64,000 nt of DNA. Origin: Nocardioides sp. CFH 31398. Its GTDB lineage: Bacteria; Actinomycetota; Actinomycetes; Propionibacteriales; Nocardioidaceae. Below the pieces are notes generated by a model. It did no database searches and was not told where the DNA came from. It worked only from the letters and a program-made list of their open reading frames with translations. A program made the translations under genes and the position numbers. Positions within the stretch are counted from its first letter, which is position 1. Each line of letters starts with the position of its first letter. The stretch spans positions 1-64,000 of the forward strand of contig NZ_JAKUHT010000026.1 in NCBI RefSeq assembly GCF_022436705.1, written 5' to 3'. Shown here one piece after another: positions 1 through 64,000 of this stretch.

Positions 1-865
1 GGGCGGAGCACCCGGCGCGGGCGGCGGCGTGGTCGGCGCGTACGTCGTCCAGCTGGACGAGCAGAGCTTCCAGACCACGCTCGAGGCGTCGATGACGGCG
101 CCGGTGCTGCTGGTCTTCTACTCGCCGTCGCGGATGCCGGAGAGCGCCCAGCTCGCGGACGACGTGGCGCTGCTGGCCGACGAGTTCGCCGGTCGGTTCC
201 TCGCCGGGCTGGTCGACATCGACGCGGTCCCGCAGATCGCGCAGGCGATGCAGATCCCGTCCGTGCCGCTGGTGGTCGCCGTCCTCGAGGGCCGGCCCGC
301 GCCGCTGCTGCAGGACGTCGTCCCGCTGGAGGAGCTGCGGACGGCGCTGACCCAGGTGATGCAGCAGCTCGCGGGCCAGGGCATGACCGGGCGCCACCAC
401 CCGCTGACCGGGGCCCCGGTCGAGGCGGAGGACCCCGACGCCGAGCCGCCGCTCGACCCCCGCTTCGTGCCGGCCGAGGACGCCCTGCAGCGCGGGGACG
501 CCGACGGAGCCGTCGCGGAGTACCAGAGGCTGGTCGACGCGAACCCCGCCGACACCGAGGCGGCCGCCGGCCTGGCGCGGGCGAAGCTGCTCCAGCGCGC
601 GGGCACCGCCGACCTCAACGCCGCCCGCGCCGCGGCCGCGGCCGCCCCGGACGACGTCGACGCCCAGCTCCTCGTCGCCGACCTCGACCTGCTCGGGGGA
701 CACGTGGAGGACGCGTTCAACCGCCTCGTCGACCTGGTCCGCCGCACGCGGGAGGGCGAGCGCAACCGTGTGCGCGAGCACCTCGTCGAGCTGTTCACGG
801 TCGTCGGCAACGCCGACCCGCGGGTGCAGCGCGGCCGCCAGAACCTCGCCTCGGCCCTGTTCTGA
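1..865 (+). CDS. Thioredoxin-fold/TPR co-chaperone (YbbN/CnoX-like), 5' end outside window
   Basis: The reading frame is open to the left edge of the window, and the residues before the first GTG (base 29) are a Gly/Ala-rich linker, so the true start lies outside. Counting from base 29, residues 1-115 look like a thioredoxin fold and residues 150-278 like tetratricopeptide repeats, the architecture of YbbN/CnoX-type holdase co-chaperones. The usual CXXC redox motif is absent: the segment reads LLVFYSPSRMPES, with no cysteine, so it is unlikely to be an oxidoreductase. Family knowledge suggests a cytosolic protein that protects unfolded clients and hands them to chaperonins. The stop codon is 11 bp before the NUDIX gene, so the two may be cotranscribed. 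Confidence 0.8.
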   Translation, partial: GGAPGAGGGVVGAYVVQLDEQSFQTTLEASMTAPVLLVFYSPSRMPESAQLADDVALLADEFAGRFLAGLVDIDAVPQIAQAMQIPSVPLVVAVLEGRPAPLLQDVVPLEELRTALTQVMQQLAGQGMTGRHHPLTGAPVEAEDPDAEPPLDPRFVPAEDALQRGDADGAVAEYQRLVDANPADTEAAAGLARAKLLQRAGTADLNAARAAAAAAPDDVDAQLLVADLDLLGGHVEDAFNRLVDLVRRTREGERNRVREHLVELFTVVGNADPRVQRGRQNLASALF

Positions 866-876
866 GCGACACAGCG

Positions 877-1614
877 ATGCCGGACGACCCCTCGGTCGAG
901 ACCGTCGCGGACGGCGTGGCCCGCGTGCGGTGGACGCACGCCGGCACCGACGTCGTCCGCGCCACGGTCGAGGACGCCCTGTCGACCCACGGCCGGGTCG
1001 AGGCGCACGTCGGCGTCGACGACGTGGCGGGCCAGCGCACGGCCACCTGGTCGGGCCTGCGCAAGGAGGGCGTGCGACGGGGCGTCGCCGGTGACGAGGT
1101 CGTCTACGCCCGCCTCGACTCCGACGCCTCCGTCGGGGAGCCCGACGGCTTCCGCGCCCTGCTCAACAGCTTCCTGCCCCGCAAGCGGGCGATCGCGCAG
1201 ATGCTGGTCCGCGACGACCGCGGCCGGGTCCTGCTGTGCCGCCTGACCTACAAGCGCGACTGGGACCTGCCCGGCGGTGTCGTCGAGGTGGGGGAGTCGC
1301 CCCAGCTCGCCGTCGTCCGTGAGGTCGCCGAGGAGCTGGCGCTCGACCTCGAGGCCCGCTCGCTGCTGCTCACCGACTGGCTGCCGCCGTGGGGCGGCTG
1401 GGACGACGCCCTGTGCCTGGTCTTCGACGGCGGCGTCCACGACCCGTCCGTCCTCGACCGCGTCGTGCGCCAGGAGCGCGAGATCAGGGACGTCGCGTTC
1501 TGCGACCCCGCCGAGGTCGAGGAGCGGTGCGCCGACTTCACCGCACGGCGCGTCCGCGCCGCGCTCGAGGCCCTCGACGCCGGCACGTCGTACACCGAGT
1601 CCGGGCGCGGCTGA
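877..1614 (+). CDS. NUDIX hydrolase with partial GNAT-like N-terminal region
   Basis: A 245-aa protein with a clear NUDIX box at residues 134-156: Gly134, Glu140 and the REVAEELAL segment (Arg148, Glu149, Glu152, Glu153) that binds the catalytic metal. The usual last Gly of the box is Ala. NUDIX enzymes hydrolyse nucleoside diphosphates linked to another group; the substrate cannot be read from the sequence. Residues about 35-80 resemble the C-terminal half of a RimJ-type GNAT acetyltransferase (WSGLRKEGVRRG, then GDEVVYARL) without the first half, so acetyltransferase activity is doubtful. Start is ATG 877, 11 bp after the upstream stop, with no strong ribosome binding site. It converges on the gene at 1776-2732. 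Confidence 0.85.
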   Translation: MPDDPSVETVADGVARVRWTHAGTDVVRATVEDALSTHGRVEAHVGVDDVAGQRTATWSGLRKEGVRRGVAGDEVVYARLDSDASVGEPDGFRALLNSFLPRKRAIAQMLVRDDRGRVLLCRLTYKRDWDLPGGVVEVGESPQLAVVREVAEELALDLEARSLLLTDWLPPWGGWDDALCLVFDGGVHDPSVLDRVVRQEREIRDVAFCDPAEVEERCADFTARRVRAALEALDAGTSYTESGRG

Positions 1615-1652
1615 GGCCGCAGCCGGGCTCGCGGCAGCTCGGACCGGCCGCG

Positions 1653-1738
1653 GCTCACCACGCTAGGTGGGTGGGCCCTCGGGTTGCGCGGCGAGCCCAC
1701 CGCGCCAGGCAGCTGCTCACCGCGCCAGCGTGGTGAGC
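1653..1738. repeat. 86-bp palindromic repeat, copy A
   Basis: An 86-bp element whose first 12 bases (GCTCACCACGCT) are the exact reverse complement of its last 12. Inside, bases 18-24 pair with bases 43-49 to form a 7-bp stem. Copy B at 2832-2917 has the same length and differs at about 14 positions; two differences in the inner stem (element positions 20/47 and 22/45) are compensatory, so pairing is kept. This copy lies between the converging NUDIX and AbiEi-like genes and may act as a bidirectional terminator. I saw no further copy in the window. Confidence 0.8.
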
Positions 1739-1775
1739 GTGTGACGACCTGACACGGCAGGATCCGCCCGCCGGG

Positions 1776-2732
1776 TCAGGCCAGCCCCATGAGGCGGCGT
1801 ACGCGCTGGGCCGTCACCGACGGCCGGGAGTAGTCGGCCCAGACCAGGCGGACCATCGCGCACCCGGAGGCCTCACGCATCCGGTCCTCCCGGTTCTTCT
1901 CGCCGAAGACGACCTCACCGGGATCCTGGCCCGGCCGGAGGAGACGACGGTACTTCCACTGACCGTCGAACTCGCCGAGCAGCCGGTAGTCCTCCCACCA
2001 CCAGTCAGAGGTCCCGATGACGACCCCGTCGGCGTCGACGACAGGGTGCTGGACGACGGGTTGCGGGATGCGGAACTGACGGAACAGCCAGCGGCCGCGA
2101 CTCTCGCCGGGCCCGTCCGCCCCGGGCTCCACCATCCGCAACGGGACGTGGAGGCGACGGGTGTCGCACCACGCGGCCATGACCTCGAACCGGGCGAACA
2201 GGTCCTCCGGCGTGCACAGCCCGAGGTGGGTCACGGAGTCGAAGACCGCGAGGGCCCGCTCCCCGTCGGCCAGCGTGCCGGTCTCGATGGCTGCCCGGTC
2301 CGGGCGGGTGACGAGCATGCCGTCGACCTCCACGACGTCCTGCTCCGTGAGCTTCCCCGCGTGGTAGGTGACGTCCGCCTCCGTCCGGCTAGACCGGCCG
2401 TCGAGCCGGGTGACGTGGACGCGGTCGAGGCAGTGGCCCCAGACGATCCCGCCCAGGACGAGGACGGCTGACACGTGGCTGAGCGCGTAGCCCCGGCCCA
2501 GCGACCGCAGCACCGCCCGGCAGCGCACCCGGTGGCGTGAGACGTCGTCCAGGCCCCGCCACACGTCGGTGAAGGCGTAGGAGCCGCGGCGGAAGCGCAC
2601 GAGCAGCCCGTCCCTCACCGCCGCCGTCAGGTCGCCGTCGCGGTAGCCGCGGCCGAGGGCCTCAGCCCGGGTGAAGAAGCCCTGGCTGTCGGCGAGCACT
2701 CGGAGGTCGTCCATGCGCCGAGGGTCGGTCAC
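1776..2732 (-). CDS. AbiEi-type winged-helix/DUF559-like protein
   Basis: A 318-aa protein (GTG 2732; ATG 2714 is an equally possible start, and neither has a good ribosome binding site). The N-terminal 60 residues resemble the AbiEi antitoxin winged helix (FFTRAEALGRGYRDGDL). The C-terminal third carries a Vsr/DUF559-like nuclease pattern: an Asp in GTSDWWW, then EFDGQWKY. Proteins of this architecture are numerous in actinobacteria and are often annotated as type IV toxin-antitoxin antitoxins, usually without a partner. No AbiEii-like toxin gene is adjacent here. The gene is bracketed by the two 86-bp palindromic repeats, which suggests a cassette that moved as a unit, but this is inference. 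Confidence 0.7.
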   Translation of the reverse strand: MTDPRRMDDLRVLADSQGFFTRAEALGRGYRDGDLTAAVRDGLLVRFRRGSYAFTDVWRGLDDVSRHRVRCRAVLRSLGRGYALSHVSAVLVLGGIVWGHCLDRVHVTRLDGRSSRTEADVTYHAGKLTEQDVVEVDGMLVTRPDRAAIETGTLADGERALAVFDSVTHLGLCTPEDLFARFEVMAAWCDTRRLHVPLRMVEPGADGPGESRGRWLFRQFRIPQPVVQHPVVDADGVVIGTSDWWWEDYRLLGEFDGQWKYRRLLRPGQDPGEVVFGEKNREDRMREASGCAMVRLVWADYSRPSVTAQRVRRLMGLA

Positions 2733-2831
2733 CGGACGGGTCGACCGCGCCTACGAGGCGACGTCCTGTGCAGGACCACGCTCCGCTCGCAGCTGTGGAC
2801 GGATCGTGGCTCGTCCATGGCGCCGCGCGTC

Positions 2832-2958
2832 GCTCACCACGCTAGGTGGGCGAGCCCTCGGGTAGCGCGGTGGGCTCGCCGCGCCAGGCAGGTGTTCGCC
2901 TACCTAGCGTGGTGAGCCACCAGCAGCCGCCGCGACCCACCCACCTAGCGTGGTGAGC
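2832..2958. repeat. 86-bp palindromic repeat, copy B, with an extra terminal half-copy
   Basis: Bases 2832-2917 are copy B of the 86-bp palindrome; its outer arms pair over 16 bp. A further 19 bases at 2940-2958 are the exact reverse complement of 2832-2850, so the whole 127-bp block has perfect 19-bp terminal inverted repeats. It lies downstream of glgB (whose stop is at 2991) and upstream of the AbiEi-like gene, so it could end glgB transcription. Relative to copy A, the inner stem has C-G and A-T pairs where A has T-A and G-C. Confidence 0.8.
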
Positions 2959-2990
2959 CGCGGGCCCGGCCCACCCCGGAGCCTGACTCG

Positions 2991-5260
<2,270 letters not shown>

Positions 5261-5264
<4 letters not shown>

Positions 5265-6685
5265 CGGGCTCCGATCCGAGCGATCGCGGCCAACGGGATG
5301 GACACCCACGTCGGCCGGTTGCGGGTCTCGTACACGGTCTCGTAGACCGCCTTGTCGGCGACGTACGCCGTGAGCAGGGCGCGCTCGGCGTCGGTCAGGT
5401 CGCGGGCGGCGTACGCGGTCAGGAAGGCCTCGCGGTTGCGGTCGGCCCACTCGGCGGCGCGGTAGGCGCGCTGCGGGGCGCCCTCGCCCTCGTCGTCGTC
5501 GATGGTGTGCTGCACGACGCGCGGCACGTAGTCGAAGGAGCGCAGCATCCCGGCGACGTCGCGCCAGGGGGAGTCGGGCAGGACCCGCTCGGCCAGCGGC
5601 TTGGCGGGCTCGCCCTCGAAGTCGACGATCTTCCAGCCCTTGGTGGTGCGCAGGGTCTGGCCGAGGTGCAGGTCGCCGTGGACCCGCTGCACGGGGATGC
5701 CGTCGAGGGTGGCGATGTCGGAGTAGAGCGTGCGGAGCGCGGCGGCGTCGGCCTCGAGCTCGGGCACGACGGGGAGCGCCTCCTCCAGCCGGCGCGTCAT
5801 CGCCGCGGCCAGCTCGCCCATGGCCGCCCGGTCGGCGGTCTGCGTGGGGAAGTGCTCCGCGAGGGTCGCGTGGACCTCCGACAGCGCGACCCCGAGCCGC
5901 GCGGACTCGCCCGCGAAGTCCCCGCCGACCTCGTCGGCGTGCAGGTCGGCCTCCGCGAACAGGTTGCGGACGCTGGCCAGCCCGAGCTCCCAGCCGTCCG
6001 TCGCGGTGCGCAGGAACTGCTGGATCATCCCCAGCTGCAGGGGCTCGCCGGTGGCGGGGTCGCGGGCCTCGAGCCACCCGTACAGCGCGGCGACGTGCTC
6101 CGAGGCCGCGCGGGTGAGGACGTCGTGGATCGCGATGTCGGGGTTGACCCCGGTGGTGACCTTCCGGAACACCTTCATCAGCGAGTCCTCGCCGAACGCG
6201 ACCGAGGAGTTCGACTGCTCGCCGGTGAACAGCAGCCCGGTGGCCGTCTCGTCGAGCGTGTAGAACGGCAGCCGGTGGAAGGTGAGCCCGTCGGTCTGCA
6301 TCACCTTGTCGGGCGCCTCGAACGCGTCGGAGAACGCGGTCAGCCAGCCGGACGTCGCCGCGCGGTCGTGCAGCGCGTCGTACGCGTGCTCCGGCGGGCC
6401 GTCGTCCGGGGTGAACGTGCCGACGCGGGCGTACTCGAGGTGCTCCTGCTCCTCGGCGTAGCAGGCGAGCGGCACCTGGTAGGTCTCGTGCGAGTCGGTG
6501 GCCGTGCCCTCGGCGTACGCGACGTCGACGAGCAGCACCCGCACCGTCGGGCCGTCCGCGGGGACGACGCCGAGGTGGGTCCAGCCGGTGACGGTGAAGT
6601 CGCGGCCCTTGCCGCCGAACCAGCGGGTGCGGACGAGGTAGGCGGCGAGGGCGTCGGTCAAGGGGCCGCCGAGGGGGTCGCTCAC
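5261..6685 (-). CDS. mak: Maltokinase
   Basis: A 474-aa kinase (also called Pep2) that phosphorylates maltose to maltose 1-phosphate with ATP, linking TreS to GlgE. The N-terminal cap has the [10 protein letters not shown] segment typical of maltokinases. The kinase core has the HGDLHLGQ catalytic loop (His336, Asp338, Gln343) and the metal-binding DFEGEP motif (Asp355). The GTG start at 6685 overlaps the treS stop (GTGA), and the mak stop overlaps the glgB start. In some actinobacteria Mak is fused to TreS; here the two are separate. Cytosolic. Confidence 0.95.
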
Positions 6686-8463
6686 AGCAGGCCTCCCGTC
6701 GTCGTCTCGGTCTCCGGTGCGGTCAGCCGGAACCAGTAGAACCCGTACGCCGACAGCGTGAGCAGGTACGGCAGCTCGCCGACGACCGGGAAGGGCACGC
6801 CGCCGAGCAGCTCGACCGGCCGGTACCCCTGCCAGCGCCGCAGATCCAGCTCGACCGGCTGCGGGAAGCGGGACAGGTTGTTGACGCAGAGGATGACGTC
6901 CTGGCCCTCGGCCGGGTCCTCGTAGGTGCGCAGGTAGGACAGCACCGAGGGGTTGGAGCCGCCGAGGTCGACGAAGTCGCCGAGGCCGAAGGCACCGTGC
7001 TGGCGACGGGCCTGGATCATCCGGCGCGTCCAGTGCAGCAGCGAGGACGAGTTCTCCAGCTGCGCCTCCACGTTGACGGACTGGTAGCCGAAGACCGGGT
7101 CCTGGATCAGCGGCAGGTCCAGCCGCCCGGGCGTCGCCGACGAGAAGCCCGCGTTCCGGTCCGGCGTCCACTGCATCGGGGTGCGGACGCCGTCCCGGTC
7201 ACCCAGCCAGATGTTGTCGCCCATCCCGATCTCGTCGCCGTAGTACAGGACCGGCGAGCCGGGCAGCGACAGCAGCAGCGCGTTGAACAGCTCGAGGCGG
7301 TTGATGTCGTTGTCGAGCAGCGGGGCCAGGCGCCGGCGGATGCCGATGTTGGCCTTCATGCGGGGGTCCTTGGCGTACTCGTCCCACATGTAGTCGCGGT
7401 CCTCGTCGCTGACCATCTCGAGGGTGAGCTCGTCGTGGTTGCGCAGGAAGATGCCCCACTGGCAGTTCTCGGGGATCGCCGGCGTCTGCTCGAGGATCTC
7501 CGAGATCGGGTAGCGCGACTCGCGGCGCACGGCCATGAAGATGCGCGGCATGACGGGGAAGTGGAACGCCATGTGGCACTCGTCGCCGCCGACGGAGTAG
7601 TCGCCGAAGTACTCCACCACGTCGCCGGGCCACTGGTTGGCCTCGCAGAGCAGCACGCGGCCCGGGAACTCGTCGTCCACGAACCGGCGGACCTTCTTGA
7701 GGAACTCGTGGGTCTCCGGCAGGTTCTCGCCGTTGGTGCCCGGGCGCTCGTAGAGGTACGGCACCGCGTCGAGGCGGAACCCGTCGAGGCCCATGTCGAG
7801 CCAGGTCCGCATCGCGTCGATCATCGCGTCGTGGACGGTCGGGTTGTCGAAGTTGAGGTCCGGCTGGTGGTGGAAGAACCGGTGCCAGAAGTACTGCTGG
7901 CGCACCGGGTCCCACGTCCAGTTGCTGGGCTCGGTGTCGACGAAGATGACCCGCGCCTCGGAGTACAGCTCGTCGGTGTCGGACCAGACGTAGAAGTCGC
8001 CGTAGGGCCCGTCGGGGTCCTTGCGGGACTCCTGGAACCACATGTGCTGGTCGGAGGTGTGGTTCGCGACGAAGTCGATGATCACGCGGATGCCGCGGGC
8101 GTGCGCCTCGTCGAGCAGGTGGTGGAAGTCCTCGACCGTGCCGACCTCGGGCAGGACGCCGTTGTAGTCGGCGACGTCGTACCCGCCGTCGCGCAGCGGT
8201 GAGGGGAAGAACGGCGGGATCCACAGGCAGTCCACGCCGAGCCACTGGAGGTAGTCCAGCTTCTCGATGAGGCCCTTGAAGTCGCCGGTGCCGTCGCCGT
8301 TGGAGTCGCGGAACGACCGGACGAGCACCTCGTAGAACACCGCGGTCTTGAACCAGTCGGGGGTGTCCCCGGCGGCGTACTCGGCGTTGTCGGCCGCGGT
8401 CGTGCCGGCCGCCGGGTCGGACTCGAGGGCGGGGTCGCCGTCGAAGGTCAGGTCGTCGCTCAC
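6682..8463 (-). CDS. treS: Trehalose synthase (maltose alpha-D-glucosyltransferase)
   Basis: A 593-aa GH13 enzyme interconverting trehalose and maltose. Catalytic residues are visible: Asp232 ([15 protein letters not shown]), Glu274 ([11 protein letters not shown]) and Asp344 (FLRNHDELT). The barrel begins near residue 36 ([14 protein letters not shown]) after a short acidic tail. The GTG start at 8463 overlaps the glgE stop by 4 bp, and the treS stop overlaps the mak start, so glgE, treS, mak and glgB are probably translated as a coupled set. In this context TreS most likely supplies maltose to Mak. The open frame upstream of 8463 is a shadow of glgE. Confidence 0.95.
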
Positions 8464-10439
8464 GCGTGCCTCCTGACGACGAGCACGTGCGCGGGCTCGT
8501 GGTGGGGGTCGAGCCGGACGTAGTTGCGCTCGCCCCAGCCGTAGCTCTCGCCGGACAGCTCGTCGGTGACGGTGAAGCCGTCGTGCCAGTCCATGCCCAG
8601 CGCAGGCATGTCGAGGTGGACGGTCGTCTCGCGGGTGGCGTGGGGGTCGAGGTTGAGCACCACGATGACCTGGTCGTCCCCGTGCGCCTTGGAGAACACC
8701 AGCGTGTGGTCGTCGTCCGCGTGGTGGAGGCGGAGGTTGCGCAGCAGCCGCAGCGCGGGGTGGCGCCGGCGGATGTCGTTGAGCCGCGCGATGTACGGCG
8801 CCAGGGTGCGGCCCTCGGCCTCGGCGGCGTCCCAGTCGCGGACACGGACCTGGAACTTCTCGGTGTCCAGGTACTCCTCGCTGCCCGGCTTCACCGCCAC
8901 GTGCTCGAAGAGCTCGTAGCCGGCGTACACGCCCCACGACGGGGACGTCATGGCCGCCAGGACCGCGCGGATCTTGAACGCCGGCGGACCGCCGTACTGC
9001 AGGAAGGCGTGGAGGATGTCGGGGGTGTTGACGAAGAAGTTCGGCCGCATGACGTGGTCGGTCTCGGTCGACAGCTCGCGCAGGTAGGCCTCGATCTCCC
9101 ACTTCGCGGTGCGCCACGTGAAGTACGTGTACGACTGCTGGTAGCCGATCGACCCCAGCCCGCGCATCATCGCGGGCTTCGTGAAGGCCTCGGCCAGGAA
9201 GATGACGTCCGGGTCGGTGCGCCGGACCTCGGCGAGCAGCCACTCCCAGAACGCGACGGGCTTGGTGTGCGGGTTGTCGACGCGGAAGATGCGGACGCCG
9301 CGGCTCATCCAGAGCCGCACGATCCGCAGCACCTCGCGGCAGATGCCGGTCGGGTCGTTGTCGAAGTTGATCGGGTAGATGTCCTGGTACTTCTTCGGCG
9401 GGTTCTCGGCGTACGCGATCGTGCCGTCGGCACGGGTGGTGAACCACTCCGGGTGGGCGGTCACCCAGGGGTGGTCGGGCGCCGCCTGCAGCGCCAGGTC
9501 GAGGGCGACCTCGAGGCCGAGCTCGGTCGCGCGGGCGACGAAGGCCTCGAAGTCCTCCTCGTCGCCGAGGTCGGGGTGGATGGCGTCGTGGCCGCCGTCC
9601 TTGCTGCCGATCGCCCACGGGCTGCCCGGGTCGTCGGGACCGGGGGTGAGGGTGTTGTTCGGGCCCTTGCGGTTGACCTCGCCGATCGGGTGGATCGGGG
9701 GCAGGTAGACGACGTCGAAGTTCATCGCCCTCGCCCGCTCCAGGCCGGCGACGGCCGTGCGGAAGGTGCCGGAGACGACCTTCCCGGTCGCCTCGTCGAC
9801 GTACGCGCCCTCGGAGCGGGGGAAGAACTCGTACCAGGAGCCGTACAGGGCGCGCTCGCGGTCGGCGTACGCCCGGTAGGGCCCGGCGGTGGTGACCAGC
9901 TCGCGGAGCGGGTGGTCGAGCATCACCTGCACCAGGGCGGGGTCCTGCAGGGCGGCGAGGCGGGCCTCGACGGGCCGGGCGGTGTCGGTGCACGCCTCGA
10001 TGCCCGCGGCGACCCGCGCCTGCTCCTCGGCGGTGCCGCCGGTGGCGCCGAGGTCGGCGGCCACACGCTCCAGCAGCAGGCGGCCCTCGGTGAACATGAG
10101 CTCGACGTCGACGCCGGCGGGGATCTTCAGCCCGGCGGCGTGCTCCCAGGTCGCCAGGGGGTCGGACCAGGCGACGACCTCGAAGCCCCAGGCGCCCTCG
10201 GCGTCCGGGGTCACCCAGGCGCTGTAGCGGTTGGGCACGTCGGCGTCCTCGACCATCCGCACCGGCGGGCGCCGCGTGCCGCGCGGGTCGATGAGCACGA
10301 CCTCGGCGCCGAAGCGGTCGTGGCCCTCGCGGAAGACCGTGGCGCTGACGGGGAAGGGCTCACCGACGGTCGCCTTGGCGGGCAGACGCCCGAGGTCGAC
10401 CACCGGCGAGACGTCCATGACGGGGATGCGTCCGACCAT
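8460..10439 (-). CDS. glgE: Alpha-1,4-glucan:maltose-1-phosphate maltosyltransferase
   Basis: A 659-aa GH13_3 enzyme that transfers maltosyl units from maltose 1-phosphate to the non-reducing end of alpha-1,4-glucan. Catalytic Asp388 (GVRIFRVDNPHTKP) and Glu417 (VIFLAEAFTKP) are present, 29 residues apart as in characterised GlgE proteins. The N-terminal beta domain (about 1-110) and an alpha-helical insertion (about 115-190) precede the barrel. The ATG at 10439 lies 6 bp after a TAGGGT hexamer, which suggests a leaderless transcript. It is the first gene of the operon glgE-treS-mak-glgB. Confidence 0.96.
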   Translation of the reverse strand: MVGRIPVMDVSPVVDLGRLPAKATVGEPFPVSATVFREGHDRFGAEVVLIDPRGTRRPPVRMVEDADVPNRYSAWVTPDAEGAWGFEVVAWSDPLATWEHAAGLKIPAGVDVELMFTEGRLLLERVAADLGATGGTAEEQARVAAGIEACTDTARPVEARLAALQDPALVQVMLDHPLRELVTTAGPYRAYADRERALYGSWYEFFPRSEGAYVDEATGKVVSGTFRTAVAGLERARAMNFDVVYLPPIHPIGEVNRKGPNNTLTPGPDDPGSPWAIGSKDGGHDAIHPDLGDEEDFEAFVARATELGLEVALDLALQAAPDHPWVTAHPEWFTTRADGTIAYAENPPKKYQDIYPINFDNDPTGICREVLRIVRLWMSRGVRIFRVDNPHTKPVAFWEWLLAEVRRTDPDVIFLAEAFTKPAMMRGLGSIGYQQSYTYFTWRTAKWEIEAYLRELSTETDHVMRPNFFVNTPDILHAFLQYGGPPAFKIRAVLAAMTSPSWGVYAGYELFEHVAVKPGSEEYLDTEKFQVRVRDWDAAEAEGRTLAPYIARLNDIRRRHPALRLLRNLRLHHADDDHTLVFSKAHGDDQVIVVLNLDPHATRETTVHLDMPALGMDWHDGFTVTDELSGESYGWGERNYVRLDPHHEPAHVLVVRRHA

Positions 10440-10445
10440 GACTCG

Positions 10446-10451
10446 ACCCTA
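10446..10451 (-). promoter_or_regulatory. Candidate -10 box of glgE operon (leaderless)
   Basis: TAGGGT on the minus strand, 6 bp before the glgE ATG, matches TANNNT. This spacing puts the transcription start at or next to the ATG. No convincing -35 was found. The upstream intergenic stretch 10440-10588 also holds two direct copies of GTGCTGCTCGACC at 10525-10537 and 10555-10567, 30 bp apart. Confidence 0.5.
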
Positions 10452-10588
10452 GTCAGGCGCCTACCCCCACCTGCAACCGCTCGTCCACGCCAGCCCCCGG
10501 GACGGCGGCCGGACCGGCCCCGCGGTGCTGCTCGACCACCTGGGACGGGCTCGCGTGCTGCTCGACCGCCGTGCGGTGAGGCGAGGGG

Positions 10589-11422
10589 TCAGACCGGGCA
10601 GGCCGAGACGCGCAGGTTGGGGCCCGTCTCGACGTAGTGGCAGGTGACGTAGCCGGAGGCCGGGGCGGTGATCTTCGCCCAGTTGCGCGAGGTGTTGCCG
10701 CCGATGGTCACCGCCTCCCCGACCGCCTGGCACTGCACGGTCATCACGGTGCCGTTCGCGAGGCTCGCCACGACCGCCGCGGAGGTCGTGGGCTGGGTGC
10801 GCACGTTCAGGTTGCCCACGGTCGCCCGCAGCTGCGTGCCCTCGGACGGCGGGTCGGTCGGGGTGCCGCCCTGCGCGGCGGCGACGTCCGCACGCATCGA
10901 GCCCAGGTCGATGTACGACGGGTCGATCTTCCCGGTCGTCGAGGTCTCGCGGTGCCCCCGCGCGTACGACGAGTCGCGGCCGAGGCGGTCGAGCACGGCG
11001 GCGGTGGCGACGATCGAGGCGTCGTACTGCGCCTGCGTCATCCGCTGCTGGACGCCGCCCCCGCCGTCGCCCGCGTAGTCGATCTCCCAGCCGATCATCA
11101 GGGTGTTCCCGTCACCGGCGGGGATCGGCCCCGAGCCCCCGCTGCGCCCGGCGTGGTTGGCGCGGTTCGCGCTGATGACGTGGAAGACGCCGTGGTAGTC
11201 GACGAGGGCGTGGCACAGCGGCCCGGGCAGGTCGGAGCGGCCGTTGATGCAGATGTTCAGCGCCGGGTGCGGGTTCGAGGCGCTGCTCGGTGCGGCGGTG
11301 TGGTGCCACAGCACGCCGACGGGGGAGAACGACGACCCGGCGCTGCGCGCGAGCCAGTCGCCCTCCTCGACCACCTCGACGCCGGCGCCGCGCAGGACGT
11401 CAGCCAGCCACGAGATCGCCAC
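10589..11422 (-). CDS. N-acetylmuramoyl-L-alanine amidase/PGRP domain with C-terminal SH3-like domain
   Basis: A 277-aa protein. Residues about 30-170 form an Amidase_2/PGRP domain with likely zinc ligands at the HHTAAP His and the ARGHRETS His, plus CINGRSDLPGPLCHALVDY in the substrate groove. Residues about 200-277 resemble a bacterial SH3 domain (LRATVGNLNVRTQPTTSA). Such enzymes cut the muramoyl-alanine bond of peptidoglycan. No signal peptide precedes the domain from the GTG at 11422, which is odd for a wall enzyme. A Tat-signal ORF ends within its first codons in another frame (see 11400-11654), so a frameshift or translational coupling is possible. The glgE operon lies downstream on the same strand. 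Confidence 0.8.
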   Translation of the reverse strand: MAISWLADVLRGAGVEVVEEGDWLARSAGSSFSPVGVLWHHTAAPSSASNPHPALNICINGRSDLPGPLCHALVDYHGVFHVISANRANHAGRSGGSGPIPAGDGNTLMIGWEIDYAGDGGGGVQQRMTQAQYDASIVATAAVLDRLGRDSSYARGHRETSTTGKIDPSYIDLGSMRADVAAAQGGTPTDPPSEGTQLRATVGNLNVRTQPTTSAAVVASLANGTVMTVQCQAVGEAVTIGGNTSRNWAKITAPASGYVTCHYVETGPNLRVSACPV

Positions 11423-11654
11423 GGCCCACCACCCCCATCTCGATGAGGTCGGCGAGGCAGGACGGCGTCGAGACCTCCTCGTAGCCGCGCGCGTCGACGC
11501 GCGGGTCGGGGTCGGCGGCGTGTGCGGGGTGGTCGCCCAGCACCGTCAGCGCGGCCGGCGCGACCGCCAGGGCGCCGAGCCCCTTGAGCACGCCGCGGCG
11601 TCCCGTCCGCAGGCCGCGCCCGTCGGTCGGGGGAGTGTCGATCGGGGGTGTCAT
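11400..11654 (-). CDS. Small Tat-signal ORF overlapping the amidase gene
   Basis: An 84-aa ORF starting at ATG 11654. Residues 15-45 look like a Tat signal: GRRGVLKGLGALAVAP, then a hydrophobic run and an AHA-type cleavage site. Only about 38 residues follow, with no domain I recognise. Its last 23 bp overlap the start of the amidase in a different frame. It is either a small exported protein translationally coupled to the amidase, or the amidase's own export signal separated by a frameshift. The sequence alone does not decide. Confidence 0.5.
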   Translation of the reverse strand: MTPPIDTPPTDGRGLRTGRRGVLKGLGALAVAPAALTVLGDHPAHAADPDPRVDARGYEEVSTPSCLADLIEMGVVGRGDLVAG

Positions 11655-11715
11655 GGTCCCAGGTCACCAGGGCCCGCCGGCGGGGCGAAACGGGGAGAAC
11701 CCTTGCGTGGACGGA

Positions 11716-11754
11716 CCGAGGGCCCGGCCGCTGCAGGTGCGGTCGGGCCCTCGG
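11716..11754 (-). terminator. Hairpin terminator downstream of fungalysin gene
   Basis: A 16-bp stem (11716-11731 with 11739-11754, one G-U pair) with a 7-nt loop, starting 22 bp beyond the protease stop codon at 11777. There is no U-run, as is common in such GC-rich genomes. Confidence 0.7.
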
Positions 11755-11776
11755 CGCCGAGAGGCGGAGCGGTGGG

Positions 11777-14700
11777 TCAGTAGACCTGGAGCTCCGCGGC
11801 GCGCACAGACTCGTCACGGTCGGTCGCCGTGCGGCAGTCCGTGTCGTTGGTCGGGTCGTCGTCCTGCTCCCCGGCGTAGCCGGCGAAGCCGGTGCACTGG
11901 TTCTCCAGGGCGACGAACCGCAGCGCGGCCGCCTTCGTGGCCGGCACCGTGAACGACCGCAGCTGCTGCTTGCCGACGGTCGGGCGCGGGGCGACGGCGG
12001 GGAAGGCGTCGGCGGGCGCGGTGTAGAAGCGACGGAACGTCGCGTCCGGGCTCCCGCACTGCGACACGCACGCCTCGAGCGCGAAGCGGCGCAGCGAGGT
12101 GAAGCGCGACCCGGCGTCCGTGTCGTCCTCGCCCTCGGCGAGCGCGGGCCGCAGCATGGCGCTGACCTGGACCCGGCGCACCGTGCGGACGCCGCCCGCG
12201 AGGTCCACCGTGACCGACGGGCGCGTGCCCTGGTCCACCGACACGTCCGCACCGGTGCTGCGACCGGCCCAGTTGGTGGCCTCGGTCCCGTCGATCAGGT
12301 CCTCGGTGTTGAGGGACCCGGCCGTGGTGGAGAGCACCCGGGCGCCGTTCGCGGCGGCGGAGAGGTTCTCCGGCGCGGCGACGGTCACCGTACGACGCTC
12401 ACCGGCCCCCACCGTCATGGAGAAGCGCTTCGCGCCCCGGGTGGGGGAGACGTAGAGCATCTCGTAGGTGCCGGGCGTGAACGACGCGGTGTCGCCCAGC
12501 TCGGTGCCGCGACGGGTGTCGGCGACCGGGCGGGACCGCGCCTCGAACCGACCGACGTACACGTTGCCGGCACCGGCGGTGTCGAACGTGATCCGGGCGT
12601 TGTCGGAGCGCGGCGACGCGAACCCGCCGACCGTCTGGGTGTCGTCGCCACCCTGGGAACGGGCGTCCTCGCCCATGCCGCGGCGGGCGAACGCGTCCCA
12701 GATGACCTTCTGGTTCTGACCGTTGAAGCGCACGCGGTCGGCGGCGAGGAAGGCGTCGCGCATGTCGAGCATGCTCACCGCGCCGCTGGCCTGCAGCAGG
12801 AACGAGTCGAACATCAGCTGGATCCAGCGACGGTTGCCGGCGCAGACCTGCGGACGCAGCGGCGAGGCGGCGGCGCGGCCCTGGGCGCAGCTGAGCTGAC
12901 GCTTCGTGTCGCGGTAGGGGTAGTCGCGCTCCCACTTGTCGACGAGCGCCTGGCGGACGTCCCACATCGTGCCGCTCCAGATCTCGCCGTCGGCGTGGAC
13001 CTGGGGACCGAGCGTGTCGTAGCCGACGTTCGAGTAGTTCAGCGGGTTCTGGTTGTGGGCGAAGTTGCGGATGCCCGACTCCAGGTTCCCGGTCACGTAG
13101 GCGCCGGTGATGAACGGGTGGACGCCCTGGTCGTAGCCGTGGCTGAAGACGTACTCCGCGGCGACGAGGTCGCTCCAGGACTCACCCATGGCGCCGCCCT
13201 GGTCGGACGTCAGGCCCTCGTCCGGCCCGGCGATCATGCGGTTGCTGATCGCGTGGGTGTACTCGTGGCCCGCGACGCTGAAGTCCAGCGCGCCGTCGGC
13301 GCACGGTGCGTAGAAGGCCCCGGCCAGCGGCTGGAACAGGTACTGGTTGGTGATGCCCGGGATGCCGTCCTGCAGGGTGATCTGGTTGGCGTTGTTGCGG
13401 CCCAGACCCGTCGCGGCCGGGGCGCCGGTGATGGCGCCGGCCTGGACGTTGCCCACCTCGGGGTCCCGCTCGCGGGACGGGTCGGGGTTCTTGCCCAGGT
13501 TGCTCAGCTGCATGTTGTAGTTCTGCTCGGTGAAGCCGAGGCCGTAGCTGAAGTCGTGCATCCGGTTGTGCTGGGCGTTCAGGTTGGTCGTCGCGTAGAC
13601 GACGTCGTTGCCGCCCGGCACCAGCTGGGTCGGGTTGCAGCGCGAGTTGTTCCACGCGTCGGTGAAGCGCGGCGTGGTGTAGCGCCGCTCCGGCGAGAAC
13701 GGCCGCTGCATCAGCCCGCCCGGGGTCAGCGGGCTGACCCAGGCCTCGGCGGTGTTGGCGTTGTTGCCGAGCGAGGTGAAGCTCGGCAGGTTCGCGCCCG
13801 GGATGACGTCCCACGGAGCGCCGAACGGCTGGTCGACCGGTCCGCTCGACAGCGTGCAGCCCTTCGGCTGCGAGCCCAGGCCCCGTCGTCCGCCGTAGCA
13901 GGCGATCGCGTCGTTCGTCGGGGTGGTGTCCGCCGAGAAGTCGAGCGTGGGGTTCGTCGGGAAGTAGCGGTAGCGCGGCAGCTGGGAGGACGTCGAGCCG
14001 CCCCCGCCGCCGGGCAGGGACTCGTCGCTGGTCTGGACGACGCCCGCGTAGTCGCCCGGCTCCATCACGGTCTCCGCGGTGAAGGGGCACACCTGCACGG
14101 CGTAGTCACCCGCCGGGATGGCCGCGTCCGGGGTGTAGGTCAGCGCCTCCGGCGACGCCAGGAGGTCCTGGCTGGCCAGCAGCTCGCCGTCCGGGTCGAA
14201 CAGCTTGACGGTGACGTCGTTGGTGGGCACCGCGGCGGTCACGCCGACGACGATGGTGCGGGTGGCGTCGTCGTCCAGCGGCACCGTGACGGGGTCGTCG
14301 CAGGCCGTGGGCGTGATCGCGCCCGAGAACGGGATCGTCTGGGTGGTGGTCGCCAGCGGAGCCGCCGGTGCGGCGGCCGCCGGGACGGCGGTCGGGGCCG
14401 CGCTGCCGGGCTCGAAGTGCTCGACCTGGTTCTCGCGGTAGAGGACCTCGCCGGTCACCGCGTCCACGAGGCTGGTGTAGGCCAGGGCGGCCTCGCCGTT
14501 GCGGGGCTGGGCGTCGACGACGTTCGCCTCGACGACCGGGCGGACCTCGCCGTCGGCGAGGGCGAGGGCCGTCGGCCGCGCCTGCTGCTCCTGGGCGAAC
14601 CCGTCGACGGTCAGCCGCGTCCACGGCCGGACGGCGCCGAGGGCCCCGTCGAGGTCGTCGGTGGCCTCGGCGGCCACGTCGCCCGCGGAGGCGGGCAGGC

Positions 14701-15343
14701 CGATCTCCTCGGCCGCGGCCAGCCAGCCCTGCACGGGGCTGAGGTCGGCGGCCTCCGTGAGGGCGCCGGGCGTGGCCTTGACGAGCGAGGACGACACGTA
14801 GTGGACCCGTCCGCCGTTCACGCCGACGGTGACCTGGCCGCCGCGGGCGGACCCGAGGCCCTGCGAGCCGAACGTCTGGCGGAAGAGCACCGCCTTCCCG
14901 CTCGACTGCTGCAGGCGCTGGGCACGCACCAGCTCGAGGGACTCGACGACCTCCTCGCTGACGCCGAGCACGTCGCGGTGGTCCATGAGCCACGAGGACG
15001 CGCCCTCGACGGCGCCGCCCGGGGCGGCACCGAGGTCGGCGCCGCGGGAGGGGTTGACCGAGCCGGCCGTGCCGAAGGTGTTCCAGGAGACCCGGAACCC
15101 GTCGCGCCGGGCGGCGGCGAGCTGGTCGGCTTCCGCCGCGACGGAGCCGCGGAGGTCGACGTCGGCCAGGCCGAGGGGGGAGTCGCCGAGGGTGGTGACG
15201 TCGTCGGCGGTGGGGACCGCGGTGGCGGTCGTGGTGAGGCCGGAGACGGCCGGCAGGGGGGCGAGGCCGGGGATCGCGAGGGCGAGCCCGAGGCCGAGGC
15301 CGAGGACCCCGAGGCGGGATCGGCGGGGGTGACGGGTGGTCAT
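11777..15343 (-). CDS. Secreted M36 fungalysin-family metalloprotease
   Basis: An 1188-aa protein from ATG 15343, chosen because GGGAGGGG lies about 7 bp upstream; an earlier in-frame start at 15370 lacks this. A signal peptide occupies residues 1-35. A propeptide region (about 50-330) precedes the M36 peptidase domain with the zinc motif HEYTH (His693, Glu694, His697) and a third ligand Glu721 in MGESWSDL. A PPC-like beta domain appears inserted near residues 340-440. The C-terminal region (about 990-1188) resembles a discoidin/F5-8C sugar-binding fold. It probably digests extracellular protein. The gene is divergent from glgP. Confidence 0.9.
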   Translation of the reverse strand: MTTRHPRRSRLGVLGLGLGLALAIPGLAPLPAVSGLTTTATAVPTADDVTTLGDSPLGLADVDLRGSVAAEADQLAAARRDGFRVSWNTFGTAGSVNPSRGADLGAAPGGAVEGASSWLMDHRDVLGVSEEVVESLELVRAQRLQQSSGKAVLFRQTFGSQGLGSARGGQVTVGVNGGRVHYVSSSLVKATPGALTEAADLSPVQGWLAAAEEIGLPASAGDVAAEATDDLDGALGAVRPWTRLTVDGFAQEQQARPTALALADGEVRPVVEANVVDAQPRNGEAALAYTSLVDAVTGEVLYRENQVEHFEPGSAAPTAVPAAAAPAAPLATTTQTIPFSGAITPTACDDPVTVPLDDDATRTIVVGVTAAVPTNDVTVKLFDPDGELLASQDLLASPEALTYTPDAAIPAGDYAVQVCPFTAETVMEPGDYAGVVQTSDESLPGGGGGSTSSQLPRYRYFPTNPTLDFSADTTPTNDAIACYGGRRGLGSQPKGCTLSSGPVDQPFGAPWDVIPGANLPSFTSLGNNANTAEAWVSPLTPGGLMQRPFSPERRYTTPRFTDAWNNSRCNPTQLVPGGNDVVYATTNLNAQHNRMHDFSYGLGFTEQNYNMQLSNLGKNPDPSRERDPEVGNVQAGAITGAPAATGLGRNNANQITLQDGIPGITNQYLFQPLAGAFYAPCADGALDFSVAGHEYTHAISNRMIAGPDEGLTSDQGGAMGESWSDLVAAEYVFSHGYDQGVHPFITGAYVTGNLESGIRNFAHNQNPLNYSNVGYDTLGPQVHADGEIWSGTMWDVRQALVDKWERDYPYRDTKRQLSCAQGRAAASPLRPQVCAGNRRWIQLMFDSFLLQASGAVSMLDMRDAFLAADRVRFNGQNQKVIWDAFARRGMGEDARSQGGDDTQTVGGFASPRSDNARITFDTAGAGNVYVGRFEARSRPVADTRRGTELGDTASFTPGTYEMLYVSPTRGAKRFSMTVGAGERRTVTVAAPENLSAAANGARVLSTTAGSLNTEDLIDGTEATNWAGRSTGADVSVDQGTRPSVTVDLAGGVRTVRRVQVSAMLRPALAEGEDDTDAGSRFTSLRRFALEACVSQCGSPDATFRRFYTAPADAFPAVAPRPTVGKQQLRSFTVPATKAAALRFVALENQCTGFAGYAGEQDDDPTNDTDCRTATDRDESVRAAELQVY

Positions 15344-15421
15344 GACCCCTCCCAACGTGGTCTGGGCCACGTGGTTACGGCCCGATCGGGCGCGGTTGCC
15401 GGCGAACTAGGGCCGCTCCGG

Positions 15422-15439
15422 TCTTGGATCGATCCAAGA
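15422..15439. promoter_or_regulatory. 18-bp perfect palindrome, candidate operator of glgP
   Basis: TCTTGGATCGATCCAAGA is a perfect palindrome with a central CG, the form bound by LacI-family regulators. It lies 7 bp upstream of the candidate glgP -10 box, where the -35 element would be, so a bound repressor would block glgP. It also lies 79 bp upstream of the divergent protease start. No LacI-family gene is in the window and I saw no second copy. Confidence 0.65.
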
Positions 15440-15446
15440 AGGGCGT

Positions 15447-15452
15447 TAGCGT
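15447..15452 (+). promoter_or_regulatory. Candidate -10 box of glgP (leaderless)
   Basis: TAGCGT, followed by 6 bp and the GTG start of glgP. Its downstream position relative to the palindromic operator supports repression of this promoter. Confidence 0.5.
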
Positions 15453-15458
15453 TCGCCG

Positions 15459-18065
15459 GTGCGCGCTATCCGTCGGTTCACCGTCCGCCCCCTGCTGCCC
15501 GAGTCGCTGGGAGGTCTGGACGTCCTCGCCCGCAACCTCCGGTGGTCCTGGCACCCCGAGACGCAGGACGTCTTCGCCGCCGTCGACCCGGAGCTGTGGG
15601 AGACCAGCGGGCACGACCCGGTGCGCCTGCTCGGCGCCGTCTCGCGCGACCGCCTCGCCGAGCTCGCCCGCGACAAGCGGTTCACGCGGATGCTCGAGCT
15701 GGCGGTCGCCGACCTGGAGCAGTACCTGACCGGGGACCGCTGGTACCAGCGCAGCGAGCCCGCCGCCGGCGAGAGCCCGCGCGGCATCGGCTACTTCTCC
15801 CCGGAGTTCGGCATCACCTCGGTGCTGCCGCAGTACTCCGGCGGCCTCGGCATCCTCGCCGGCGACCACCTCAAGACCGCCTCGGACCTCGGCGTCCCGA
15901 TCACCGGCGTCGGCCTGCTCTACAAGCACGGCTACTTCCGCCAGTCCCTGTCGCGGGACGGCTGGCAGCAGGAGACCTACCCGGTCGCCGACCCCGACGG
16001 CCTGCCCATCACGCTGCTGCGCTACGCCGACGGCTCGCCCGCGACGGTCAGCATCGGCGTCCCCGGCGGCACGCTGCACGCCCGCGTCTGGGTCGCCCAG
16101 GTCGGCCGGGTGCCGCTGCTGCTGCTCGACTCCGACATCGAGGCCAACGAGGGCCACCTGCGCGAGGTCACCGACCGGCTGTACGGCGGCGCCGGCGAGC
16201 ACCGCCTGCTCCAGGAGCTGCTCCTCGGCGTCGGCGGGACCCGTGCGCTCGGCGTCCACAGCGAGATCACCGGCTCGCCCTACCCCGAGGTCTTCCACAC
16301 CAACGAGGGCCACGCCGGCTTCCTCGGCCTGGAGCGGATCCGGCTGCTGTCCGTCGCCGAGGGGTCCCCGGGCCTGTCGCTGGACGCGGCCCGCGAGCTG
16401 TCGCGCGCCGGCACCGTCTTCACCACCCACACCCCGGTCCCGGCGGGCATCGACCGCTTCCCGGTCGAGCTGATGCGCCAGTACTTCGGGGCCGGCCGCG
16501 ACGGCTCCGACGGCCCCGTGCCCGGCCTCCCCGTCGACTGGGTGCTCGCGCTCGGCGCGGAGGACTACCCGGGCGGCGACCCCGGGGTGTTCAACATGGC
16601 CGTCATGGGCTTCCGCCTCGCCCAGCGCGCCAACGGCGTCTCGCTGCTGCACGGTGAGGTCTCCCGCGGCATGTTCAACGGGCTGTGGCCGGGCTTCGAC
16701 GAGAACGACGTGCCCATCGGCTCCATCACCAACGGCGTCCACGCGCCCACCTGGGTGGCCCGCGAGGTCTTCGAGCTGGCCGCCAAGGCGGGCGGCGACG
16801 CCGACGACGAGTCGGTCTTCGACGTCGTCGACCAGATCCCCGCGACCGACCTGTGGAGCACGAAGCGGGTGCTGCGCCAGCGGCTCGTGCACGACGCCCG
16901 CCGGCGCCTGCGCGACTCCTGGCTCGAGCGGGGCGCCGCGCCCGCCGAGCTCGGCTGGGTCGACGAGGCCCTCAGCCCCGACGTCCTGACGATCGGGTTC
17001 GCGCGCCGCGTGCCGTCGTACAAGCGGCTGACGCTGATGCTCCGCGACCCCGAGCGCCTCAAGCGCCTGCTGCTGCACCCGGAGCGACCGATCCAGCTGG
17101 TCATCGCCGGCAAGTCGCACCCCGCGGACGACGGCGGCAAGTCGCTGATCCAGCAGATGGTGCGCTTCGCCGACGACCCGGAGGTCCGCCACCGCATCGT
17201 CTTCCTGCCCAACTACGACATCGCGATGGCGCAGCCGCTCTACCCCGGGTGCGACGTGTGGCTGAACAACCCCCTGCGCCCGTACGAGGCCTGCGGCACC
17301 TCCGGCATGAAGGCCGCGCTGAACGGCGGACTGAACCTGTCGATCCTCGACGGCTGGTGGGACGAGTGGTACGACGGCCAGAACGGCTGGGCGATCCCGT
17401 CCGCCGAGGGCCCCGACACCGGCCCGGAGCTCGACAACGGCCACCGCGACGACGTCGAGGCCACCGCGCTGTACGACCTCATCGAGAACCACGTCGCGCC
17501 GCGGTTCTACGACGTCGGCCGCGACGGGGTCCCCGACCGCTGGCTGGCGATGGTCCGCCACACGCTGCGCTCCCTCGGCCCGAAGGTCCTCGCGACCCGC
17601 ATGGTGCGCGACTACGTGGAGCAGCTCTACGCCCCCGCCGCGCTCACCGCCCGCCTGCTGGACGGCGACTTCACCGGCGCCAACGAGCTCGCCGCGTGGA
17701 AGGGCAGGGTCGGCTCGTCGTGGTCGTCGGTCGCCGTGGAGCACGTCGAGGCCACCGACCTGCCCGACGCCCCCGAGATCGGCTCGACCCTCTCGGTGCG
17801 GGCCTTCGTCGCCCTCGGCTCCCTCGCGCCGTCCGACGTGGTCGTCCAGCTCGTCCACGGCGGCATCTCGTCGACCGACGAGCTCACCGGCGCCGTCTCC
17901 GCGCCGCTCACCCTCGCCGAGTCGTACGAGGGCGGACGCCACCGCTTCGAGGGCACCGTCACCCTCGACCGCACCGGCCCCTTCGGCTACACCGTCCGCG
18001 TGCTCCCGACCCACCCGCACCTCGCCGGCCCGTCCGAGCTGGGGCTCGTCGCGCTGCCGGCCTGA
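15459..18065 (+). CDS. glgP: Alpha-glucan phosphorylase (GT35)
   Basis: An 868-aa enzyme that releases glucose 1-phosphate from alpha-1,4-glucan. The N-terminal about 110 residues are the DUF3417 extension typical of actinobacterial and archaeal-type phosphorylases. The pyridoxal phosphate lysine is Lys618 in ACGTSGMKAALNGG; other conserved blocks are EFGITSVLPQYSGGLG and VFHTNEGHAGF. The GTG start fits both a leaderless promoter and the MRAIRRFTVRP N-terminus usual for the family. In related genomes glgP is divergent from glgE; here a 5-kb secreted-enzyme block lies between them. Confidence 0.95.
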   Translation: MRAIRRFTVRPLLPESLGGLDVLARNLRWSWHPETQDVFAAVDPELWETSGHDPVRLLGAVSRDRLAELARDKRFTRMLELAVADLEQYLTGDRWYQRSEPAAGESPRGIGYFSPEFGITSVLPQYSGGLGILAGDHLKTASDLGVPITGVGLLYKHGYFRQSLSRDGWQQETYPVADPDGLPITLLRYADGSPATVSIGVPGGTLHARVWVAQVGRVPLLLLDSDIEANEGHLREVTDRLYGGAGEHRLLQELLLGVGGTRALGVHSEITGSPYPEVFHTNEGHAGFLGLERIRLLSVAEGSPGLSLDAARELSRAGTVFTTHTPVPAGIDRFPVELMRQYFGAGRDGSDGPVPGLPVDWVLALGAEDYPGGDPGVFNMAVMGFRLAQRANGVSLLHGEVSRGMFNGLWPGFDENDVPIGSITNGVHAPTWVAREVFELAAKAGGDADDESVFDVVDQIPATDLWSTKRVLRQRLVHDARRRLRDSWLERGAAPAELGWVDEALSPDVLTIGFARRVPSYKRLTLMLRDPERLKRLLLHPERPIQLVIAGKSHPADDGGKSLIQQMVRFADDPEVRHRIVFLPNYDIAMAQPLYPGCDVWLNNPLRPYEACGTSGMKAALNGGLNLSILDGWWDEWYDGQNGWAIPSAEGPDTGPELDNGHRDDVEATALYDLIENHVAPRFYDVGRDGVPDRWLAMVRHTLRSLGPKVLATRMVRDYVEQLYAPAALTARLLDGDFTGANELAAWKGRVGSSWSSVAVEHVEATDLPDAPEIGSTLSVRAFVALGSLAPSDVVVQLVHGGISSTDELTGAVSAPLTLAESYEGGRHRFEGTVTLDRTGPFGYTVRVLPTHPHLAGPSELGLVALPA

Positions 18066-18144
18066 CGCCCGCGCGGCGCGCGTGACCCGGCCCGGTCTCG
18101 CCGGGTCGGGTCTGGTCCGGCTCCGGGGTTCCGGGGGCCAGGTC

Positions 18145-18174
18145 GGGGTTTCACCAGCCGGCTGGTGGAACCCC
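18145..18174. terminator. Bidirectional terminator between glgP and pheA
   Basis: A 30-bp almost perfect palindrome (15-bp arms, 18145-18159 and 18160-18174, one G-T pair) between the converging ends of glgP and pheA. No poly-T tract on either side. Confidence 0.7.
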
Positions 18175-18228
18175 CGGGCCCGGGCCCGTGACACGAGTGA
18201 CCACCGAGGCTCGTGCGGCGACAGGGAG

Positions 18229-19137
18229 TCAGGGGGCGTGCGGGCGCGGGCGGTCGGTGGGGTCGGCGGAGCCGAGGCCGGTGCGCAGGGGGCTGGCCGG
18301 GTAGGTGCCGAGCATGCGGAGCTCGTCGGTGAAGAACGACAGCTCCTCGAGCGCGTAGCCGAGGCCGGTGTCCTCGGGGTGGCCCTCGACGTCGGCGTAG
18401 AACTGGGTCGCGGCGAACACCCCGCCGACCTGGTAGCTCTCCAGCTTCGTCATGTTGACGCCGTTGGTGGCGAACCCGCCGAGCGCCTTGTAGAGCGCCG
18501 AGGGGATGTTGCGGACGCGGAAGAGGAACGACGTCACGTACGGCGTGCCCTCCTGCCGCGTCACCTCGACGGGCTCGGGGGAGAGGGCGACGAAGCGGGT
18601 GGTGTTGTGGTGCTCGTCCTCGACGTCGGAGGCGAGGACGTCGAGCCCGTACAGCTCGGCGGCGAGCAGCGGCGACAGGGCGCCGACGGTCGGGTCGCCA
18701 CCCTCGGAGACCTCGCGGGCGGCGCCGGCGGTGTCGTCGGCGACGACACCGCGCCACCCGTGCTCACGGATGATCGTGCGGCACTGGCCGAAGGCGTGCG
18801 CGTGGCTGCGGACGCTGCGGATCTGCTCGATGTCCGCCCCGGGCAGCGCCATCAGGTGGAAGTGGATCGGCAGGAAGTGCTCGCCGACCAGCCACAGCCC
18901 CGAGCCGGGCAGCAGGTGGTGGACGTCGGCGACCCGGCCCGCGCTGGAGTTGTCGATCGGGATGACGGCGAGGTCGGCGGTGCCGTCCTGCACGGCACCG
19001 ATCGCGTCCTCGAACGTCTGGCACGCCATCGGCTCGAGGTGCTCGGCCATCTGCTCGCAGGCGAGGTGGGAGTTCGCGCCGGGCTCGCCCTGGTAGGCGA
19101 CCTTCCCCGTGGCGTGCCGTGCGGCGTCGGTGGTCAC
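18229..19137 (-). CDS. pheA: Prephenate dehydratase
   Basis: A 302-aa enzyme converting prephenate to phenylpyruvate in phenylalanine synthesis. The catalytic domain begins VAYQGEPGANSH and contains the NTTRF motif with the catalytic Thr. An ACT regulatory domain follows (TSFLFRVRNIPSALYKALGG) and carries LESYQVGG where the Phe-binding ESRP motif usually lies. The GEPGANSH and ESYQ forms are those I associate with alphaproteobacterial-type enzymes rather than the Mycobacterium type, so allostery may differ. GTG 19137 lies 8 bp after TAGGCT on the minus strand. Confidence 0.9.
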   Translation of the reverse strand: MTTDAARHATGKVAYQGEPGANSHLACEQMAEHLEPMACQTFEDAIGAVQDGTADLAVIPIDNSSAGRVADVHHLLPGSGLWLVGEHFLPIHFHLMALPGADIEQIRSVRSHAHAFGQCRTIIREHGWRGVVADDTAGAAREVSEGGDPTVGALSPLLAAELYGLDVLASDVEDEHHNTTRFVALSPEPVEVTRQEGTPYVTSFLFRVRNIPSALYKALGGFATNGVNMTKLESYQVGGVFAATQFYADVEGHPEDTGLGYALEELSFFTDELRMLGTYPASPLRTGLGSADPTDRPRPHAP

Positions 19138-19162
19138 GGGCCCTCAGCCTAGGCCCGCCCCG

Positions 19163-19222
19163 CGGACCACGACCGGCGGACCACGACCGGCGGACCACGA
19201 CCGGCCGACCACGACCGGCCGA

Positions 19223-19232
<10 letters not shown>
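19163..19232. repeat. Five tandem 14-bp repeats between pheA and glgX
   Basis: Five head-to-tail units of CGGACCACGACCGG; units 1-3 are identical, unit 4 has one change and unit 5 a few more. The last unit contains the glgX stop codon (TAG at 19223-19225), and the array fills most of the gap before pheA. No start or ribosome site is inside. Role unknown; the unit count may vary between strains. Confidence 0.85.
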
Positions 19233-21385
<2,153 letters not shown>

Positions 21386-21442
21386 CCAACCAGCCTTCGC
21401 CACGGCCCGCCGGACCTCGCCCCCGGGTGGCACCATGCCCCC

Positions 21443-22255
21443 ATGAGCAGCCCTGAGAACCGTGGAGCGAGCGAGTCCGAGACCACCGTCCGCCTCGAGG
21501 TCGCCGACGGCGTGGCGACCATCCGGCTCGACCGGCCGAAGATGAACGCCCTGGACGTCTCCACCCAGGAGCAGATCCGGGCGGCCGCTGCCGAGTGCAC
21601 CGACCGCGACGACATCCGGGCCGTCGTCGTCTACGGCGGCGAGCGGGTCTTCGCCGCCGGCGCCGACGTCGTCGAGATGGAGCGGATGTCGCACCTCGAC
21701 ATGGTCAAGCGGTCCGGTGGCCTGCAGTCGGCGCTCAGCGCGGTCGCCCGCATCCCGAAGCCGGTCGTCGCCGCGGTCACCGGCTACGCGCTCGGCGGCG
21801 GGTGCGAGCTCGCCCTGTGCGCCGACGTCCGCATCGCCGCGGACGACGCCACGCTGGGCCAGCCGGAGGTGCTGCTCGGGATCATCCCGGGCGCGGGCGG
21901 CACCCAGCGCCTGACGCGTCTCGTCGGCATCAGCACCGCGAAGGACCTGATCTTCACCGGCCGGTTCGTCAAGGCCGACGAGGCGCTCGCCATCGGCCTG
22001 GTCGACCGGCTCGTCCCCGCCGCCGAGGTGTACGACGCCGCGGTGGCCTGGGCGAAGCAGTTCGCCGCCGGTCCGATGCTCGCGCTGCGGGCGGCCAAGG
22101 AGGCGATCGACCGCGGCGTCGAGACCGACCTGGAGACCGGGCTGGAGATCGAGCGGGCCGCCTTCGCCGCGCTCTTCGCCACCGACGACCGTGCGGCAGG
22201 AATGAGGTCGTTCGTCGAGAACGGCCCCGGCAAGGCCACCTTCACCGGCCGCTGA
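21443..22255 (+). CDS. Enoyl-CoA hydratase/isomerase family protein
   Basis: A 270-aa crotonase-fold protein. The oxyanion-hole segments are ERVFAAGADVVEM and TGYALGGGCELALCAD; the hydratase glutamate region is GQPEVLLGIIPGAGGTQRL, so both family glutamates appear present and hydration of 2-enoyl-CoA in beta-oxidation is likely. The ATG at 21443 is used; ATG 21434 is closed by a stop after three codons. It is divergent from glgX. etfBA follows on the same strand, which fits fatty-acid oxidation. Confidence 0.9.
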   Translation: MSSPENRGASESETTVRLEVADGVATIRLDRPKMNALDVSTQEQIRAAAAECTDRDDIRAVVVYGGERVFAAGADVVEMERMSHLDMVKRSGGLQSALSAVARIPKPVVAAVTGYALGGGCELALCADVRIAADDATLGQPEVLLGIIPGAGGTQRLTRLVGISTAKDLIFTGRFVKADEALAIGLVDRLVPAAEVYDAAVAWAKQFAAGPMLALRAAKEAIDRGVETDLETGLEIERAAFAALFATDDRAAGMRSFVENGPGKATFTGR

Positions 22256-22256
22256 C

Positions 22257-22287
22257 ACGTCCACCGGCGGGCCGGTGGGCCGGACGT
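22257..22287 (+). terminator. Hairpin terminator after enoyl-CoA hydratase gene
   Basis: Starts just after the stop codon. An outer arm (ACGTCC with GGACGT) encloses an inner hairpin (CCACCGG, loop CGGG, CCGGTGG). Confidence 0.6.
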
Positions 22288-22433
22288 CCGACCCGGGCGC
22301 CCGGCCCAGCAGGCGGCGCGGCGGGCCCGGCCTGCGCCATACTCCCGGGTAACCCCTGGGAGGAACGACCGTTCACCTTGTTGTGACCACGGCGGATCCG
22401 CGAGAATCCAGCCCAGGTGCCGAGGGAGGATCC

Positions 22434-23006
22434 ATGTCGACCGAGACCGACAAGCCGACGCCCGAGTCCACGGGCGATCCGAAGGCGAGGACGCGAGCGG
22501 AGGTCAAGGCCAAGCGCGCCGAGCGCCGCGAGGAGCGTCAGGCCGCGCGTGCCGAGAAGGCCGCGACCAAGGCCTCCGCGGCCGAGGAGAAGCAGAAGGC
22601 GAAGGCCGACAAGGCCGCCGCGAAGGAGTCCGGCAAGCCCGCGGCGGCGGGCAAGGACAAGGACAAGGGCGGCAAGAACGCCGGTCCTGCCATCAGGAGC
22701 GGCATCGACTCGCTGCGCACCCTCGTCGGTCAGGTCGTCTGGATCGCGGCCGTCGTCTGTGCGCTGTTCCTCGCGGTCGGCGCGCTGTGCATCGCCCTCG
22801 ACGCCAACCGCGACAACCCGTTGGTGTCCTTCGTCCTCGAGGGCGCCGAGACCGTCTCCCTCGGGGTCTTCTCCGTCCGCGGAGACGGGGTCTTCGACTT
22901 CGTCGGCGCCAACTCCCAGATCAAGAACGCCCTCGTCAACTACGGGCTGGGAGCACTGCTGTACCTCGTCGTCGGCCGCATCGTCGAGCGCGTCCTGCGT
23001 CCCTGA
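22434..23006 (+). CDS. Membrane protein with charged Lys/Ala-rich N-terminus
   Basis: A 190-aa protein of unknown function. ATG 22434 is chosen because GAGGGAGGA lies just upstream; an in-frame GTG at 22383 has no such site. Residues about 1-85 are dominated by Lys, Ala, Glu and Arg and are probably helical or disordered in the cytoplasm. Two hydrophobic segments follow, near residues 98-125 (VVWIAAVVCALFLAVGALCI) and 165-185 (YGLGALLYLVVGRIV). It sits between an enoyl-CoA hydratase and etfBA with its own upstream gap, so no link to them is implied. Confidence 0.75.
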   Translation: MSTETDKPTPESTGDPKARTRAEVKAKRAERREERQAARAEKAATKASAAEEKQKAKADKAAAKESGKPAAAGKDKDKGGKNAGPAIRSGIDSLRTLVGQVVWIAAVVCALFLAVGALCIALDANRDNPLVSFVLEGAETVSLGVFSVRGDGVFDFVGANSQIKNALVNYGLGALLYLVVGRIVERVLRP

Positions 23007-23023
23007 GCGGCCCCCGGCGCCGC

Positions 23024-23056
23024 CCCCGGGCGCGCCGGCGCGCGGCCGGAGGGGCT
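23024..23056 (+). terminator. GC-rich palindrome after membrane-protein gene
   Basis: A perfect palindrome GCGCGCCGGCGCGC (23030-23043) with C-rich left and G-rich right flanks that extend the stem. Probable terminator upstream of etfB. Confidence 0.45.
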
Positions 23057-23188
23057 CGGCGGGATCGCCCGCCGGGTACCGGACGTGTGAGTCTTGCCAC
23101 CACCCCGACCCCTGCCGACCGTAAGTGACTCGCGGGTAACATCGGCGGGGTACACCCGAGTCCACAGGAGGGGCCCCCGGGCCACACC

Positions 23189-23989
23189 ATGAACATCGTT
23201 GTCTGCGTGAAGTACGTCCCGGACGCCACGGCGGACCGGCAGTTCGAGTCCGACAACACGGTCGACCGCGTCGGCGTGGACGGTCTGCTCTCCGAGCTCG
23301 ACGAGTACGCCGTCGAGCAGGCGCTGCAGATCAAGGAGAAGCGCTCCGACGAGGACATCACCATCACCGCGCTGTGCGTCGGCCCGGAGAAGGCGGTGGA
23401 CGCCGTCCGCAAGGCGCTGCAGATGGGCGCCGACAAGGGCGTCCACGTCAGCGACGACGCCATCGCCGGCTCCGACTACGGGGCGACCTCGCTCGTGCTC
23501 GCGAAGGCCGTGCAGAAGATCGACGCCGAGGAGAAGGTCGACCTCGTCATGTGCGGCATGGCGTCGACCGACGGCTCCGGCAGCGTCGTCCCGGCCATGC
23601 TCGCCGAGCGCCTCGACTACCCGCAGGTCACCTTCGGCTCGAAGATCGAGACCCAGGGCGACCAGGTCCGCATCCAGCGCGACGGCGACGTCGCGACCGA
23701 GATCATCGGCGGGTCCATGCCGCTGGTGCTGTCGGTGACCGACCAGACCGGCGAGGCCCGCTACCCCTCGTTCAAGGGGATCATGGCGGCCAAGAAGAAG
23801 CCGATGGAGACCTGGTCGCTGGCCGACATCGGCGTCGACGCCGGTGAGGTCGGGCTGTCGGTGGCGTGGACCACCGTCGAGGCCGCCACGGCCCGCCCGC
23901 CCCGTGAGGCGGGCGAGGTCCACACGGACGAGGACGGCTCCGGCGCCGGCGCGCTGGCCGACTTCCTCGCGTCCAAGAAGTTCATCTGA
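23189..23989 (+). CDS. etfB: Electron transfer flavoprotein beta subunit
   Basis: A 266-aa protein starting MNIVVCVKYVPD, as is typical. With EtfA it carries electrons from acyl-CoA dehydrogenases to the membrane quinone pool; EtfB binds AMP. Characteristic segments are LLSELDEYAVEQAL, DLVMCGMASTDGSGS and the recognition-loop-like region RYPSFKGIMAAKKKP. An AGGAGGGG ribosome binding site lies 15 bp upstream. A candidate -10 (TAACAT) is at 23137-23142. etfA follows after 29 bp. Confidence 0.95.
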   Translation: MNIVVCVKYVPDATADRQFESDNTVDRVGVDGLLSELDEYAVEQALQIKEKRSDEDITITALCVGPEKAVDAVRKALQMGADKGVHVSDDAIAGSDYGATSLVLAKAVQKIDAEEKVDLVMCGMASTDGSGSVVPAMLAERLDYPQVTFGSKIETQGDQVRIQRDGDVATEIIGGSMPLVLSVTDQTGEARYPSFKGIMAAKKKPMETWSLADIGVDAGEVGLSVAWTTVEAATARPPREAGEVHTDEDGSGAGALADFLASKKFI

Positions 23990-24018
23990 GCACCGCAGAC
24001 CAGCACCAGGAGATCGCA

Positions 24019-24972
24019 GTGTCCGAAGTTCTCGTCCTCGTCGACCACGTCGACGGCGCGGTCAGCAAGCCCACCCTCGAGCTGCTGACGCTCGCGGGCC
24101 GGCTCGGCGAGCCGTCCGCGGTGTTCATCGGCCCGTCCGGCCAGGGCGCCGAGGCGGCGAAGAAGCTCGGCGAGTACGGCGCCGCCAAGGTGTACGTCGT
24201 CGACGACACCGAGGTGAAGGGCTACCTCGTGGCCCCCAAGGCCGAGGTGCTCGCCCAGCTCGTCGAGAAGACCTCGCCCGCCGGCGTCCTGCTCGTGTCC
24301 TCCTACGAGGGCAAGGAGATCGCGGGCCGGCTGGCGATCAAGACCGGCTCGGGCCTCATCACGGACGCCGTCGACGTCGCCGACGACGGCACCACCACGC
24401 AGGCCGTCTTCGCCGGCAACTACACGGTCCAGGCCAAGGTCACCCACGGCACGCCGATCGTGACCGTGAAGCCGAACTCGGCCGCCCCGGAGGCCGTGGG
24501 CGCCGCCGGTGCCGTCGAGGAGTTCGCCGCGACCATCTCCGACTCGGCGAAGAAGGCGCAGATCGTCGCCTCGCAGCCGCGTCAGGCGTCCGGGCGCCCC
24601 GAGCTCACCGAGGCCGCGATCGTGGTCTCCGGTGGCCGGGGCACCGGCGGCGACTTCGCACCCGTCGAGGGCCTCGCCGACGCGCTCGGCGCGGCGGTCG
24701 GCGCCTCGCGCGCGGCCGTCGACTCCGGCTGGATGCCCCACAGCTTCCAGGTCGGCCAGACCGGCAAGACCGTGTCCCCGCAGCTGTACGTCGCCAACGG
24801 CATCTCCGGCGCGATCCAGCACCGCGCCGGCATGCAGACCTCCAAGACGATCGTCGCGGTCAACAAGGACGAGGAGGCGCCGATCTTCGAGCTCGTCGAC
24901 TTCGGCGTCGTCGGCGACCTGCACGCCGTCCTCCCGGCCCTGACCGAGAAGGTCAAGGAGCGCAAGGGCTGA
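24019..24972 (+). CDS. etfA: Electron transfer flavoprotein alpha subunit
   Basis: A 317-aa partner of EtfB. The FAD-binding C-terminal domain has [10 protein letters not shown] and the signature [19 protein letters not shown] followed by AIQHRAGM. The GTG start at 24019 lies about 5 bp after a CAGGAGAT ribosome binding site. It is the last gene of the etfBA operon, which ends at a long hairpin. Confidence 0.95.
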
Positions 24973-24990
24973 GCCCCGGCTTCCCGCAGC

Positions 24991-25036
24991 ACGACGAACG
25001 GGCCCGACACCGCGAGGTGTCGGGCCCGTTCGTCGT
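24991..25036. terminator. Bidirectional terminator with 21-bp perfect stem
   Basis: Stem 24991-25011 pairs perfectly with 25016-25036 around the loop GCGA, a GNRA-type tetraloop. It lies between the converging etfA and lysyl-oxidase-like genes. No U-run, but the stem is exceptionally stable. Confidence 0.85.
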
Positions 25037-25050
25037 CGTGCGGCGCTGCC

Positions 25051-26646
25051 TCAGGAGCAGTCCTCCCGCGGCTGCCCGCAGACCAGGCCGAGGGCCGGGA
25101 CCCGGACGGTGCGCGCCCCGGGCTTGCCGCCGATGACCACCTTGCGCAGCGCGACGTCGTTCGACTCCCGGTCGTCGGCCTCGTGCAGCAGGTCGCGCGG
25201 GTTCGCCTCGACGCTGATGAAGTAGGTGCCGTTGTCGAGGCCCTTCAGCCGGAACGCCTGGCCCGCGCGGTACTGGGAGTAGGTGTCGCCCGAGCCGGCC
25301 GAGAGGACCTGGCGCAGCGACTGCGCCGAGCGCGAGCCGCAGGCGCTGGACAGGTCGGTGCCCTCCGGCCGCCAGTCGGCGCCGGGGCGCGTGTAGTCGA
25401 CGGCGTCGGTGTTGGCGAGGCAGAAGGACTGCTTCGTGCTGCGGACGACCTTCGACTTGTCCGCACTCAGCAGCCGGTAGCGGGCGAAGTCGAGGAAGTG
25501 CCAGTGGTGGTGGCTCGGCGCCGCGTGCCAGTGCATCGCCCCGACGCCGCAGTAGCCCTCCTGGGTGAGGTCACCGTCGTCGTCGCGGGAGTAGAAGTAC
25601 TGGTAGGCGTCCATCATCTCCTCGCCGTCGCGGCGGAAGCCGTCCACGACGAGCGGGCTGTCACCGGAGTTCCAGACGGTCGCCGAGAACGCCAGGTTGT
25701 CACCGCGGGCCCGGATGCCGAAGGCCGGCAGCGACTCCAGGTCGGGCAGCGGGTCGGCGGCACCGGGCTCGTAGTCGCACGCCATCGTCCGCGCGGAGTG
25801 GGTCATGCCGTTCATGTCGGCCATCGAGGTCTCGCCCCGGGCGGGTGCGGGGCGCGGGCCGGGCTCGGCCGGCGGGACGGCGACGTCCTCGGCACGCCGC
25901 TGCGCCATGCGCAGGCCGCCGCTGTCGTTGCGGACGCGCATCGGGTAGGTGATCGGGGTGTTGTCGGTGACCCCGAGCAGCTCGGCCCACGCGTCGCTGA
26001 AGCGCGCCCTGACGGTGTAGCGACCGCCGGTGAGCCTGAGGCGGGCCCACTCCTGCACGGGTGTGGCGTAGCCCCGCTCGACGCCCTGCACCGACGCCAT
26101 GGTGAACGGGTTCCACGGGCAGCCGCTGGGGTAGTGCGGGTCAGCCGGCGAGTCGGGGCCGAGGCGCTCGGGCTGGTAGCCGTTGAGGCAGCCGCTCAGG
26201 CTGTGCTCGACCTTCGGCCCGGAGCCGTCGGCCCGGCGGACCACGACCTCGACGAGGCCCTTCGGCTGGTCGAAGCCGGCGACGAGGCGTCGCGGGACCT
26301 TCACGCCGTCGCCCCACGTGGTCTGGCCCTCGGTCCAGCCGCCCGGGAAGTAGCGGGTCTCCGGCTGCTTCGCCCAGTCGTAGCGGCGGGTGCGCAGCTC
26401 GATCCGACCGCCGTCGGCCGCCACCCGCACGCCGAGGTCGCCGTACGCCCACCCGCGCTGGGCGTACATCTCACCCTGGGCCGCGCGCAGGCTCACGACG
26501 GGCTCGTCGGCGAGGGCGGCCGGGACGGCGCCGGCGGCCGGGGGAGCGGTGGCGGCACTGCCGCCCACCGCCCCGGGCACGAGGGACGCGGCCAGCGCAG
26601 CGGCAGCGGCCGCGGCAGCGGCGAGGCGGGGACGGGGTCGGGTCAC
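25051..26646 (-). CDS. Secreted lysyl oxidase-like protein
   Basis: A 531-aa protein from GTG 26646, chosen because GAGGGAG lies about 7 bp upstream and an Ala-rich signal peptide follows directly. The C-terminal third resembles lysyl oxidase: a copper-binding His cluster [17 protein letters not shown] (His372, 374, 379, 380, 381, 383), preceded by [14 protein letters not shown] and followed by [10 protein letters not shown]. Lysyl oxidases oxidise peptidyl lysine to aldehyde; bacterial substrates are largely unknown. The N-terminal half shows no domain I recognise. Function by family is plausible but untested here. Confidence 0.8.
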
Positions 26647-26849
26647 GGTCTGCTCCCTCGTGGTCGGTGCTCTCGAAGACACCGACGCCCCGAGAGCCGG
26701 ATCGGTTGCCTCCGGCGGCAGCCGGATCATGTCACCGGGCCGGAGCGGTGAACCGGAACGTTTCCGCAAGATCGCGGCGGACGACGTCACTCCGTCCGGC
26801 GAGCAGGGTCGCCACGGGGTCGGAGCGAGTCGGGGGCGCGGCGGCCCGG

Positions 26850-26855
26850 TAGCAT
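26850..26855 (+). promoter_or_regulatory. Candidate -10 box, leaderless, upstream of small membrane protein and nadD
   Basis: TAGCAT followed by 6 bp and the ATG at 26862. It may drive the small ORF, nadD and rsfS together. Confidence 0.5.
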
Positions 26856-26861
26856 GCGGTC

Positions 26862-27014
26862 ATGTCCTCGATCGCTCCCCTCGTCGTGCTCGCCTCCGAG
26901 TCGGGGGAGGAGCCGCTGATCAACGTCTGGGTCGTCGGCCTCATCACCTTCGTGATCCTCATCGGGCTGCTGGCCGCCGTCATCAGCATCGGTGGCGGGC
27001 GCGACCACAGCTGA
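26862..27014 (+). CDS. 50-aa single-pass membrane protein upstream of nadD
   Basis: A short ORF of 50 residues beginning MSSIAPLVVLASESGEE, with one transmembrane helix near residues 21-43 (VWVVGLITFVILIGLLAAVI) and a short C-terminal tail. Its start is 6 bp after a TAGCAT hexamer and its stop is 18 bp before nadD, so position and promoter support a real gene. Function unknown. Confidence 0.7.
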   Translation: MSSIAPLVVLASESGEEPLINVWVVGLITFVILIGLLAAVISIGGGRDHS

Positions 27015-27032
27015 CCCGGGCCCGACCGACCC

Positions 27033-27704
27033 GTGACCGACCCCGTGACCCGGCGACGGGTCGGCGTCATGGGCGGGACGTTCGACCCGATCCACCACGG
27101 CCACCTCGTGGCGGCGAGCGAGGTGCAGTCCTGGTTCGGGCTCGACGAGGTGGTGTTCGTGCCCACCGGTGACCCGTGGCAGAAGTCGGGCCGCGAGGTC
27201 TCCCCGGCAGAGCACCGCTACCTGATGACGGTCGTCGCCACCGCCTCCAACCCGCGTTTCACGGTCTCGCGGGTCGACATCGACCGCGCGGGCCCGACGT
27301 ACACGATCGACACGCTGCGCGACCTGCACGACCAGGTGCCCGACGCCGACCTGTACTTCATCACCGGCGCCGACGCGCTCGCCGAGATCTTCACCTGGCG
27401 CGACGCCGAGGAGCTGTTCGGCCTCGCGAACTTCGTGGGTTGCACGCGTCCGGGGTACACGATGGACGCCGAGACCCTCGACAAGATCCCGGCCGAGCGG
27501 GTCACGATGGTCGAGATCCCGGCGCTGGCGATCAGCTCCACGGACTGCCGGCGGCGCACGGCCAAGGGGGACCCGGTCTGGTACCTCGTCCCCGACGGGG
27601 TCGTGCAGTACATCGCCAAGCACCAGCTCTACGCCGGCGGCACGGTGGGCCACACCGACGCCGTGCTCCTCAAGCCCCAGAACGGAGACCACCACCTCGC
27701 ATGA
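27033..27704 (+). CDS. nadD: Nicotinate-nucleotide adenylyltransferase
   Basis: A 223-aa enzyme that makes nicotinate adenine dinucleotide from nicotinate mononucleotide and ATP in NAD synthesis. The nucleotidyltransferase motif [12 protein letters not shown] is at residues 14-25 and the second motif ISSTDCRRR near residue 170. GTG 27033 is the first usable start; GTG 27045 is an alternative. Its stop overlaps the rsfS start (ATGA). Confidence 0.95.
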
Positions 27705-28075
27705 GTGCCACCGACCACGCCGTGGAGCTCGTCCACGTCGCCGCCGTCGCGGCCTCCGACAAGCTCGCGAAGCAGATCGTCGCCTTCGACGTGTCCGACC
27801 AGCTCGCCATCACCGACGCCTTCCTCATCGCCTCCGCGACGAACGAGCGGCAGGTCGGTGCGGTCGTGGACGCCGTCGAGGACGCCCTGCGCGAGCACGG
27901 GGAGAAGCCCATCCGTCGCGAGGGCCACAAGGAGGGCCGCTGGGTCCTCATCGACTACGGCGAGATCGTCGTGCACGTGCAGCACGAGGAGGAGCGGCAG
28001 TTCTACGCCCTCGAGCGGCTCTGGCGCGACTGCCCGGCCATCGCGCTGCCCGACACCGTGACGGACGCCCGCTGA
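27701..28075 (+). CDS. rsfS: Ribosomal silencing factor
   Basis: A 124-aa RsfS/Iojap protein that binds ribosomal protein L14 and blocks joining of the 30S and 50S subunits when nutrients are scarce. Typical segments are [20 protein letters not shown], the [15 protein letters not shown] strand pair and FYALERLW. The ATG at 27701 overlaps the nadD stop. The nadD-rsfS pairing is widely conserved. Confidence 0.95.
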
Positions 28076-28098
28076 GCGCGGGCGCCGGGCGTTCCCTG

Positions 28099-28728
28099 GT
28101 GCTGGTGCGCCACGGGCGCACCGGGTGGAACGCCGCGGGACGGGCCCAGGGGCACACCGACGTCGACCTCGACGCCACCGGCCACGAGCAGGCCGCCCGC
28201 ATGGGCCCGGTCGTGGCCGCGCTGGGGCCGGCGCTGCTGCGCTGCAGCGACCTCGCACGGGCCCGCGACACCGCGACCTACGTCGGCAAGGAGGTCGGCC
28301 TCGAGCCGGCGACGGACCCGCGCCTGCGTGAGTACTCGCTCGGCGAGCGAGAGGGCTGGCTGGACAGCGAGTGGCGCGACTCCTTCCCCGAGGAGCGCGC
28401 GGCCTTCGAGGCCGGCGACTACGACGTCGTCCCCGGTGGCGAGCGCAGCGCCGAGGTCGGCGCCCGCGTCGCCGCCGCCTGCCGCGACCTTCTCGACGCG
28501 ACCCCCGCGGGGGAGACCGCCGTCGCGGTGTCGCACGGCGGCGCCATCCGGGTCGGGGTCGCGACGCTGCTGGGCTGGCCCGCGGGGCTCCACGGGACGC
28601 TCGGCAGCCTCGCGAACTGCGCCTGGGTCCGCCTCGGCGAGCGGTCGTACGGCGAGGGCCTGCGCCTGCTGTCGTGGAACGAGCAGGTGCCCACCCCCGG
28701 TTTCGCACCCCCGCCGCCAGCGGGGTAA
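28099..28728 (+). CDS. Histidine phosphatase (phosphoglycerate mutase-like)
   Basis: A 209-aa protein with the RHG motif (LVRHGRTGWN) near its N-terminus, the phospho-acceptor His in this family, a second conserved block REYSLGEREGW, and the second catalytic His in VSHGGAIRVG. Such genes follow rsfS in many actinobacteria and are annotated as phosphoglycerate mutases or general phosphatases; the substrate is not evident. The GTG at 28099 leaves the first beta-strand very short, and no other ATG or GTG lies between it and the rsfS stop in this frame, so the true start is uncertain. A Pro-rich tail ends the protein. Confidence 0.85.
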   Translation: MLVRHGRTGWNAAGRAQGHTDVDLDATGHEQAARMGPVVAALGPALLRCSDLARARDTATYVGKEVGLEPATDPRLREYSLGEREGWLDSEWRDSFPEERAAFEAGDYDVVPGGERSAEVGARVAAACRDLLDATPAGETAVAVSHGGAIRVGVATLLGWPAGLHGTLGSLANCAWVRLGERSYGEGLRLLSWNEQVPTPGFAPPPPAG

Positions 28729-28763
28729 GGTTCCCGTCGTTGTCCACTCCGGTGGACGCACCT

Positions 28764-28836
28764 GGGGCTGTGGCGCAGCTGGTAGCGCACTTCCATGGCA
28801 TGGAAGGGGTCAGGGGTTCGAGTCCCCTCAGCTCCA
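28764..28836 (+). tRNA. tRNA-Ala (anticodon GGC)
   Basis: A 73-nt cloverleaf: acceptor arms GGGGCTG and CAGCTCC (one G-U pair), D stem GCGC/GCGC, anticodon stem CTTCC/GGAAG with loop ATGGCAT (anticodon GGC at 28797-28799), T arm AGGGGTTCGAGTCCCCT and discriminator A. CCA is not encoded. It reads GCC and GCU alanine codons, the former being very common here. Confidence 0.97.
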
Positions 28837-28842
28837 CTCGAG

Positions 28843-28865
28843 AACGGGTCCCGTCGGGGCCCGTT
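28843..28865 (+). terminator. Terminator after tRNA-Ala
   Basis: Stem AACGGGTCCC/GGGGCCCGTT (one wobble pair) with a 3-nt loop, 6 bp after the tRNA, followed by TCGTCGTT. Confidence 0.7.
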
Positions 28866-28996
28866 TCGTCGTTCCGGGGCCTCGTGCGTGTCCGCCCCGG
28901 AGTGGCTCGCTCCGCGGAGGGGCTCCGGCCCGCCGGCGGGGTCCAGCCACCGGGACGGCTGGCGAAACTCGACCGGCCCACGAGACATTGGGTCCC

Positions 28997-29713
28997 ATGA
29001 GCCACCCCATCTCCGTGCTGTGGAGCATCCCGCGCTCGGTCTCGACCTCGTTCGAGCGGATGGTGAGCGAGCGCGGGGACCACACGGTCTTCGACGAGCC
29101 GTTCTCGCGTGCCTACTACTTCGGGCCCGACCGGCTGTCGGACCGCTACACCGAGACCATCCCGCACAGCGCGTACGACGAGGTGCTGGCCGAGATCGAG
29201 GAGGCCGCCGCCGAGCGGCCGGTGTTCGTGAAGGACATGGCCTACCAGGCGCAGCCGCTGCTCGACGAGGCGTTCGTCGGCCGGCTGCACAACAGCTTTA
29301 TGGTCCGCCACCCCGCGGCGACGCTGCGCTCGCTCGAGCGCACCTGGCCGGACTTCACCGACGACGAGACCGGGTGGGAGCACCTCGGGGTGGTCGCCGA
29401 CCACCTCGACGCGCTGGGGCGTGAGCTGGTGGTCGTCGAGGCCGAGACGCTGTGCGAGGACCCGGCCCCGGTCGTGGCGGACTGGTGCGACCGCATGGGT
29501 CTCGAGCAGCGTCCCGACGCCCTGACCTGGGAGCCCGGCATGCGCCCGGAGTGGGAGCTGTGGGAGGAGTGGCACGGCTCGACGGCGCGGACGACGGGCT
29601 TCGCGCCGCTGCGCCCGCCCCCGCCGCCCCCGGGTGAGGACGAGCCCCGCCTGAGGGCGGCGTACGACGCGGCGATGGGTGTCTACGAGAGGCTGCGCGC
29701 CCACGCGCTGTGA
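28997..29713 (+). CDS. Sulfotransferase family protein
   Basis: A 238-aa protein. The N-terminus VLWSIPRSVSTSFERM matches the 5'-phosphosulfate loop of PAPS-dependent sulfotransferases, and FMVRHPAATLRSL matches the 3'-phosphate-binding region. The acceptor substrate cannot be told; members of this small cytosolic group are sometimes mis-annotated as aminotransferases. ATG 28997 is the start; a weak GACATT box lies 7 bp upstream. A poly-Pro stretch near residue 205 is a low-complexity oddity. Confidence 0.75.
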   Translation: MSHPISVLWSIPRSVSTSFERMVSERGDHTVFDEPFSRAYYFGPDRLSDRYTETIPHSAYDEVLAEIEEAAAERPVFVKDMAYQAQPLLDEAFVGRLHNSFMVRHPAATLRSLERTWPDFTDDETGWEHLGVVADHLDALGRELVVVEAETLCEDPAPVVADWCDRMGLEQRPDALTWEPGMRPEWELWEEWHGSTARTTGFAPLRPPPPPPGEDEPRLRAAYDAAMGVYERLRAHAL

Positions 29714-29723
29714 CCGACCCACC

Positions 29724-29729
29724 TAGGCT
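29724..29729 (+). promoter_or_regulatory. Candidate -10 box of DUF2470 gene (leaderless)
   Basis: TAGGCT, then 6 bp, then the GTG at 29736. Confidence 0.5.
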
Positions 29730-29735
29730 CGGGCC

Positions 29736-30026
29736 GTGGCACTGAGCGCGGACGACGTCCAGCGGGTCCTCGAGCACATGGACGCCGACCACGCCGAGGC
29801 GAGCCTGGCCATCGTGCGGGCCCACGGCTACCCGGTGGCGACGTCGGCCGAGATGACCGGGGTCGACGAGCACGGCGGGACCTGGCACGTCACCGTCGGC
29901 ACCACCGAGGCCTCGGTGCGCGTGTCGTGGCCGGACGGCCCCGTCGAGGACAGCGACGGCGTACGCCGGGCCGTCGTCGGTCTGTACCGGGCGTCGTCCA
30001 CAGGCCGGGCGGGGTCAGCCGGGTAG
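29736..30026 (+). CDS. DUF2470 domain protein
   Basis: A 96-aa protein with the DUF2470 pattern VLEHMDADHAEASLAIVRAHG at its N-terminus followed by beta-strands. The domain occurs alone or fused to flavin/heme-handling proteins of the HugZ type, so a heme-related role is possible but not shown. GTG 29736 is supported by an apparent leaderless promoter. The stop codon lies inside the left arm of a long inverted repeat. Confidence 0.8.
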   Translation: MALSADDVQRVLEHMDADHAEASLAIVRAHGYPVATSAEMTGVDEHGGTWHVTVGTTEASVRVSWPDGPVEDSDGVRRAVVGLYRASSTGRAGSAG

Positions 30027-30087
30027 TCCCCTGAGCTCCTGCTCCCGGGGGTGCCTCCGGGCGACCGTCGGTCAGGGGACTACCCGG
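30019..30087. terminator. Long stem-loop overlapping the DUF2470 stop codon
   Basis: A 16-bp perfect stem (CCGGGTAGTCCCCTGA at 30019-30034 with 30072-30087) encloses a 37-nt loop that can form a smaller hairpin (CCCGG...CCGGG). The left arm includes the TAG stop. It separates the converging DUF2470 and tatA genes and probably terminates both. Confidence 0.65.
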
Positions 30088-30137
30088 GAGGGTCGGGTGG
30101 AGCTGTGGAGAGCCCGCCCGCTCGGCGGCGAGGGTGC

Positions 30138-30335
30138 TCACGACGCGACGCTGCGCGGGCGCGGCTCACCGTCGTGCATGCGGTCGTCCGCCGCGCCCGT
30201 GGTGGCCTCGTCCTTCAGGATGCGCATCGACTGGCCGACGCCGCGGGCCAGGGCGGGGAGCTTCGCGGAGCCGAAGACGAGCAGGACGATGGCGAGGATG
30301 ATCAGGGCGTGCCAGCCCGTGAGGTTCTGCAGCAT
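30138..30335 (-). CDS. tatA: Twin-arginine translocase subunit TatA
   Basis: A 65-aa protein with one N-terminal membrane helix (WHALIILAIVLLVFG) followed by the amphipathic-helix motif FGSAKLPALARGVGQSMRIL, typical of TatA/TatE. The start is ATG 30335 with an AGGAGA site upstream. It lies 40 bp downstream of a gene for a Tat-type lipoprotein, so the pair may form a small operon. Whether this is the main or an accessory TatA cannot be told; tatB and tatC are not in the window. Confidence 0.9.
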   Translation of the reverse strand: MLQNLTGWHALIILAIVLLVFGSAKLPALARGVGQSMRILKDEATTGAADDRMHDGEPRPRSVAS

Positions 30336-30375
30336 GGGACTTCTCCTGGTGGGTGTGGGTGTGGGTGCGGCCGGG

Positions 30376-31389
30376 TCAGCTGTCGGACGAGCCCGGCGGG
30401 GGACCCGACGGGGGCTCGCCGCCGGGGGCGCCGCCGCCCGGCATGCCGCCACCCATGCCCCCACCCATGCCGCCGCCCGACGGCTCGGTGGTGGTGTCGA
30501 CCGCGACCGCGAGACGGGCGGCGTAGCCGGACGACGGGTCGCCGCTGACGTCGGGCACCTGCAGCTCCCAGTCGCCCTCGCCGAACAGCGAGTCGTCGCT
30601 GACCCGGGTGCCGATGGCCGCGAGGTTGTCGGTGGACCCGGCGTACACGTCGGACCACTGCGAGGACCCGTAGACGTCGCCGAGCATCCCGGGCGGGAAG
30701 GCCAGCTGGGAGGTGGCGATCACGTTCTCGACGTTCGTCGCCGACGCGGCGTCGGGGTAGACCTCGACGTGGATGTGGGTCCAGCGGCCGGGGTAGCAGC
30801 CGGGGACGATGGTGGCGAAGGTGGCCTCGCCGGCGGCGTCGGTGACCTGGACGCCGCGGAGGTAGGTCTCGTCCTCGACGCCCGAGGAGTACATCGAGTA
30901 GCGACCCTCGGCGTCGCACTGCCAGGCGTAGACCGCCACGCCCTCGAACGGGGCGTCGTCGTTCGCCACGTCGGTGACGACGAACGTCAGCTCGAGCGGG
31001 ACGCCGTCCACGGTCGTGCCACCGTCGAGGCTGGAGGTGATGTCGCTGCGGACGATCCCCGACTCCTCGAGGACATTCACGTCCGCGGTGCCGTCGGCGG
31101 GGTAGGGACCGTTGGTCTCCTCGGGGATCTCGCCGGCCGAGGTGGTGGCGCTCGTCGACGCGCCGGTCGTCGAGGAGCCCGAGCTGCTCGACCCCGAGGC
31201 GCCGCAGGCGGCGAGCGCGGCGGCGCCGACGCCGACGCCGACGAGGCCGAGCAGGCGGCGTCGGGTCACGAGGGTGCGGACGTCGAAGCCGGCGCCCTGG
31301 TCGACGACCTCGTCGTCGGGTCGGGCCAGCAGGCGGCCCTCGTAGGCCGGTCCGGCGGGAGTGTAGTCGGGCTCGGGGATCTGGGGCAT
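30376..31389 (-). CDS. Tat-exported lipoprotein with intradiol dioxygenase domain
   Basis: A 337-aa protein from ATG 31389. A hydrophilic 42-residue leader precedes TRRRLLGLVGVGVGAAALAAC, a Tat signal ending in a lipobox (LAAC), so the mature protein should be lipid-anchored outside the membrane. After a Ser/Thr-rich linker, residues about 90-300 resemble the protocatechuate 3,4-dioxygenase beta fold, with candidate iron ligands in GPYP, the Tyr of GCYPGRW and the two His of THIHVEV. The C-terminus is a low-complexity Gly/Met/Pro tail. The substrate is unknown; no aromatic catabolism genes are adjacent. tatA follows. Confidence 0.85.
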   Translation of the reverse strand: MPQIPEPDYTPAGPAYEGRLLARPDDEVVDQGAGFDVRTLVTRRRLLGLVGVGVGAAALAACGASGSSSSGSSTTGASTSATTSAGEIPEETNGPYPADGTADVNVLEESGIVRSDITSSLDGGTTVDGVPLELTFVVTDVANDDAPFEGVAVYAWQCDAEGRYSMYSSGVEDETYLRGVQVTDAAGEATFATIVPGCYPGRWTHIHVEVYPDAASATNVENVIATSQLAFPPGMLGDVYGSSQWSDVYAGSTDNLAAIGTRVSDDSLFGEGDWELQVPDVSGDPSSGYAARLAVAVDTTTEPSGGGMGGGMGGGMPGGGAPGGEPPSGPPPGSSDS

Positions 31390-31633
31390 CGGTCGGTGGT
31401 CCTCCGGTCGGTGTCGTGGTCGTGTCACCACCGTGACGGACCGATCAGTGAGAACCGTGGGACGCGGCAGTGAGATTTCTGTGAGCCCTTTGTGCGCTGG
31501 TGCGCTCAGGGAGTCCGGTAGGGGACCGAGCCACGACCGGCGGCGATGCTCCCGACCGGTGGTGCTCCCGACCAACGGGAGCGGAGTCCTCCGGGACCGA
31601 TGAGTTCTCGCGCAGCGGGCGGTCGACCGGGGC

Positions 31634-32512
31634 ATGACCACCCGCACCGTCGCCGTCCCCGGCGCGACCCTGACCTACGACGTCCACGGCGAGCTCGCCC
31701 CGGGCGTCACGCCGCTCGTCCTGGCGGCCTCGCCCATGGACGCCTCCGGGTTCGAGACCCTCCGTTCGCACTTCACCGACCGCGTCGTGGTCACCTACGA
31801 CCCCCGCAACACGGGCCGCAGCGTCCGCGACGAGCCGACGGCGGGCGTCAGCCCCGAGGAGCACGCCGACGACCTCCACGCCGTGCTCGCCGACCTCGGG
31901 TCGGGGCCGGTCGACCTGTTCGGGTCCAGCGGGGGAGCGGTGAACGGGCTGCACCTCGTCGCGCGCCACCCGGACGACGTGCGCCTACTCGTGGCCCACG
32001 AGCCGCCCGCGGCCAACGTCCTGGGCGACGAGGCCGAGGTCGCGGCCGTGTGCGACGACATGGTCGCCACGTACGACGCCCACGGGGTCGGGCCGGCGAT
32101 GGCGAAGTTCATCGCCTTCGTCATGCACCGGGGGCCCACACCGCCCGACCACCTCGAGCAGCCCGCCCCCGAGCCCGCGGCGTTCGGCCTGCCCACCGAG
32201 GACGACGGGAGCCGCAACGACCCGTTGATGAGCAACCTGCGTGGCGGCAACGTCCACCGCGGCCTGCCCGACGTGGAGGCGGTGTCCCGGGCCGCGACGC
32301 GGGTCGTGGTCGCGGTGGGCGAGGAGTCCGGTGGTCCGGACGACGGGGAGATGCCCGCCCGCGCGGCGTACGGCGTCGCCGCGGCCCTCGGTCAGGAGGT
32401 CGTCGTGTTCCCCAGCCACCACGCCGGCTTCCTGGGCGGCGAGTTCGGCCAGACCGGTGAGCCGGAGGCGTTCGCGGTCCGCCTGCGCGACGTCCTGGAG
32501 CGGGCCGGCTGA
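31634..32512 (+). CDS. Alpha/beta-fold hydrolase
   Basis: A 292-aa protein with the nucleophile elbow FGSSGGAVNG, an oxyanion region near LVLAASPMDASG, and a late His in PSHHAGF as probable catalytic residues. The acidic member is not certain. The fold covers esterases, haloperoxidase-like and other hydrolases, so the substrate is open. The 244-bp gap upstream holds a small hairpin (GCTCCCG/CGGGAGC at 31564-31582) and an AT-richer promoter-like stretch near 31440-31490. It ends 11 bp before the convergent gene at 32524. Confidence 0.85.
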   Translation: MTTRTVAVPGATLTYDVHGELAPGVTPLVLAASPMDASGFETLRSHFTDRVVVTYDPRNTGRSVRDEPTAGVSPEEHADDLHAVLADLGSGPVDLFGSSGGAVNGLHLVARHPDDVRLLVAHEPPAANVLGDEAEVAAVCDDMVATYDAHGVGPAMAKFIAFVMHRGPTPPDHLEQPAPEPAAFGLPTEDDGSRNDPLMSNLRGGNVHRGLPDVEAVSRAATRVVVAVGEESGGPDDGEMPARAAYGVAAALGQEVVVFPSHHAGFLGGEFGQTGEPEAFAVRLRDVLERAG

Positions 32513-32523
32513 GCGGGCGACCC

Positions 32524-33588
32524 TCAGCGGTGCGCGGCGTCGAGCGTCTCCAGACGCACGAACCGCGCGCCGTGGTGGTCGACGGGCCCCGGCAGCCGCA
32601 CCGTCGCGGGGTCGCCCGGGTGCGACAGCAGGAGCAGCGCGTACGGCCCCGCGTCGCGGGCGCCGGTGGCGCTGAGCCGCTCGACGACGTCCGCGACGCG
32701 GTCGTCACCGTCGGCGCGCAGCTGGGCGGCGTACGAGCCGGTGAGCGCGAGCATCGGCACCCGCAGCTCGATCCGCGGCAGCACGGCCATCAGCCGGCCG
32801 TCCCGCTCGAAGGCCACGTGGGTCACCTCGGGGTCGGGCACGTCGGCCGGCGCGCAGACCAGGACGTTCAGGTCCAGGTACTCCCGCCACGCGGCCCGCG
32901 CGGGGACGACCGCGACGTCCGCGCCCGCGGGGCGCATCGACGGACGACGCAGGCCCAGGTCGAGCGGGCTGATGTCCTCGAGGTCCAGCTCCAGACCGAC
33001 CGGATCGGGGTCCGGCAGCGGCGTCGGGGTCGGCACCGGCTCGAGGCTCGGCGGCTCCACCACGATCGGCGGCCCCTCGTCGAGCAGGTGCTCGGCCTCG
33101 TAGAGCGCCACCAGCTCCTGCAGCAGCAACCGCGAGGAGGGGTCGAGCGGACGCAGGTGGTCCTCGAGCACCGAGACGATCGCCTTCGTCAGCCACGCGA
33201 ACGACGTCCACGCGATCCGGGGCCGCACCGACTCGGGCACGCCGTCCGGCGCCGCCAGCCAGGTCGGTGCCGGTGGGTCGTTCGAGATCACGAAGACCCA
33301 CGAGCGCGGACCCAGGTCACGGGCGACGGCGCGGATGCGGTCACGCGCGGCCCCGTCGACGCCGTACGCCCCGGGTCGGGTCGAGACCTCCAGCCACCAG
33401 TCGAGGTCGGCCCGCAGCCGAGGCACCGGCCCGCCCAGGTCGAGCGAGACGCCCGGCAGGCCGGCGTCGAGACCCGCGGCCTCGTGCAGCACGTCCCGCA
33501 CGAGGGCAGGGTCGAGCCGCGCGATCACGGCAAGTGTCGCGTGGACGGCGCGGTCTTCTCCCGCGCCGCCGAACAACGGCATGGTCAT
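32524..33588 (-). CDS. Hypothetical protein, possibly an inactive PD-(D/E)XK nuclease-like fold
   Basis: A 354-aa protein from ATG 33588 (ATG 33582 also possible). I recognise no characterised family. Residues about 10-110 follow a layout seen in PD-(D/E)XK-like proteins: helix with DPALVRDVLHEA, a strand with RADLDWWLEVSTR, then WVFVIS. If that comparison holds, the expected E-X-K is E-V-S, so the active site would be lost. Later segments are FAWLTKAIVSVLEDHL, a Pro-rich linker near residue 190 and a C-terminal domain of unknown type. Confidence 0.6.
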   Translation of the reverse strand: MTMPLFGGAGEDRAVHATLAVIARLDPALVRDVLHEAAGLDAGLPGVSLDLGGPVPRLRADLDWWLEVSTRPGAYGVDGAARDRIRAVARDLGPRSWVFVISNDPPAPTWLAAPDGVPESVRPRIAWTSFAWLTKAIVSVLEDHLRPLDPSSRLLLQELVALYEAEHLLDEGPPIVVEPPSLEPVPTPTPLPDPDPVGLELDLEDISPLDLGLRRPSMRPAGADVAVVPARAAWREYLDLNVLVCAPADVPDPEVTHVAFERDGRLMAVLPRIELRVPMLALTGSYAAQLRADGDDRVADVVERLSATGARDAGPYALLLLSHPGDPATVRLPGPVDHHGARFVRLETLDAAHR

Positions 33589-33744
33589 GTCACGGCACCC
33601 CCCGGGCCGTTCGTCGCCGTGCCCCACCCCCCGGTTCGGGCGCGACGACGTGTCGTGCGCGAGCTGCCCCCCGGCAACCCGTCCTCCCATTGAACTAGGC
33701 AGGACCCGAAAGGTCACGGTCTCCGACCGCTTCCGCACAGGCTT

Positions 33745-33750
33745 TACCCT
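33745..33750 (+). promoter_or_regulatory. Candidate -10 box of hemerythrin gene (leaderless)
   Basis: TACCCT, then 6 bp, then the GTG at 33757. Confidence 0.5.
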
Positions 33751-33756
33751 GGCGAC

Positions 33757-34323
33757 GTGGTGGAGGAGGCGACGGTCCCGCTCCCGGACTGGGACGAGAC
33801 GACCCGCCCGACCACCTCGGCGTACGACGAGGTCGGCGCCGACGAGCGGACCGCGGGGGAGCACCTGCGGGCCATCCACGACATGTACCGCCAGGGCCTG
33901 GCCCAGGTGGCCCACGTCCTCGACCAGGTCGTCGACGGCGCCGCCGGCATCGGGGAGGCCCGCGAGGCCGTGCAGCAGCTCGGGCTGCGGACGGCGGTCG
34001 AGCGGGCGGGCTCGTTCTGCGGTCAGCTGTGCCGCGCCGTCGAGACCCACCACCGCATCGAGGACGCCTACCTCTACCCGGCGCTGCGGATCGCGGACGG
34101 CGGGCTCGGGCCGGTGCTGGACCGGCTCGACGACGAGCACGTCGTCGTCCACGAGCTGCTGGTGCGTCTCGACGCGACCCTGGTCGCCGTCGCGCGCGAC
34201 CCCGGCCGCGTCGACGTGCTGCTGGCCGAGTTCACCCACCTGCGGCGGCTGCTGGAGTCGCACTTCGTCTACGAGGAGGACCAGATCGGCGGGGCGCTCG
34301 GCGTCCACCGGATCACGGTCTGA
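33757..34323 (+). CDS. Hemerythrin HHE domain protein
   Basis: A 188-aa protein with the spaced His/Glu ligands of an HHE four-helix bundle: HLRAIHDMY, THHRIEDAYLYPAL, DDEHVVVHELL and SHFVYEEDQ. Such proteins bind a di-iron centre and are linked to oxygen, nitric oxide or iron sensing. No partner domain is present. GTG 33757 is supported by the -10 box; it may be a leaderless mRNA. Confidence 0.85.
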   Translation: MVEEATVPLPDWDETTRPTTSAYDEVGADERTAGEHLRAIHDMYRQGLAQVAHVLDQVVDGAAGIGEAREAVQQLGLRTAVERAGSFCGQLCRAVETHHRIEDAYLYPALRIADGGLGPVLDRLDDEHVVVHELLVRLDATLVAVARDPGRVDVLLAEFTHLRRLLESHFVYEEDQIGGALGVHRITV

Positions 34324-34381
34324 GCACGACCCGGCCGGCCCGCGACTGCGCGTCGCGCGACGGGGTAGCGGTGCACGGGAG

Positions 34382-34412
34382 TAGCGTCCCGACGGATGTG
34401 AACGCTGTCACT
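34382..34412 (+). promoter_or_regulatory. Promoter and possible CRP-family site upstream of symporter
   Basis: TAGCGT at 34382-34387 could be a -10 box. TGTGAACGCTGTCACT at 34397-34412 matches the CRP/GlxR consensus TGTGA-N6-TCACA at 9 of 10 positions. If this -10 is right, the site lies just after the transcription start, which suggests repression. Confidence 0.4.
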
Positions 34413-34426
34413 GCTCGGGAGGTCTG

Positions 34427-36097
34427 ATGGACGAGGCGTTGCGGCTCGACGCGAACTGGGTCGACTACCTGCTGGTCGCCCTCTACTTCGCCTTCGTGCT
34501 GGGCATCGGCCTGGCCGCCCGCCGCCAGGTGTCCACCAGCCTCGACTTCTTCCTCTCCGGCCGCAGCCTGCCCGCCTGGGTCACGGGTCTCGCCTTCGTC
34601 TCCGCCAACCTCGGCGCCGTCGAGATCGTGGGCATGAGCGCCAACGGCGCGAACTACGGCATCGCCACGATGCACTACTTCTGGGTCGGCGCCGTCCCGG
34701 CGATGCTGTTCCTGGCCATCGTGATGATGCCGTTCTACTACGGCTCGAAGGTCCGCAGCGTCCCCGAGTTCATGCGCCGCCGCTTCGGCACCGGCGCGCA
34801 CCTGGTCAACGCGATCTCGTTCGCCGTGGCGCAGCTGCTGATCGCCGGCATCAACCTGTTCCTGCTCGCCACCGTCGTCGAGGTGCTGCTGGGCTGGTCG
34901 CTGATCGTCTCGCTGGTGGTCGCCGCGCTCGTCGTCCTCACCTACACGGCGCTCGGCGGGTTGTCGGCCGCGATCTACAACGAGGTCCTGCAGTTCTTCG
35001 TCATCGTCGCCGCGCTGCTGCCGCTCACGCTGGTCGGCCTGCACAAGGTGGGCGGCTGGGACGGCCTGACCGCCGCCGTCTCCGACAGCCCGGGCGGCGC
35101 CGAGCAGCTGTCGAGCTGGCCCGGCACCGCGCTGACCGGCTTCGACTCGCCGGTGCTGTCGGTGATCGGGATCGTGCTGGGCCTCGGGTTCGTGCTCTCG
35201 TTCGGCTACTGGACGACGAACTTCGTCGAGGTGCAGCGCGCCATGGCCGCGGACTCCATGGCCTCGGCGCAGTCCACCCCGGTGATCGGCGCCTTCCCGA
35301 AGATGTTCGTGCCGTTCATCGTCGTCATCCCCGGCATGATCGCGGCGGTCCTGGTGCAGGAGATCGCGACCGAGAAGGCGGCCGGCGGCGAGCCGGCGTA
35401 CAACGACTCGATCCTCTACCTGATCCGCGACCTGCTGCCGAACGGCATGCTCGGTGTCGCGATCGCCGGCCTGCTGGCGTCGTTCATGGCGGGCATGGCG
35501 GCCAACATCTCGGCCTTCAACACGGTCTTCAGCTACGACCTGTGGCAGCAGTACGTGAAGAAGGACGAGCCGGACGAGTACTACACGCGGGTGGGCCGGC
35601 TGGCCACGGTCGGCGCCACGGTCATCGCGATCGGCACCGCCGGCATCGCGTCGTCGTACTCGAACATCATGGACTACCTCCAGACCCTGTTCGGGTTCTT
35701 CAACGCCCCGCTGTTCGCCACGTTCATCCTCGGCATGTTCTGGAAGCGGATGACCGCGACGGCGGGCTGGGTCGGCCTCGTCGCCGGCACGGCGTCCGCG
35801 ATCGGGATCTGGGTGCTCTCGGGCGACGTGCTCGGCGTCGTCCCGCTGGCCGGTCAGGGCGCGGCGTTCGTCGCGGCCGGCGTCGCGTTCGCCGTCGACA
35901 TCGTGGTCAGCGTCGCGGTGTCGATGGTCACCCGGCCGCGCGAGTACGCCGAGCTCAAGGGCCTCGTCTGGTCGGAGACGCCGCGCGAGACGTTCCGCGA
36001 CGAGAACGCCGAGGTCCTGCCCTGGTTCCGCCAGCCCACGAAGCTGGCCGGGATCGCACTGGTCATGGTCATCGCCCTCAACCTGCTGTTCCTCTGA
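34427..36097 (+). CDS. Sodium:solute symporter family transporter
   Basis: A 556-aa integral membrane protein with about 13-14 hydrophobic helices and the family blocks LDFFLSGRSLPAWVTGL, TYTALGGLSAAIYNEVLQ and GLLASFMAGMAANISAFNTV. The substrate cannot be assigned; sugars, monocarboxylates and similar solutes are possible. A GGGAGG ribosome site lies 4 bp upstream of the ATG. The gene is followed after 11 bp by a small membrane protein, an arrangement common for this family. Confidence 0.9.
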   Translation: MDEALRLDANWVDYLLVALYFAFVLGIGLAARRQVSTSLDFFLSGRSLPAWVTGLAFVSANLGAVEIVGMSANGANYGIATMHYFWVGAVPAMLFLAIVMMPFYYGSKVRSVPEFMRRRFGTGAHLVNAISFAVAQLLIAGINLFLLATVVEVLLGWSLIVSLVVAALVVLTYTALGGLSAAIYNEVLQFFVIVAALLPLTLVGLHKVGGWDGLTAAVSDSPGGAEQLSSWPGTALTGFDSPVLSVIGIVLGLGFVLSFGYWTTNFVEVQRAMAADSMASAQSTPVIGAFPKMFVPFIVVIPGMIAAVLVQEIATEKAAGGEPAYNDSILYLIRDLLPNGMLGVAIAGLLASFMAGMAANISAFNTVFSYDLWQQYVKKDEPDEYYTRVGRLATVGATVIAIGTAGIASSYSNIMDYLQTLFGFFNAPLFATFILGMFWKRMTATAGWVGLVAGTASAIGIWVLSGDVLGVVPLAGQGAAFVAAGVAFAVDIVVSVAVSMVTRPREYAELKGLVWSETPRETFRDENAEVLPWFRQPTKLAGIALVMVIALNLLFL

Positions 36098-36108
36098 GAG
36101 GGGACGAG

Positions 36109-36378
36109 ATGAGCGACAAGAAGACGACGCCCCCCGCCACGAAGACGGCACGGGCGTTCGACGTCCGGACCTTCATCGCCGCCCTGATCGGGCTGTACGG
36201 CGTGATCCTCCTGCTGACCGCCTTCTTCGGGACCTCCGAGGAGGACCTCGCGAAGGCGGACGGCCTCAACGTGAACCTCTGGACGGGCCTCGGCCTGCTC
36301 GCCTTCGCCATCGCCTTCCAGGCGTGGGCGATGCTGCGGCCGGTCCGTGTGCCGCCGCGCCCGGACGACGACGGCTGA
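36109..36378 (+). CDS. Small two-helix membrane protein, partner of the symporter
   Basis: An 89-aa protein with a hydrophilic N-terminus and two membrane helices (FIAALIGLYGVILLLTAFF and LWTGLGLLAFAIAFQAW). An AGAGGGGAC site precedes the ATG at 36109. Adjacency suggests an accessory subunit; no direct functional evidence. Confidence 0.8.
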   Translation: MSDKKTTPPATKTARAFDVRTFIAALIGLYGVILLLTAFFGTSEEDLAKADGLNVNLWTGLGLLAFAIAFQAWAMLRPVRVPPRPDDDG

Positions 36379-36434
36379 GCCCCGCGTCGCTCCGGGCCCC
36401 TCGACCTCCGGTCGGGCCGGCCCGCCCCGTCGGC

Positions 36435-36440
36435 TAGCAT
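36435..36440 (+). promoter_or_regulatory. Candidate -10 box of leuS transcript
   Basis: TAGCAT, then GGCGGT, then the GTG of the leader peptide at 36447. The 6-bp spacing would make the leader peptide's mRNA leaderless. Confidence 0.55.
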
Positions 36441-36446
36441 GGCGGT

Positions 36447-36473
36447 GTGAACGGTCGCCTGCTCCTTCCCTAG
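36447..36473 (+). CDS. leuS leader peptide (M-N-G-R-L-L-L-P)
   Basis: An 8-codon ORF GTG AAC GGT CGC CTG CTC CTT CCC TAG with three consecutive leucine codons. The stop codon abuts hairpin 1 of the attenuator. CTT is a rare codon in this GC-rich DNA, so slow leucyl-tRNA supply should stall a ribosome here. The ATG at 36439 opens only M-A-V and is ignored. Confidence 0.75.
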
Positions 36474-36521
36474 CCGCGTCGAGAACCGACGCGGCCGCCC
36501 CTCCGTGCGAGGGGCTTTTTT
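36474..36521 (+). promoter_or_regulatory. Transcription attenuator of leuS
   Basis: Hairpin 1: CCGCGTCG (36474-36481), loop AGAAC, CGACGCGG (36487-36494). Terminator: GCCCCTC (36497-36503), loop CGTGC, GAGGGGC (36509-36515), then six T (36516-36521). An alternative pairing of 36487-36494 with 36503-36509 would disrupt the terminator. A ribosome stalled on the Leu codons would cover the left arm of hairpin 1 and favour that antiterminator, so low charged tRNA-Leu would raise leuS expression. Confidence 0.75.
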
Positions 36522-36564
36522 GTGCCCGGAGGCCAGGAGCAGACCCATCGGTGAGGAGAGCGTG

Positions 36565-39051
36565 ATGAGCAGCGAGCAGCACCCGGCGCGGGACGGCGCC
36601 CCGGAGGCCGCGACGTACGACGTCGCCGCCGTCGAGGCCGCCTGGCAGCAGCGGTGGGCGGAGCTCGACCTCTTCACCGCGGACGACGCCAGCGAGAAGC
36701 CGAAGAAGTACGCGCTGACGATGTTCCCCTACCCCTCGGGGGACCTGCACATCGGTCACGCCGAGGTGTTCGCGCTGCACGACGTCATCGCCCGCTACTG
36801 GCGCTTCCGCGGCTACGAGGTCCTGAACCCGATGGGCTGGGACTCCTTCGGGCTGCCCGCCGAGAACGCCGCGATCCGGCGTGACGAGCACCCCGCGACC
36901 TACACCTACGCCAACATCGAGACCCAGTTCTCGGCGATGCAGCGCTACGGGCTGAGCTTCGACTGGACCCGCCGGCTGCACACCTCCGACCCGGAGTACT
37001 ACCGCTGGACCCAGTGGCTGTTCCTGCAGTTCCGTGAGCGGGGGCTGGCCTACCGCAAGAACAGCCCGGTCAACTGGTGCCCGCAGGACCAGACGGTGCT
37101 GGCCAACGAGCAGGTGCTGGCGGACGGCACCTGCGAGCGCTGCGGCGCCGAGGTCACCAAGCGTGAGCTGACGCAGTGGTACTTCCGGACGACCGAGTAC
37201 GCCCAGGAGCTGTACGACTGCCTGGACGACCTGCAGTCCACCTGGATCGGCAAGGTCGTCAACGCCCAGCGCAACTGGATCGGCCGCTCCGAGGGCGCCC
37301 ACGTGCGCTTCGACGTCGAGGGCCACGAGCCCCTCACCGTGTTCACCACGCGGCCCGACACGCTGTGGGGCGCCACGTTCATGGTCGTCGCGGCCGACGC
37401 GAGGCTCGCCGCCGACCTGGTGAGCGAGGAGCAGCGCGACTCGCTGGAGGCGTACGTCGCCGAGGTCCGCAAGGCCTCCGACATCGACCGGCTGGCCACC
37501 GACCGCCCCAAGTCGGGCGTGTTCCTCGGCGTCCACGCGACGAACCCGGTCACCGGCGAGCAGATCCCGGTCTGGGCCTCCGACTACGTGCTGGCCGACT
37601 ACGGCACCGGCGCGATCATGGCCGTGCCCGCGCACGACCAGCGCGACCTGGACTTCGCCCGGGCCTTCGACCTGCCCGTGCGGCGGGTGGTCGACACGGG
37701 TGAGCCGGACCCGGCCGAGAGCGGCGTCGCGACCACCGGCGACGGCGCCTACGTCGACTCCGGGCCGCTGGTGGGGGTCGCGGACAAGGCCGAGGGCGTC
37801 CGCCGCGCCATCGAGCTGCTCGAGGCCGACGGGCGGGGGACGGGCACGGTCAACTTCCGCCTGCGCGACTGGCTGCTGAGCCGCCAGCGCTACTGGGGCG
37901 CCCCGATCCCTGTCGTCCACTGCCCGGTCGACGGGGAGGTCGCCGTCCCGGACGACCAGCTGCCCGTCGAGCTGCCCGAGCTGCGCGGCGCCGACCTGAA
38001 GCCGAAGGGGACCTCGCCGCTGGGCGCGGCCCGCGAGTGGGTCGAGACCACCTGCCCCACCTGCGGCGGTCCGGCCGAGCGGGACACGGACACGATGGAC
38101 ACGTTCGTCGACTCGTCCTGGTACTTCTTCCGCTACCTGTCGCCCCACGACACCACCCAGGCGTTCGACCCGGAGCTCGCCAGGCGCTGGGGCCCGATCG
38201 ACCTCTACATCGGTGGTGACGAGCACGCCGTCCTGCACCTGCTGTACGCGCGCTTCTTCACCAAGGTGCTGCGCGACATGGGCGTCATCGAGTGGGACGA
38301 GCCGTTCTCGGCGTACCTGTCGCAGGGCAAGGTCATCAACGACGGCCGCAAGATGAGCAAGTCGCTGGGCAACGGCGTCGACCTGGGGGCGCAGCTCCAG
38401 GAGTTCGGCGTGGACGCCGTCCGCCTAACGCTGGTGTTCGCCAGCCCGCCGGAGGACAACATCGACTGGGCCCGGGTCTCCCCGGCGGGGTCGCTGAAGT
38501 TCCTGCAGCGCGCCTGGCGGCTGGCGCACGACGTCACCTCCGAGCCGGGGGTCGACCCGACCACCGGCGACGCCGCGCTGCGCGCCGCGACGCACCGCAC
38601 GGTGCACGAGGTCGAGCAGCTGGTGGAGTCCTACCGCTTCAACGTGGTCGTCGCCCGGGTGATGGAGCTGGTCAACGCGACCAGGAAGGCCATCGACTCC
38701 GGCTGCGGGTCCGCCGACCCGGCGGTCCGGGAGGCCGCCGAGGCGGTCGCGGTCATGCTGTCGCTGGTCACGCCGTACGTCGCCGAGGAGATGTGGTCGG
38801 TCCTGGGCCACGGCCCGTCGGTGGTCCGTGCGACGTGGCCCGTGGTCGACGAGGCGCTGCTGGTGCAGGAGTCGGTGACGGCCGTCGTCCAGGTGAAGGG
38901 CAAGGTCCGCGCCCGCCTCGAGGTGTCGCCGGACATCTCGGAGAGCGACCTGGAGGCCGCGGCCCTGGCCGAGATCGCCGACCTGCTGGCCGGCCAGACG
39001 GTCCGGAAGGTCATCGTGCGGGCGCCCAAGCTCGTCAACGTGGTGGTCTGA
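36565..39051 (+). CDS. leuS: Leucyl-tRNA synthetase
   Basis: An 828-aa class I synthetase that charges tRNA-Leu. The HIGH motif is His62-His65 ([13 protein letters not shown]) and the KMSKS motif Lys596-Ser600 ([11 protein letters not shown]). The editing domain lies between, with [11 protein letters not shown] and [19 protein letters not shown] 36565 follows GAGGAGAG at 5 bp; the longer open frame upstream runs through the attenuator and is not coding. Probably controlled by the attenuator at 36447-36521. Confidence 0.97.
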
Positions 39052-39136
39052 GGCTCACCGTCCGGGCGGCGGAGCCGGGCACGGGGGTTCACCCTTCCGT
39101 CGCCCGGTGGTCGCCTGCGCGTGCTGGAGTCGGCGC

Positions 39137-40825
39137 GTGCAGACATCTCGGAGAACCATCCTGTCCGCGGGCGCCGTCACCGGTGGTGCCCTCCTCGTTG
39201 GCGGGGCCGCTGTCTCGAACGCCGCGCCGTCGGCCGCCGATCCGCTGGACCGTCGTCCCACCGCCGCGTCCGCGCGGCTGCGCGCCGACCCGTTCACCCT
39301 CGGCGTCGCCTCGGGAGACCCGGCCCCCGACGGCTTCGTCGTCTGGACCCGCCTCGCGCCCGACCCGACGGCCGCCGACGGCCTGGGCGGGATGCCGTCG
39401 TCCCGCTACCGCGTCCGGTTCCAGGTCTCGACGGGCCCGCGGTTCCGCGGCCGCGAGGTCGTCAAGCGGGGTGAGGTCACCGCCGGGCCCGAGACGGCCC
39501 ACGCCGTCCACGTCGAGCTCCACGGCCTCGAGCCCGGCCGACCGTACTTCTACCGCTTCTCGGTGCAGGGCTGGACGTCGCCGGTCGGCCGCACCCGGAC
39601 CGCTCCGCGTCCGACCGCGCTGACGCCCCTGGCGATGGCCTTCACGTCGTGCTCGAACTATCCGGTCGGCTACTTCACGGCCTACCGGCACCTCGCCGAG
39701 GAGGACCCGGACCTCGTCCTGCACCTCGGGGACTACCAGTACGAGGGGGCCCAGGCGACCAACGCGCTCGGCCGGCCCCACCTCGGGCCGGAGACCACCA
39801 CCCTGGCCGGCTACCGCCAGCGCCACGCGCAGTACAAGACCGACCCCGACCTGCAGGCCGCGCACGCGGTCGCGCCCTGGCTGGTGGTCTGGGACGACCA
39901 CGAGCTGGACAACAACTGGGCCGGTGACTCCTCGGAGAAGCCCGCCGAGCAGGGCGGCTTCGCCGCCCGCAAGGCCGCGGCCTTCCGTGCCTACTACGAG
40001 AACATGCCGCTGCGCCGGACCTCCGTGCCGCGGGGCACCGACCTCCAGCTGTTCCGCCGGGTCCAGTGGGGCGCGCTGGCGACCTTCCACATGCTCGACA
40101 CCCGGCAGTACCGCGACGACCAGGCGTGCGGCGACGGCTACAAGGACTGCCCGGAGGCCACCGACCCGTCGCGGACGCTGACCGGCGCCGAGCAGGAGCA
40201 GTGGCTGCTCGACGGCTTCGCCGCGTCGACGGCCCGCTGGGACCTGCTGGGCCAGCAGGTGTTCTTCGGCCGCCGCGACAACGACCCCGGCGCCGCACGG
40301 ACCGTCTCGATGGATGCCTGGGACGGCTACGCCGCCTCCCGCGACCGCGTCGTCAACGGCTGGGTGGACGCCGGGGTCCGCAACCCCGTCGTCCTCACCG
40401 GCGACGTGCACGCCCACTGGGCCTCCGAGGTGCTCGCCGACTTCGACGACGCGGACTCCGAGATCCTGGGCTCGGAGCTCATCAGCTCGTCCATCACCTC
40501 CGGCGGTGACGGCTACGACGAGCCCGACGGGCGGCACCCCTGGGCGGACTGGAACCCCAACCTGGAGTTCTGGACCAACCTGCGCGGCTACGTCTCGACG
40601 ACGATCACCCGCGACTCGCTGACCGCGGACTTCCGCTGCGTGCCCCGGGTGACGACGCCGGACTCCGACGTCTTCACCCGCCGCCGCTACGTCATCGAGG
40701 ACGGCGTCCGCGGCCTCCAGCTGGCGCTCGACAACCCCCAGCCGTCGGGGTCGTTCTCCGCACGGTCGCTGCCCAGCGACGCCCAGATCATCCGCGACAC
40801 CATCCGGGAGGAGACCGGCTACTGA
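39137..40825 (+). CDS. phoD: Alkaline phosphatase D family protein, Tat-exported
   Basis: A 562-aa protein from GTG 39137, which places the Tat motif (TSRRTILSAGAV) at the N-terminus; GTG 39107 is an alternative. PhoD enzymes are calcium- and iron-dependent phosphomonoesterases/diesterases active outside the cell. Metal-site motifs visible are SCSNYPVGYF, LHLGDYQYE, WDDHELDNNW and LTGDVHAHWASE. A second, distinct PhoD-like gene is at 49797-51383. Confidence 0.9.
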   Translation: MQTSRRTILSAGAVTGGALLVGGAAVSNAAPSAADPLDRRPTAASARLRADPFTLGVASGDPAPDGFVVWTRLAPDPTAADGLGGMPSSRYRVRFQVSTGPRFRGREVVKRGEVTAGPETAHAVHVELHGLEPGRPYFYRFSVQGWTSPVGRTRTAPRPTALTPLAMAFTSCSNYPVGYFTAYRHLAEEDPDLVLHLGDYQYEGAQATNALGRPHLGPETTTLAGYRQRHAQYKTDPDLQAAHAVAPWLVVWDDHELDNNWAGDSSEKPAEQGGFAARKAAAFRAYYENMPLRRTSVPRGTDLQLFRRVQWGALATFHMLDTRQYRDDQACGDGYKDCPEATDPSRTLTGAEQEQWLLDGFAASTARWDLLGQQVFFGRRDNDPGAARTVSMDAWDGYAASRDRVVNGWVDAGVRNPVVLTGDVHAHWASEVLADFDDADSEILGSELISSSITSGGDGYDEPDGRHPWADWNPNLEFWTNLRGYVSTTITRDSLTADFRCVPRVTTPDSDVFTRRRYVIEDGVRGLQLALDNPQPSGSFSARSLPSDAQIIRDTIREETGY

Positions 40826-40855
40826 GCGGCACCGGGCCCGGTCGGGTGACGACGG

Positions 40856-40877
40856 CCGGATGCTCCTCGAGCACCGG
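40856..40877 (+). terminator. Weak hairpin after phoD
   Basis: TGCTC-CTC-GAGCA (40861-40873) within CCGG arms, one mismatch. Possible terminator. Confidence 0.35.
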
Positions 40878-40938
40878 TCACGGCCACCCGGCGGCTGGTC
40901 GACCACCATCCGTCGGGCTGAGGCGGCTCCCGGTGTCC

Positions 40939-40944
40939 TAGGGT
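40939..40944 (+). promoter_or_regulatory. Candidate -10 box of degV gene (leaderless)
   Basis: TAGGGT, then 7 bp, then ATG 40952. This favours ATG 40952 over the upstream in-frame GTG 40943, which would overlap the box. Confidence 0.55.
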
Positions 40945-40951
40945 GCGCGGC

Positions 40952-41875
40952 ATGCCTGGTCAGCCCGGCGCCGAGGGCGGCCGCGTCGTGGTCGTCACCG
41001 ACTCGACGGCCAGCCTCCCCCGTGCCCTCGTCCGCGAGCGCGGCCTGGTCGTCGTCCCGCTCCAGGTCGTCATCGGCGACGAGGTCCTCGACGAGGCGCT
41101 GAGCGAGGAGGAGGGCGCGGCCGGGGGAGCGACACCGGCGCGGGTCGCGGAGGCGCTGCGCGGCCACCAGCGGGTCAGCACGTCGCGGCCGAACCCGGCG
41201 GCGATGGGCGCGGTGTACGCCGACCTGGTCGCGGACGGCGCCACGGAGGTCGTCGCCGTGCACCTCTCCGGCGAGGTGAGCGGCACGGTGGAGTCCGCGC
41301 GGGTCGCCGCCCGCGAGGCCGCCGTGCCCGTCCACGTCGTCGACACCCGCCAGGTCGGGGTCGCGACCGGGTACGCCGCCCTCAGCGCCGTCGAGACCCT
41401 CGAGGCCGGCGGCTCCGCCGAGGAGGCCGCGGACGCAGCCGCCCGGCGCGCTGCGGCCGCGACGTCGTACTTCTACGTCGACACCCTGGAGTTCCTGCGC
41501 CGCGGCGGGCGCATCGGTGCCGGCGCCGCGCTGCTCGGCAGCGCCCTCGCGGTCAAGCCGCTGCTGTCCATCACCGACGGGGTCGTCGGCCCCCTGGAGC
41601 GGGTCCGGACGACGACCAAGGCGCTCGCCCGGCTCGAGGAGCTCGCCGTCCGCGACGCGCTGACGGCCGTGGGCCGCAGCGGGTCGCCCGTCGAGGTCGG
41701 GGTGGCGCACCTCGCGAACCCCGAGCGGGCCGAGCAGCTGGCCGCCCACCTCGCCGCACGGCTCGGCGACGACCCGGGGCTGGTCGGGCAGCAGGTGCGT
41801 TGCGTCGAGCTCGGCGCCGTGCTCGGCGCTCACGTGGGCCCCGGCATGGTCGCCGTCTGCGTCTCCCCGCTCTGA
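40952..41875 (+). CDS. DegV family fatty-acid-binding protein
   Basis: A 307-aa protein of the DegV/FakB fold. FakB proteins hold a fatty acid while the kinase FakA phosphorylates it. Recognisable blocks are VTDSTASLPRALVRERGLVVVPL, HQRVSTSRPNP and LEFLRRGGRIGAGAALLGS. No fakA is nearby. Its position before comEA-comEC-holA is common in actinobacteria. Confidence 0.9.
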   Translation: MPGQPGAEGGRVVVVTDSTASLPRALVRERGLVVVPLQVVIGDEVLDEALSEEEGAAGGATPARVAEALRGHQRVSTSRPNPAAMGAVYADLVADGATEVVAVHLSGEVSGTVESARVAAREAAVPVHVVDTRQVGVATGYAALSAVETLEAGGSAEEAADAAARRAAAATSYFYVDTLEFLRRGGRIGAGAALLGSALAVKPLLSITDGVVGPLERVRTTTKALARLEELAVRDALTAVGRSGSPVEVGVAHLANPERAEQLAAHLAARLGDDPGLVGQQVRCVELGAVLGAHVGPGMVAVCVSPL

Positions 41876-41982
41876 CGACCTGACGACCGCCCGGTCCGGC
41901 CACCCGCCGTCCACAGGCGCCGGCGGACCTCTCCCCTCCACAGGACGGCGCCCGACGACGGGCGTCGGCGGCGCGGCGCTCC

Positions 41983-41988
41983 TAGCGT
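41983..41988 (+). promoter_or_regulatory. Candidate -10 box of comEA (leaderless)
   Basis: TAGCGT, then 7 bp, then ATG 41996. It may drive comEA and comEC. Confidence 0.5.
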
Positions 41989-41995
41989 CGCCGTC

Positions 41996-43132
41996 ATGCG
42001 ACCCCGACGTCCGTCCACCGACCAGCAGGAGGCGATCGCCCGGCGGCTGGCGCTGCTCGACGCGGAGCTGTCCGCGGTCCGCACCGGGGAGGCCGACGCG
42101 GAACGGTCGGCACCGCCCCCGAGCTGGGACGTCGCGCCCGCGGTCGGGGGCGGGCCGCCCCCCGCGGCACGGTGGGTGGCGCCCGACACCCACACGCGGC
42201 CCCGGCCACCGGCCGGCGAGGACGACGACGAGCACGAGGGTGTCGAGGACGACGAGGGGGAGGTGCGGCTCGGCGCGGTGCCGCGGACCGGACGGCACGC
42301 CACCCGCCGCGCCTCACCACCCCGCACGCCCGGCCTCCGGCAGCGCCTCGGCCCGACGGGATGGGTCGGGCTGGTGCCGGAGACGCTCCAGGGGCGTGCG
42401 GGCCTGGGAGCCGCGCACCTGGCGGTGGTCGCGGTGCTCGTCAGCGTCGGTCTCGGCGTGACCTGCTGGTGGGTCCTGCGGTCCGGACCGGAGCCGCTGC
42501 CGGCGACAGCCCCGGTGAGTGCTCTCGTCACGCCGGGCGCCACCGGCGGCGCGGCGGGCTCCCCGGGGTCGACGGCCCCGGCGAGCCCTGTCGCCGGAGC
42601 CTTGCCGGGTGCCCCCACCCCGGGCGGCTCCACGGGTGCGACCCCGGGCGGCGCGGTGGGGGGCGAGGTGGTCGTCGACGTGGCCGGGCGTGTGCGCCGG
42701 CCCGGCATCGTCGTGCTCCCGAGCGGGTCGCGGGTGGCGGACGCGCTCGAGGCCGCCGGCGGCGCGCGCCCCGGGACCGACCTCACCCCGCTGAACCTGG
42801 CACGGGTCCTGCTCGACGGGGAGCAGGTGCTCGTGGGTGTCGACCCCGCCGCCGGCGGCGGTCTGCCGGTCCCGGGCGACCCCGGGTCCACCGGTACGCC
42901 GCCCGGGCCCGCGGCGCCCCCGGCTCCCGGGGCTCCGGTGGCCCTGGTCAACGTCAACACGGCTGACCTGGCGACCCTCGACACCCTCCCCGGCGTCGGT
43001 CCGGTGACGGCGCAGGCGATCGTCGACTGGCGCACCGAGAACGGCGGCTTCAGCGCGGTGGCCGACCTGCTCGACGTCAGCGGCATCGGCGAGGTCACCC
43101 TCGCCGAGCTGACTCCGCTGGTGACGGTGTGA
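41996..43132 (+). CDS. comEA: Competence protein ComEA
   Basis: A 378-aa membrane-anchored DNA-binding protein. A long charged cytoplasmic region precedes one membrane helix near residues 143-163 (LAVVAVLVSVGLGVTCWWVL). Outside, an SLBB-like domain (about 225-280) is followed by a Gly/Pro-rich linker and a C-terminal helix-hairpin-helix (VNVNTADLATLDTLPGVG). ComEA binds incoming DNA during transformation. comEC follows after 1 bp. Confidence 0.92.
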   Translation: MRPRRPSTDQQEAIARRLALLDAELSAVRTGEADAERSAPPPSWDVAPAVGGGPPPAARWVAPDTHTRPRPPAGEDDDEHEGVEDDEGEVRLGAVPRTGRHATRRASPPRTPGLRQRLGPTGWVGLVPETLQGRAGLGAAHLAVVAVLVSVGLGVTCWWVLRSGPEPLPATAPVSALVTPGATGGAAGSPGSTAPASPVAGALPGAPTPGGSTGATPGGAVGGEVVVDVAGRVRRPGIVVLPSGSRVADALEAAGGARPGTDLTPLNLARVLLDGEQVLVGVDPAAGGGLPVPGDPGSTGTPPGPAAPPAPGAPVALVNVNTADLATLDTLPGVGPVTAQAIVDWRTENGGFSAVADLLDVSGIGEVTLAELTPLVTV

Positions 43133-43133
43133 G

Positions 43134-45518
43134 GTGCGGCCGTCGCCCGCCGGACCGGGCGGCCCGCCCCTCGCGGAGCCGGTGGGCGACCCCGAGCAGG
43201 ACCCGGCCGAGCGGCCCGACCTCCGCACGCCGGCCCTGGCGCTCGCCGCCTGGGCGGGCGGGCTCCTCGGTCTGCTGTGTCCGCCCCCGGTGCTGGCGGT
43301 GGTGCTCGGCGTCCTCGTCGTGACCGGCGCGTTCCTCGGGCGTCGTGCCCGCCGCCGCGGGCGGGTCGGCCCCGACGCCCTGCGGGCCGTCGGCGGGTGC
43401 CTGCTCGTCCTGGTCGGGGTCGCCGTCGTCGCCGGGGTTCGCGTGGCGGTCGTCGCGCAGGACCCGGTGACGCTGCTCGCCGCGGACGCCGCGACCGTGC
43501 GGGCCGCGGCCACGGTGACCTCGGACCCCCGGCTGCGCGAGGGCGGCTTCGCGCCGTACGTGCTGCTGCGGGCCCGGGTGCACGAGGTCAGCGCGCGCGG
43601 CGCGCGGGTCCGGACCTCGGCGCCGGTCCTCGTCGTCGCCGACGCCTCGTGGCGCGACGTGGACCTGGGGTCGCGGGTCGAGTTGACGGGGCGCCTCGAG
43701 CCGGCGGACGGCGGCGACCTGGCCGGTCTGCTCGTCGCCCGCGGTGCTCCGGACGTCCGGGCACCGCCGGGAGTCCTGTGGTGCGGCGCCGACGCCGTGC
43801 GCGCCTCGGTGCGCGAGGCGGTGGCCCATCGGCCGCCGAGCCAGGCGGGACTGGTGCCGGCCCTCGTGGTGGGGGACGACTCGACGCTGCCCGACGACCT
43901 GGAGGCCGACTTCGCGGCGACCGGGCTCACGCACCTGCTGGCGGTCTCCGGCACGAACCTCACGCTCCTGGTCGGCTTCCTGCTCCTCGCCGCGCGCTGG
44001 TGCGGCGTCCGGGGCCGGTGGCTGCACCTCGTGGGCGCGGTGGGGATCGTCGGTTTCGTGCTCCTGGCCCGGACCGAGCCGAGCGTGGTCCGCGCCGCCG
44101 CGATGGGGACCGTGGCGTTGATCGGCATGGGCAGCAACGGCCCGCGCCGGGGCACTCGGTCGCTGGGCGTGGCGGTCACCGCCCTGCTGCTGGTGCACCC
44201 CTGGTACGCGCTGTCCGCGGGGTTCGCCCTGTCCGTGCTGGCGACCGCCGGGATCCTCCTGCTCGCCCCGGGGTGGCGCGACGCCCTCGCCCGGCGGGCG
44301 CCCCGGTGGCTCGCGGAGGCCATCACCGTGCCGGCCGCCGCGCAGCTGGCCTGCACGCCCGTCGTCGCCGCCATCTCCGGCCAGGTGAGCCTCGTGGCCG
44401 TGGTCGCGAACCTGCTGGCGGCCCCGGCGGTGGGGCCCGCGACCGTGCTGGGACTGCTCGCGGGCCTGGTGGGCCTCGTCTGGCCCTGGGCGGCCACCCT
44501 GGTCGGCACGGTGGCGTCGTGGTGCGTCGCCTGGATCGTCCTCGTCGCCCGACGGGGCGCGGCCCTGCCCACCGCCGCGGTCGACTGGGACACCTCCGCG
44601 GCCGCGCTCGCCCTGCTGACCGCCCTGTGCGTCGGGATCGCGGTGCTGCTGCCCGCCCTGCTGCGCAGCCGGGGCGGCCTGGCGCTCTGCGCGGGGGCCA
44701 CCGCCGTCACCCTCGGCGTCCCGCTGCCGACCCCCGGCTGGCCGGCCGAGGGCTGGGTCCTGGCCGCGTGCGACGTGGGGCAGGGCGACGCCCTGGTCCT
44801 GCGGGCGGGACCGGACTCGGGTGTCGTCGTGGACACCGGTCCCGAGCCGGCGCTGGTCGACCGCTGCCTCAGTCGTCTGGGGATCGATCGTGTGCCCCTG
44901 GTCGTCGTGACGCACTTCCACGCCGACCACGCGGACGGCCTGCCCGGCGTGCTGCGCGGGCGGGAGGTCGGCGCCGTCGAGGTGACCGCCGTCGCCGAGC
45001 CCGCGGAGGGCGCCGAGGCCGTCTCCCGGGCCGCGGCCGACGCGGGAGTGGTCGTCCGCGTGCCGGCGTACGGCGAGACGCGACGTGTCGGCGAGGTGAC
45101 GGTGCAGGTCCTCGCTCCGCTGCCGGGGGTGGCCCCCGCCGCGGGCGCCGAGGGCGACGCCGCGAACGACGCCAGCCTCGTCGTCCTCGCGGAGGTGGGC
45201 GGGACGAGCGTGCTCCTGACCGGTGACCTGGAGCCACCCGGCCAGGAGGCCCTGGCGGCCTCCGTGCCGGGCCTGACGGTCGACGTCCTCAAGGTCCCGC
45301 ACCACGGGAGCCGGCACCAGGACCTCGACCTGCTGCTGTCGCTCGGCGCCGAGCTGGCCCTGGTGTCGGTGGGGGAGGACAACACCTACGGGCACCCCTC
45401 CGAGGAGGTGCTCGACCCGCTGGAGGACGCCGGCGTCGAGGTGGGCCGTACCGACGAGCAGGGCGACCTCCTCGTCGTCCCCGGTGACGACGGTCCCGAG
45501 CTCGTCACGGCGGACTGA
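43134..45518 (+). CDS. comEC: Competence channel ComEC/Rec2
   Basis: A 794-aa protein: an N-terminal membrane and OB-like region, the competence domain with repeated helices (LTHLLAVSGTNLTLLVGF is the family signature), and a C-terminal metallo-beta-lactamase domain with THFHADHADGLPG. It is the proposed pore for single-stranded DNA uptake. GTG 43134 lies directly after the comEA stop. With comEA this keeps the core of natural transformation, though function is untested. Confidence 0.92.
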   Translation: MRPSPAGPGGPPLAEPVGDPEQDPAERPDLRTPALALAAWAGGLLGLLCPPPVLAVVLGVLVVTGAFLGRRARRRGRVGPDALRAVGGCLLVLVGVAVVAGVRVAVVAQDPVTLLAADAATVRAAATVTSDPRLREGGFAPYVLLRARVHEVSARGARVRTSAPVLVVADASWRDVDLGSRVELTGRLEPADGGDLAGLLVARGAPDVRAPPGVLWCGADAVRASVREAVAHRPPSQAGLVPALVVGDDSTLPDDLEADFAATGLTHLLAVSGTNLTLLVGFLLLAARWCGVRGRWLHLVGAVGIVGFVLLARTEPSVVRAAAMGTVALIGMGSNGPRRGTRSLGVAVTALLLVHPWYALSAGFALSVLATAGILLLAPGWRDALARRAPRWLAEAITVPAAAQLACTPVVAAISGQVSLVAVVANLLAAPAVGPATVLGLLAGLVGLVWPWAATLVGTVASWCVAWIVLVARRGAALPTAAVDWDTSAAALALLTALCVGIAVLLPALLRSRGGLALCAGATAVTLGVPLPTPGWPAEGWVLAACDVGQGDALVLRAGPDSGVVVDTGPEPALVDRCLSRLGIDRVPLVVVTHFHADHADGLPGVLRGREVGAVEVTAVAEPAEGAEAVSRAAADAGVVVRVPAYGETRRVGEVTVQVLAPLPGVAPAAGAEGDAANDASLVVLAEVGGTSVLLTGDLEPPGQEALAASVPGLTVDVLKVPHHGSRHQDLDLLLSLGAELALVSVGEDNTYGHPSEEVLDPLEDAGVEVGRTDEQGDLLVVPGDDGPELVTAD

Positions 45519-45643
45519 GGGGCCCCGGGCCGGGTCGTGGGGTGGGTCGCCGGATCCCGTGCCTCGACCGCCGGTCCGGAGGCGCTCCTCGCCCCTCGAC
45601 CTCGGGAGGGGATGGTGTCGGCGGGCTGTGGCAGGGTCGTCGC

Positions 45644-46651
45644 ATGGCCCGCTCCTCCGCCCCGCAGTCGGTGTCGTCAGCCCCCGCCTCCGTCCTGGGC
45701 CGGGTCGTGCTGGTGACCGGCAAGGAGGAGTTCCTGCGCGACCGCGTGGTGCGCGACGTCCGCGCCGCCGTCCGCGAGATCGACCCCGAGGCCGAGCTGT
45801 CGGAGACCCGGGGCAGCGAGCTGACGCTCGCGACGCTGGGGGAGCTCGCGGCGCCGTCGCTGTTCTCGTCGACCCGCGGGGTCGTGGTGTGGGAGCTGGA
45901 GAACCTGCCGGAGGAGTCGGTCGCCGGCCTGGTCGGGTACGCCGGGTCCCCGGCGGACGACGTCGCGCTCGTCCTCGTCCACTCGGGCGGTCCCCGCGGC
46001 AGCGGCGTGCTGACCAAGCTCCGCAAGGTGGCCGCGGTGAGCGACGTGAAGGTCGACGAGGTCAAGGGCTACCAGATGGGCGGCTTCGTGCAGGCGGAGA
46101 TCCGGCGCCACGGCTCGCGGCTGGATCCCGACACGGCGGGTTTCCTCGTGCAGGCGGTCGGCCACGACCTGCGCTCGCTCGCGGCAGCGGCGCACCAGCT
46201 CGCGACCGACTTCCCCGGACGCACCGTGAGCGCCGAGGAGGTCAAGCGCTACTTCGGCGGCCGCTCCGAGGCGACGTCCTTCGCCGTGGCCGACCACGCC
46301 TTCGAAGGCCGTCGCGAGAAGGCGCTCGAGGAGCTCCGCTGGGCCCTCGACGGCGGGGTGGCTCCGGTGCTGGTGACCTCCGCCTTCGCGAACGGGGCGC
46401 GCGGGCTCGCGCGCTTCGCCACGGCGCCCCGCGGCATGCGCGACGCCGACCTGGCCCGCGAGGTGGGCGTCCCGCCCTGGAAGCTGAAGAGCCTGCGCTC
46501 GCAGGTCCGCGGCTGGGACGAGCGGTCCCTGGCGGCGGTCCTGGTCGAGGTGGCCCGGACCGACGCCGACGTCAAGGGTGCGTCGTCCGACGCGGCGTAC
46601 GCGCTCGAGCGCATGACCCTCACGGTCTGCGCGCTGCGGTCCGGCCGCTAG
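45644..46651 (+). CDS. holA: DNA polymerase III delta subunit
   Basis: A 335-aa clamp-loader subunit that opens the beta clamp. Recognised by VVLVTGKEEFLRDRVVRDV, the VSAEEVKRYFGGRSEATSFAVADHAF segment and DVKGASSDAAYALERMTLTVC. ATG 45644 lies 6 bp after CAGGGT, a near-TANNNT box. Its position downstream of comEC and before rpsT is conserved. Confidence 0.92.
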   Translation: MARSSAPQSVSSAPASVLGRVVLVTGKEEFLRDRVVRDVRAAVREIDPEAELSETRGSELTLATLGELAAPSLFSSTRGVVVWELENLPEESVAGLVGYAGSPADDVALVLVHSGGPRGSGVLTKLRKVAAVSDVKVDEVKGYQMGGFVQAEIRRHGSRLDPDTAGFLVQAVGHDLRSLAAAAHQLATDFPGRTVSAEEVKRYFGGRSEATSFAVADHAFEGRREKALEELRWALDGGVAPVLVTSAFANGARGLARFATAPRGMRDADLAREVGVPPWKLKSLRSQVRGWDERSLAAVLVEVARTDADVKGASSDAAYALERMTLTVCALRSGR

Positions 46652-46691
46652 GAGCGGGGGCGCGCACCGCGCACTTCCCCGGGAACGCCGA

Positions 46692-46720
46692 CGGCCCGCC
46701 GCGACGAGCGCGACGGGCCG
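46692..46720. terminator. Bidirectional terminator between holA and rpsT
   Basis: CGGCCCG (46692-46698) with CGGGCCG (46714-46720), enclosing a second short stem CGCG/CGCG after one mismatch. It lies in the 94-bp gap between converging genes. Confidence 0.65.
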
Positions 46721-46745
46721 GGCTTGATCGAGCGAGGCGCAGGCC

Positions 46746-47006
46746 TCAGAGGGCGTTGACGCGACCCGCGATCTTGGACTTGCGGTTCGCCGCCTGGTTG
46801 GCGTGGATGACGCCCTTGGAGGCCGCGCGGTCGAGCTTGCGGGTCGCGGCGCGAGCCAGCGTGGTCGCGTTCTCCTTGTCGCCGGACTCGGCGGCCTCAC
46901 GGAACTTGCGCACGGCGGTCTTCAGGTCCGACTTCACGGACTTGTTGCGCTCGCGGCGCGCCTCGTTCTGCTTGTTGCGCTTGATCTGGGACTTGATGTT
47001 CGCCAC
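46746..47006 (-). CDS. rpsT: 30S ribosomal protein S20
   Basis: An 86-aa basic protein ([20 protein letters not shown]) of full length that binds 16S rRNA early in 30S assembly. The start codon is GTG 47006. It is transcribed opposite to holA. Confidence 0.97.
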
Positions 47007-47096
47007 TGGGTGATCGTCCTCGGTGCTCGACTCGGTGCTGGACTGGAGGTCTGAAGGCGCGCAGCGGTGCGGCGCAGCGCGCGACAGGGCAATCTA

Positions 47097-48083
47097 TCAA
47101 GCCGTGCCGACGGCTCCCAAATCCCTCAGGTCCGCGTCACCGCCGACCCAGCCGCGGCGCTCGGCGAGCCACCCCCAGGCCACCTGGGCGCACCGGTCCT
47201 GGTGGGCCCGCAACCACGGCGAGGTCGGCGGCACCGGGTGGTCGCGGGCGCGGAGGTAGAACCCGGCCATCAGCGCCAGGAGCCGGTCGACGTGGTCGGC
47301 GGGGACGTCGCGGGTCAGCGCCCGGCCCGCCAGCAGCGCGTCGACGTCCACACCGTCGCCGCGCGGCCCCAGCAGCAGCTCGACCGTGTCGACCCAGGCG
47401 GCGCCCCGGGCCGGGTAGGCCCAGTCGCACAGCCACACCTCGCCGTGCGGGCCGAGGAGCACGTTGTCGTCGCGCAGGTCGGTGTGGACGACGGTGTCCC
47501 CGCCGGTGACCTCCACGTGGGAGGCGGCCAGGCGGGCGGCCTCGTCGGCGTGCTCCGCGAGGCCCGGCAGGTCGGGCCGCACGCGCGCCCACGCGGACAC
47601 GGCGCCCGCCATCTCGTCGGCGAACGCGGCCGGGGCGAGCCCCCGCGGCGCGGGGGTGAGGAGGTGGGCGCAGTCCTCGAGGGCGTCCAGGGCGCGGTCG
47701 AGGTCGTCGAGGTCCCAGGGGCGGGCCGCGGGGACGCCGGGCACGTGCTCGACGGCCAGCACGACCCAGTCCTCGTCGTGGTGCCACCACTGCAGCCGCG
47801 GCGCGGGGACGCCGACGGGCATCAGGGCGAGCCGGCGCGCCTCCTCGGCGTACGCCGCCGCGAACTCGCGCTGCGCCTTCACGCTCGCCGCCTTGAGGAA
47901 GTGGGTGCTGCCGTCCTCGCAGGTCACCACGGACGCGAGACCGGGCGTGAAGCCGGCCCGGCACGAGGTCGCCTCGGCGACCGGGGAGCCCAGGCGTTGC
48001 CCGACGAGCTCGCGCAGGCGGGGCGGGAGGAACGACCACTCGAGGCGGCGGGCGGTCGCGCCGTACGGGATGGGTTGCAGCAC
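47097..48083 (-). CDS. Aminoglycoside phosphotransferase-family kinase
   Basis: A 328-aa protein (GTG 48083; GTG 48089 is an alternative) with the catalytic loop VVHTDLRDDNVLL and the metal motif WLCDWAYP. The APH fold covers drug kinases and many small-molecule kinases, so antibiotic resistance should not be assumed. It diverges from the pyruvate oxidase-like gene with a 60-bp gap and lies upstream of rpsT on the same strand. Confidence 0.8.
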   Translation of the reverse strand: MLQPIPYGATARRLEWSFLPPRLRELVGQRLGSPVAEATSCRAGFTPGLASVVTCEDGSTHFLKAASVKAQREFAAAYAEEARRLALMPVGVPAPRLQWWHHDEDWVVLAVEHVPGVPAARPWDLDDLDRALDALEDCAHLLTPAPRGLAPAAFADEMAGAVSAWARVRPDLPGLAEHADEAARLAASHVEVTGGDTVVHTDLRDDNVLLGPHGEVWLCDWAYPARGAAWVDTVELLLGPRGDGVDVDALLAGRALTRDVPADHVDRLLALMAGFYLRARDHPVPPTSPWLRAHQDRCAQVAWGWLAERRGWVGGDADLRDLGAVGTA

Positions 48084-48143
48084 GGGCACACCCAACCACC
48101 GACCCGGGCGACTGGCGCGGATCGTGAGGGGAACGGGCGGGTC

Positions 48144-49754
48144 ATGACCACCGTCGCGGAGCACCTGGCCGACGCCCTCGCCGCCCACGGGGTGACCCAC
48201 GTGTGGGGCGTGGTGGGTGACGCGCTGAACCCGGTCACCGACGCGATCCGGCGCCAGGACGGTCTCGAGTGGGTCGGGGTGCGCCACGAGGAGGCGGGTG
48301 CGTTCGCCGCCGGCGCGCAGGCCCAGCTGACCGGCCGGCTCGGCGTCTGCCTCGGCACCGTCGGACCGGGCTCGGTGCACCTGCTCAACGGCCTCTACGA
48401 CGCGAAGAAGTCGCACGCCCCCGTGCTGGCCGTGTGCGGCCAGGTCCCCCGGGCCGACCTGGGCAGCGACCTGTTCCAGGAGGTCGACAACCAGGTCCTC
48501 TTCGCCGACGTCGCGGAGTACGTCGCGACCGTCACCGACCCCGCCCAGCTCGCCCACGTGCTCGAGCAGGCCGGCAACGCCGCGCTGTCGAGCGGCGGGG
48601 TCGCGGTCGTGACCCTGCCGGGCGACGTCGGCGACCTCGAGCTGCCGGAGGGCACGCCGCCCACCCGGTGGGCACAGCGTCCGGCCCTGCCCACTCCGGC
48701 GGAGGAGGCGCTGGCGGCCGCGGCCACCGCGATCGACGCCGCGTCCCGGGTCACGATGCTCGTCGGTGTCGGCGCGCTGGACGCCCGCGAGGACGTCCTC
48801 GCGCTCGGCCGGCGCCTGGGGGCCCCGATGGTGCTCAGCCTGAAGGCGAAGGAGGGCCTGGAGCACGACAACGAGCTGGAGGTCGGCCAGACCGGTCAGC
48901 TCGGCAACCCGGCGGCCGCGCAGGCCCTCACCGAGTGCGACCTGCTGCTGATGGTCGGCACCGACTTCCCCTACACCGACTACCTGCCGCACGGCACGAC
49001 CACGGTCCAGCTCGACGTCCGGGCCGCCCACGTGGGCCGCCGCACCCCGGTCGCCCACCCGGTCGTCGGCGACGCCGGGGCCGCCCTGCGCGCGCTGCTC
49101 GCCCGGGTGGAGGAGAAGGCCGGGACCGCCCACCTGGACCGCGCCCGCTCGTCGTACGACGGGTGGCGGGAGAAGCAGCGGGCGCTCGGCGAGCCCGGGG
49201 CAGCGGGCGACCGGGTGCGCCCGGAGGTGCTGGCGGCCGCGATCGACCGCCACGCCGCCGGCGACGCGGTGATGACCACCGACACCGGCATGGCGACGAT
49301 CTGGCTCTCGCGCCACGCCTCGATGGGAGCCCGGCGCCGCCTGCTCGGTTCCTACAACCTCGGCTCGATGGCGAACGCGATGCCGCAGGCCATCGGCGCC
49401 GGGGCGCTCGACCCCGACCGCCAGGTCGTCGCCTGGTGCGGCGACGGCGGGCTGACGATGCTGCTGGGCGACCTGCTGACCATCGCCGAGCAGGGGCTGC
49501 CCCTCAAGGTCGTCGTCTTCGACAACGGCCGGCTCGGTCTCGTGAAGATCGAGCAGGAGGAGGTCGACCTGCCCGAGCACGGCACCGGGCTCGACAACCC
49601 CGACCTGGCCGCCGTGGCGCGGGCCGTCGGCCTCCACGGCGTCCGTGTCACCCGCGACGACGAGGTGGACGCTGCGGTCCGGGAGGCGTTCGCCCACCCG
49701 GGGCCCGTGCTCCTCGACGTGTTGGTCGACCCCGAGGCGACCGCGGAGGACTGA
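48144..49754 (+). CDS. poxB: Thiamine-diphosphate enzyme, probable pyruvate:quinone oxidoreductase
   Basis: A 536-aa enzyme with three domains of the pyruvate oxidase/acetolactate synthase family. The catalytic Glu50 lies in VRHEEAGAFAAG, the middle domain spans about 185-340, and the thiamine-diphosphate motif begins WCGDGGLTMLLGD and ends FDNGRLG. PoxB decarboxylates pyruvate to acetate and CO2 and reduces a quinone. Family members include other decarboxylases, so the exact substrate is inferred. The ATG at 48144 is preceded by GAGGGG about 14 bp upstream. Confidence 0.75.
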   Translation: MTTVAEHLADALAAHGVTHVWGVVGDALNPVTDAIRRQDGLEWVGVRHEEAGAFAAGAQAQLTGRLGVCLGTVGPGSVHLLNGLYDAKKSHAPVLAVCGQVPRADLGSDLFQEVDNQVLFADVAEYVATVTDPAQLAHVLEQAGNAALSSGGVAVVTLPGDVGDLELPEGTPPTRWAQRPALPTPAEEALAAAATAIDAASRVTMLVGVGALDAREDVLALGRRLGAPMVLSLKAKEGLEHDNELEVGQTGQLGNPAAAQALTECDLLLMVGTDFPYTDYLPHGTTTVQLDVRAAHVGRRTPVAHPVVGDAGAALRALLARVEEKAGTAHLDRARSSYDGWREKQRALGEPGAAGDRVRPEVLAAAIDRHAAGDAVMTTDTGMATIWLSRHASMGARRRLLGSYNLGSMANAMPQAIGAGALDPDRQVVAWCGDGGLTMLLGDLLTIAEQGLPLKVVVFDNGRLGLVKIEQEEVDLPEHGTGLDNPDLAAVARAVGLHGVRVTRDDEVDAAVREAFAHPGPVLLDVLVDPEATAED

Positions 49755-49796
49755 GCGTCGCTGCGGCCGGCGCCTCGGTTCCGCCTCAGCGCCGCC

Positions 49797-51383
49797 TCAG
49801 CGCCGCCTCGGGGTGAGGGTCCGGCGGAAGAGCGAGGCGCCCTCGACGTCGCGCAGGTGCACGGTCAGCTCCCGCGACGCGGCGTCGATCTGCACCTCGC
49901 CGAAGAACTGCGAGCCCTCCGCGGGTGAGGCGTTCGGCGCTGGCGGCGCCGCCACGAACGCGGCACGCGGCCCGAAGGTCGCGTCGAGGTCGTTGGGCCC
50001 GAAGGCCCCGGCGTTCAGCGGCCCGGACACGAACTCCCAGAAGGGGTCGAAGTCCGTGAACGACGCCCGCGCGGGGGAGTAGTGGTGGGCGGCGGTGTAG
50101 TGGACGTCGGCGGTCAGCCACACGTGGTTGCGGACGCCCAGGCGCTTCAGCCCCGACAGCACGTCGGCGATGCCGATCTCACGGCCCAGCGGGGCGCCGC
50201 CGTCGCCGTTCGCGATGCCCTCCCAGGCCTCGCCGTCCGGCACCAGCAGCCCGAGGGGCAGGTCCGCGGCGATGACCTTCCAGGTCGCGGTGGAGCGCTC
50301 GAGCTCACGCAGCAGCCAGCGGGTCTGGCGCGCACCGAGCACCCCGGAGCGCTCGGCCGGCTCGAGGTTCGCGGTGTTGGGGTTCTTGAAGGTCCGCATG
50401 TCGAGGACGAAGACGTCCAGCAGCGGCCCGTAGGCGATCTTGCGGTAGACGCGCCCCTCGGGGTCGGGGGAGAGGTCGGACAGCGGCGTCCACTCGCGGA
50501 ACGCGCGGTGCCCACGGCGGGCGAGGGTGTCGACGTCCTTCACGCGGTAGCGCTGGTCGTCGAGGATCTCGCCCGGGTACCAGTTGTTCGTGACCTCGTG
50601 GTCGTCCCACTGCACGACCTGCGGGGTGCGGGCGAGGAACTCCCGCCAGTTGTCGGCCAGCAGGTTGTAGGCGTACTGGCCGCGGAACTCCGCCAGCGTC
50701 TCGGCCACCTTGGACTTCTCCTCGGTCACCACGTTGCGCCAGGTCGAACCGTCCGGAAGCTCGACCCGCTCCTGCACGGGCCCGTCGGCGTACACGTAGT
50801 CGCCGGAGCAGAGGAAGAAGTCGGCGTCACGACGGCTCATCGCGTCGGCGATGCGGAAGCCGCCCAGGTCGGGGTTCACGCCCCAGCCCTGCCCGGCGAT
50901 GTCGCCGCCCCACAGGAAGCGGACGTCGTCGCCGCGGGCCGGCGCCGTCCGCAGCCGGCCGACGGCGGGCTCGCTGGAGCGGCGGGCGTCGTCGAGGTCG
51001 ACGGCACGGACGCGGTAGTGCAGCTCGGCCCCGCTGGGCAGGTCGGTGAGGTCGACGTGGCCGGTCAGGTCGGTGCCGGGGCGGACGACGGGCCCGCGGA
51101 CCGTGCGGACGCGGCGGCGGAAGCGGGGGTCGCGCGAGACCTCGACCACGAGGCGGGAGGGGCGGTCCGCGCGGCTCCAGACGACCGCGCCGCCGGGACG
51201 CACGTCGCCGGACTGGACGCCGTGGGTCAGGCGGGGGCGGCCCGCGCGCACGAACGCGGGCGCCCTGCGGGTCGTCGCGTCGGCGTGCGGGGCCAGGAAG
51301 CCCGAGGTGGCGGCGACGCCCGCCGCGGCGGCGAGGCCGGTGGTGCGCAGGACGGTACGGCGGTCGAGGGAGCCCGAGGTCAT
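49797..51383 (-). CDS. Second PhoD-like phosphodiesterase/phosphatase, Tat-exported
   Basis: A 528-aa protein from ATG 51383 with the Tat signal SLDRRTVLRTTGLAAAAGV. A beta-sandwich N-terminal domain (about 50-150) precedes the PhoD metallophosphatase domain with WGGDIAGQGWG, FLCSGDYVYADGP, WDDHEVTNNWY and VWLTADVHYTAAHHY. Low sequence likeness to the PhoD at 39137 suggests a separate subfamily. Two 11-bp direct repeats overlap the stop codon. The WD40 lipoprotein gene lies upstream, 50 bp away. Confidence 0.85.
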   Translation of the reverse strand: MTSGSLDRRTVLRTTGLAAAAGVAATSGFLAPHADATTRRAPAFVRAGRPRLTHGVQSGDVRPGGAVVWSRADRPSRLVVEVSRDPRFRRRVRTVRGPVVRPGTDLTGHVDLTDLPSGAELHYRVRAVDLDDARRSSEPAVGRLRTAPARGDDVRFLWGGDIAGQGWGVNPDLGGFRIADAMSRRDADFFLCSGDYVYADGPVQERVELPDGSTWRNVVTEEKSKVAETLAEFRGQYAYNLLADNWREFLARTPQVVQWDDHEVTNNWYPGEILDDQRYRVKDVDTLARRGHRAFREWTPLSDLSPDPEGRVYRKIAYGPLLDVFVLDMRTFKNPNTANLEPAERSGVLGARQTRWLLRELERSTATWKVIAADLPLGLLVPDGEAWEGIANGDGGAPLGREIGIADVLSGLKRLGVRNHVWLTADVHYTAAHHYSPARASFTDFDPFWEFVSGPLNAGAFGPNDLDATFGPRAAFVAAPPAPNASPAEGSQFFGEVQIDAASRELTVHLRDVEGASLFRRTLTPRRR

Positions 51384-51433
51384 GGCCGGAGCCTGACGGA
51401 CCCGCGCGAACCGGAGGTGGCGCGGCGGTGAAC

Positions 51434-52603
51434 TCAGGCGCGGATCTGCTCCGGCGTCTCGAAGGTGACCGAGCGCCCGGTCGGTCGGCCGTCGACGACC
51501 CGGGTGCGACGGACACCGTCCACGGGGTCCACGGTGTAGAGGTGCCTGCCGTCCGGCGACCAGGCGACGGACTCCGGGGAGCCGTCCTGCGGGCCGAGGG
51601 GGCGGGCGACGTTCGCGACGGGGTCCCAGGCGAGCACCCGGGTCCCCGGCCCGTCCACCGCGGGCTCGACGAAGGCCAGCCGGGTGCCGTCCGGGGACCA
51701 CGCGAGGTCCCCGACCGCTCCGGTCCCCAGGGTGGCGGGGTCCGTGCTGGCAGCCAGCCGGGTCACGGCCGAGAGGTCGTCGACGTCGAGCAGGACGAGG
51801 TCGGGGTCCTCGTTCGGGACCGCCGCCAACCGGCGTCCGTCGGGGCTGAACGCCAGGTCCCGCACCGCGCCCTCCCCGGTGCGCACGCGCTCGCGGGCCT
51901 CGACGTCCCACAGCTCGAGGACCCCGTCGTACCCACCGACGGCGAGCAGCGCGCCGTCGGGGGAGAAGGCCAGGGCGGCCGGCTGGCTCTCCTCGAGGTC
52001 CAGCCAGGCGAGACGCTCCTGCGCCTCGACGTCCCACAGCCCGACGCGCCCGTCGTCCGCGGCGGTGGCGGCGAGCCGGCCGTCGGGGGAGACGTCCAGG
52101 GCGTCGACGTCGCCGCCGGCTCCCTCGGTCGCCTCGACCCGCTCGATGTCGTGCCCGAGCAGCGTGCAGGTGTCCCCGCTGCGGAGGTCCCCCAGACGGA
52201 GCTCGCCGACCTCGCGCCGCTCGTCGTAGCCGGTGCTGACGAGCAGCGTGCCCTCGGACCCGGCGAAGGTGAGGTGGTCCCCGCCCCCGGGCGGGGCCTG
52301 GTCGTCGAGCAGCTCGCCCGTCGTGGTGTCCCAGAGGCAGACCCCGCCGTCGCAGGTCACCGCGATGCGGCTGCCGTCGGGTGAGACGTCGGCCTCGTCG
52401 GGCCACACGGTCTGACCCGGTTCGATCCGGATGCCGCCCACCGGCGGGCCGGCCGCGACCGCGGGGGCCGCGAGGAGCGCCTCCGGGGCCACGCATCCCT
52501 CGGGCACGTCGGAGCACGCCGCCAGCAGGGGCAGCGCGAGCGCCGGCACGGCCAGGCGCCGCACCACGGGCCTCGTACGGCGGGAGCGAGGCGCACCGGT
52601 CAC
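51434..52603 (-). CDS. WD40-repeat lipoprotein
   Basis: A 389-aa protein from GTG 52603. A basic N-terminus and hydrophobic run end in a lipobox (LPLLAACSD), so it should be anchored outside the membrane. Repeats with SPDG turns (DVSPDG, AFSPDG, AWSPDG) and LWD ends show a beta-propeller of about seven blades. Propellers of this sort serve as protein-binding platforms; the partner is unknown, though co-direction with the PhoD-like gene hints at a link. Confidence 0.8.
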
Positions 52604-52702
52604 CCCGAGGGCCTGCCCGCTGCCGCGGCACGGCAAACCGACCGGTCGCGTGGGAGGATCACAGACGACCCCGACCGCCGCAGGACCGAGCAGAGAGCAG
52701 CC

Positions 52703-54586
52703 GTGGCCACCACCTCCGTCGCGACACCCCAGCAGCCGGGACGCACCGACCCGTCGCTGATCCGCAACTTCTGCATCATCGCCCACATCGACCACGGCAA
52801 GTCGACGCTGGCCGACCGCATGCTCTCGTTGACCGGGGTGCTCAGCGACCGCGACGCCCGCGCGCAGTACCTCGACCGGATGGACATCGAGCGGGAGCGC
52901 GGCATCACGATCAAGTCGCAGGCCGTGCGTCTGCCGTGGCACGTGAAGGCCGACAACGCCGAGGGCGCCGAGCCGGGCGACTACGTGCTCAACATGATCG
53001 ACACCCCGGGCCACGTGGACTTCACCTACGAGGTCTCCCGCAGCCTGGAGGCGTGCGAGGCGGCGATCCTGCTCGTCGACGCCGCCCAGGGCATCGAGGC
53101 CCAGACGCTCGCGAACCTGTACCTGGCCATCGGCGCCGACCTCCACATCATCCCGGTGCTCAACAAGATCGACCTGCCGTCGGCCGACCCCGACAAGTAC
53201 GCCGCGGAGCTCGCCGGGATCATCGGCTGCGAGCCCTCCGACGTCCTGCGGGTCTCGGCGAAGACGGGTGAGGGCGTCGAGATGGTCCTCAACGAGGTCG
53301 TCCGGCAGACGCCCGCCCCGGTCGGGGACGCGGCGAAACCCGCCCGCGCGCTGATCTTCGACTCGGTCTACGACACCTACCGGGGCGTGGTCACCTACGT
53401 CCGGGTGGTCGACGGCAGCCTGAAGCACCGCGACCGCATCAAGATGATGTCGACCGGCGCGACCCACGAGATGCTCGAGGTCGGCGTCATCAGCCCGGAG
53501 CCGGTGAAGGCCGGCGAGATCGGTGTCGGCGAGGTCGGCTACCTGATCACCGGCGTGAAGGACGTCCGCCAGTCCCGGGTCGGCGACACCGTGACCAGCC
53601 AGCACGACGGCGCCACCGAGCCGCTCGGCGGCTACAAGCACCCGAACCCCATGGTGTTCGCGGGCCTCTACCCGATCGACGGCGACGACTACCCGACGCT
53701 GCGCGAGGCGCTCGACAAGCTCCAGCTCAACGACGCCGCCCTGGCCTACGAGCCGGAGACCTCCGGCGCGCTCGGGTTCGGCTTCCGCTGCGGGTTCCTC
53801 GGGCTGCTGCACATGGAGATCACCCGCGACCGCCTCGAGCGCGAGTTCGGCCTCGACCTCATCTCGACCGCCCCGAACGTCGTGTACGACGTGGTGATGG
53901 AGGACGGCACCGAGCACGTCGTCACCAACCCGAGCGAGTTCCCCGCGGGCAAGATCGCCGAGGTGCGCGAGCCGGTGGTGAAGGCGACCGTCCTGACGCC
54001 GTCCGACTTCATCGGCACGATCATGGAGCTCTGCCAGGCCAAGCGCGGCAACCTCCAGGGCATGGACTACCTGTCCGAGGACCGCGTCGAGATGCGCTAC
54101 ACCCTGCCGATGGCGGAGATCGTCTTCGACTTCTTCGACCAGCTGAAGTCCCGCACCAAGGGCTACGCCTCGCTCGACTACGAGGTGACCGGCGACCAGG
54201 CCGCCGACCTGGTGAAGGTCGACATCCTGCTGCAGGGCGACCCCGTCGACGCGTTCTCGGCGATCGTGCACAAGGACGCGGCGTACGCCTACGGCGTCAT
54301 GCTCGCCGGCAAGCTGAAGGACCTGATCCCGCGCCAGCAGTTCGAGGTGCCGATCCAGGCCGCCGTCGGCGCGAGGGTGATCGCCCGCGAGACCATCCGC
54401 GCGATGCGCAAGGACGTCCTCGCCAAGTGCTACGGCGGCGACATCAGCCGCAAGCGCAAGCTGCTGGAGAAGCAGAAGGAGGGCAAGAAGCGGATGAAGA
54501 TGGTCGGCCGGGTCGAGGTGCCCCAGGAGGCCTTCATCGCCGCGCTGTCCACCTCCGGCCCCGCGGGGGACCAGCCGAAGAAGTAG
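52703..54586 (+). CDS. lepA: Elongation factor 4 (LepA)
   Basis: A 627-aa translational GTPase that acts on stalled or mispositioned ribosomes. The P-loop is AHIDHGKST, switch [11 protein letters not shown] and the specificity motif NKID; the LepA-specific C-terminal domain includes [23 protein letters not shown] 52703 is the start. It ends 10 bp before the converging arr gene. Confidence 0.97.
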
Positions 54587-54596
54587 GCCCGGTGGG

Positions 54597-55004
54597 TCAG
54601 TTGATGATCTCGCCCTTCTCGGCCTCGATCCGGGCGAGGCGGCTGCGCCACTCGGCGAGGGCCTCGGGGGTGAGGCGGGGCCAGTCCTCGACCTCGCCGA
54701 CGACGCGGACGGGCTCACAGCTGCGGTAGGACCGCGTGGGGTTGCCGGGGAACTTCTTGTCGGTGACGTTGGGGTCGTCCTCCCACGCGCCGGTCGGCTC
54801 GACGACGTACACCCGCGGCTCGGCGTCGCCCGCGGCGAGCTCGGCGGCGAGGCCCGCGCCGGCGATGGTCGCGGTGAAGTAGACGTGGTTCATCACGAGC
54901 GACGGTCGGTAGTTGGACCGACGTCCGGCCGTCAGGAGGTCACCGACCCCGAGGTCGGCCTTGGTGCCGTGGAAGAACGGCCCGTCGTCCAGTGCGTCAC
55001 CCAC
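54597..55004 (-). CDS. arr: Rifampin ADP-ribosyltransferase
   Basis: A 135-aa protein matching Arr throughout: FFHGTKADLGVGDLL, VYFTATIAGAGLAAELA, YVVEPTGAWEDDPN, TDKKFPGNPTRSYR. Arr transfers ADP-ribose from NAD to rifamycins and inactivates them. Size fits the family (about 140 aa). The GTG start at 55004 lies 6 bp after TAGCCT, suggesting a leaderless mRNA. No integron or mobile gene is adjacent, so this looks like a chromosomal, intrinsic copy as in many environmental actinobacteria. Confidence 0.92.
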   Translation of the reverse strand: MGDALDDGPFFHGTKADLGVGDLLTAGRRSNYRPSLVMNHVYFTATIAGAGLAAELAAGDAEPRVYVVEPTGAWEDDPNVTDKKFPGNPTRSYRSCEPVRVVGEVEDWPRLTPEALAEWRSRLARIEAEKGEIIN

Positions 55005-55010
55005 CGTCGC

Positions 55011-55016
55011 AGGCTA
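55011..55016 (-). promoter_or_regulatory. Candidate -10 box of arr (leaderless)
   Basis: TAGCCT on the minus strand, then GCGACG, then GTG 55004. Confidence 0.5.
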
Positions 55017-55034
55017 CGACCCGCGGCCGCCCCG

Positions 55035-55346
55035 TCAGCCCAGCAGGGCGCGCAGGGTGTCGCGGTGGCGGGTGTACGCCGCGCGGCCCGCGCGGGTCGC
55101 CTTGTAGGTCGTCGTCGACCCGCGGCCACGGCCCGACTTGCTGATCGTCAGGTAGCCCGCCGCCTCGAGAGCGCCGGCCTGCTTGGACAGGTCGGAGTCG
55201 CTGACGCCCAGGTGGTCGCGGAGGAACGCGAAGTCGGCCGAGGTGGCGCCGGTGAGCACGGCCATGATCGCCAGCCTCTTCGGGGCGTTCAGGGCGGGGT
55301 CGAGCCCGGCGAGCGCCGAGGTCTGGGGAGCGTGGGACCCGGTCAT
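55035..55346 (-). CDS. Winged-helix transcriptional regulator
   Basis: A 103-aa DNA-binding protein with a compact winged helix (RLAIMAVLTGATSADFAFLRD, LSKQAGALEAAGYLTISKS, GRGRGSTTTYKATRAGR). The fold resembles small MarR/ArsR-like regulators that control a neighbouring membrane-protein operon. The ATG at 55346 overlaps the stop of the upstream membrane gene (ATGA). Autoregulation through the dyad at 56252-56279 is likely. Confidence 0.85.
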   Translation of the reverse strand: MTGSHAPQTSALAGLDPALNAPKRLAIMAVLTGATSADFAFLRDHLGVSDSDLSKQAGALEAAGYLTISKSGRGRGSTTTYKATRAGRAAYTRHRDTLRALLG

Positions 55347-55795
55347 GCCAGGCGCTCCTTCACGGTGCGGGTGATGCGGTCGTACGTCAGCTGCGCGAGC
55401 AGGCCGAAAGCCGTGCACGATGCGCCGGCGAGCGCCGCCGCGGTCCACCCGCCGACGTGGATCCAGATCGGCAGCACGATCAGGAGGAGGGCCGTCGCGA
55501 GAAGGCCGAGCACGACGTAGTAGACCCGGTACTCCTGCGGCCCACGGCCCCGCGGGGACGGCGTCCTGCGCAGGTCCCACCAGAGGTAGACGAGGAGCAC
55601 GCCCTGGTGGAGGAGGGTCCAGGTCAGCGGCGTGCTCCCCTCGAAGGCGACCCTGGCCCCGAACCCGGCGAACACCCACAGCCCGCCCGCCCACGGCAAC
55701 CACCGGGGGATGCGCCAGCTGGTGGCGGCGGCGGCCTCGCCGCGCTCGATCTCGCGCAGCTGTGCCGCGAGCCAGTCGTCGTCCGCCGTGCTCAC
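55343..55795 (-). CDS. Four-helix membrane protein, operon gene 2
   Basis: A 150-aa protein from GTG 55795, whose codon overlaps the stop of the upstream gene. After an acidic N-terminus (DDDWLAAQLREIERGEA) come about four hydrophobic segments (LPWAGGLWVFAGFGARVAF, LHQGVLLVYLWWDL, VYYVVLGLLATALLLIVLP and an Ala/Gly-rich last one) and a short basic C-terminus. It looks like a diverged duplicate of gene 1: both start with the same type of charged helix and share YLWWD. Function unknown. Confidence 0.75.
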   Translation of the reverse strand: MSTADDDWLAAQLREIERGEAAAATSWRIPRWLPWAGGLWVFAGFGARVAFEGSTPLTWTLLHQGVLLVYLWWDLRRTPSPRGRGPQEYRVYYVVLGLLATALLLIVLPIWIHVGGWTAAALAGASCTAFGLLAQLTYDRITRTVKERLA

Positions 55796-56247
55796 GCCAA
55801 CCGCGCCTTGACCGCGGCCGACGCGCGGGCGTACGCGCGGTTGTAGAGGGACACCGTCAGGCCCCACGCGGAGCCGATGAACACGGCGGCGACCCAGCCG
55901 GCGACGTAGTAGCCCAGCAGGAACGTGACGGGGATCAGGACGAGGGGTGAGACGAAGAGCGCGATGGTCGGGCCGTTGTACTCGCGCGGCATCCGCCCGG
56001 TGTACGACGGGTAGGCCGCTTGGGCGCGGCGGTCCCACCAGAGGTAGCCGAACGAGGCGGCGAGGTGGATCAGGGACCACACGTTCCCCAGGACGCCGTC
56101 CAGGTAGTAGAGCCCGAGGGTGAACGTGGTGGCCCAGACCGCCATCGCGATCGGCGTCCACGTCGGGAACCGGTATCCGGTCCAGCCGAGGGCCTCGCCG
56201 CGCTCCGCCTCGCGGAGCTCCTGTCGGAGGGTCTCGTTGCTTTCCAT
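55792..56247 (-). CDS. Four-helix membrane protein, operon gene 1
   Basis: A 151-aa protein from ATG 56247. The charged N-terminus (ETLRQELREAERGEALGW) is followed by about four hydrophobic segments and a basic C-terminus. It shares layout and the YLWWD motif with gene 2. The ATG lies 7 bp after TAAGGT on the minus strand, so the transcript is probably leaderless. Function unknown. Confidence 0.75.
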   Translation of the reverse strand: MESNETLRQELREAERGEALGWTGYRFPTWTPIAMAVWATTFTLGLYYLDGVLGNVWSLIHLAASFGYLWWDRRAQAAYPSYTGRMPREYNGPTIALFVSPLVLIPVTFLLGYYVAGWVAAVFIGSAWGLTVSLYNRAYARASAAVKARLA

Positions 56248-56251
56248 GACG

Positions 56252-56279
56252 GAAACCTTAAGTAGTACTTTCCGGTTTC
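56252..56279. promoter_or_regulatory. AT-rich operator/promoter of the membrane-protein/regulator operon
   Basis: Two nested dyads: GAAACC (56252-56257) with GGTTTC (56274-56279), and AAGTA-G-TACTT (56260-56270). The minus-strand -10 box TAAGGT (56255-56260) overlaps them, so a bound regulator would block transcription. The stretch is strikingly AT-rich for this genome. Confidence 0.65.
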
Positions 56280-56292
56280 GCAAGCAGAAAGT

Positions 56293-57420
56293 TCAGACGA
56301 CCTCGCGGGTGATCGTCACCCCGGTGACGGTGATGCCCAGGGCCGCCCCGAGGGCCGCGACGGGAGCCTCGAGCTCCGCCTTCCTCGGTCGCCGGGTCCG
56401 GGCGAACCAGGTCACTTCCAGCGGACGCCGGCGGGCCGAGCCGGCGGCCCGCCAGTGGCCCGTGATGCGGCCGTCGACCAGGAGCGGCGGCAGCACGGTG
56501 GCGTTCTTCGAGTTCCACAGGTGGGCGTGGTGGGCGGCGTCGACGAAGCGGGCGCGGGCCGACGGCTCGTAGGCACACATGAAGGCGTCGAACTCCGGCA
56601 GGAGGCGCACCCCGACGTCCTCGACCGGGTCGGGCCGCTCGGGCAGGTCGACGTAGTGCCGGCCGTCGGGCCCCTCGTCGCCGTCGAGGCCCAGGTGCTC
56701 CAGGGCGTCGTCCACGACCCCCAGGGTGGACCCGGCCCACCACGCGAGGTCCTGCCTGCTCGCAGGGCCGTGGGCCAGCAGGTGGGCGCGGACCAGCCCG
56801 GCGACGGCGTCGGGGGCGGCGACGCGCCGGGCGCGGTCGGGCACGGCGGAGGGGGAGTAGCCCGCCGCGCCCTGGCCCTCCCAGCCGCCCGAGAGCGGGC
56901 GACGGACGAGACCACCGTGCGTGTACGACAGCGAGCGTCCGACGCCCGCCTTCACCGTCTCGGCGTCCCGGCCCTCCCGCTCCGCGACCCAGGAGGCGAG
57001 GAACGTGTGCAGCTCGTCGGCCGTGCGGGGCTGCTCGGCGGCGTAGGCCTCGAGCGCGGACCAGAGGTCGTCGACGGCGAAGTGCTGCGGTGCGAGGACC
57101 CGCTGCAGGTCCTTGCGGCGGGCCAGCCGGGTGACGGCCTCGTGCCACGGGTGGTCGTCGGCGGCCACGGTGTGGACGGTCCCGCGCAGGGTGCTGCCCC
57201 GGACGATCGTCGCCGCCTCGAACGCCGCGGTGATCGCCGCGTGGGTGGTGCCCGGGTAGCGGGCGGCGAGGCCGAGGAAGGTCGAGCGAGCGGTCTGCGA
57301 CTGGATCGCGCCGGTGCGGTGCAGGGCGGCCGCGACCTCACCCGGGGTGGTGGGTGCGGCGACGGCCGGCAGCTGTCGCGCGCGGGCGCGGGCGGCGAGG
57401 TCCTCCCAGGAGAGCGTCAC
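56293..57420 (-). CDS. Winged-helix DNA-binding protein, AlkZ/YcaQ-like
   Basis: A 375-aa HTH_42 protein. The segment GAIQSQTARSTFLGLAAR holds Gln40-Ser-Gln42, matching the QXQ motif described for AlkZ-type DNA glycosylases (QXD in YcaQ/AlkX types). Other family blocks are RGTVHTVAADDH and LLPEFDAFMCAYE. Characterised relatives remove bulky or cross-linked alkyl purines, some as self-resistance to azinomycin. Substrate here is unknown. The GTG at 57420 overlaps the stop of the MDMPI-type gene (GTGA). Confidence 0.75.
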   Translation of the reverse strand: MTLSWEDLAARARARQLPAVAAPTTPGEVAAALHRTGAIQSQTARSTFLGLAARYPGTTHAAITAAFEAATIVRGSTLRGTVHTVAADDHPWHEAVTRLARRKDLQRVLAPQHFAVDDLWSALEAYAAEQPRTADELHTFLASWVAEREGRDAETVKAGVGRSLSYTHGGLVRRPLSGGWEGQGAAGYSPSAVPDRARRVAAPDAVAGLVRAHLLAHGPASRQDLAWWAGSTLGVVDDALEHLGLDGDEGPDGRHYVDLPERPDPVEDVGVRLLPEFDAFMCAYEPSARARFVDAAHHAHLWNSKNATVLPPLLVDGRITGHWRAAGSARRRPLEVTWFARTRRPRKAELEAPVAALGAALGITVTGVTITREVV

Positions 57421-58001
57421 GAGCCCGAGTCTGGACTCCACCGCGGGTCGCGGCCCAGCCTGCCGAGCAGCCGGTCGGACGCCGAGGCGTCGTCCGGCAC
57501 GGGCACCGGTGGCCCGCAGATCCCCTCGCTGTGCAGGGCCGGCCCCCAGCCGTCGGCCAGCCTCGACAGGGTGTCCGCGTCCGGGATCTCGTACGACGCG
57601 CCGGCGGCGACGGCGACGTCCCAGGCGTGGACCTCGAGGTCCCACCCGTAGAAGTCCGCCATCGTCGCGCCGATCGTGGTCGGGCCGAAGTAGCCGTCGT
57701 ACGGGCGGGCCGCGACGTCCTCGGTGAGGACGGCGGCGACCGCGTCGGCGTGCGCGCGCCACCGGGCGCCGGGGTCGTCACCGGACGGCGCCGGGACGGG
57801 GAGGCCGTGCCGGTCGAGGAAGTCGCGCTCGGTGTCGACGACGTGGGCGACCACGTCGGCGACCGTCCAGCCGTCGCAGGGGGTCGTGGCGTCCCCACGG
57901 CCGCCGGCCAGGTCGAGGGCCGCGGCGAACCGGTCGGCGCGCTCCCGGAAGGCGGCGGCGGTGCCGCCGGTCGTGCCCGTCGTGGATGAGGTCGAGGTCA
58001 T
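57417..58001 (-). CDS. DinB/MDMPI-like protein (TIGR03086-type)
   Basis: A 194-aa four-helix bundle protein with CDGWTVADVVAHVVDTERDF and YGWDLEVHAWDVA, the metal-ligand pattern of the mycothiol-dependent maleylpyruvate isomerase/DinB superfamily. These enzymes use mycothiol or related thiols, but most members are uncharacterised. The ATG at 58001 lies 6 bp after TAGCGT on the minus strand. It is translationally coupled to the AlkZ-like gene and divergent from an AraC regulator. Confidence 0.8.
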   Translation of the reverse strand: MTSTSSTTGTTGGTAAAFRERADRFAAALDLAGGRGDATTPCDGWTVADVVAHVVDTERDFLDRHGLPVPAPSGDDPGARWRAHADAVAAVLTEDVAARPYDGYFGPTTIGATMADFYGWDLEVHAWDVAVAAGASYEIPDADTLSRLADGWGPALHSEGICGPPVPVPDDASASDRLLGRLGRDPRWSPDSGS

Positions 58002-58007
58002 GGCCCG

Positions 58008-58013
58008 ACGCTA
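58008..58013 (-). promoter_or_regulatory. Candidate -10 box of MDMPI-like/AlkZ-like operon (leaderless)
   Basis: TAGCGT on the minus strand, 6 bp before ATG 58001. Confidence 0.5.
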
Positions 58014-58038
58014 GGGCGGGGCGCCGACGTCCGATTGT

Positions 58039-58044
58039 GATAAT
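58039..58044 (+). promoter_or_regulatory. Candidate -10 box of AraC regulator gene
   Basis: GATAAT, 7 bp before GTG 58052, in the 50-bp divergent gap shared with the MDMPI-like gene. Confidence 0.5.
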
Positions 58045-58051
58045 CCGACAC

Positions 58052-58906
58052 GTGCCCGCACCCGACCCCGCCCCCGCGCCGGAGGGCGTCGGCCGCATCG
58101 ACCCCGTGGACCGCGCGCACCTGACCGGGCGGAGCCGCCCGACACCGCCGATCGCGCGGTACTCCGCGTCACCGGGGCTGGCGGACCTCGTCGAGCGCTA
58201 CTGGGTGCCCGTCTGGTCGCTGACCTCGCCGCAGACCCAGACCACGCTGCAGCACCCCGTCTGCCTGCTCGTCACGACGCCGACGTACGCACGCTTCTAC
58301 GGCGTGGCCCGCGGCGCCTCGAGCGTGACGCTGGAGGGCGACGGGTGGGCGGTCGGTGTGCTGCTCCGGCCCGCCGCGGGCGGGCTGCTGGCCGGCGGCT
58401 CCGTGGCCCCGCTGGTCGACGGGGAGACCACCGTCGACGCGCTCACGACCGTCGACGGCCCCCTCCTCGTCGATCGGGTACGGCGGGCCATGGCCGACGA
58501 CCCGTACGCCGAGGCGTCCCACCGCGCGGCGATCGCGGCGTACGAGGAGACCCTGGGTGGCCTGCTGCCCGTCGACGAGGAGGGGGCCGCGGTGAACCGC
58601 GTGGTCGACCTCGTGGCCGGCCTGCCGGTCGACGCCCGGGTCGCGGACCTCGCCGCGGCCTCGGGGTTCTCCGAGCGCACCCTGCAGCGGCTGGTGACCC
58701 GGCGGGTGGGCATCACGCCGAAGTGGCTGCTGCAGCGGCGACGGCTGCACGACGCGGTGGAGCGCCTCAAGGCGGGGGAGACGTCGCTGGCGGCGATGGC
58801 GGCCGACCTCGGCTACACCGACCAGGCGCACTTCACCCGTGACTTCCGCACCGTCACCGGCCTCACGCCGGGCCGCTACCTCGCCGACCAGCCGGGAGCC
58901 TCGTGA
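58052..58906 (+). CDS. AraC-family transcriptional regulator
   Basis: A 284-aa regulator. The N-terminal about 150 residues resemble the DUF6597-type sensor domain (YSASPGLADLVERYW). Two helix-turn-helix units lie in the C-terminal 100 residues: VADLAAASGFSERTLQRLV and LGYTDQAHFTRDFR. The GTG at 58052 fits the -10 box; a longer frame upstream overlaps the divergent promoter. Its stop overlaps the next start (GTGA). Confidence 0.85.
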   Translation: MPAPDPAPAPEGVGRIDPVDRAHLTGRSRPTPPIARYSASPGLADLVERYWVPVWSLTSPQTQTTLQHPVCLLVTTPTYARFYGVARGASSVTLEGDGWAVGVLLRPAAGGLLAGGSVAPLVDGETTVDALTTVDGPLLVDRVRRAMADDPYAEASHRAAIAAYEETLGGLLPVDEEGAAVNRVVDLVAGLPVDARVADLAAASGFSERTLQRLVTRRVGITPKWLLQRRRLHDAVERLKAGETSLAAMAADLGYTDQAHFTRDFRTVTGLTPGRYLADQPGAS

Positions 58907-59835
58907 TCGACGTGCCCGAGGGCCTCGCGGGGCAGGCGCGGCTGGGCGAGGACTGGGCCGCGTGGCTCGACCGGTTGCCGGCCCTCACCGCGACGCTGCT
59001 CGCCGAGTGGTCGCTGCGCCCCGACGGGGCGTCGATGCACGGCTACTGCTCGCTGGTGGTGCCGGTCAGCAGCCCCGACGGCCCCGCCGCGCTCAAGGTG
59101 ACCTTCGACGGCGACGACGAGTCCGCGCTCGAGCACCTCGCTCTGCGGCGTTGGGACGGCGCCGGCGCCGTCCGGCTGCGGCGGGCCGACCCCCGGCGGC
59201 GGGCACTGCTGCTGGAGCGACTCGTGCCCCAGGACCTCGGCGACGCCTGGGACGTCGAGGCGTGCGAGGTCGTCGCCGGGCTGTACGGCGCCATCCACGT
59301 CCCGGCGCTGCCCCAGCTGACGACGCTCGCGTCGGTGGTCGAGAAGGACGACGCGCGCCTCGCCGACCTGCCTCGCGACGCACCGCTGCCGCGGCGGCTG
59401 GTGGAGCAGGCGCGCTCCCTCGCGGCGGACCTCCTCGCCCCCGACGACTCCCGGCCGGTGCTGCTGCACGGGGACCTGCACTACGGCAACGTGCTGTCCG
59501 GCCGCTCGGACGACGAGCCGTGGCTGGTCATCGACCCGAAGCCGATGGCGGGCGACCGCCACTACGAGCCGGCGCCGATGCTGTGGAACCGGATGGACGA
59601 GCTCGTCGGATCGTCCTTCGACTCCGTGCGCGACGGGCTCCGCCGTCGCTTCCACACCCTGGTCGACGTCGCCGGGCTCGACGAGCACCGCGCCCGGGAC
59701 TGGGTGGTCGTCCGGATGGTCCACAACGCGCTGTGGACCATCGACGACGCGCGCCGGCAGCACCGCGGGCTCGAGCGCGGTGAGCGCGACTGGATCACCC
59801 GCTGCATCACCGTCGCCAAGGCCGTCCAGGACTGA
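58903..59835 (+). CDS. Aminoglycoside/hydroxyurea-type phosphotransferase
   Basis: A 310-aa kinase of the APH(6)/streptomycin 6-kinase-like family. The catalytic loop is LLHGDLHYGNVL and the metal motif WLVIDPKPMAGD, followed by YEPAPMLWNR, which is characteristic of this group. It is translationally coupled to the AraC gene. Drug phosphorylation is plausible, but many relatives have unknown substrates. The first repeat of the 32-bp array begins 4 bp after its stop. Confidence 0.85.
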   Translation: MIDVPEGLAGQARLGEDWAAWLDRLPALTATLLAEWSLRPDGASMHGYCSLVVPVSSPDGPAALKVTFDGDDESALEHLALRRWDGAGAVRLRRADPRRRALLLERLVPQDLGDAWDVEACEVVAGLYGAIHVPALPQLTTLASVVEKDDARLADLPRDAPLPRRLVEQARSLAADLLAPDDSRPVLLHGDLHYGNVLSGRSDDEPWLVIDPKPMAGDRHYEPAPMLWNRMDELVGSSFDSVRDGLRRRFHTLVDVAGLDEHRARDWVVVRMVHNALWTIDDARRQHRGLERGERDWITRCITVAKAVQD

Positions 59836-59838
59836 CGC

Positions 59839-60043
59839 GAGTCGGCCCGAACGGTCGCGTCAGGGACGCCGAGTCGGCCCGAACGCACGCTTCCAGGACG
59901 CCGAGTCGGCCCGAATTGTCGGCTCAGGGACGCCGAGTCGGCCCGAGTTGTCGCGTCGGGGACGCCGAGTCGGCTCGAGTTGTCGCGTCGGGGACGCCGA
60001 GTCGGCCCGAACGGTCGTGTCGGGGACGCCGAGTCGGCGCGAT
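59839..60043 (+). repeat. 32-bp-period tandem array, seven units (left)
   Basis: Seven cores GAGTCGGCCCGAA start at 59839, 59871, 59903, 59935, 59967, 59999 and 60031, exactly 32 bp apart. The last three bases vary and unit 7 is degraded. From unit 2 on, each core is preceded by GACGCC, so the centre GCCGAGTCGGC is an 11-bp dyad. The 13 bp after each core vary between units. A broken copy is at 60085. 32 is not a multiple of 3, so the array is not coding. Confidence 0.95.
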
Positions 60044-60199
60044 CTCCCACCGCGGGCGCGTCGGGCTCCCGCCGCAGGGGCGTCGAGTCGGTGAAACCTC
60101 CGCTTCGGGCCCGCCGACCCGACACGCGCCTCAGCCCGAGGTCGTGGGTCGCCGATGCACAACGGGTTCGAGCGCCAGCGGTCAGGCCGACGGCGTGCG
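60044..60199. other. Spacer between the two opposed arrays
   Basis: 156 bp of GC-rich DNA with no supported gene, RNA or site beyond one degenerate core (60085-60097). Confidence 0.6.
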
Positions 60200-60308
60200 T
60201 TCGGGCCGACTCGGCGTATGGGGGGCGTGCGTTCGGGCCGACTCGGCGTATGGGGGACGTGCGTTCGGGCCGACTCGGCGTGCTGGAGGCGTGCGTTCGG
60301 GCCGACTC
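60200..60308 (-). repeat. 32-bp-period tandem array, four units (right, inverted)
   Basis: Four cores TTCGGGCCGACTC (reverse complement of the left core) start at 60200, 60232, 60264 and 60296, again exactly 32 bp apart. The array ends 4 bp before the stop codon of the minus-strand amidase gene. Read along that gene, the stop is followed by CGC and the core, just as after the phosphotransferase stop. Confidence 0.95.
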
Positions 60309-60311
60309 GCG

Positions 60312-63064
<2,753 letters not shown>

Positions 63065-63073
63065 GCGCCCGGC

Positions 63074-64000
63074 CTAGGCGGTGGCGAACCGTCCGAGCAC
63101 CCGGTCGGCGCGGATGCCGCCGAGGTGCTCGGCGAAGATCCGCTGGTAGCCGAGCTCCTCGCGGCTCCGGGCGGGCGGCAGGCCCTCCAGGCGGACCGTC
63201 GTCCACTCCTCGTCGGGCACGAAGGCCTCCGCGCGGCGCTGCATGACGTCGGCGGTGCCGGAGCCGTCACCGAACTGCTCCTTGCGGCGCCACAGCACCG
63301 GGTCGGGCAGCCACCCGGCGAAGGACTCGCGCAGGATCGCCTTCTCCTGGGCCTGCTCCTGGCCGTCCTCACCGAGCAGCTTCCACGCCACCGGCACGCG
63401 CTGGGCCACGGCGAGCATCTCGCGGGCGAGGAACGGCACGCGGGCCTCGAGCCCGAACGCCATCGACACCCGGTCCGCGCGCTGGAGGTTCAGGTGGTGC
63501 AGCACCTCGACGCCCTCGACGAGCGCGTCGGCCAGCGCGGCCTCGTCCAGCTCTCGCAGGTGGTGGTAGCCGGCGAACAGCTCGTCGGCGCCCTCCCCGG
63601 TGAGCACGACCTTCACGTGCTGCGCCGCGAGCTCCGAGAGCAGGTAGTTCGGGACGGCGGAACGGACCAGCGACGGCTCGTACGACTCGATGGAGCGGAC
63701 GACGTCCGGCAGCACCTCGATGACCTCGTCGTCGGTGTAGACGCGCTCGTGGTGCTCGGTCCCGAGGTACGCCGCCACCTCGCGCGCCGCCCGCAGGTCC
63801 GGGCTGTCGGGGGTGCCGGCCGCGAAGGAGCGGACCACCGAGCCCGGGCCGGAGACGTGCTCGATCTCGCGGACCATGATCGCCGCGACCAGGCTCGAGT
63901 CGAGCCCGCCGGACAGGAAGACCCCGATCGGGACGTCGGCCATCATCCGGGCCCGCACCTGGTCGACGAGCGTCTCGCGGATCGCGGTGTGGGCCTCCTC
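63074..64000 (-). CDS. asnB: Asparagine synthase, C-terminal part (5' end outside window)
   Basis: The frame is open to the right edge of the window, so the N-terminal glutaminase domain lies outside. The 309 visible codons cover the ATP-pyrophosphatase domain: FLSGGLDSSLVA binds ATP, then LTGEGADELFAGYHH and LEARVPFLAREML. The enzyme makes asparagine from aspartate and ATP using glutamine nitrogen. The GTG at 63958 is internal, not the start. Confidence 0.93.
   Translation of the reverse strand, partial: EEAHTAIRETLVDQVRARMMADVPIGVFLSGGLDSSLVAAIMVREIEHVSGPGSVVRSFAAGTPDSPDLRAAREVAAYLGTEHHERVYTDDEVIEVLPDVVRSIESYEPSLVRSAVPNYLLSELAAQHVKVVLTGEGADELFAGYHHLRELDEAALADALVEGVEVLHHLNLQRADRVSMAFGLEARVPFLAREMLAVAQRVPVAWKLLGEDGQEQAQEKAILRESFAGWLPDPVLWRRKEQFGDGSGTADVMQRRAEAFVPDEEWTTVRLEGLPPARSREELGYQRIFAEHLGGIRADRVLGRFATA

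Follow-up and report, generated by a model that had tools for sequence, protein, structure and literature searches.

The window analysed here, a stretch of 64,000 nucleotides from Nocardioides sp. CFH 31398 (contig NZ_JAKUHT010000026.1, positions 1 to 64,000), contains two opposed arrays of short repeats between the converging ends of two genes. In what follows, G000 denotes the genome of the window (4.42 Mb) and G223 its closest array-bearing relative. The features of the locus are:

58903 to 59835, + strand: kinase-like gene, Pfam APH_6_hur (PF04655), running into the left array
59839 to 60045, + strand: left array, seven cores GAGTCGGCCCGAACG at 32-bp spacing, the seventh degenerate
60046 to 60197, no strand: spacer between the opposed arrays, with a degenerate core GAGTCGG inside
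60198 to 60308, − strand: right array, four cores at 32-bp spacing, the first core 3 nt past the TAG
60312 to 61679, − strand: amidase gene, Pfam Amidase (PF01425), running into the right array

The preliminary description of this locus, seven left and four inverted right units at an exact 32-bp spacing, is confirmed by the sequence and by a repeat search. The left-array cores start at 59839, 59871, 59903, 59935, 59967, 59999 and 60031 on the + strand and the right-array cores at 60308, 60276, 60244 and 60212 on the − strand, with every gap 32 bp. The arrays do indeed begin right behind both convergent stops with a common CGC-GAGTCGGCCCGAACG join: the upstream ORF ends in TGA, then CGC, then GAGTCGGCCCGAACG, and the opposing ORF in TAG, then CGC, then the identical 15 bases, so that 3 nt separate stop and core on each side. 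The first unit of each array lacks the full 11-bp dyad, because there CGC instead of CGCC precedes GAG. The degenerate GAGTCGG in the spacer (60085-60091) is off the 32-bp register, and the innermost opposed cores are 177 bp apart, centre to centre. With up to 2 mismatches, CCGAGTCGGCCCGA has 12 sites in the window, 11 of them within the arrays, against a shuffle expectation of 5.7. The seven genes around the locus (AlkZ-like, MDMPI_N, AraC-type HTH, APH_6_hur, Amidase, Aminotran_3 and Asn_synthase) include no cas gene. An Rfam search of window positions 59500-60700 returned no family match up to E = 1, and a distant-mode search of a plasmid collection with the arrays returned none.

The core recurs elsewhere in the genome, and many other genes there end in arrays. 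Exact matches to the 15-mer CCGAGTCGGCCCGAA number 76 + 66 = 142 in G000, and the reversed-pattern control has none. At least 31 loci carry arrays (30 that were fetched, plus the window locus). Together they yielded 286 units in 51 arrays; L055, L070 and one L056 array duplicate others. The arrays have the layout [core-linker]n core. Gaps between units are overwhelmingly 32 bp (226 gaps, compared with four of 31, four of 33 and one of 30), and the spacing between same-strand neighbours is 32 bp in 195 of 204 cases in G000 and 157 of 160 in G223. The unit columns CGCC GAGTCGGCCCGAAC are almost invariant, the chief departures among 146 distinct G000 units being a C at position 11 (19 units) and a T at position 7 (15 units), and the dyad GCCGAGTCGGC occurs in units. 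The 13-bp linker, by comparison, is similar inside one array and differs between arrays. No base pair stands out in a search for RNA covariation inside the units.

Placement at gene ends, the most conspicuous property of the window arrays, is borne out at many other stops; as far as position is concerned, we did not find the absence from other gene ends that the preliminary description had named as evidence against it. In G000 32/48 arrays, and in G223 37/49, begin between −3 and 12 nt of a stop on their own strand (together 69/97; L055 and L070 are left out of these counts), as against 1.6% of 1740 and 1.8% of 1620 random positions in the same G000 and G223 loci. One array in G000 and none in G223 adjoins a stop solely in the wrong orientation. 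A further 15/48 and 12/49 arrays have no recognised stop, part of which we put down to the gene caller, a home-made codon model. Most G000 and G223 arrays begin 1-7 nt past the gene, frequently with the join TGA-CGCC-GAG or a form one base shorter, and at L049/L070 the gene enters the first unit, its stop lying 25 nt past the core start. The link to stops is weaker in sets from other species, which were chosen rather than random: a called stop is found at −3 to 12 nt for 28/76 arrays (counted by hand from a list) and 32/102 outer edges.

The arrays are retained in place between related species. Nine pairs of G000 and G223 loci have 4-8 genes in common; the window locus shares seven with L212, where the best matches to the kinase-like and amidase genes are 87% and 93% identical. 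Every pair has one side or more where G000 and G223 both carry an array. This holds for both sides in five pairs; in the other four (L047/L213, L064/L209, L065/L210 and L072/L205) just one of the species has an array on one of the sides. Identity on the 14 sides with arrays in both species amounts to 0.92 for cores and 0.57 for linkers, compared with 0.93 and 0.47 across all G000-G223 array pairs of these loci. Thus position, core and period stay, and the linkers turn over to near the level of unrelated arrays, with exceptions on the − sides of L066/L211 (0.97), L062/L207 (0.77) and L067/L223 (0.77). Unit numbers differ between the two species and units are homogenised locally.

An initial 1-mismatch search found arrays in 2 of 58 genomes, G000 included, and suggested that they were nearly private to it, a view overturned by wider searches. 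A C-type core at up to 3 mismatches is found in 11 of 215 genomes of the genus, with G223 by far the richest after G000, and the G-type core GAGTCGGCGCGAA in 19 of 391 genomes of the order, belonging to 3 of 40 genera. When one genome per species was scanned for exact matches, 53 stretches emerged, every one from Nocardioides or uncultured Nocardioidaceae. Opposed pairs of cores are far more widespread, occurring in 92/215 genomes at gaps of 11-41 bp (2 for the reversed control) and in 70/215 at gaps of 42-72 bp (1 for the control); G000 itself is counted in the C-type, G-type and opposed-pair figures. Since the loci of the C-type, G-type and one-genome-per-species scans were fetched with an exact 32-bp spacing required, their spacing is not evidence of periodicity.

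The amidase was tried as an ortholog probe and set aside: its best match outside the genome was 44% identical over most of the protein. With no clear amidase orthologs to follow, we turned to era (MMR_HSR1 plus KH_2), whose 3' end carries an array in G000. We read 50 Nocardioides era loci, made up of the best 30 matches (G000 and G223 among them) and 20 mostly from genomes with opposed pairs. Six, judged by eye, have arrays of other cores directly past the stop, with a 32-bp period in L294, L304, L305 and L303 and a 22-bp period in L299 and L336, and in G223 (L292) the opposed array alone is present. The remaining 42 have no clear array in the 110 nt read, L298, L311 and L340 being doubtful. 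L336 is the era locus of G124, where a 22-bp GAGTTGGGCCCC array stands behind the TAA in a genome also rich in GAGTCGGCSC opposed pairs. G124 (L381-L400) and G228 (L341-L360) each house several array families of dissimilar sequence, and periods of 22 and 32 bp coexist in one genome.

Some opposed pairs have features of their own. The left and right arms in G086 carry different tails, both of them recurrent in that genome, whereas other species have complementary arms. The long loops of opposed pairs in G085 and G061 contain inverted TTCTCCACAG / TTATCCACAG motifs, which we take to resemble the DnaA box, and CGCTTCGC runs are found in opposed-pair loops of G001 and G061.

Array periods were surveyed independently of any motif, over 400 kb from each of the genomes G228, G120 and G124, using 11-mer seeds and distances of 12-80 bp. 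Among 40 intergenic tandem arrays, 11 have periods of 20-23 bp, 20 of 31-33 bp and one of 43 bp, which amount to two, three and four turns of the helix respectively; the other eight have periods of 12, 12, 15, 15, 17, 18, 48 and 63 bp. The 32/40 within these bands compare with a uniform share of 9/69 (p ~1e-21) or with 9/34 (~2e-12), values that overstate independence, the left and right arrays of one locus having been counted separately, and that use bands (20-23, 31-33 and 42-43 bp) set once the 22- and 32-bp periods were known. Coding arrays in the survey have, with one exception, periods that are multiples of 3. In 400 kb of G475, from another genus of the family, the five intergenic arrays have periods of 15, 16, 18, 18 and 21 bp, one of them in the bands. 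Arrays in one genome may be mutual copies, which deprives such counts of independence, and tandem duplication by itself preserves any existing period. A second view comes from 51 loci fetched for opposed pairs at any gap of 11-72 bp, each counted once and unselected for tandem spacing: among 61 tandem spacings of up to 80 bp, 13 are 22 bp, 40 are 30-32 bp, three are 62 or 64 bp and five are others. The step from 22 to 32 bp is one helical turn.

The distances between opposed cores follow the same steps, clustering at ~31, 41, 52 and 62 bp. The 81 innermost opposed distances among the matches listed, from 16 genomes, fall at 29-35, 38-43, 51-55 and 60-63 bp with strays at 46 and 57, and their best period is 10.4. 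They were taken from forward rows, with rows containing another internal core dropped by eye and with G079 and G080 excluded as likely chance coding matches. For the 54 unique genome-distance pairs none of 5000 uniform draws was as good. With the G079 and G080 rows included (56 pairs) the best period is 10.1, equalled by 0/5000 uniform draws and 1/5000 with a per-genome block shift. Taking one opposed distance per genome, mean R is 0.63, between the 95% and 99.9% levels of the null (0.44 and 0.65). Among single genomes, G000 has a p of 0.05 with all 17 distances and of 0.002 when the 13 that do not exceed 140 bp are taken; in G223 none of 1000 draws matched the 19 distances, and the 12 unique distances have a p of 0.074. 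Loosening the cores to 1 mismatch (52 distances) keeps the clusters and adds distances of 17, 25, 48, 75, 79 and 80 bp.

The base composition of the units is phased as well. In 30 arrays (19 motif-free arrays of period exactly 22 or 32 bp, nine hand-picked ones and two pooled sets) the median relative power of A/T at 10.7-11 bp is 1.94 and 12/30 have p < 0.1, compared with 0.67 and 10.8% for 369 array-free windows behind genes and with 0.50 for 27 coding arrays. Taking one median p for each of 16 families assigned by hand gives z = 4.73, a test that is not fully independent, the heads being related across families. Singly, G000 and G223 are borderline, with p 0.06 and 0.03. The variable linker columns alone show no A/T phase (p 0.74 and 0.56), and the phase therefore sits in the conserved part of the unit. 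The idea that the 32-bp spacing is in phase with the DNA helix thus stands, and extends to other periods and to opposed spacings, which also go in whole-turn steps. Taken together, the survey periods, the tandem spacings, the opposed distances and the A/T phase imply that the array acts at the level of DNA, with its sites along a single helix face.

For 24 of the 32 survey arrays with helical periods, including one of 20 bp, the start lies between −28 and 25 nt relative to the stop codon of a gene that enters the array, a range read off afterwards from arrays whose edges are fuzzy. Merged into 25 loci, these 32 arrays lie in gaps of type +|− in nine cases, −|− in eight, +|+ in five and −|+ in two, with one open. 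Convergent gaps thus account for 36% of array loci, compared with 15% of intergenic gaps of at least 40 nt (80/524). Convergent gaps are favoured, yet other contexts are common, and the array is therefore a gene-end element rather than strictly an element of convergent genes.

We propose that these are phased arrays of double-stranded DNA which, bound by protein, mark the ends of transcription units by blocking polymerase, anchoring supercoils or both, and we give this reading a probability of about one half. Each unit would be one oriented binding site, consisting of a CCGAnnYGG-like head, often inside the dyad GCCGAGTCGGC, and a species-specific tail. Sites every two or three helical turns would align the bound subunits on one face of the helix, where they could oligomerise or wrap the DNA. 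The array would begin where translation ends and point with its gene, and two arrays between convergent genes would face each other in helical phase. Once bound, an array might slow or stop RNA polymerase as a polar roadblock, and might also, or instead, anchor the supercoils gathering at the end of the transcription unit. The position, orientation and geometry of the arrays, their recurrence in the genus and the retention of the core amid linker turnover are observed directly; we infer both the dedicated array protein and its roadblock or anchor effect. The putative polar roadblock is modelled on the stoperators of mycobacteriophages, which PMC9283540 describes as repeated asymmetric sites in short gaps between genes that point along the direction of transcription and bind a repressor that halts elongation. 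Stoperators are 13-bp sites for a phage repressor scattered over a phage genome, whereas the Nocardioides arrays are chromosomal, consist of phased units and have no known repressor. Unlike cores within one genome, as in G228 and G124, mean that several proteins or one tolerant protein would be needed.

The strongest competing explanation, which we place second and regard as rather unlikely, is that DNA gyrase, or some other protein that wraps DNA, binds the arrays strongly and removes positive supercoils at gene ends, reading phased bendability and so leaving the sequence free to vary. Such a role has been proposed for BIME-2, and the comparison rests on passages of PMC6379681 and of the preprint PMC12393610. 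The former gives the gyrase motif of E. coli as a pair of arms of 10.75-bp G/C periodicity about a symmetric centre, with gyrase sites enriched downstream of transcribed operons and present in BIME-2; gene-end position, symmetry and, for the arrays as a group, ~10.7-bp phasing are points of likeness. The phasing of A/T at 10.7-11 bp inside units of unlike sequence, the symmetry of opposed arrays and the location at gene ends all agree with such a reader. The Nocardioides arrays differ in their conserved oriented cores and fixed unit length, and strict gene-wise orientation with a well-kept core would not be expected of a symmetric, degenerate reader. The pattern is also missing in the other genus of the family that we surveyed (G475), though gyrase is general in bacteria. 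We favour a sequence-specific protein over gyrase alone because the orientation is fixed and the core kept; wrapping is favoured because A/T is phased and because several unlike cores coexist in one genome.

The arrays also resemble REP/BIME elements, and we consider it unlikely that they are selfish extragenic repeats of this kind, which a transposase would have dispersed and which the host would tolerate behind its genes without making use of them. REPs, according to PMC3733652, are extragenic, multicopy and species-specific, lie at 3' ends, often convergent, and form opposed pairs and tandem groups. That paper places them no more than 20 bp from the 3' end of convergent ORFs, so a location at gene ends is by itself no novelty. 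The 3' intergenic location is shared by the Nocardioides arrays, whose copy number and tails are species-specific, and the one-sided arrays confined to one species in 4/9 matched locus pairs would suit a selfish element. As for a palindromic hairpin unit, the picture is mixed: the dyad exists, but excess RNA structure is lacking in G000 and present in opposed pairs of other species. The Nocardioides units differ in making up direct, oriented arrays with a whole-turn period (22 or 32 bp), which begin at the stop codon, and in having a short interrupted dyad; the conserved GTAG or CGTC tag is absent from the 286 G000 units, both by eye and by column. Selfish spread leaves the helical steps of direct and opposed spacings unexplained, and it sits poorly with the retention of arrays on 14 matched sides where the linkers have mostly diverged. 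REP/BIME are the closest known elements, yet different.

A quite improbable alternative places the function in RNA, with tandem or paired hairpins terminating transcription or protecting mRNA 3' ends. It draws on the innermost opposed pairs of other Nocardioides, whose arms are often complementary and which fold with a mean z of −7.28 (47/48 below −2), and on AAA in 15/101 outer flanks of other species, a short U run for the opposite transcript. AAA is otherwise rare in the 20 nt before outer cores (1/46 in G000, 0/48 in G223 and 4/92 in another set). In the window the arrays fold no better than shuffles (z +0.87 and +0.79), and G000 arrays have a mean z of −0.08, with 5/48 below −2; the corresponding values in G223 are −1.16 and 15/49. 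No terminator-like site was found at the window locus, and G000 arrays lack the stable hairpin followed by a U-tract of an intrinsic terminator. We agree, as far as tested, that this is not a standard terminator, CRISPR or coding repeat. The suggested source of long complementary RNA from converging transcripts is unsupported in G000, where left and right linkers differ as well, and is further disfavoured by core variants that are uncompensated across the arms (L060, L066 and L071). Stem variants such as GAGTCGT likewise lack compensation. An E. coli intrinsic terminator set a few bp behind a gene was almost fully repressed (PMC4824070), and most of our arrays start at 1-7 nt. By (C−G)/(C+G), a rough proxy for rut sites, arrays are slightly C-rich on average (mean 0.10 in G000 and 0.05 in G223, negative in 15/48 and 19/49). 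Hairpins may have a role in other Nocardioides species with complementary opposed arms. Strong hairpins occur in those species but U-tracts are rare, and hairpins give no account of the ~10.4-bp steps, which fit B-DNA.

Neutral satellite DNA or an assembly artefact is very improbable, since local homogenisation and the differing unit numbers of G000 and G223 would fit it, whereas the position, orientation and spacing statistics and the recurrence in many genomes would not.

With CRISPR the arrays share conserved repeats at fixed-length intervals; they differ in that linkers are alike within an array, rather than unrelated spacers, and that arrays stand at many gene ends. They may nevertheless be miscalled as CRISPR or as satellites. 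A portion of PMC5526307 lists ten putative CRISPR repeats with no adjacent cas genes in N. dokdonensis, and our guess is that these are such arrays. Our search of the open-access literature, with most subscription journals outside its scope, found no description of such arrays in Nocardioides. The genus is not mentioned in the main text of the RepRanger paper (PMC12306157), and the main text of PMC3733652 contains no words beginning actinobacteria, Nocardioides, mycobacteri or streptomyc.

If protein-bound arrays do mark transcription-unit ends, one genus would hold dozens of natural boundary elements per genome, posing sharply the question of how GC-rich bacteria that lack U-tract terminators deal with the ends of genes and with converging transcription. 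The constant geometry and changing sequence would then form a rare natural series on what a DNA-oligomerising or wrapping protein needs. More tentatively, the arrays could represent a new gene-end architecture of oriented, phased protein arrays, in which a 2-, 3- or 4-turn geometry is conserved while sequence changes between species and within a genome, giving a chromatin-like nucleoprotein that would stop polymerase and hold supercoils.

Some G000 loci are themselves duplicated. L049 (3001-4564) and L070 (3011-4670) match in opposite orientation, with equal flanking gene lengths and near-identical arrays, and form an inverted duplication of several kb with a weakly coding-scored gene between the arrays; one of these arrays has 8 units in L049 and 11 in L070. 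The pairs L048/L055 and L054/L056 have identical arrays, one or both lying at a contig end, where arrays or longer repeats may break the assembly.
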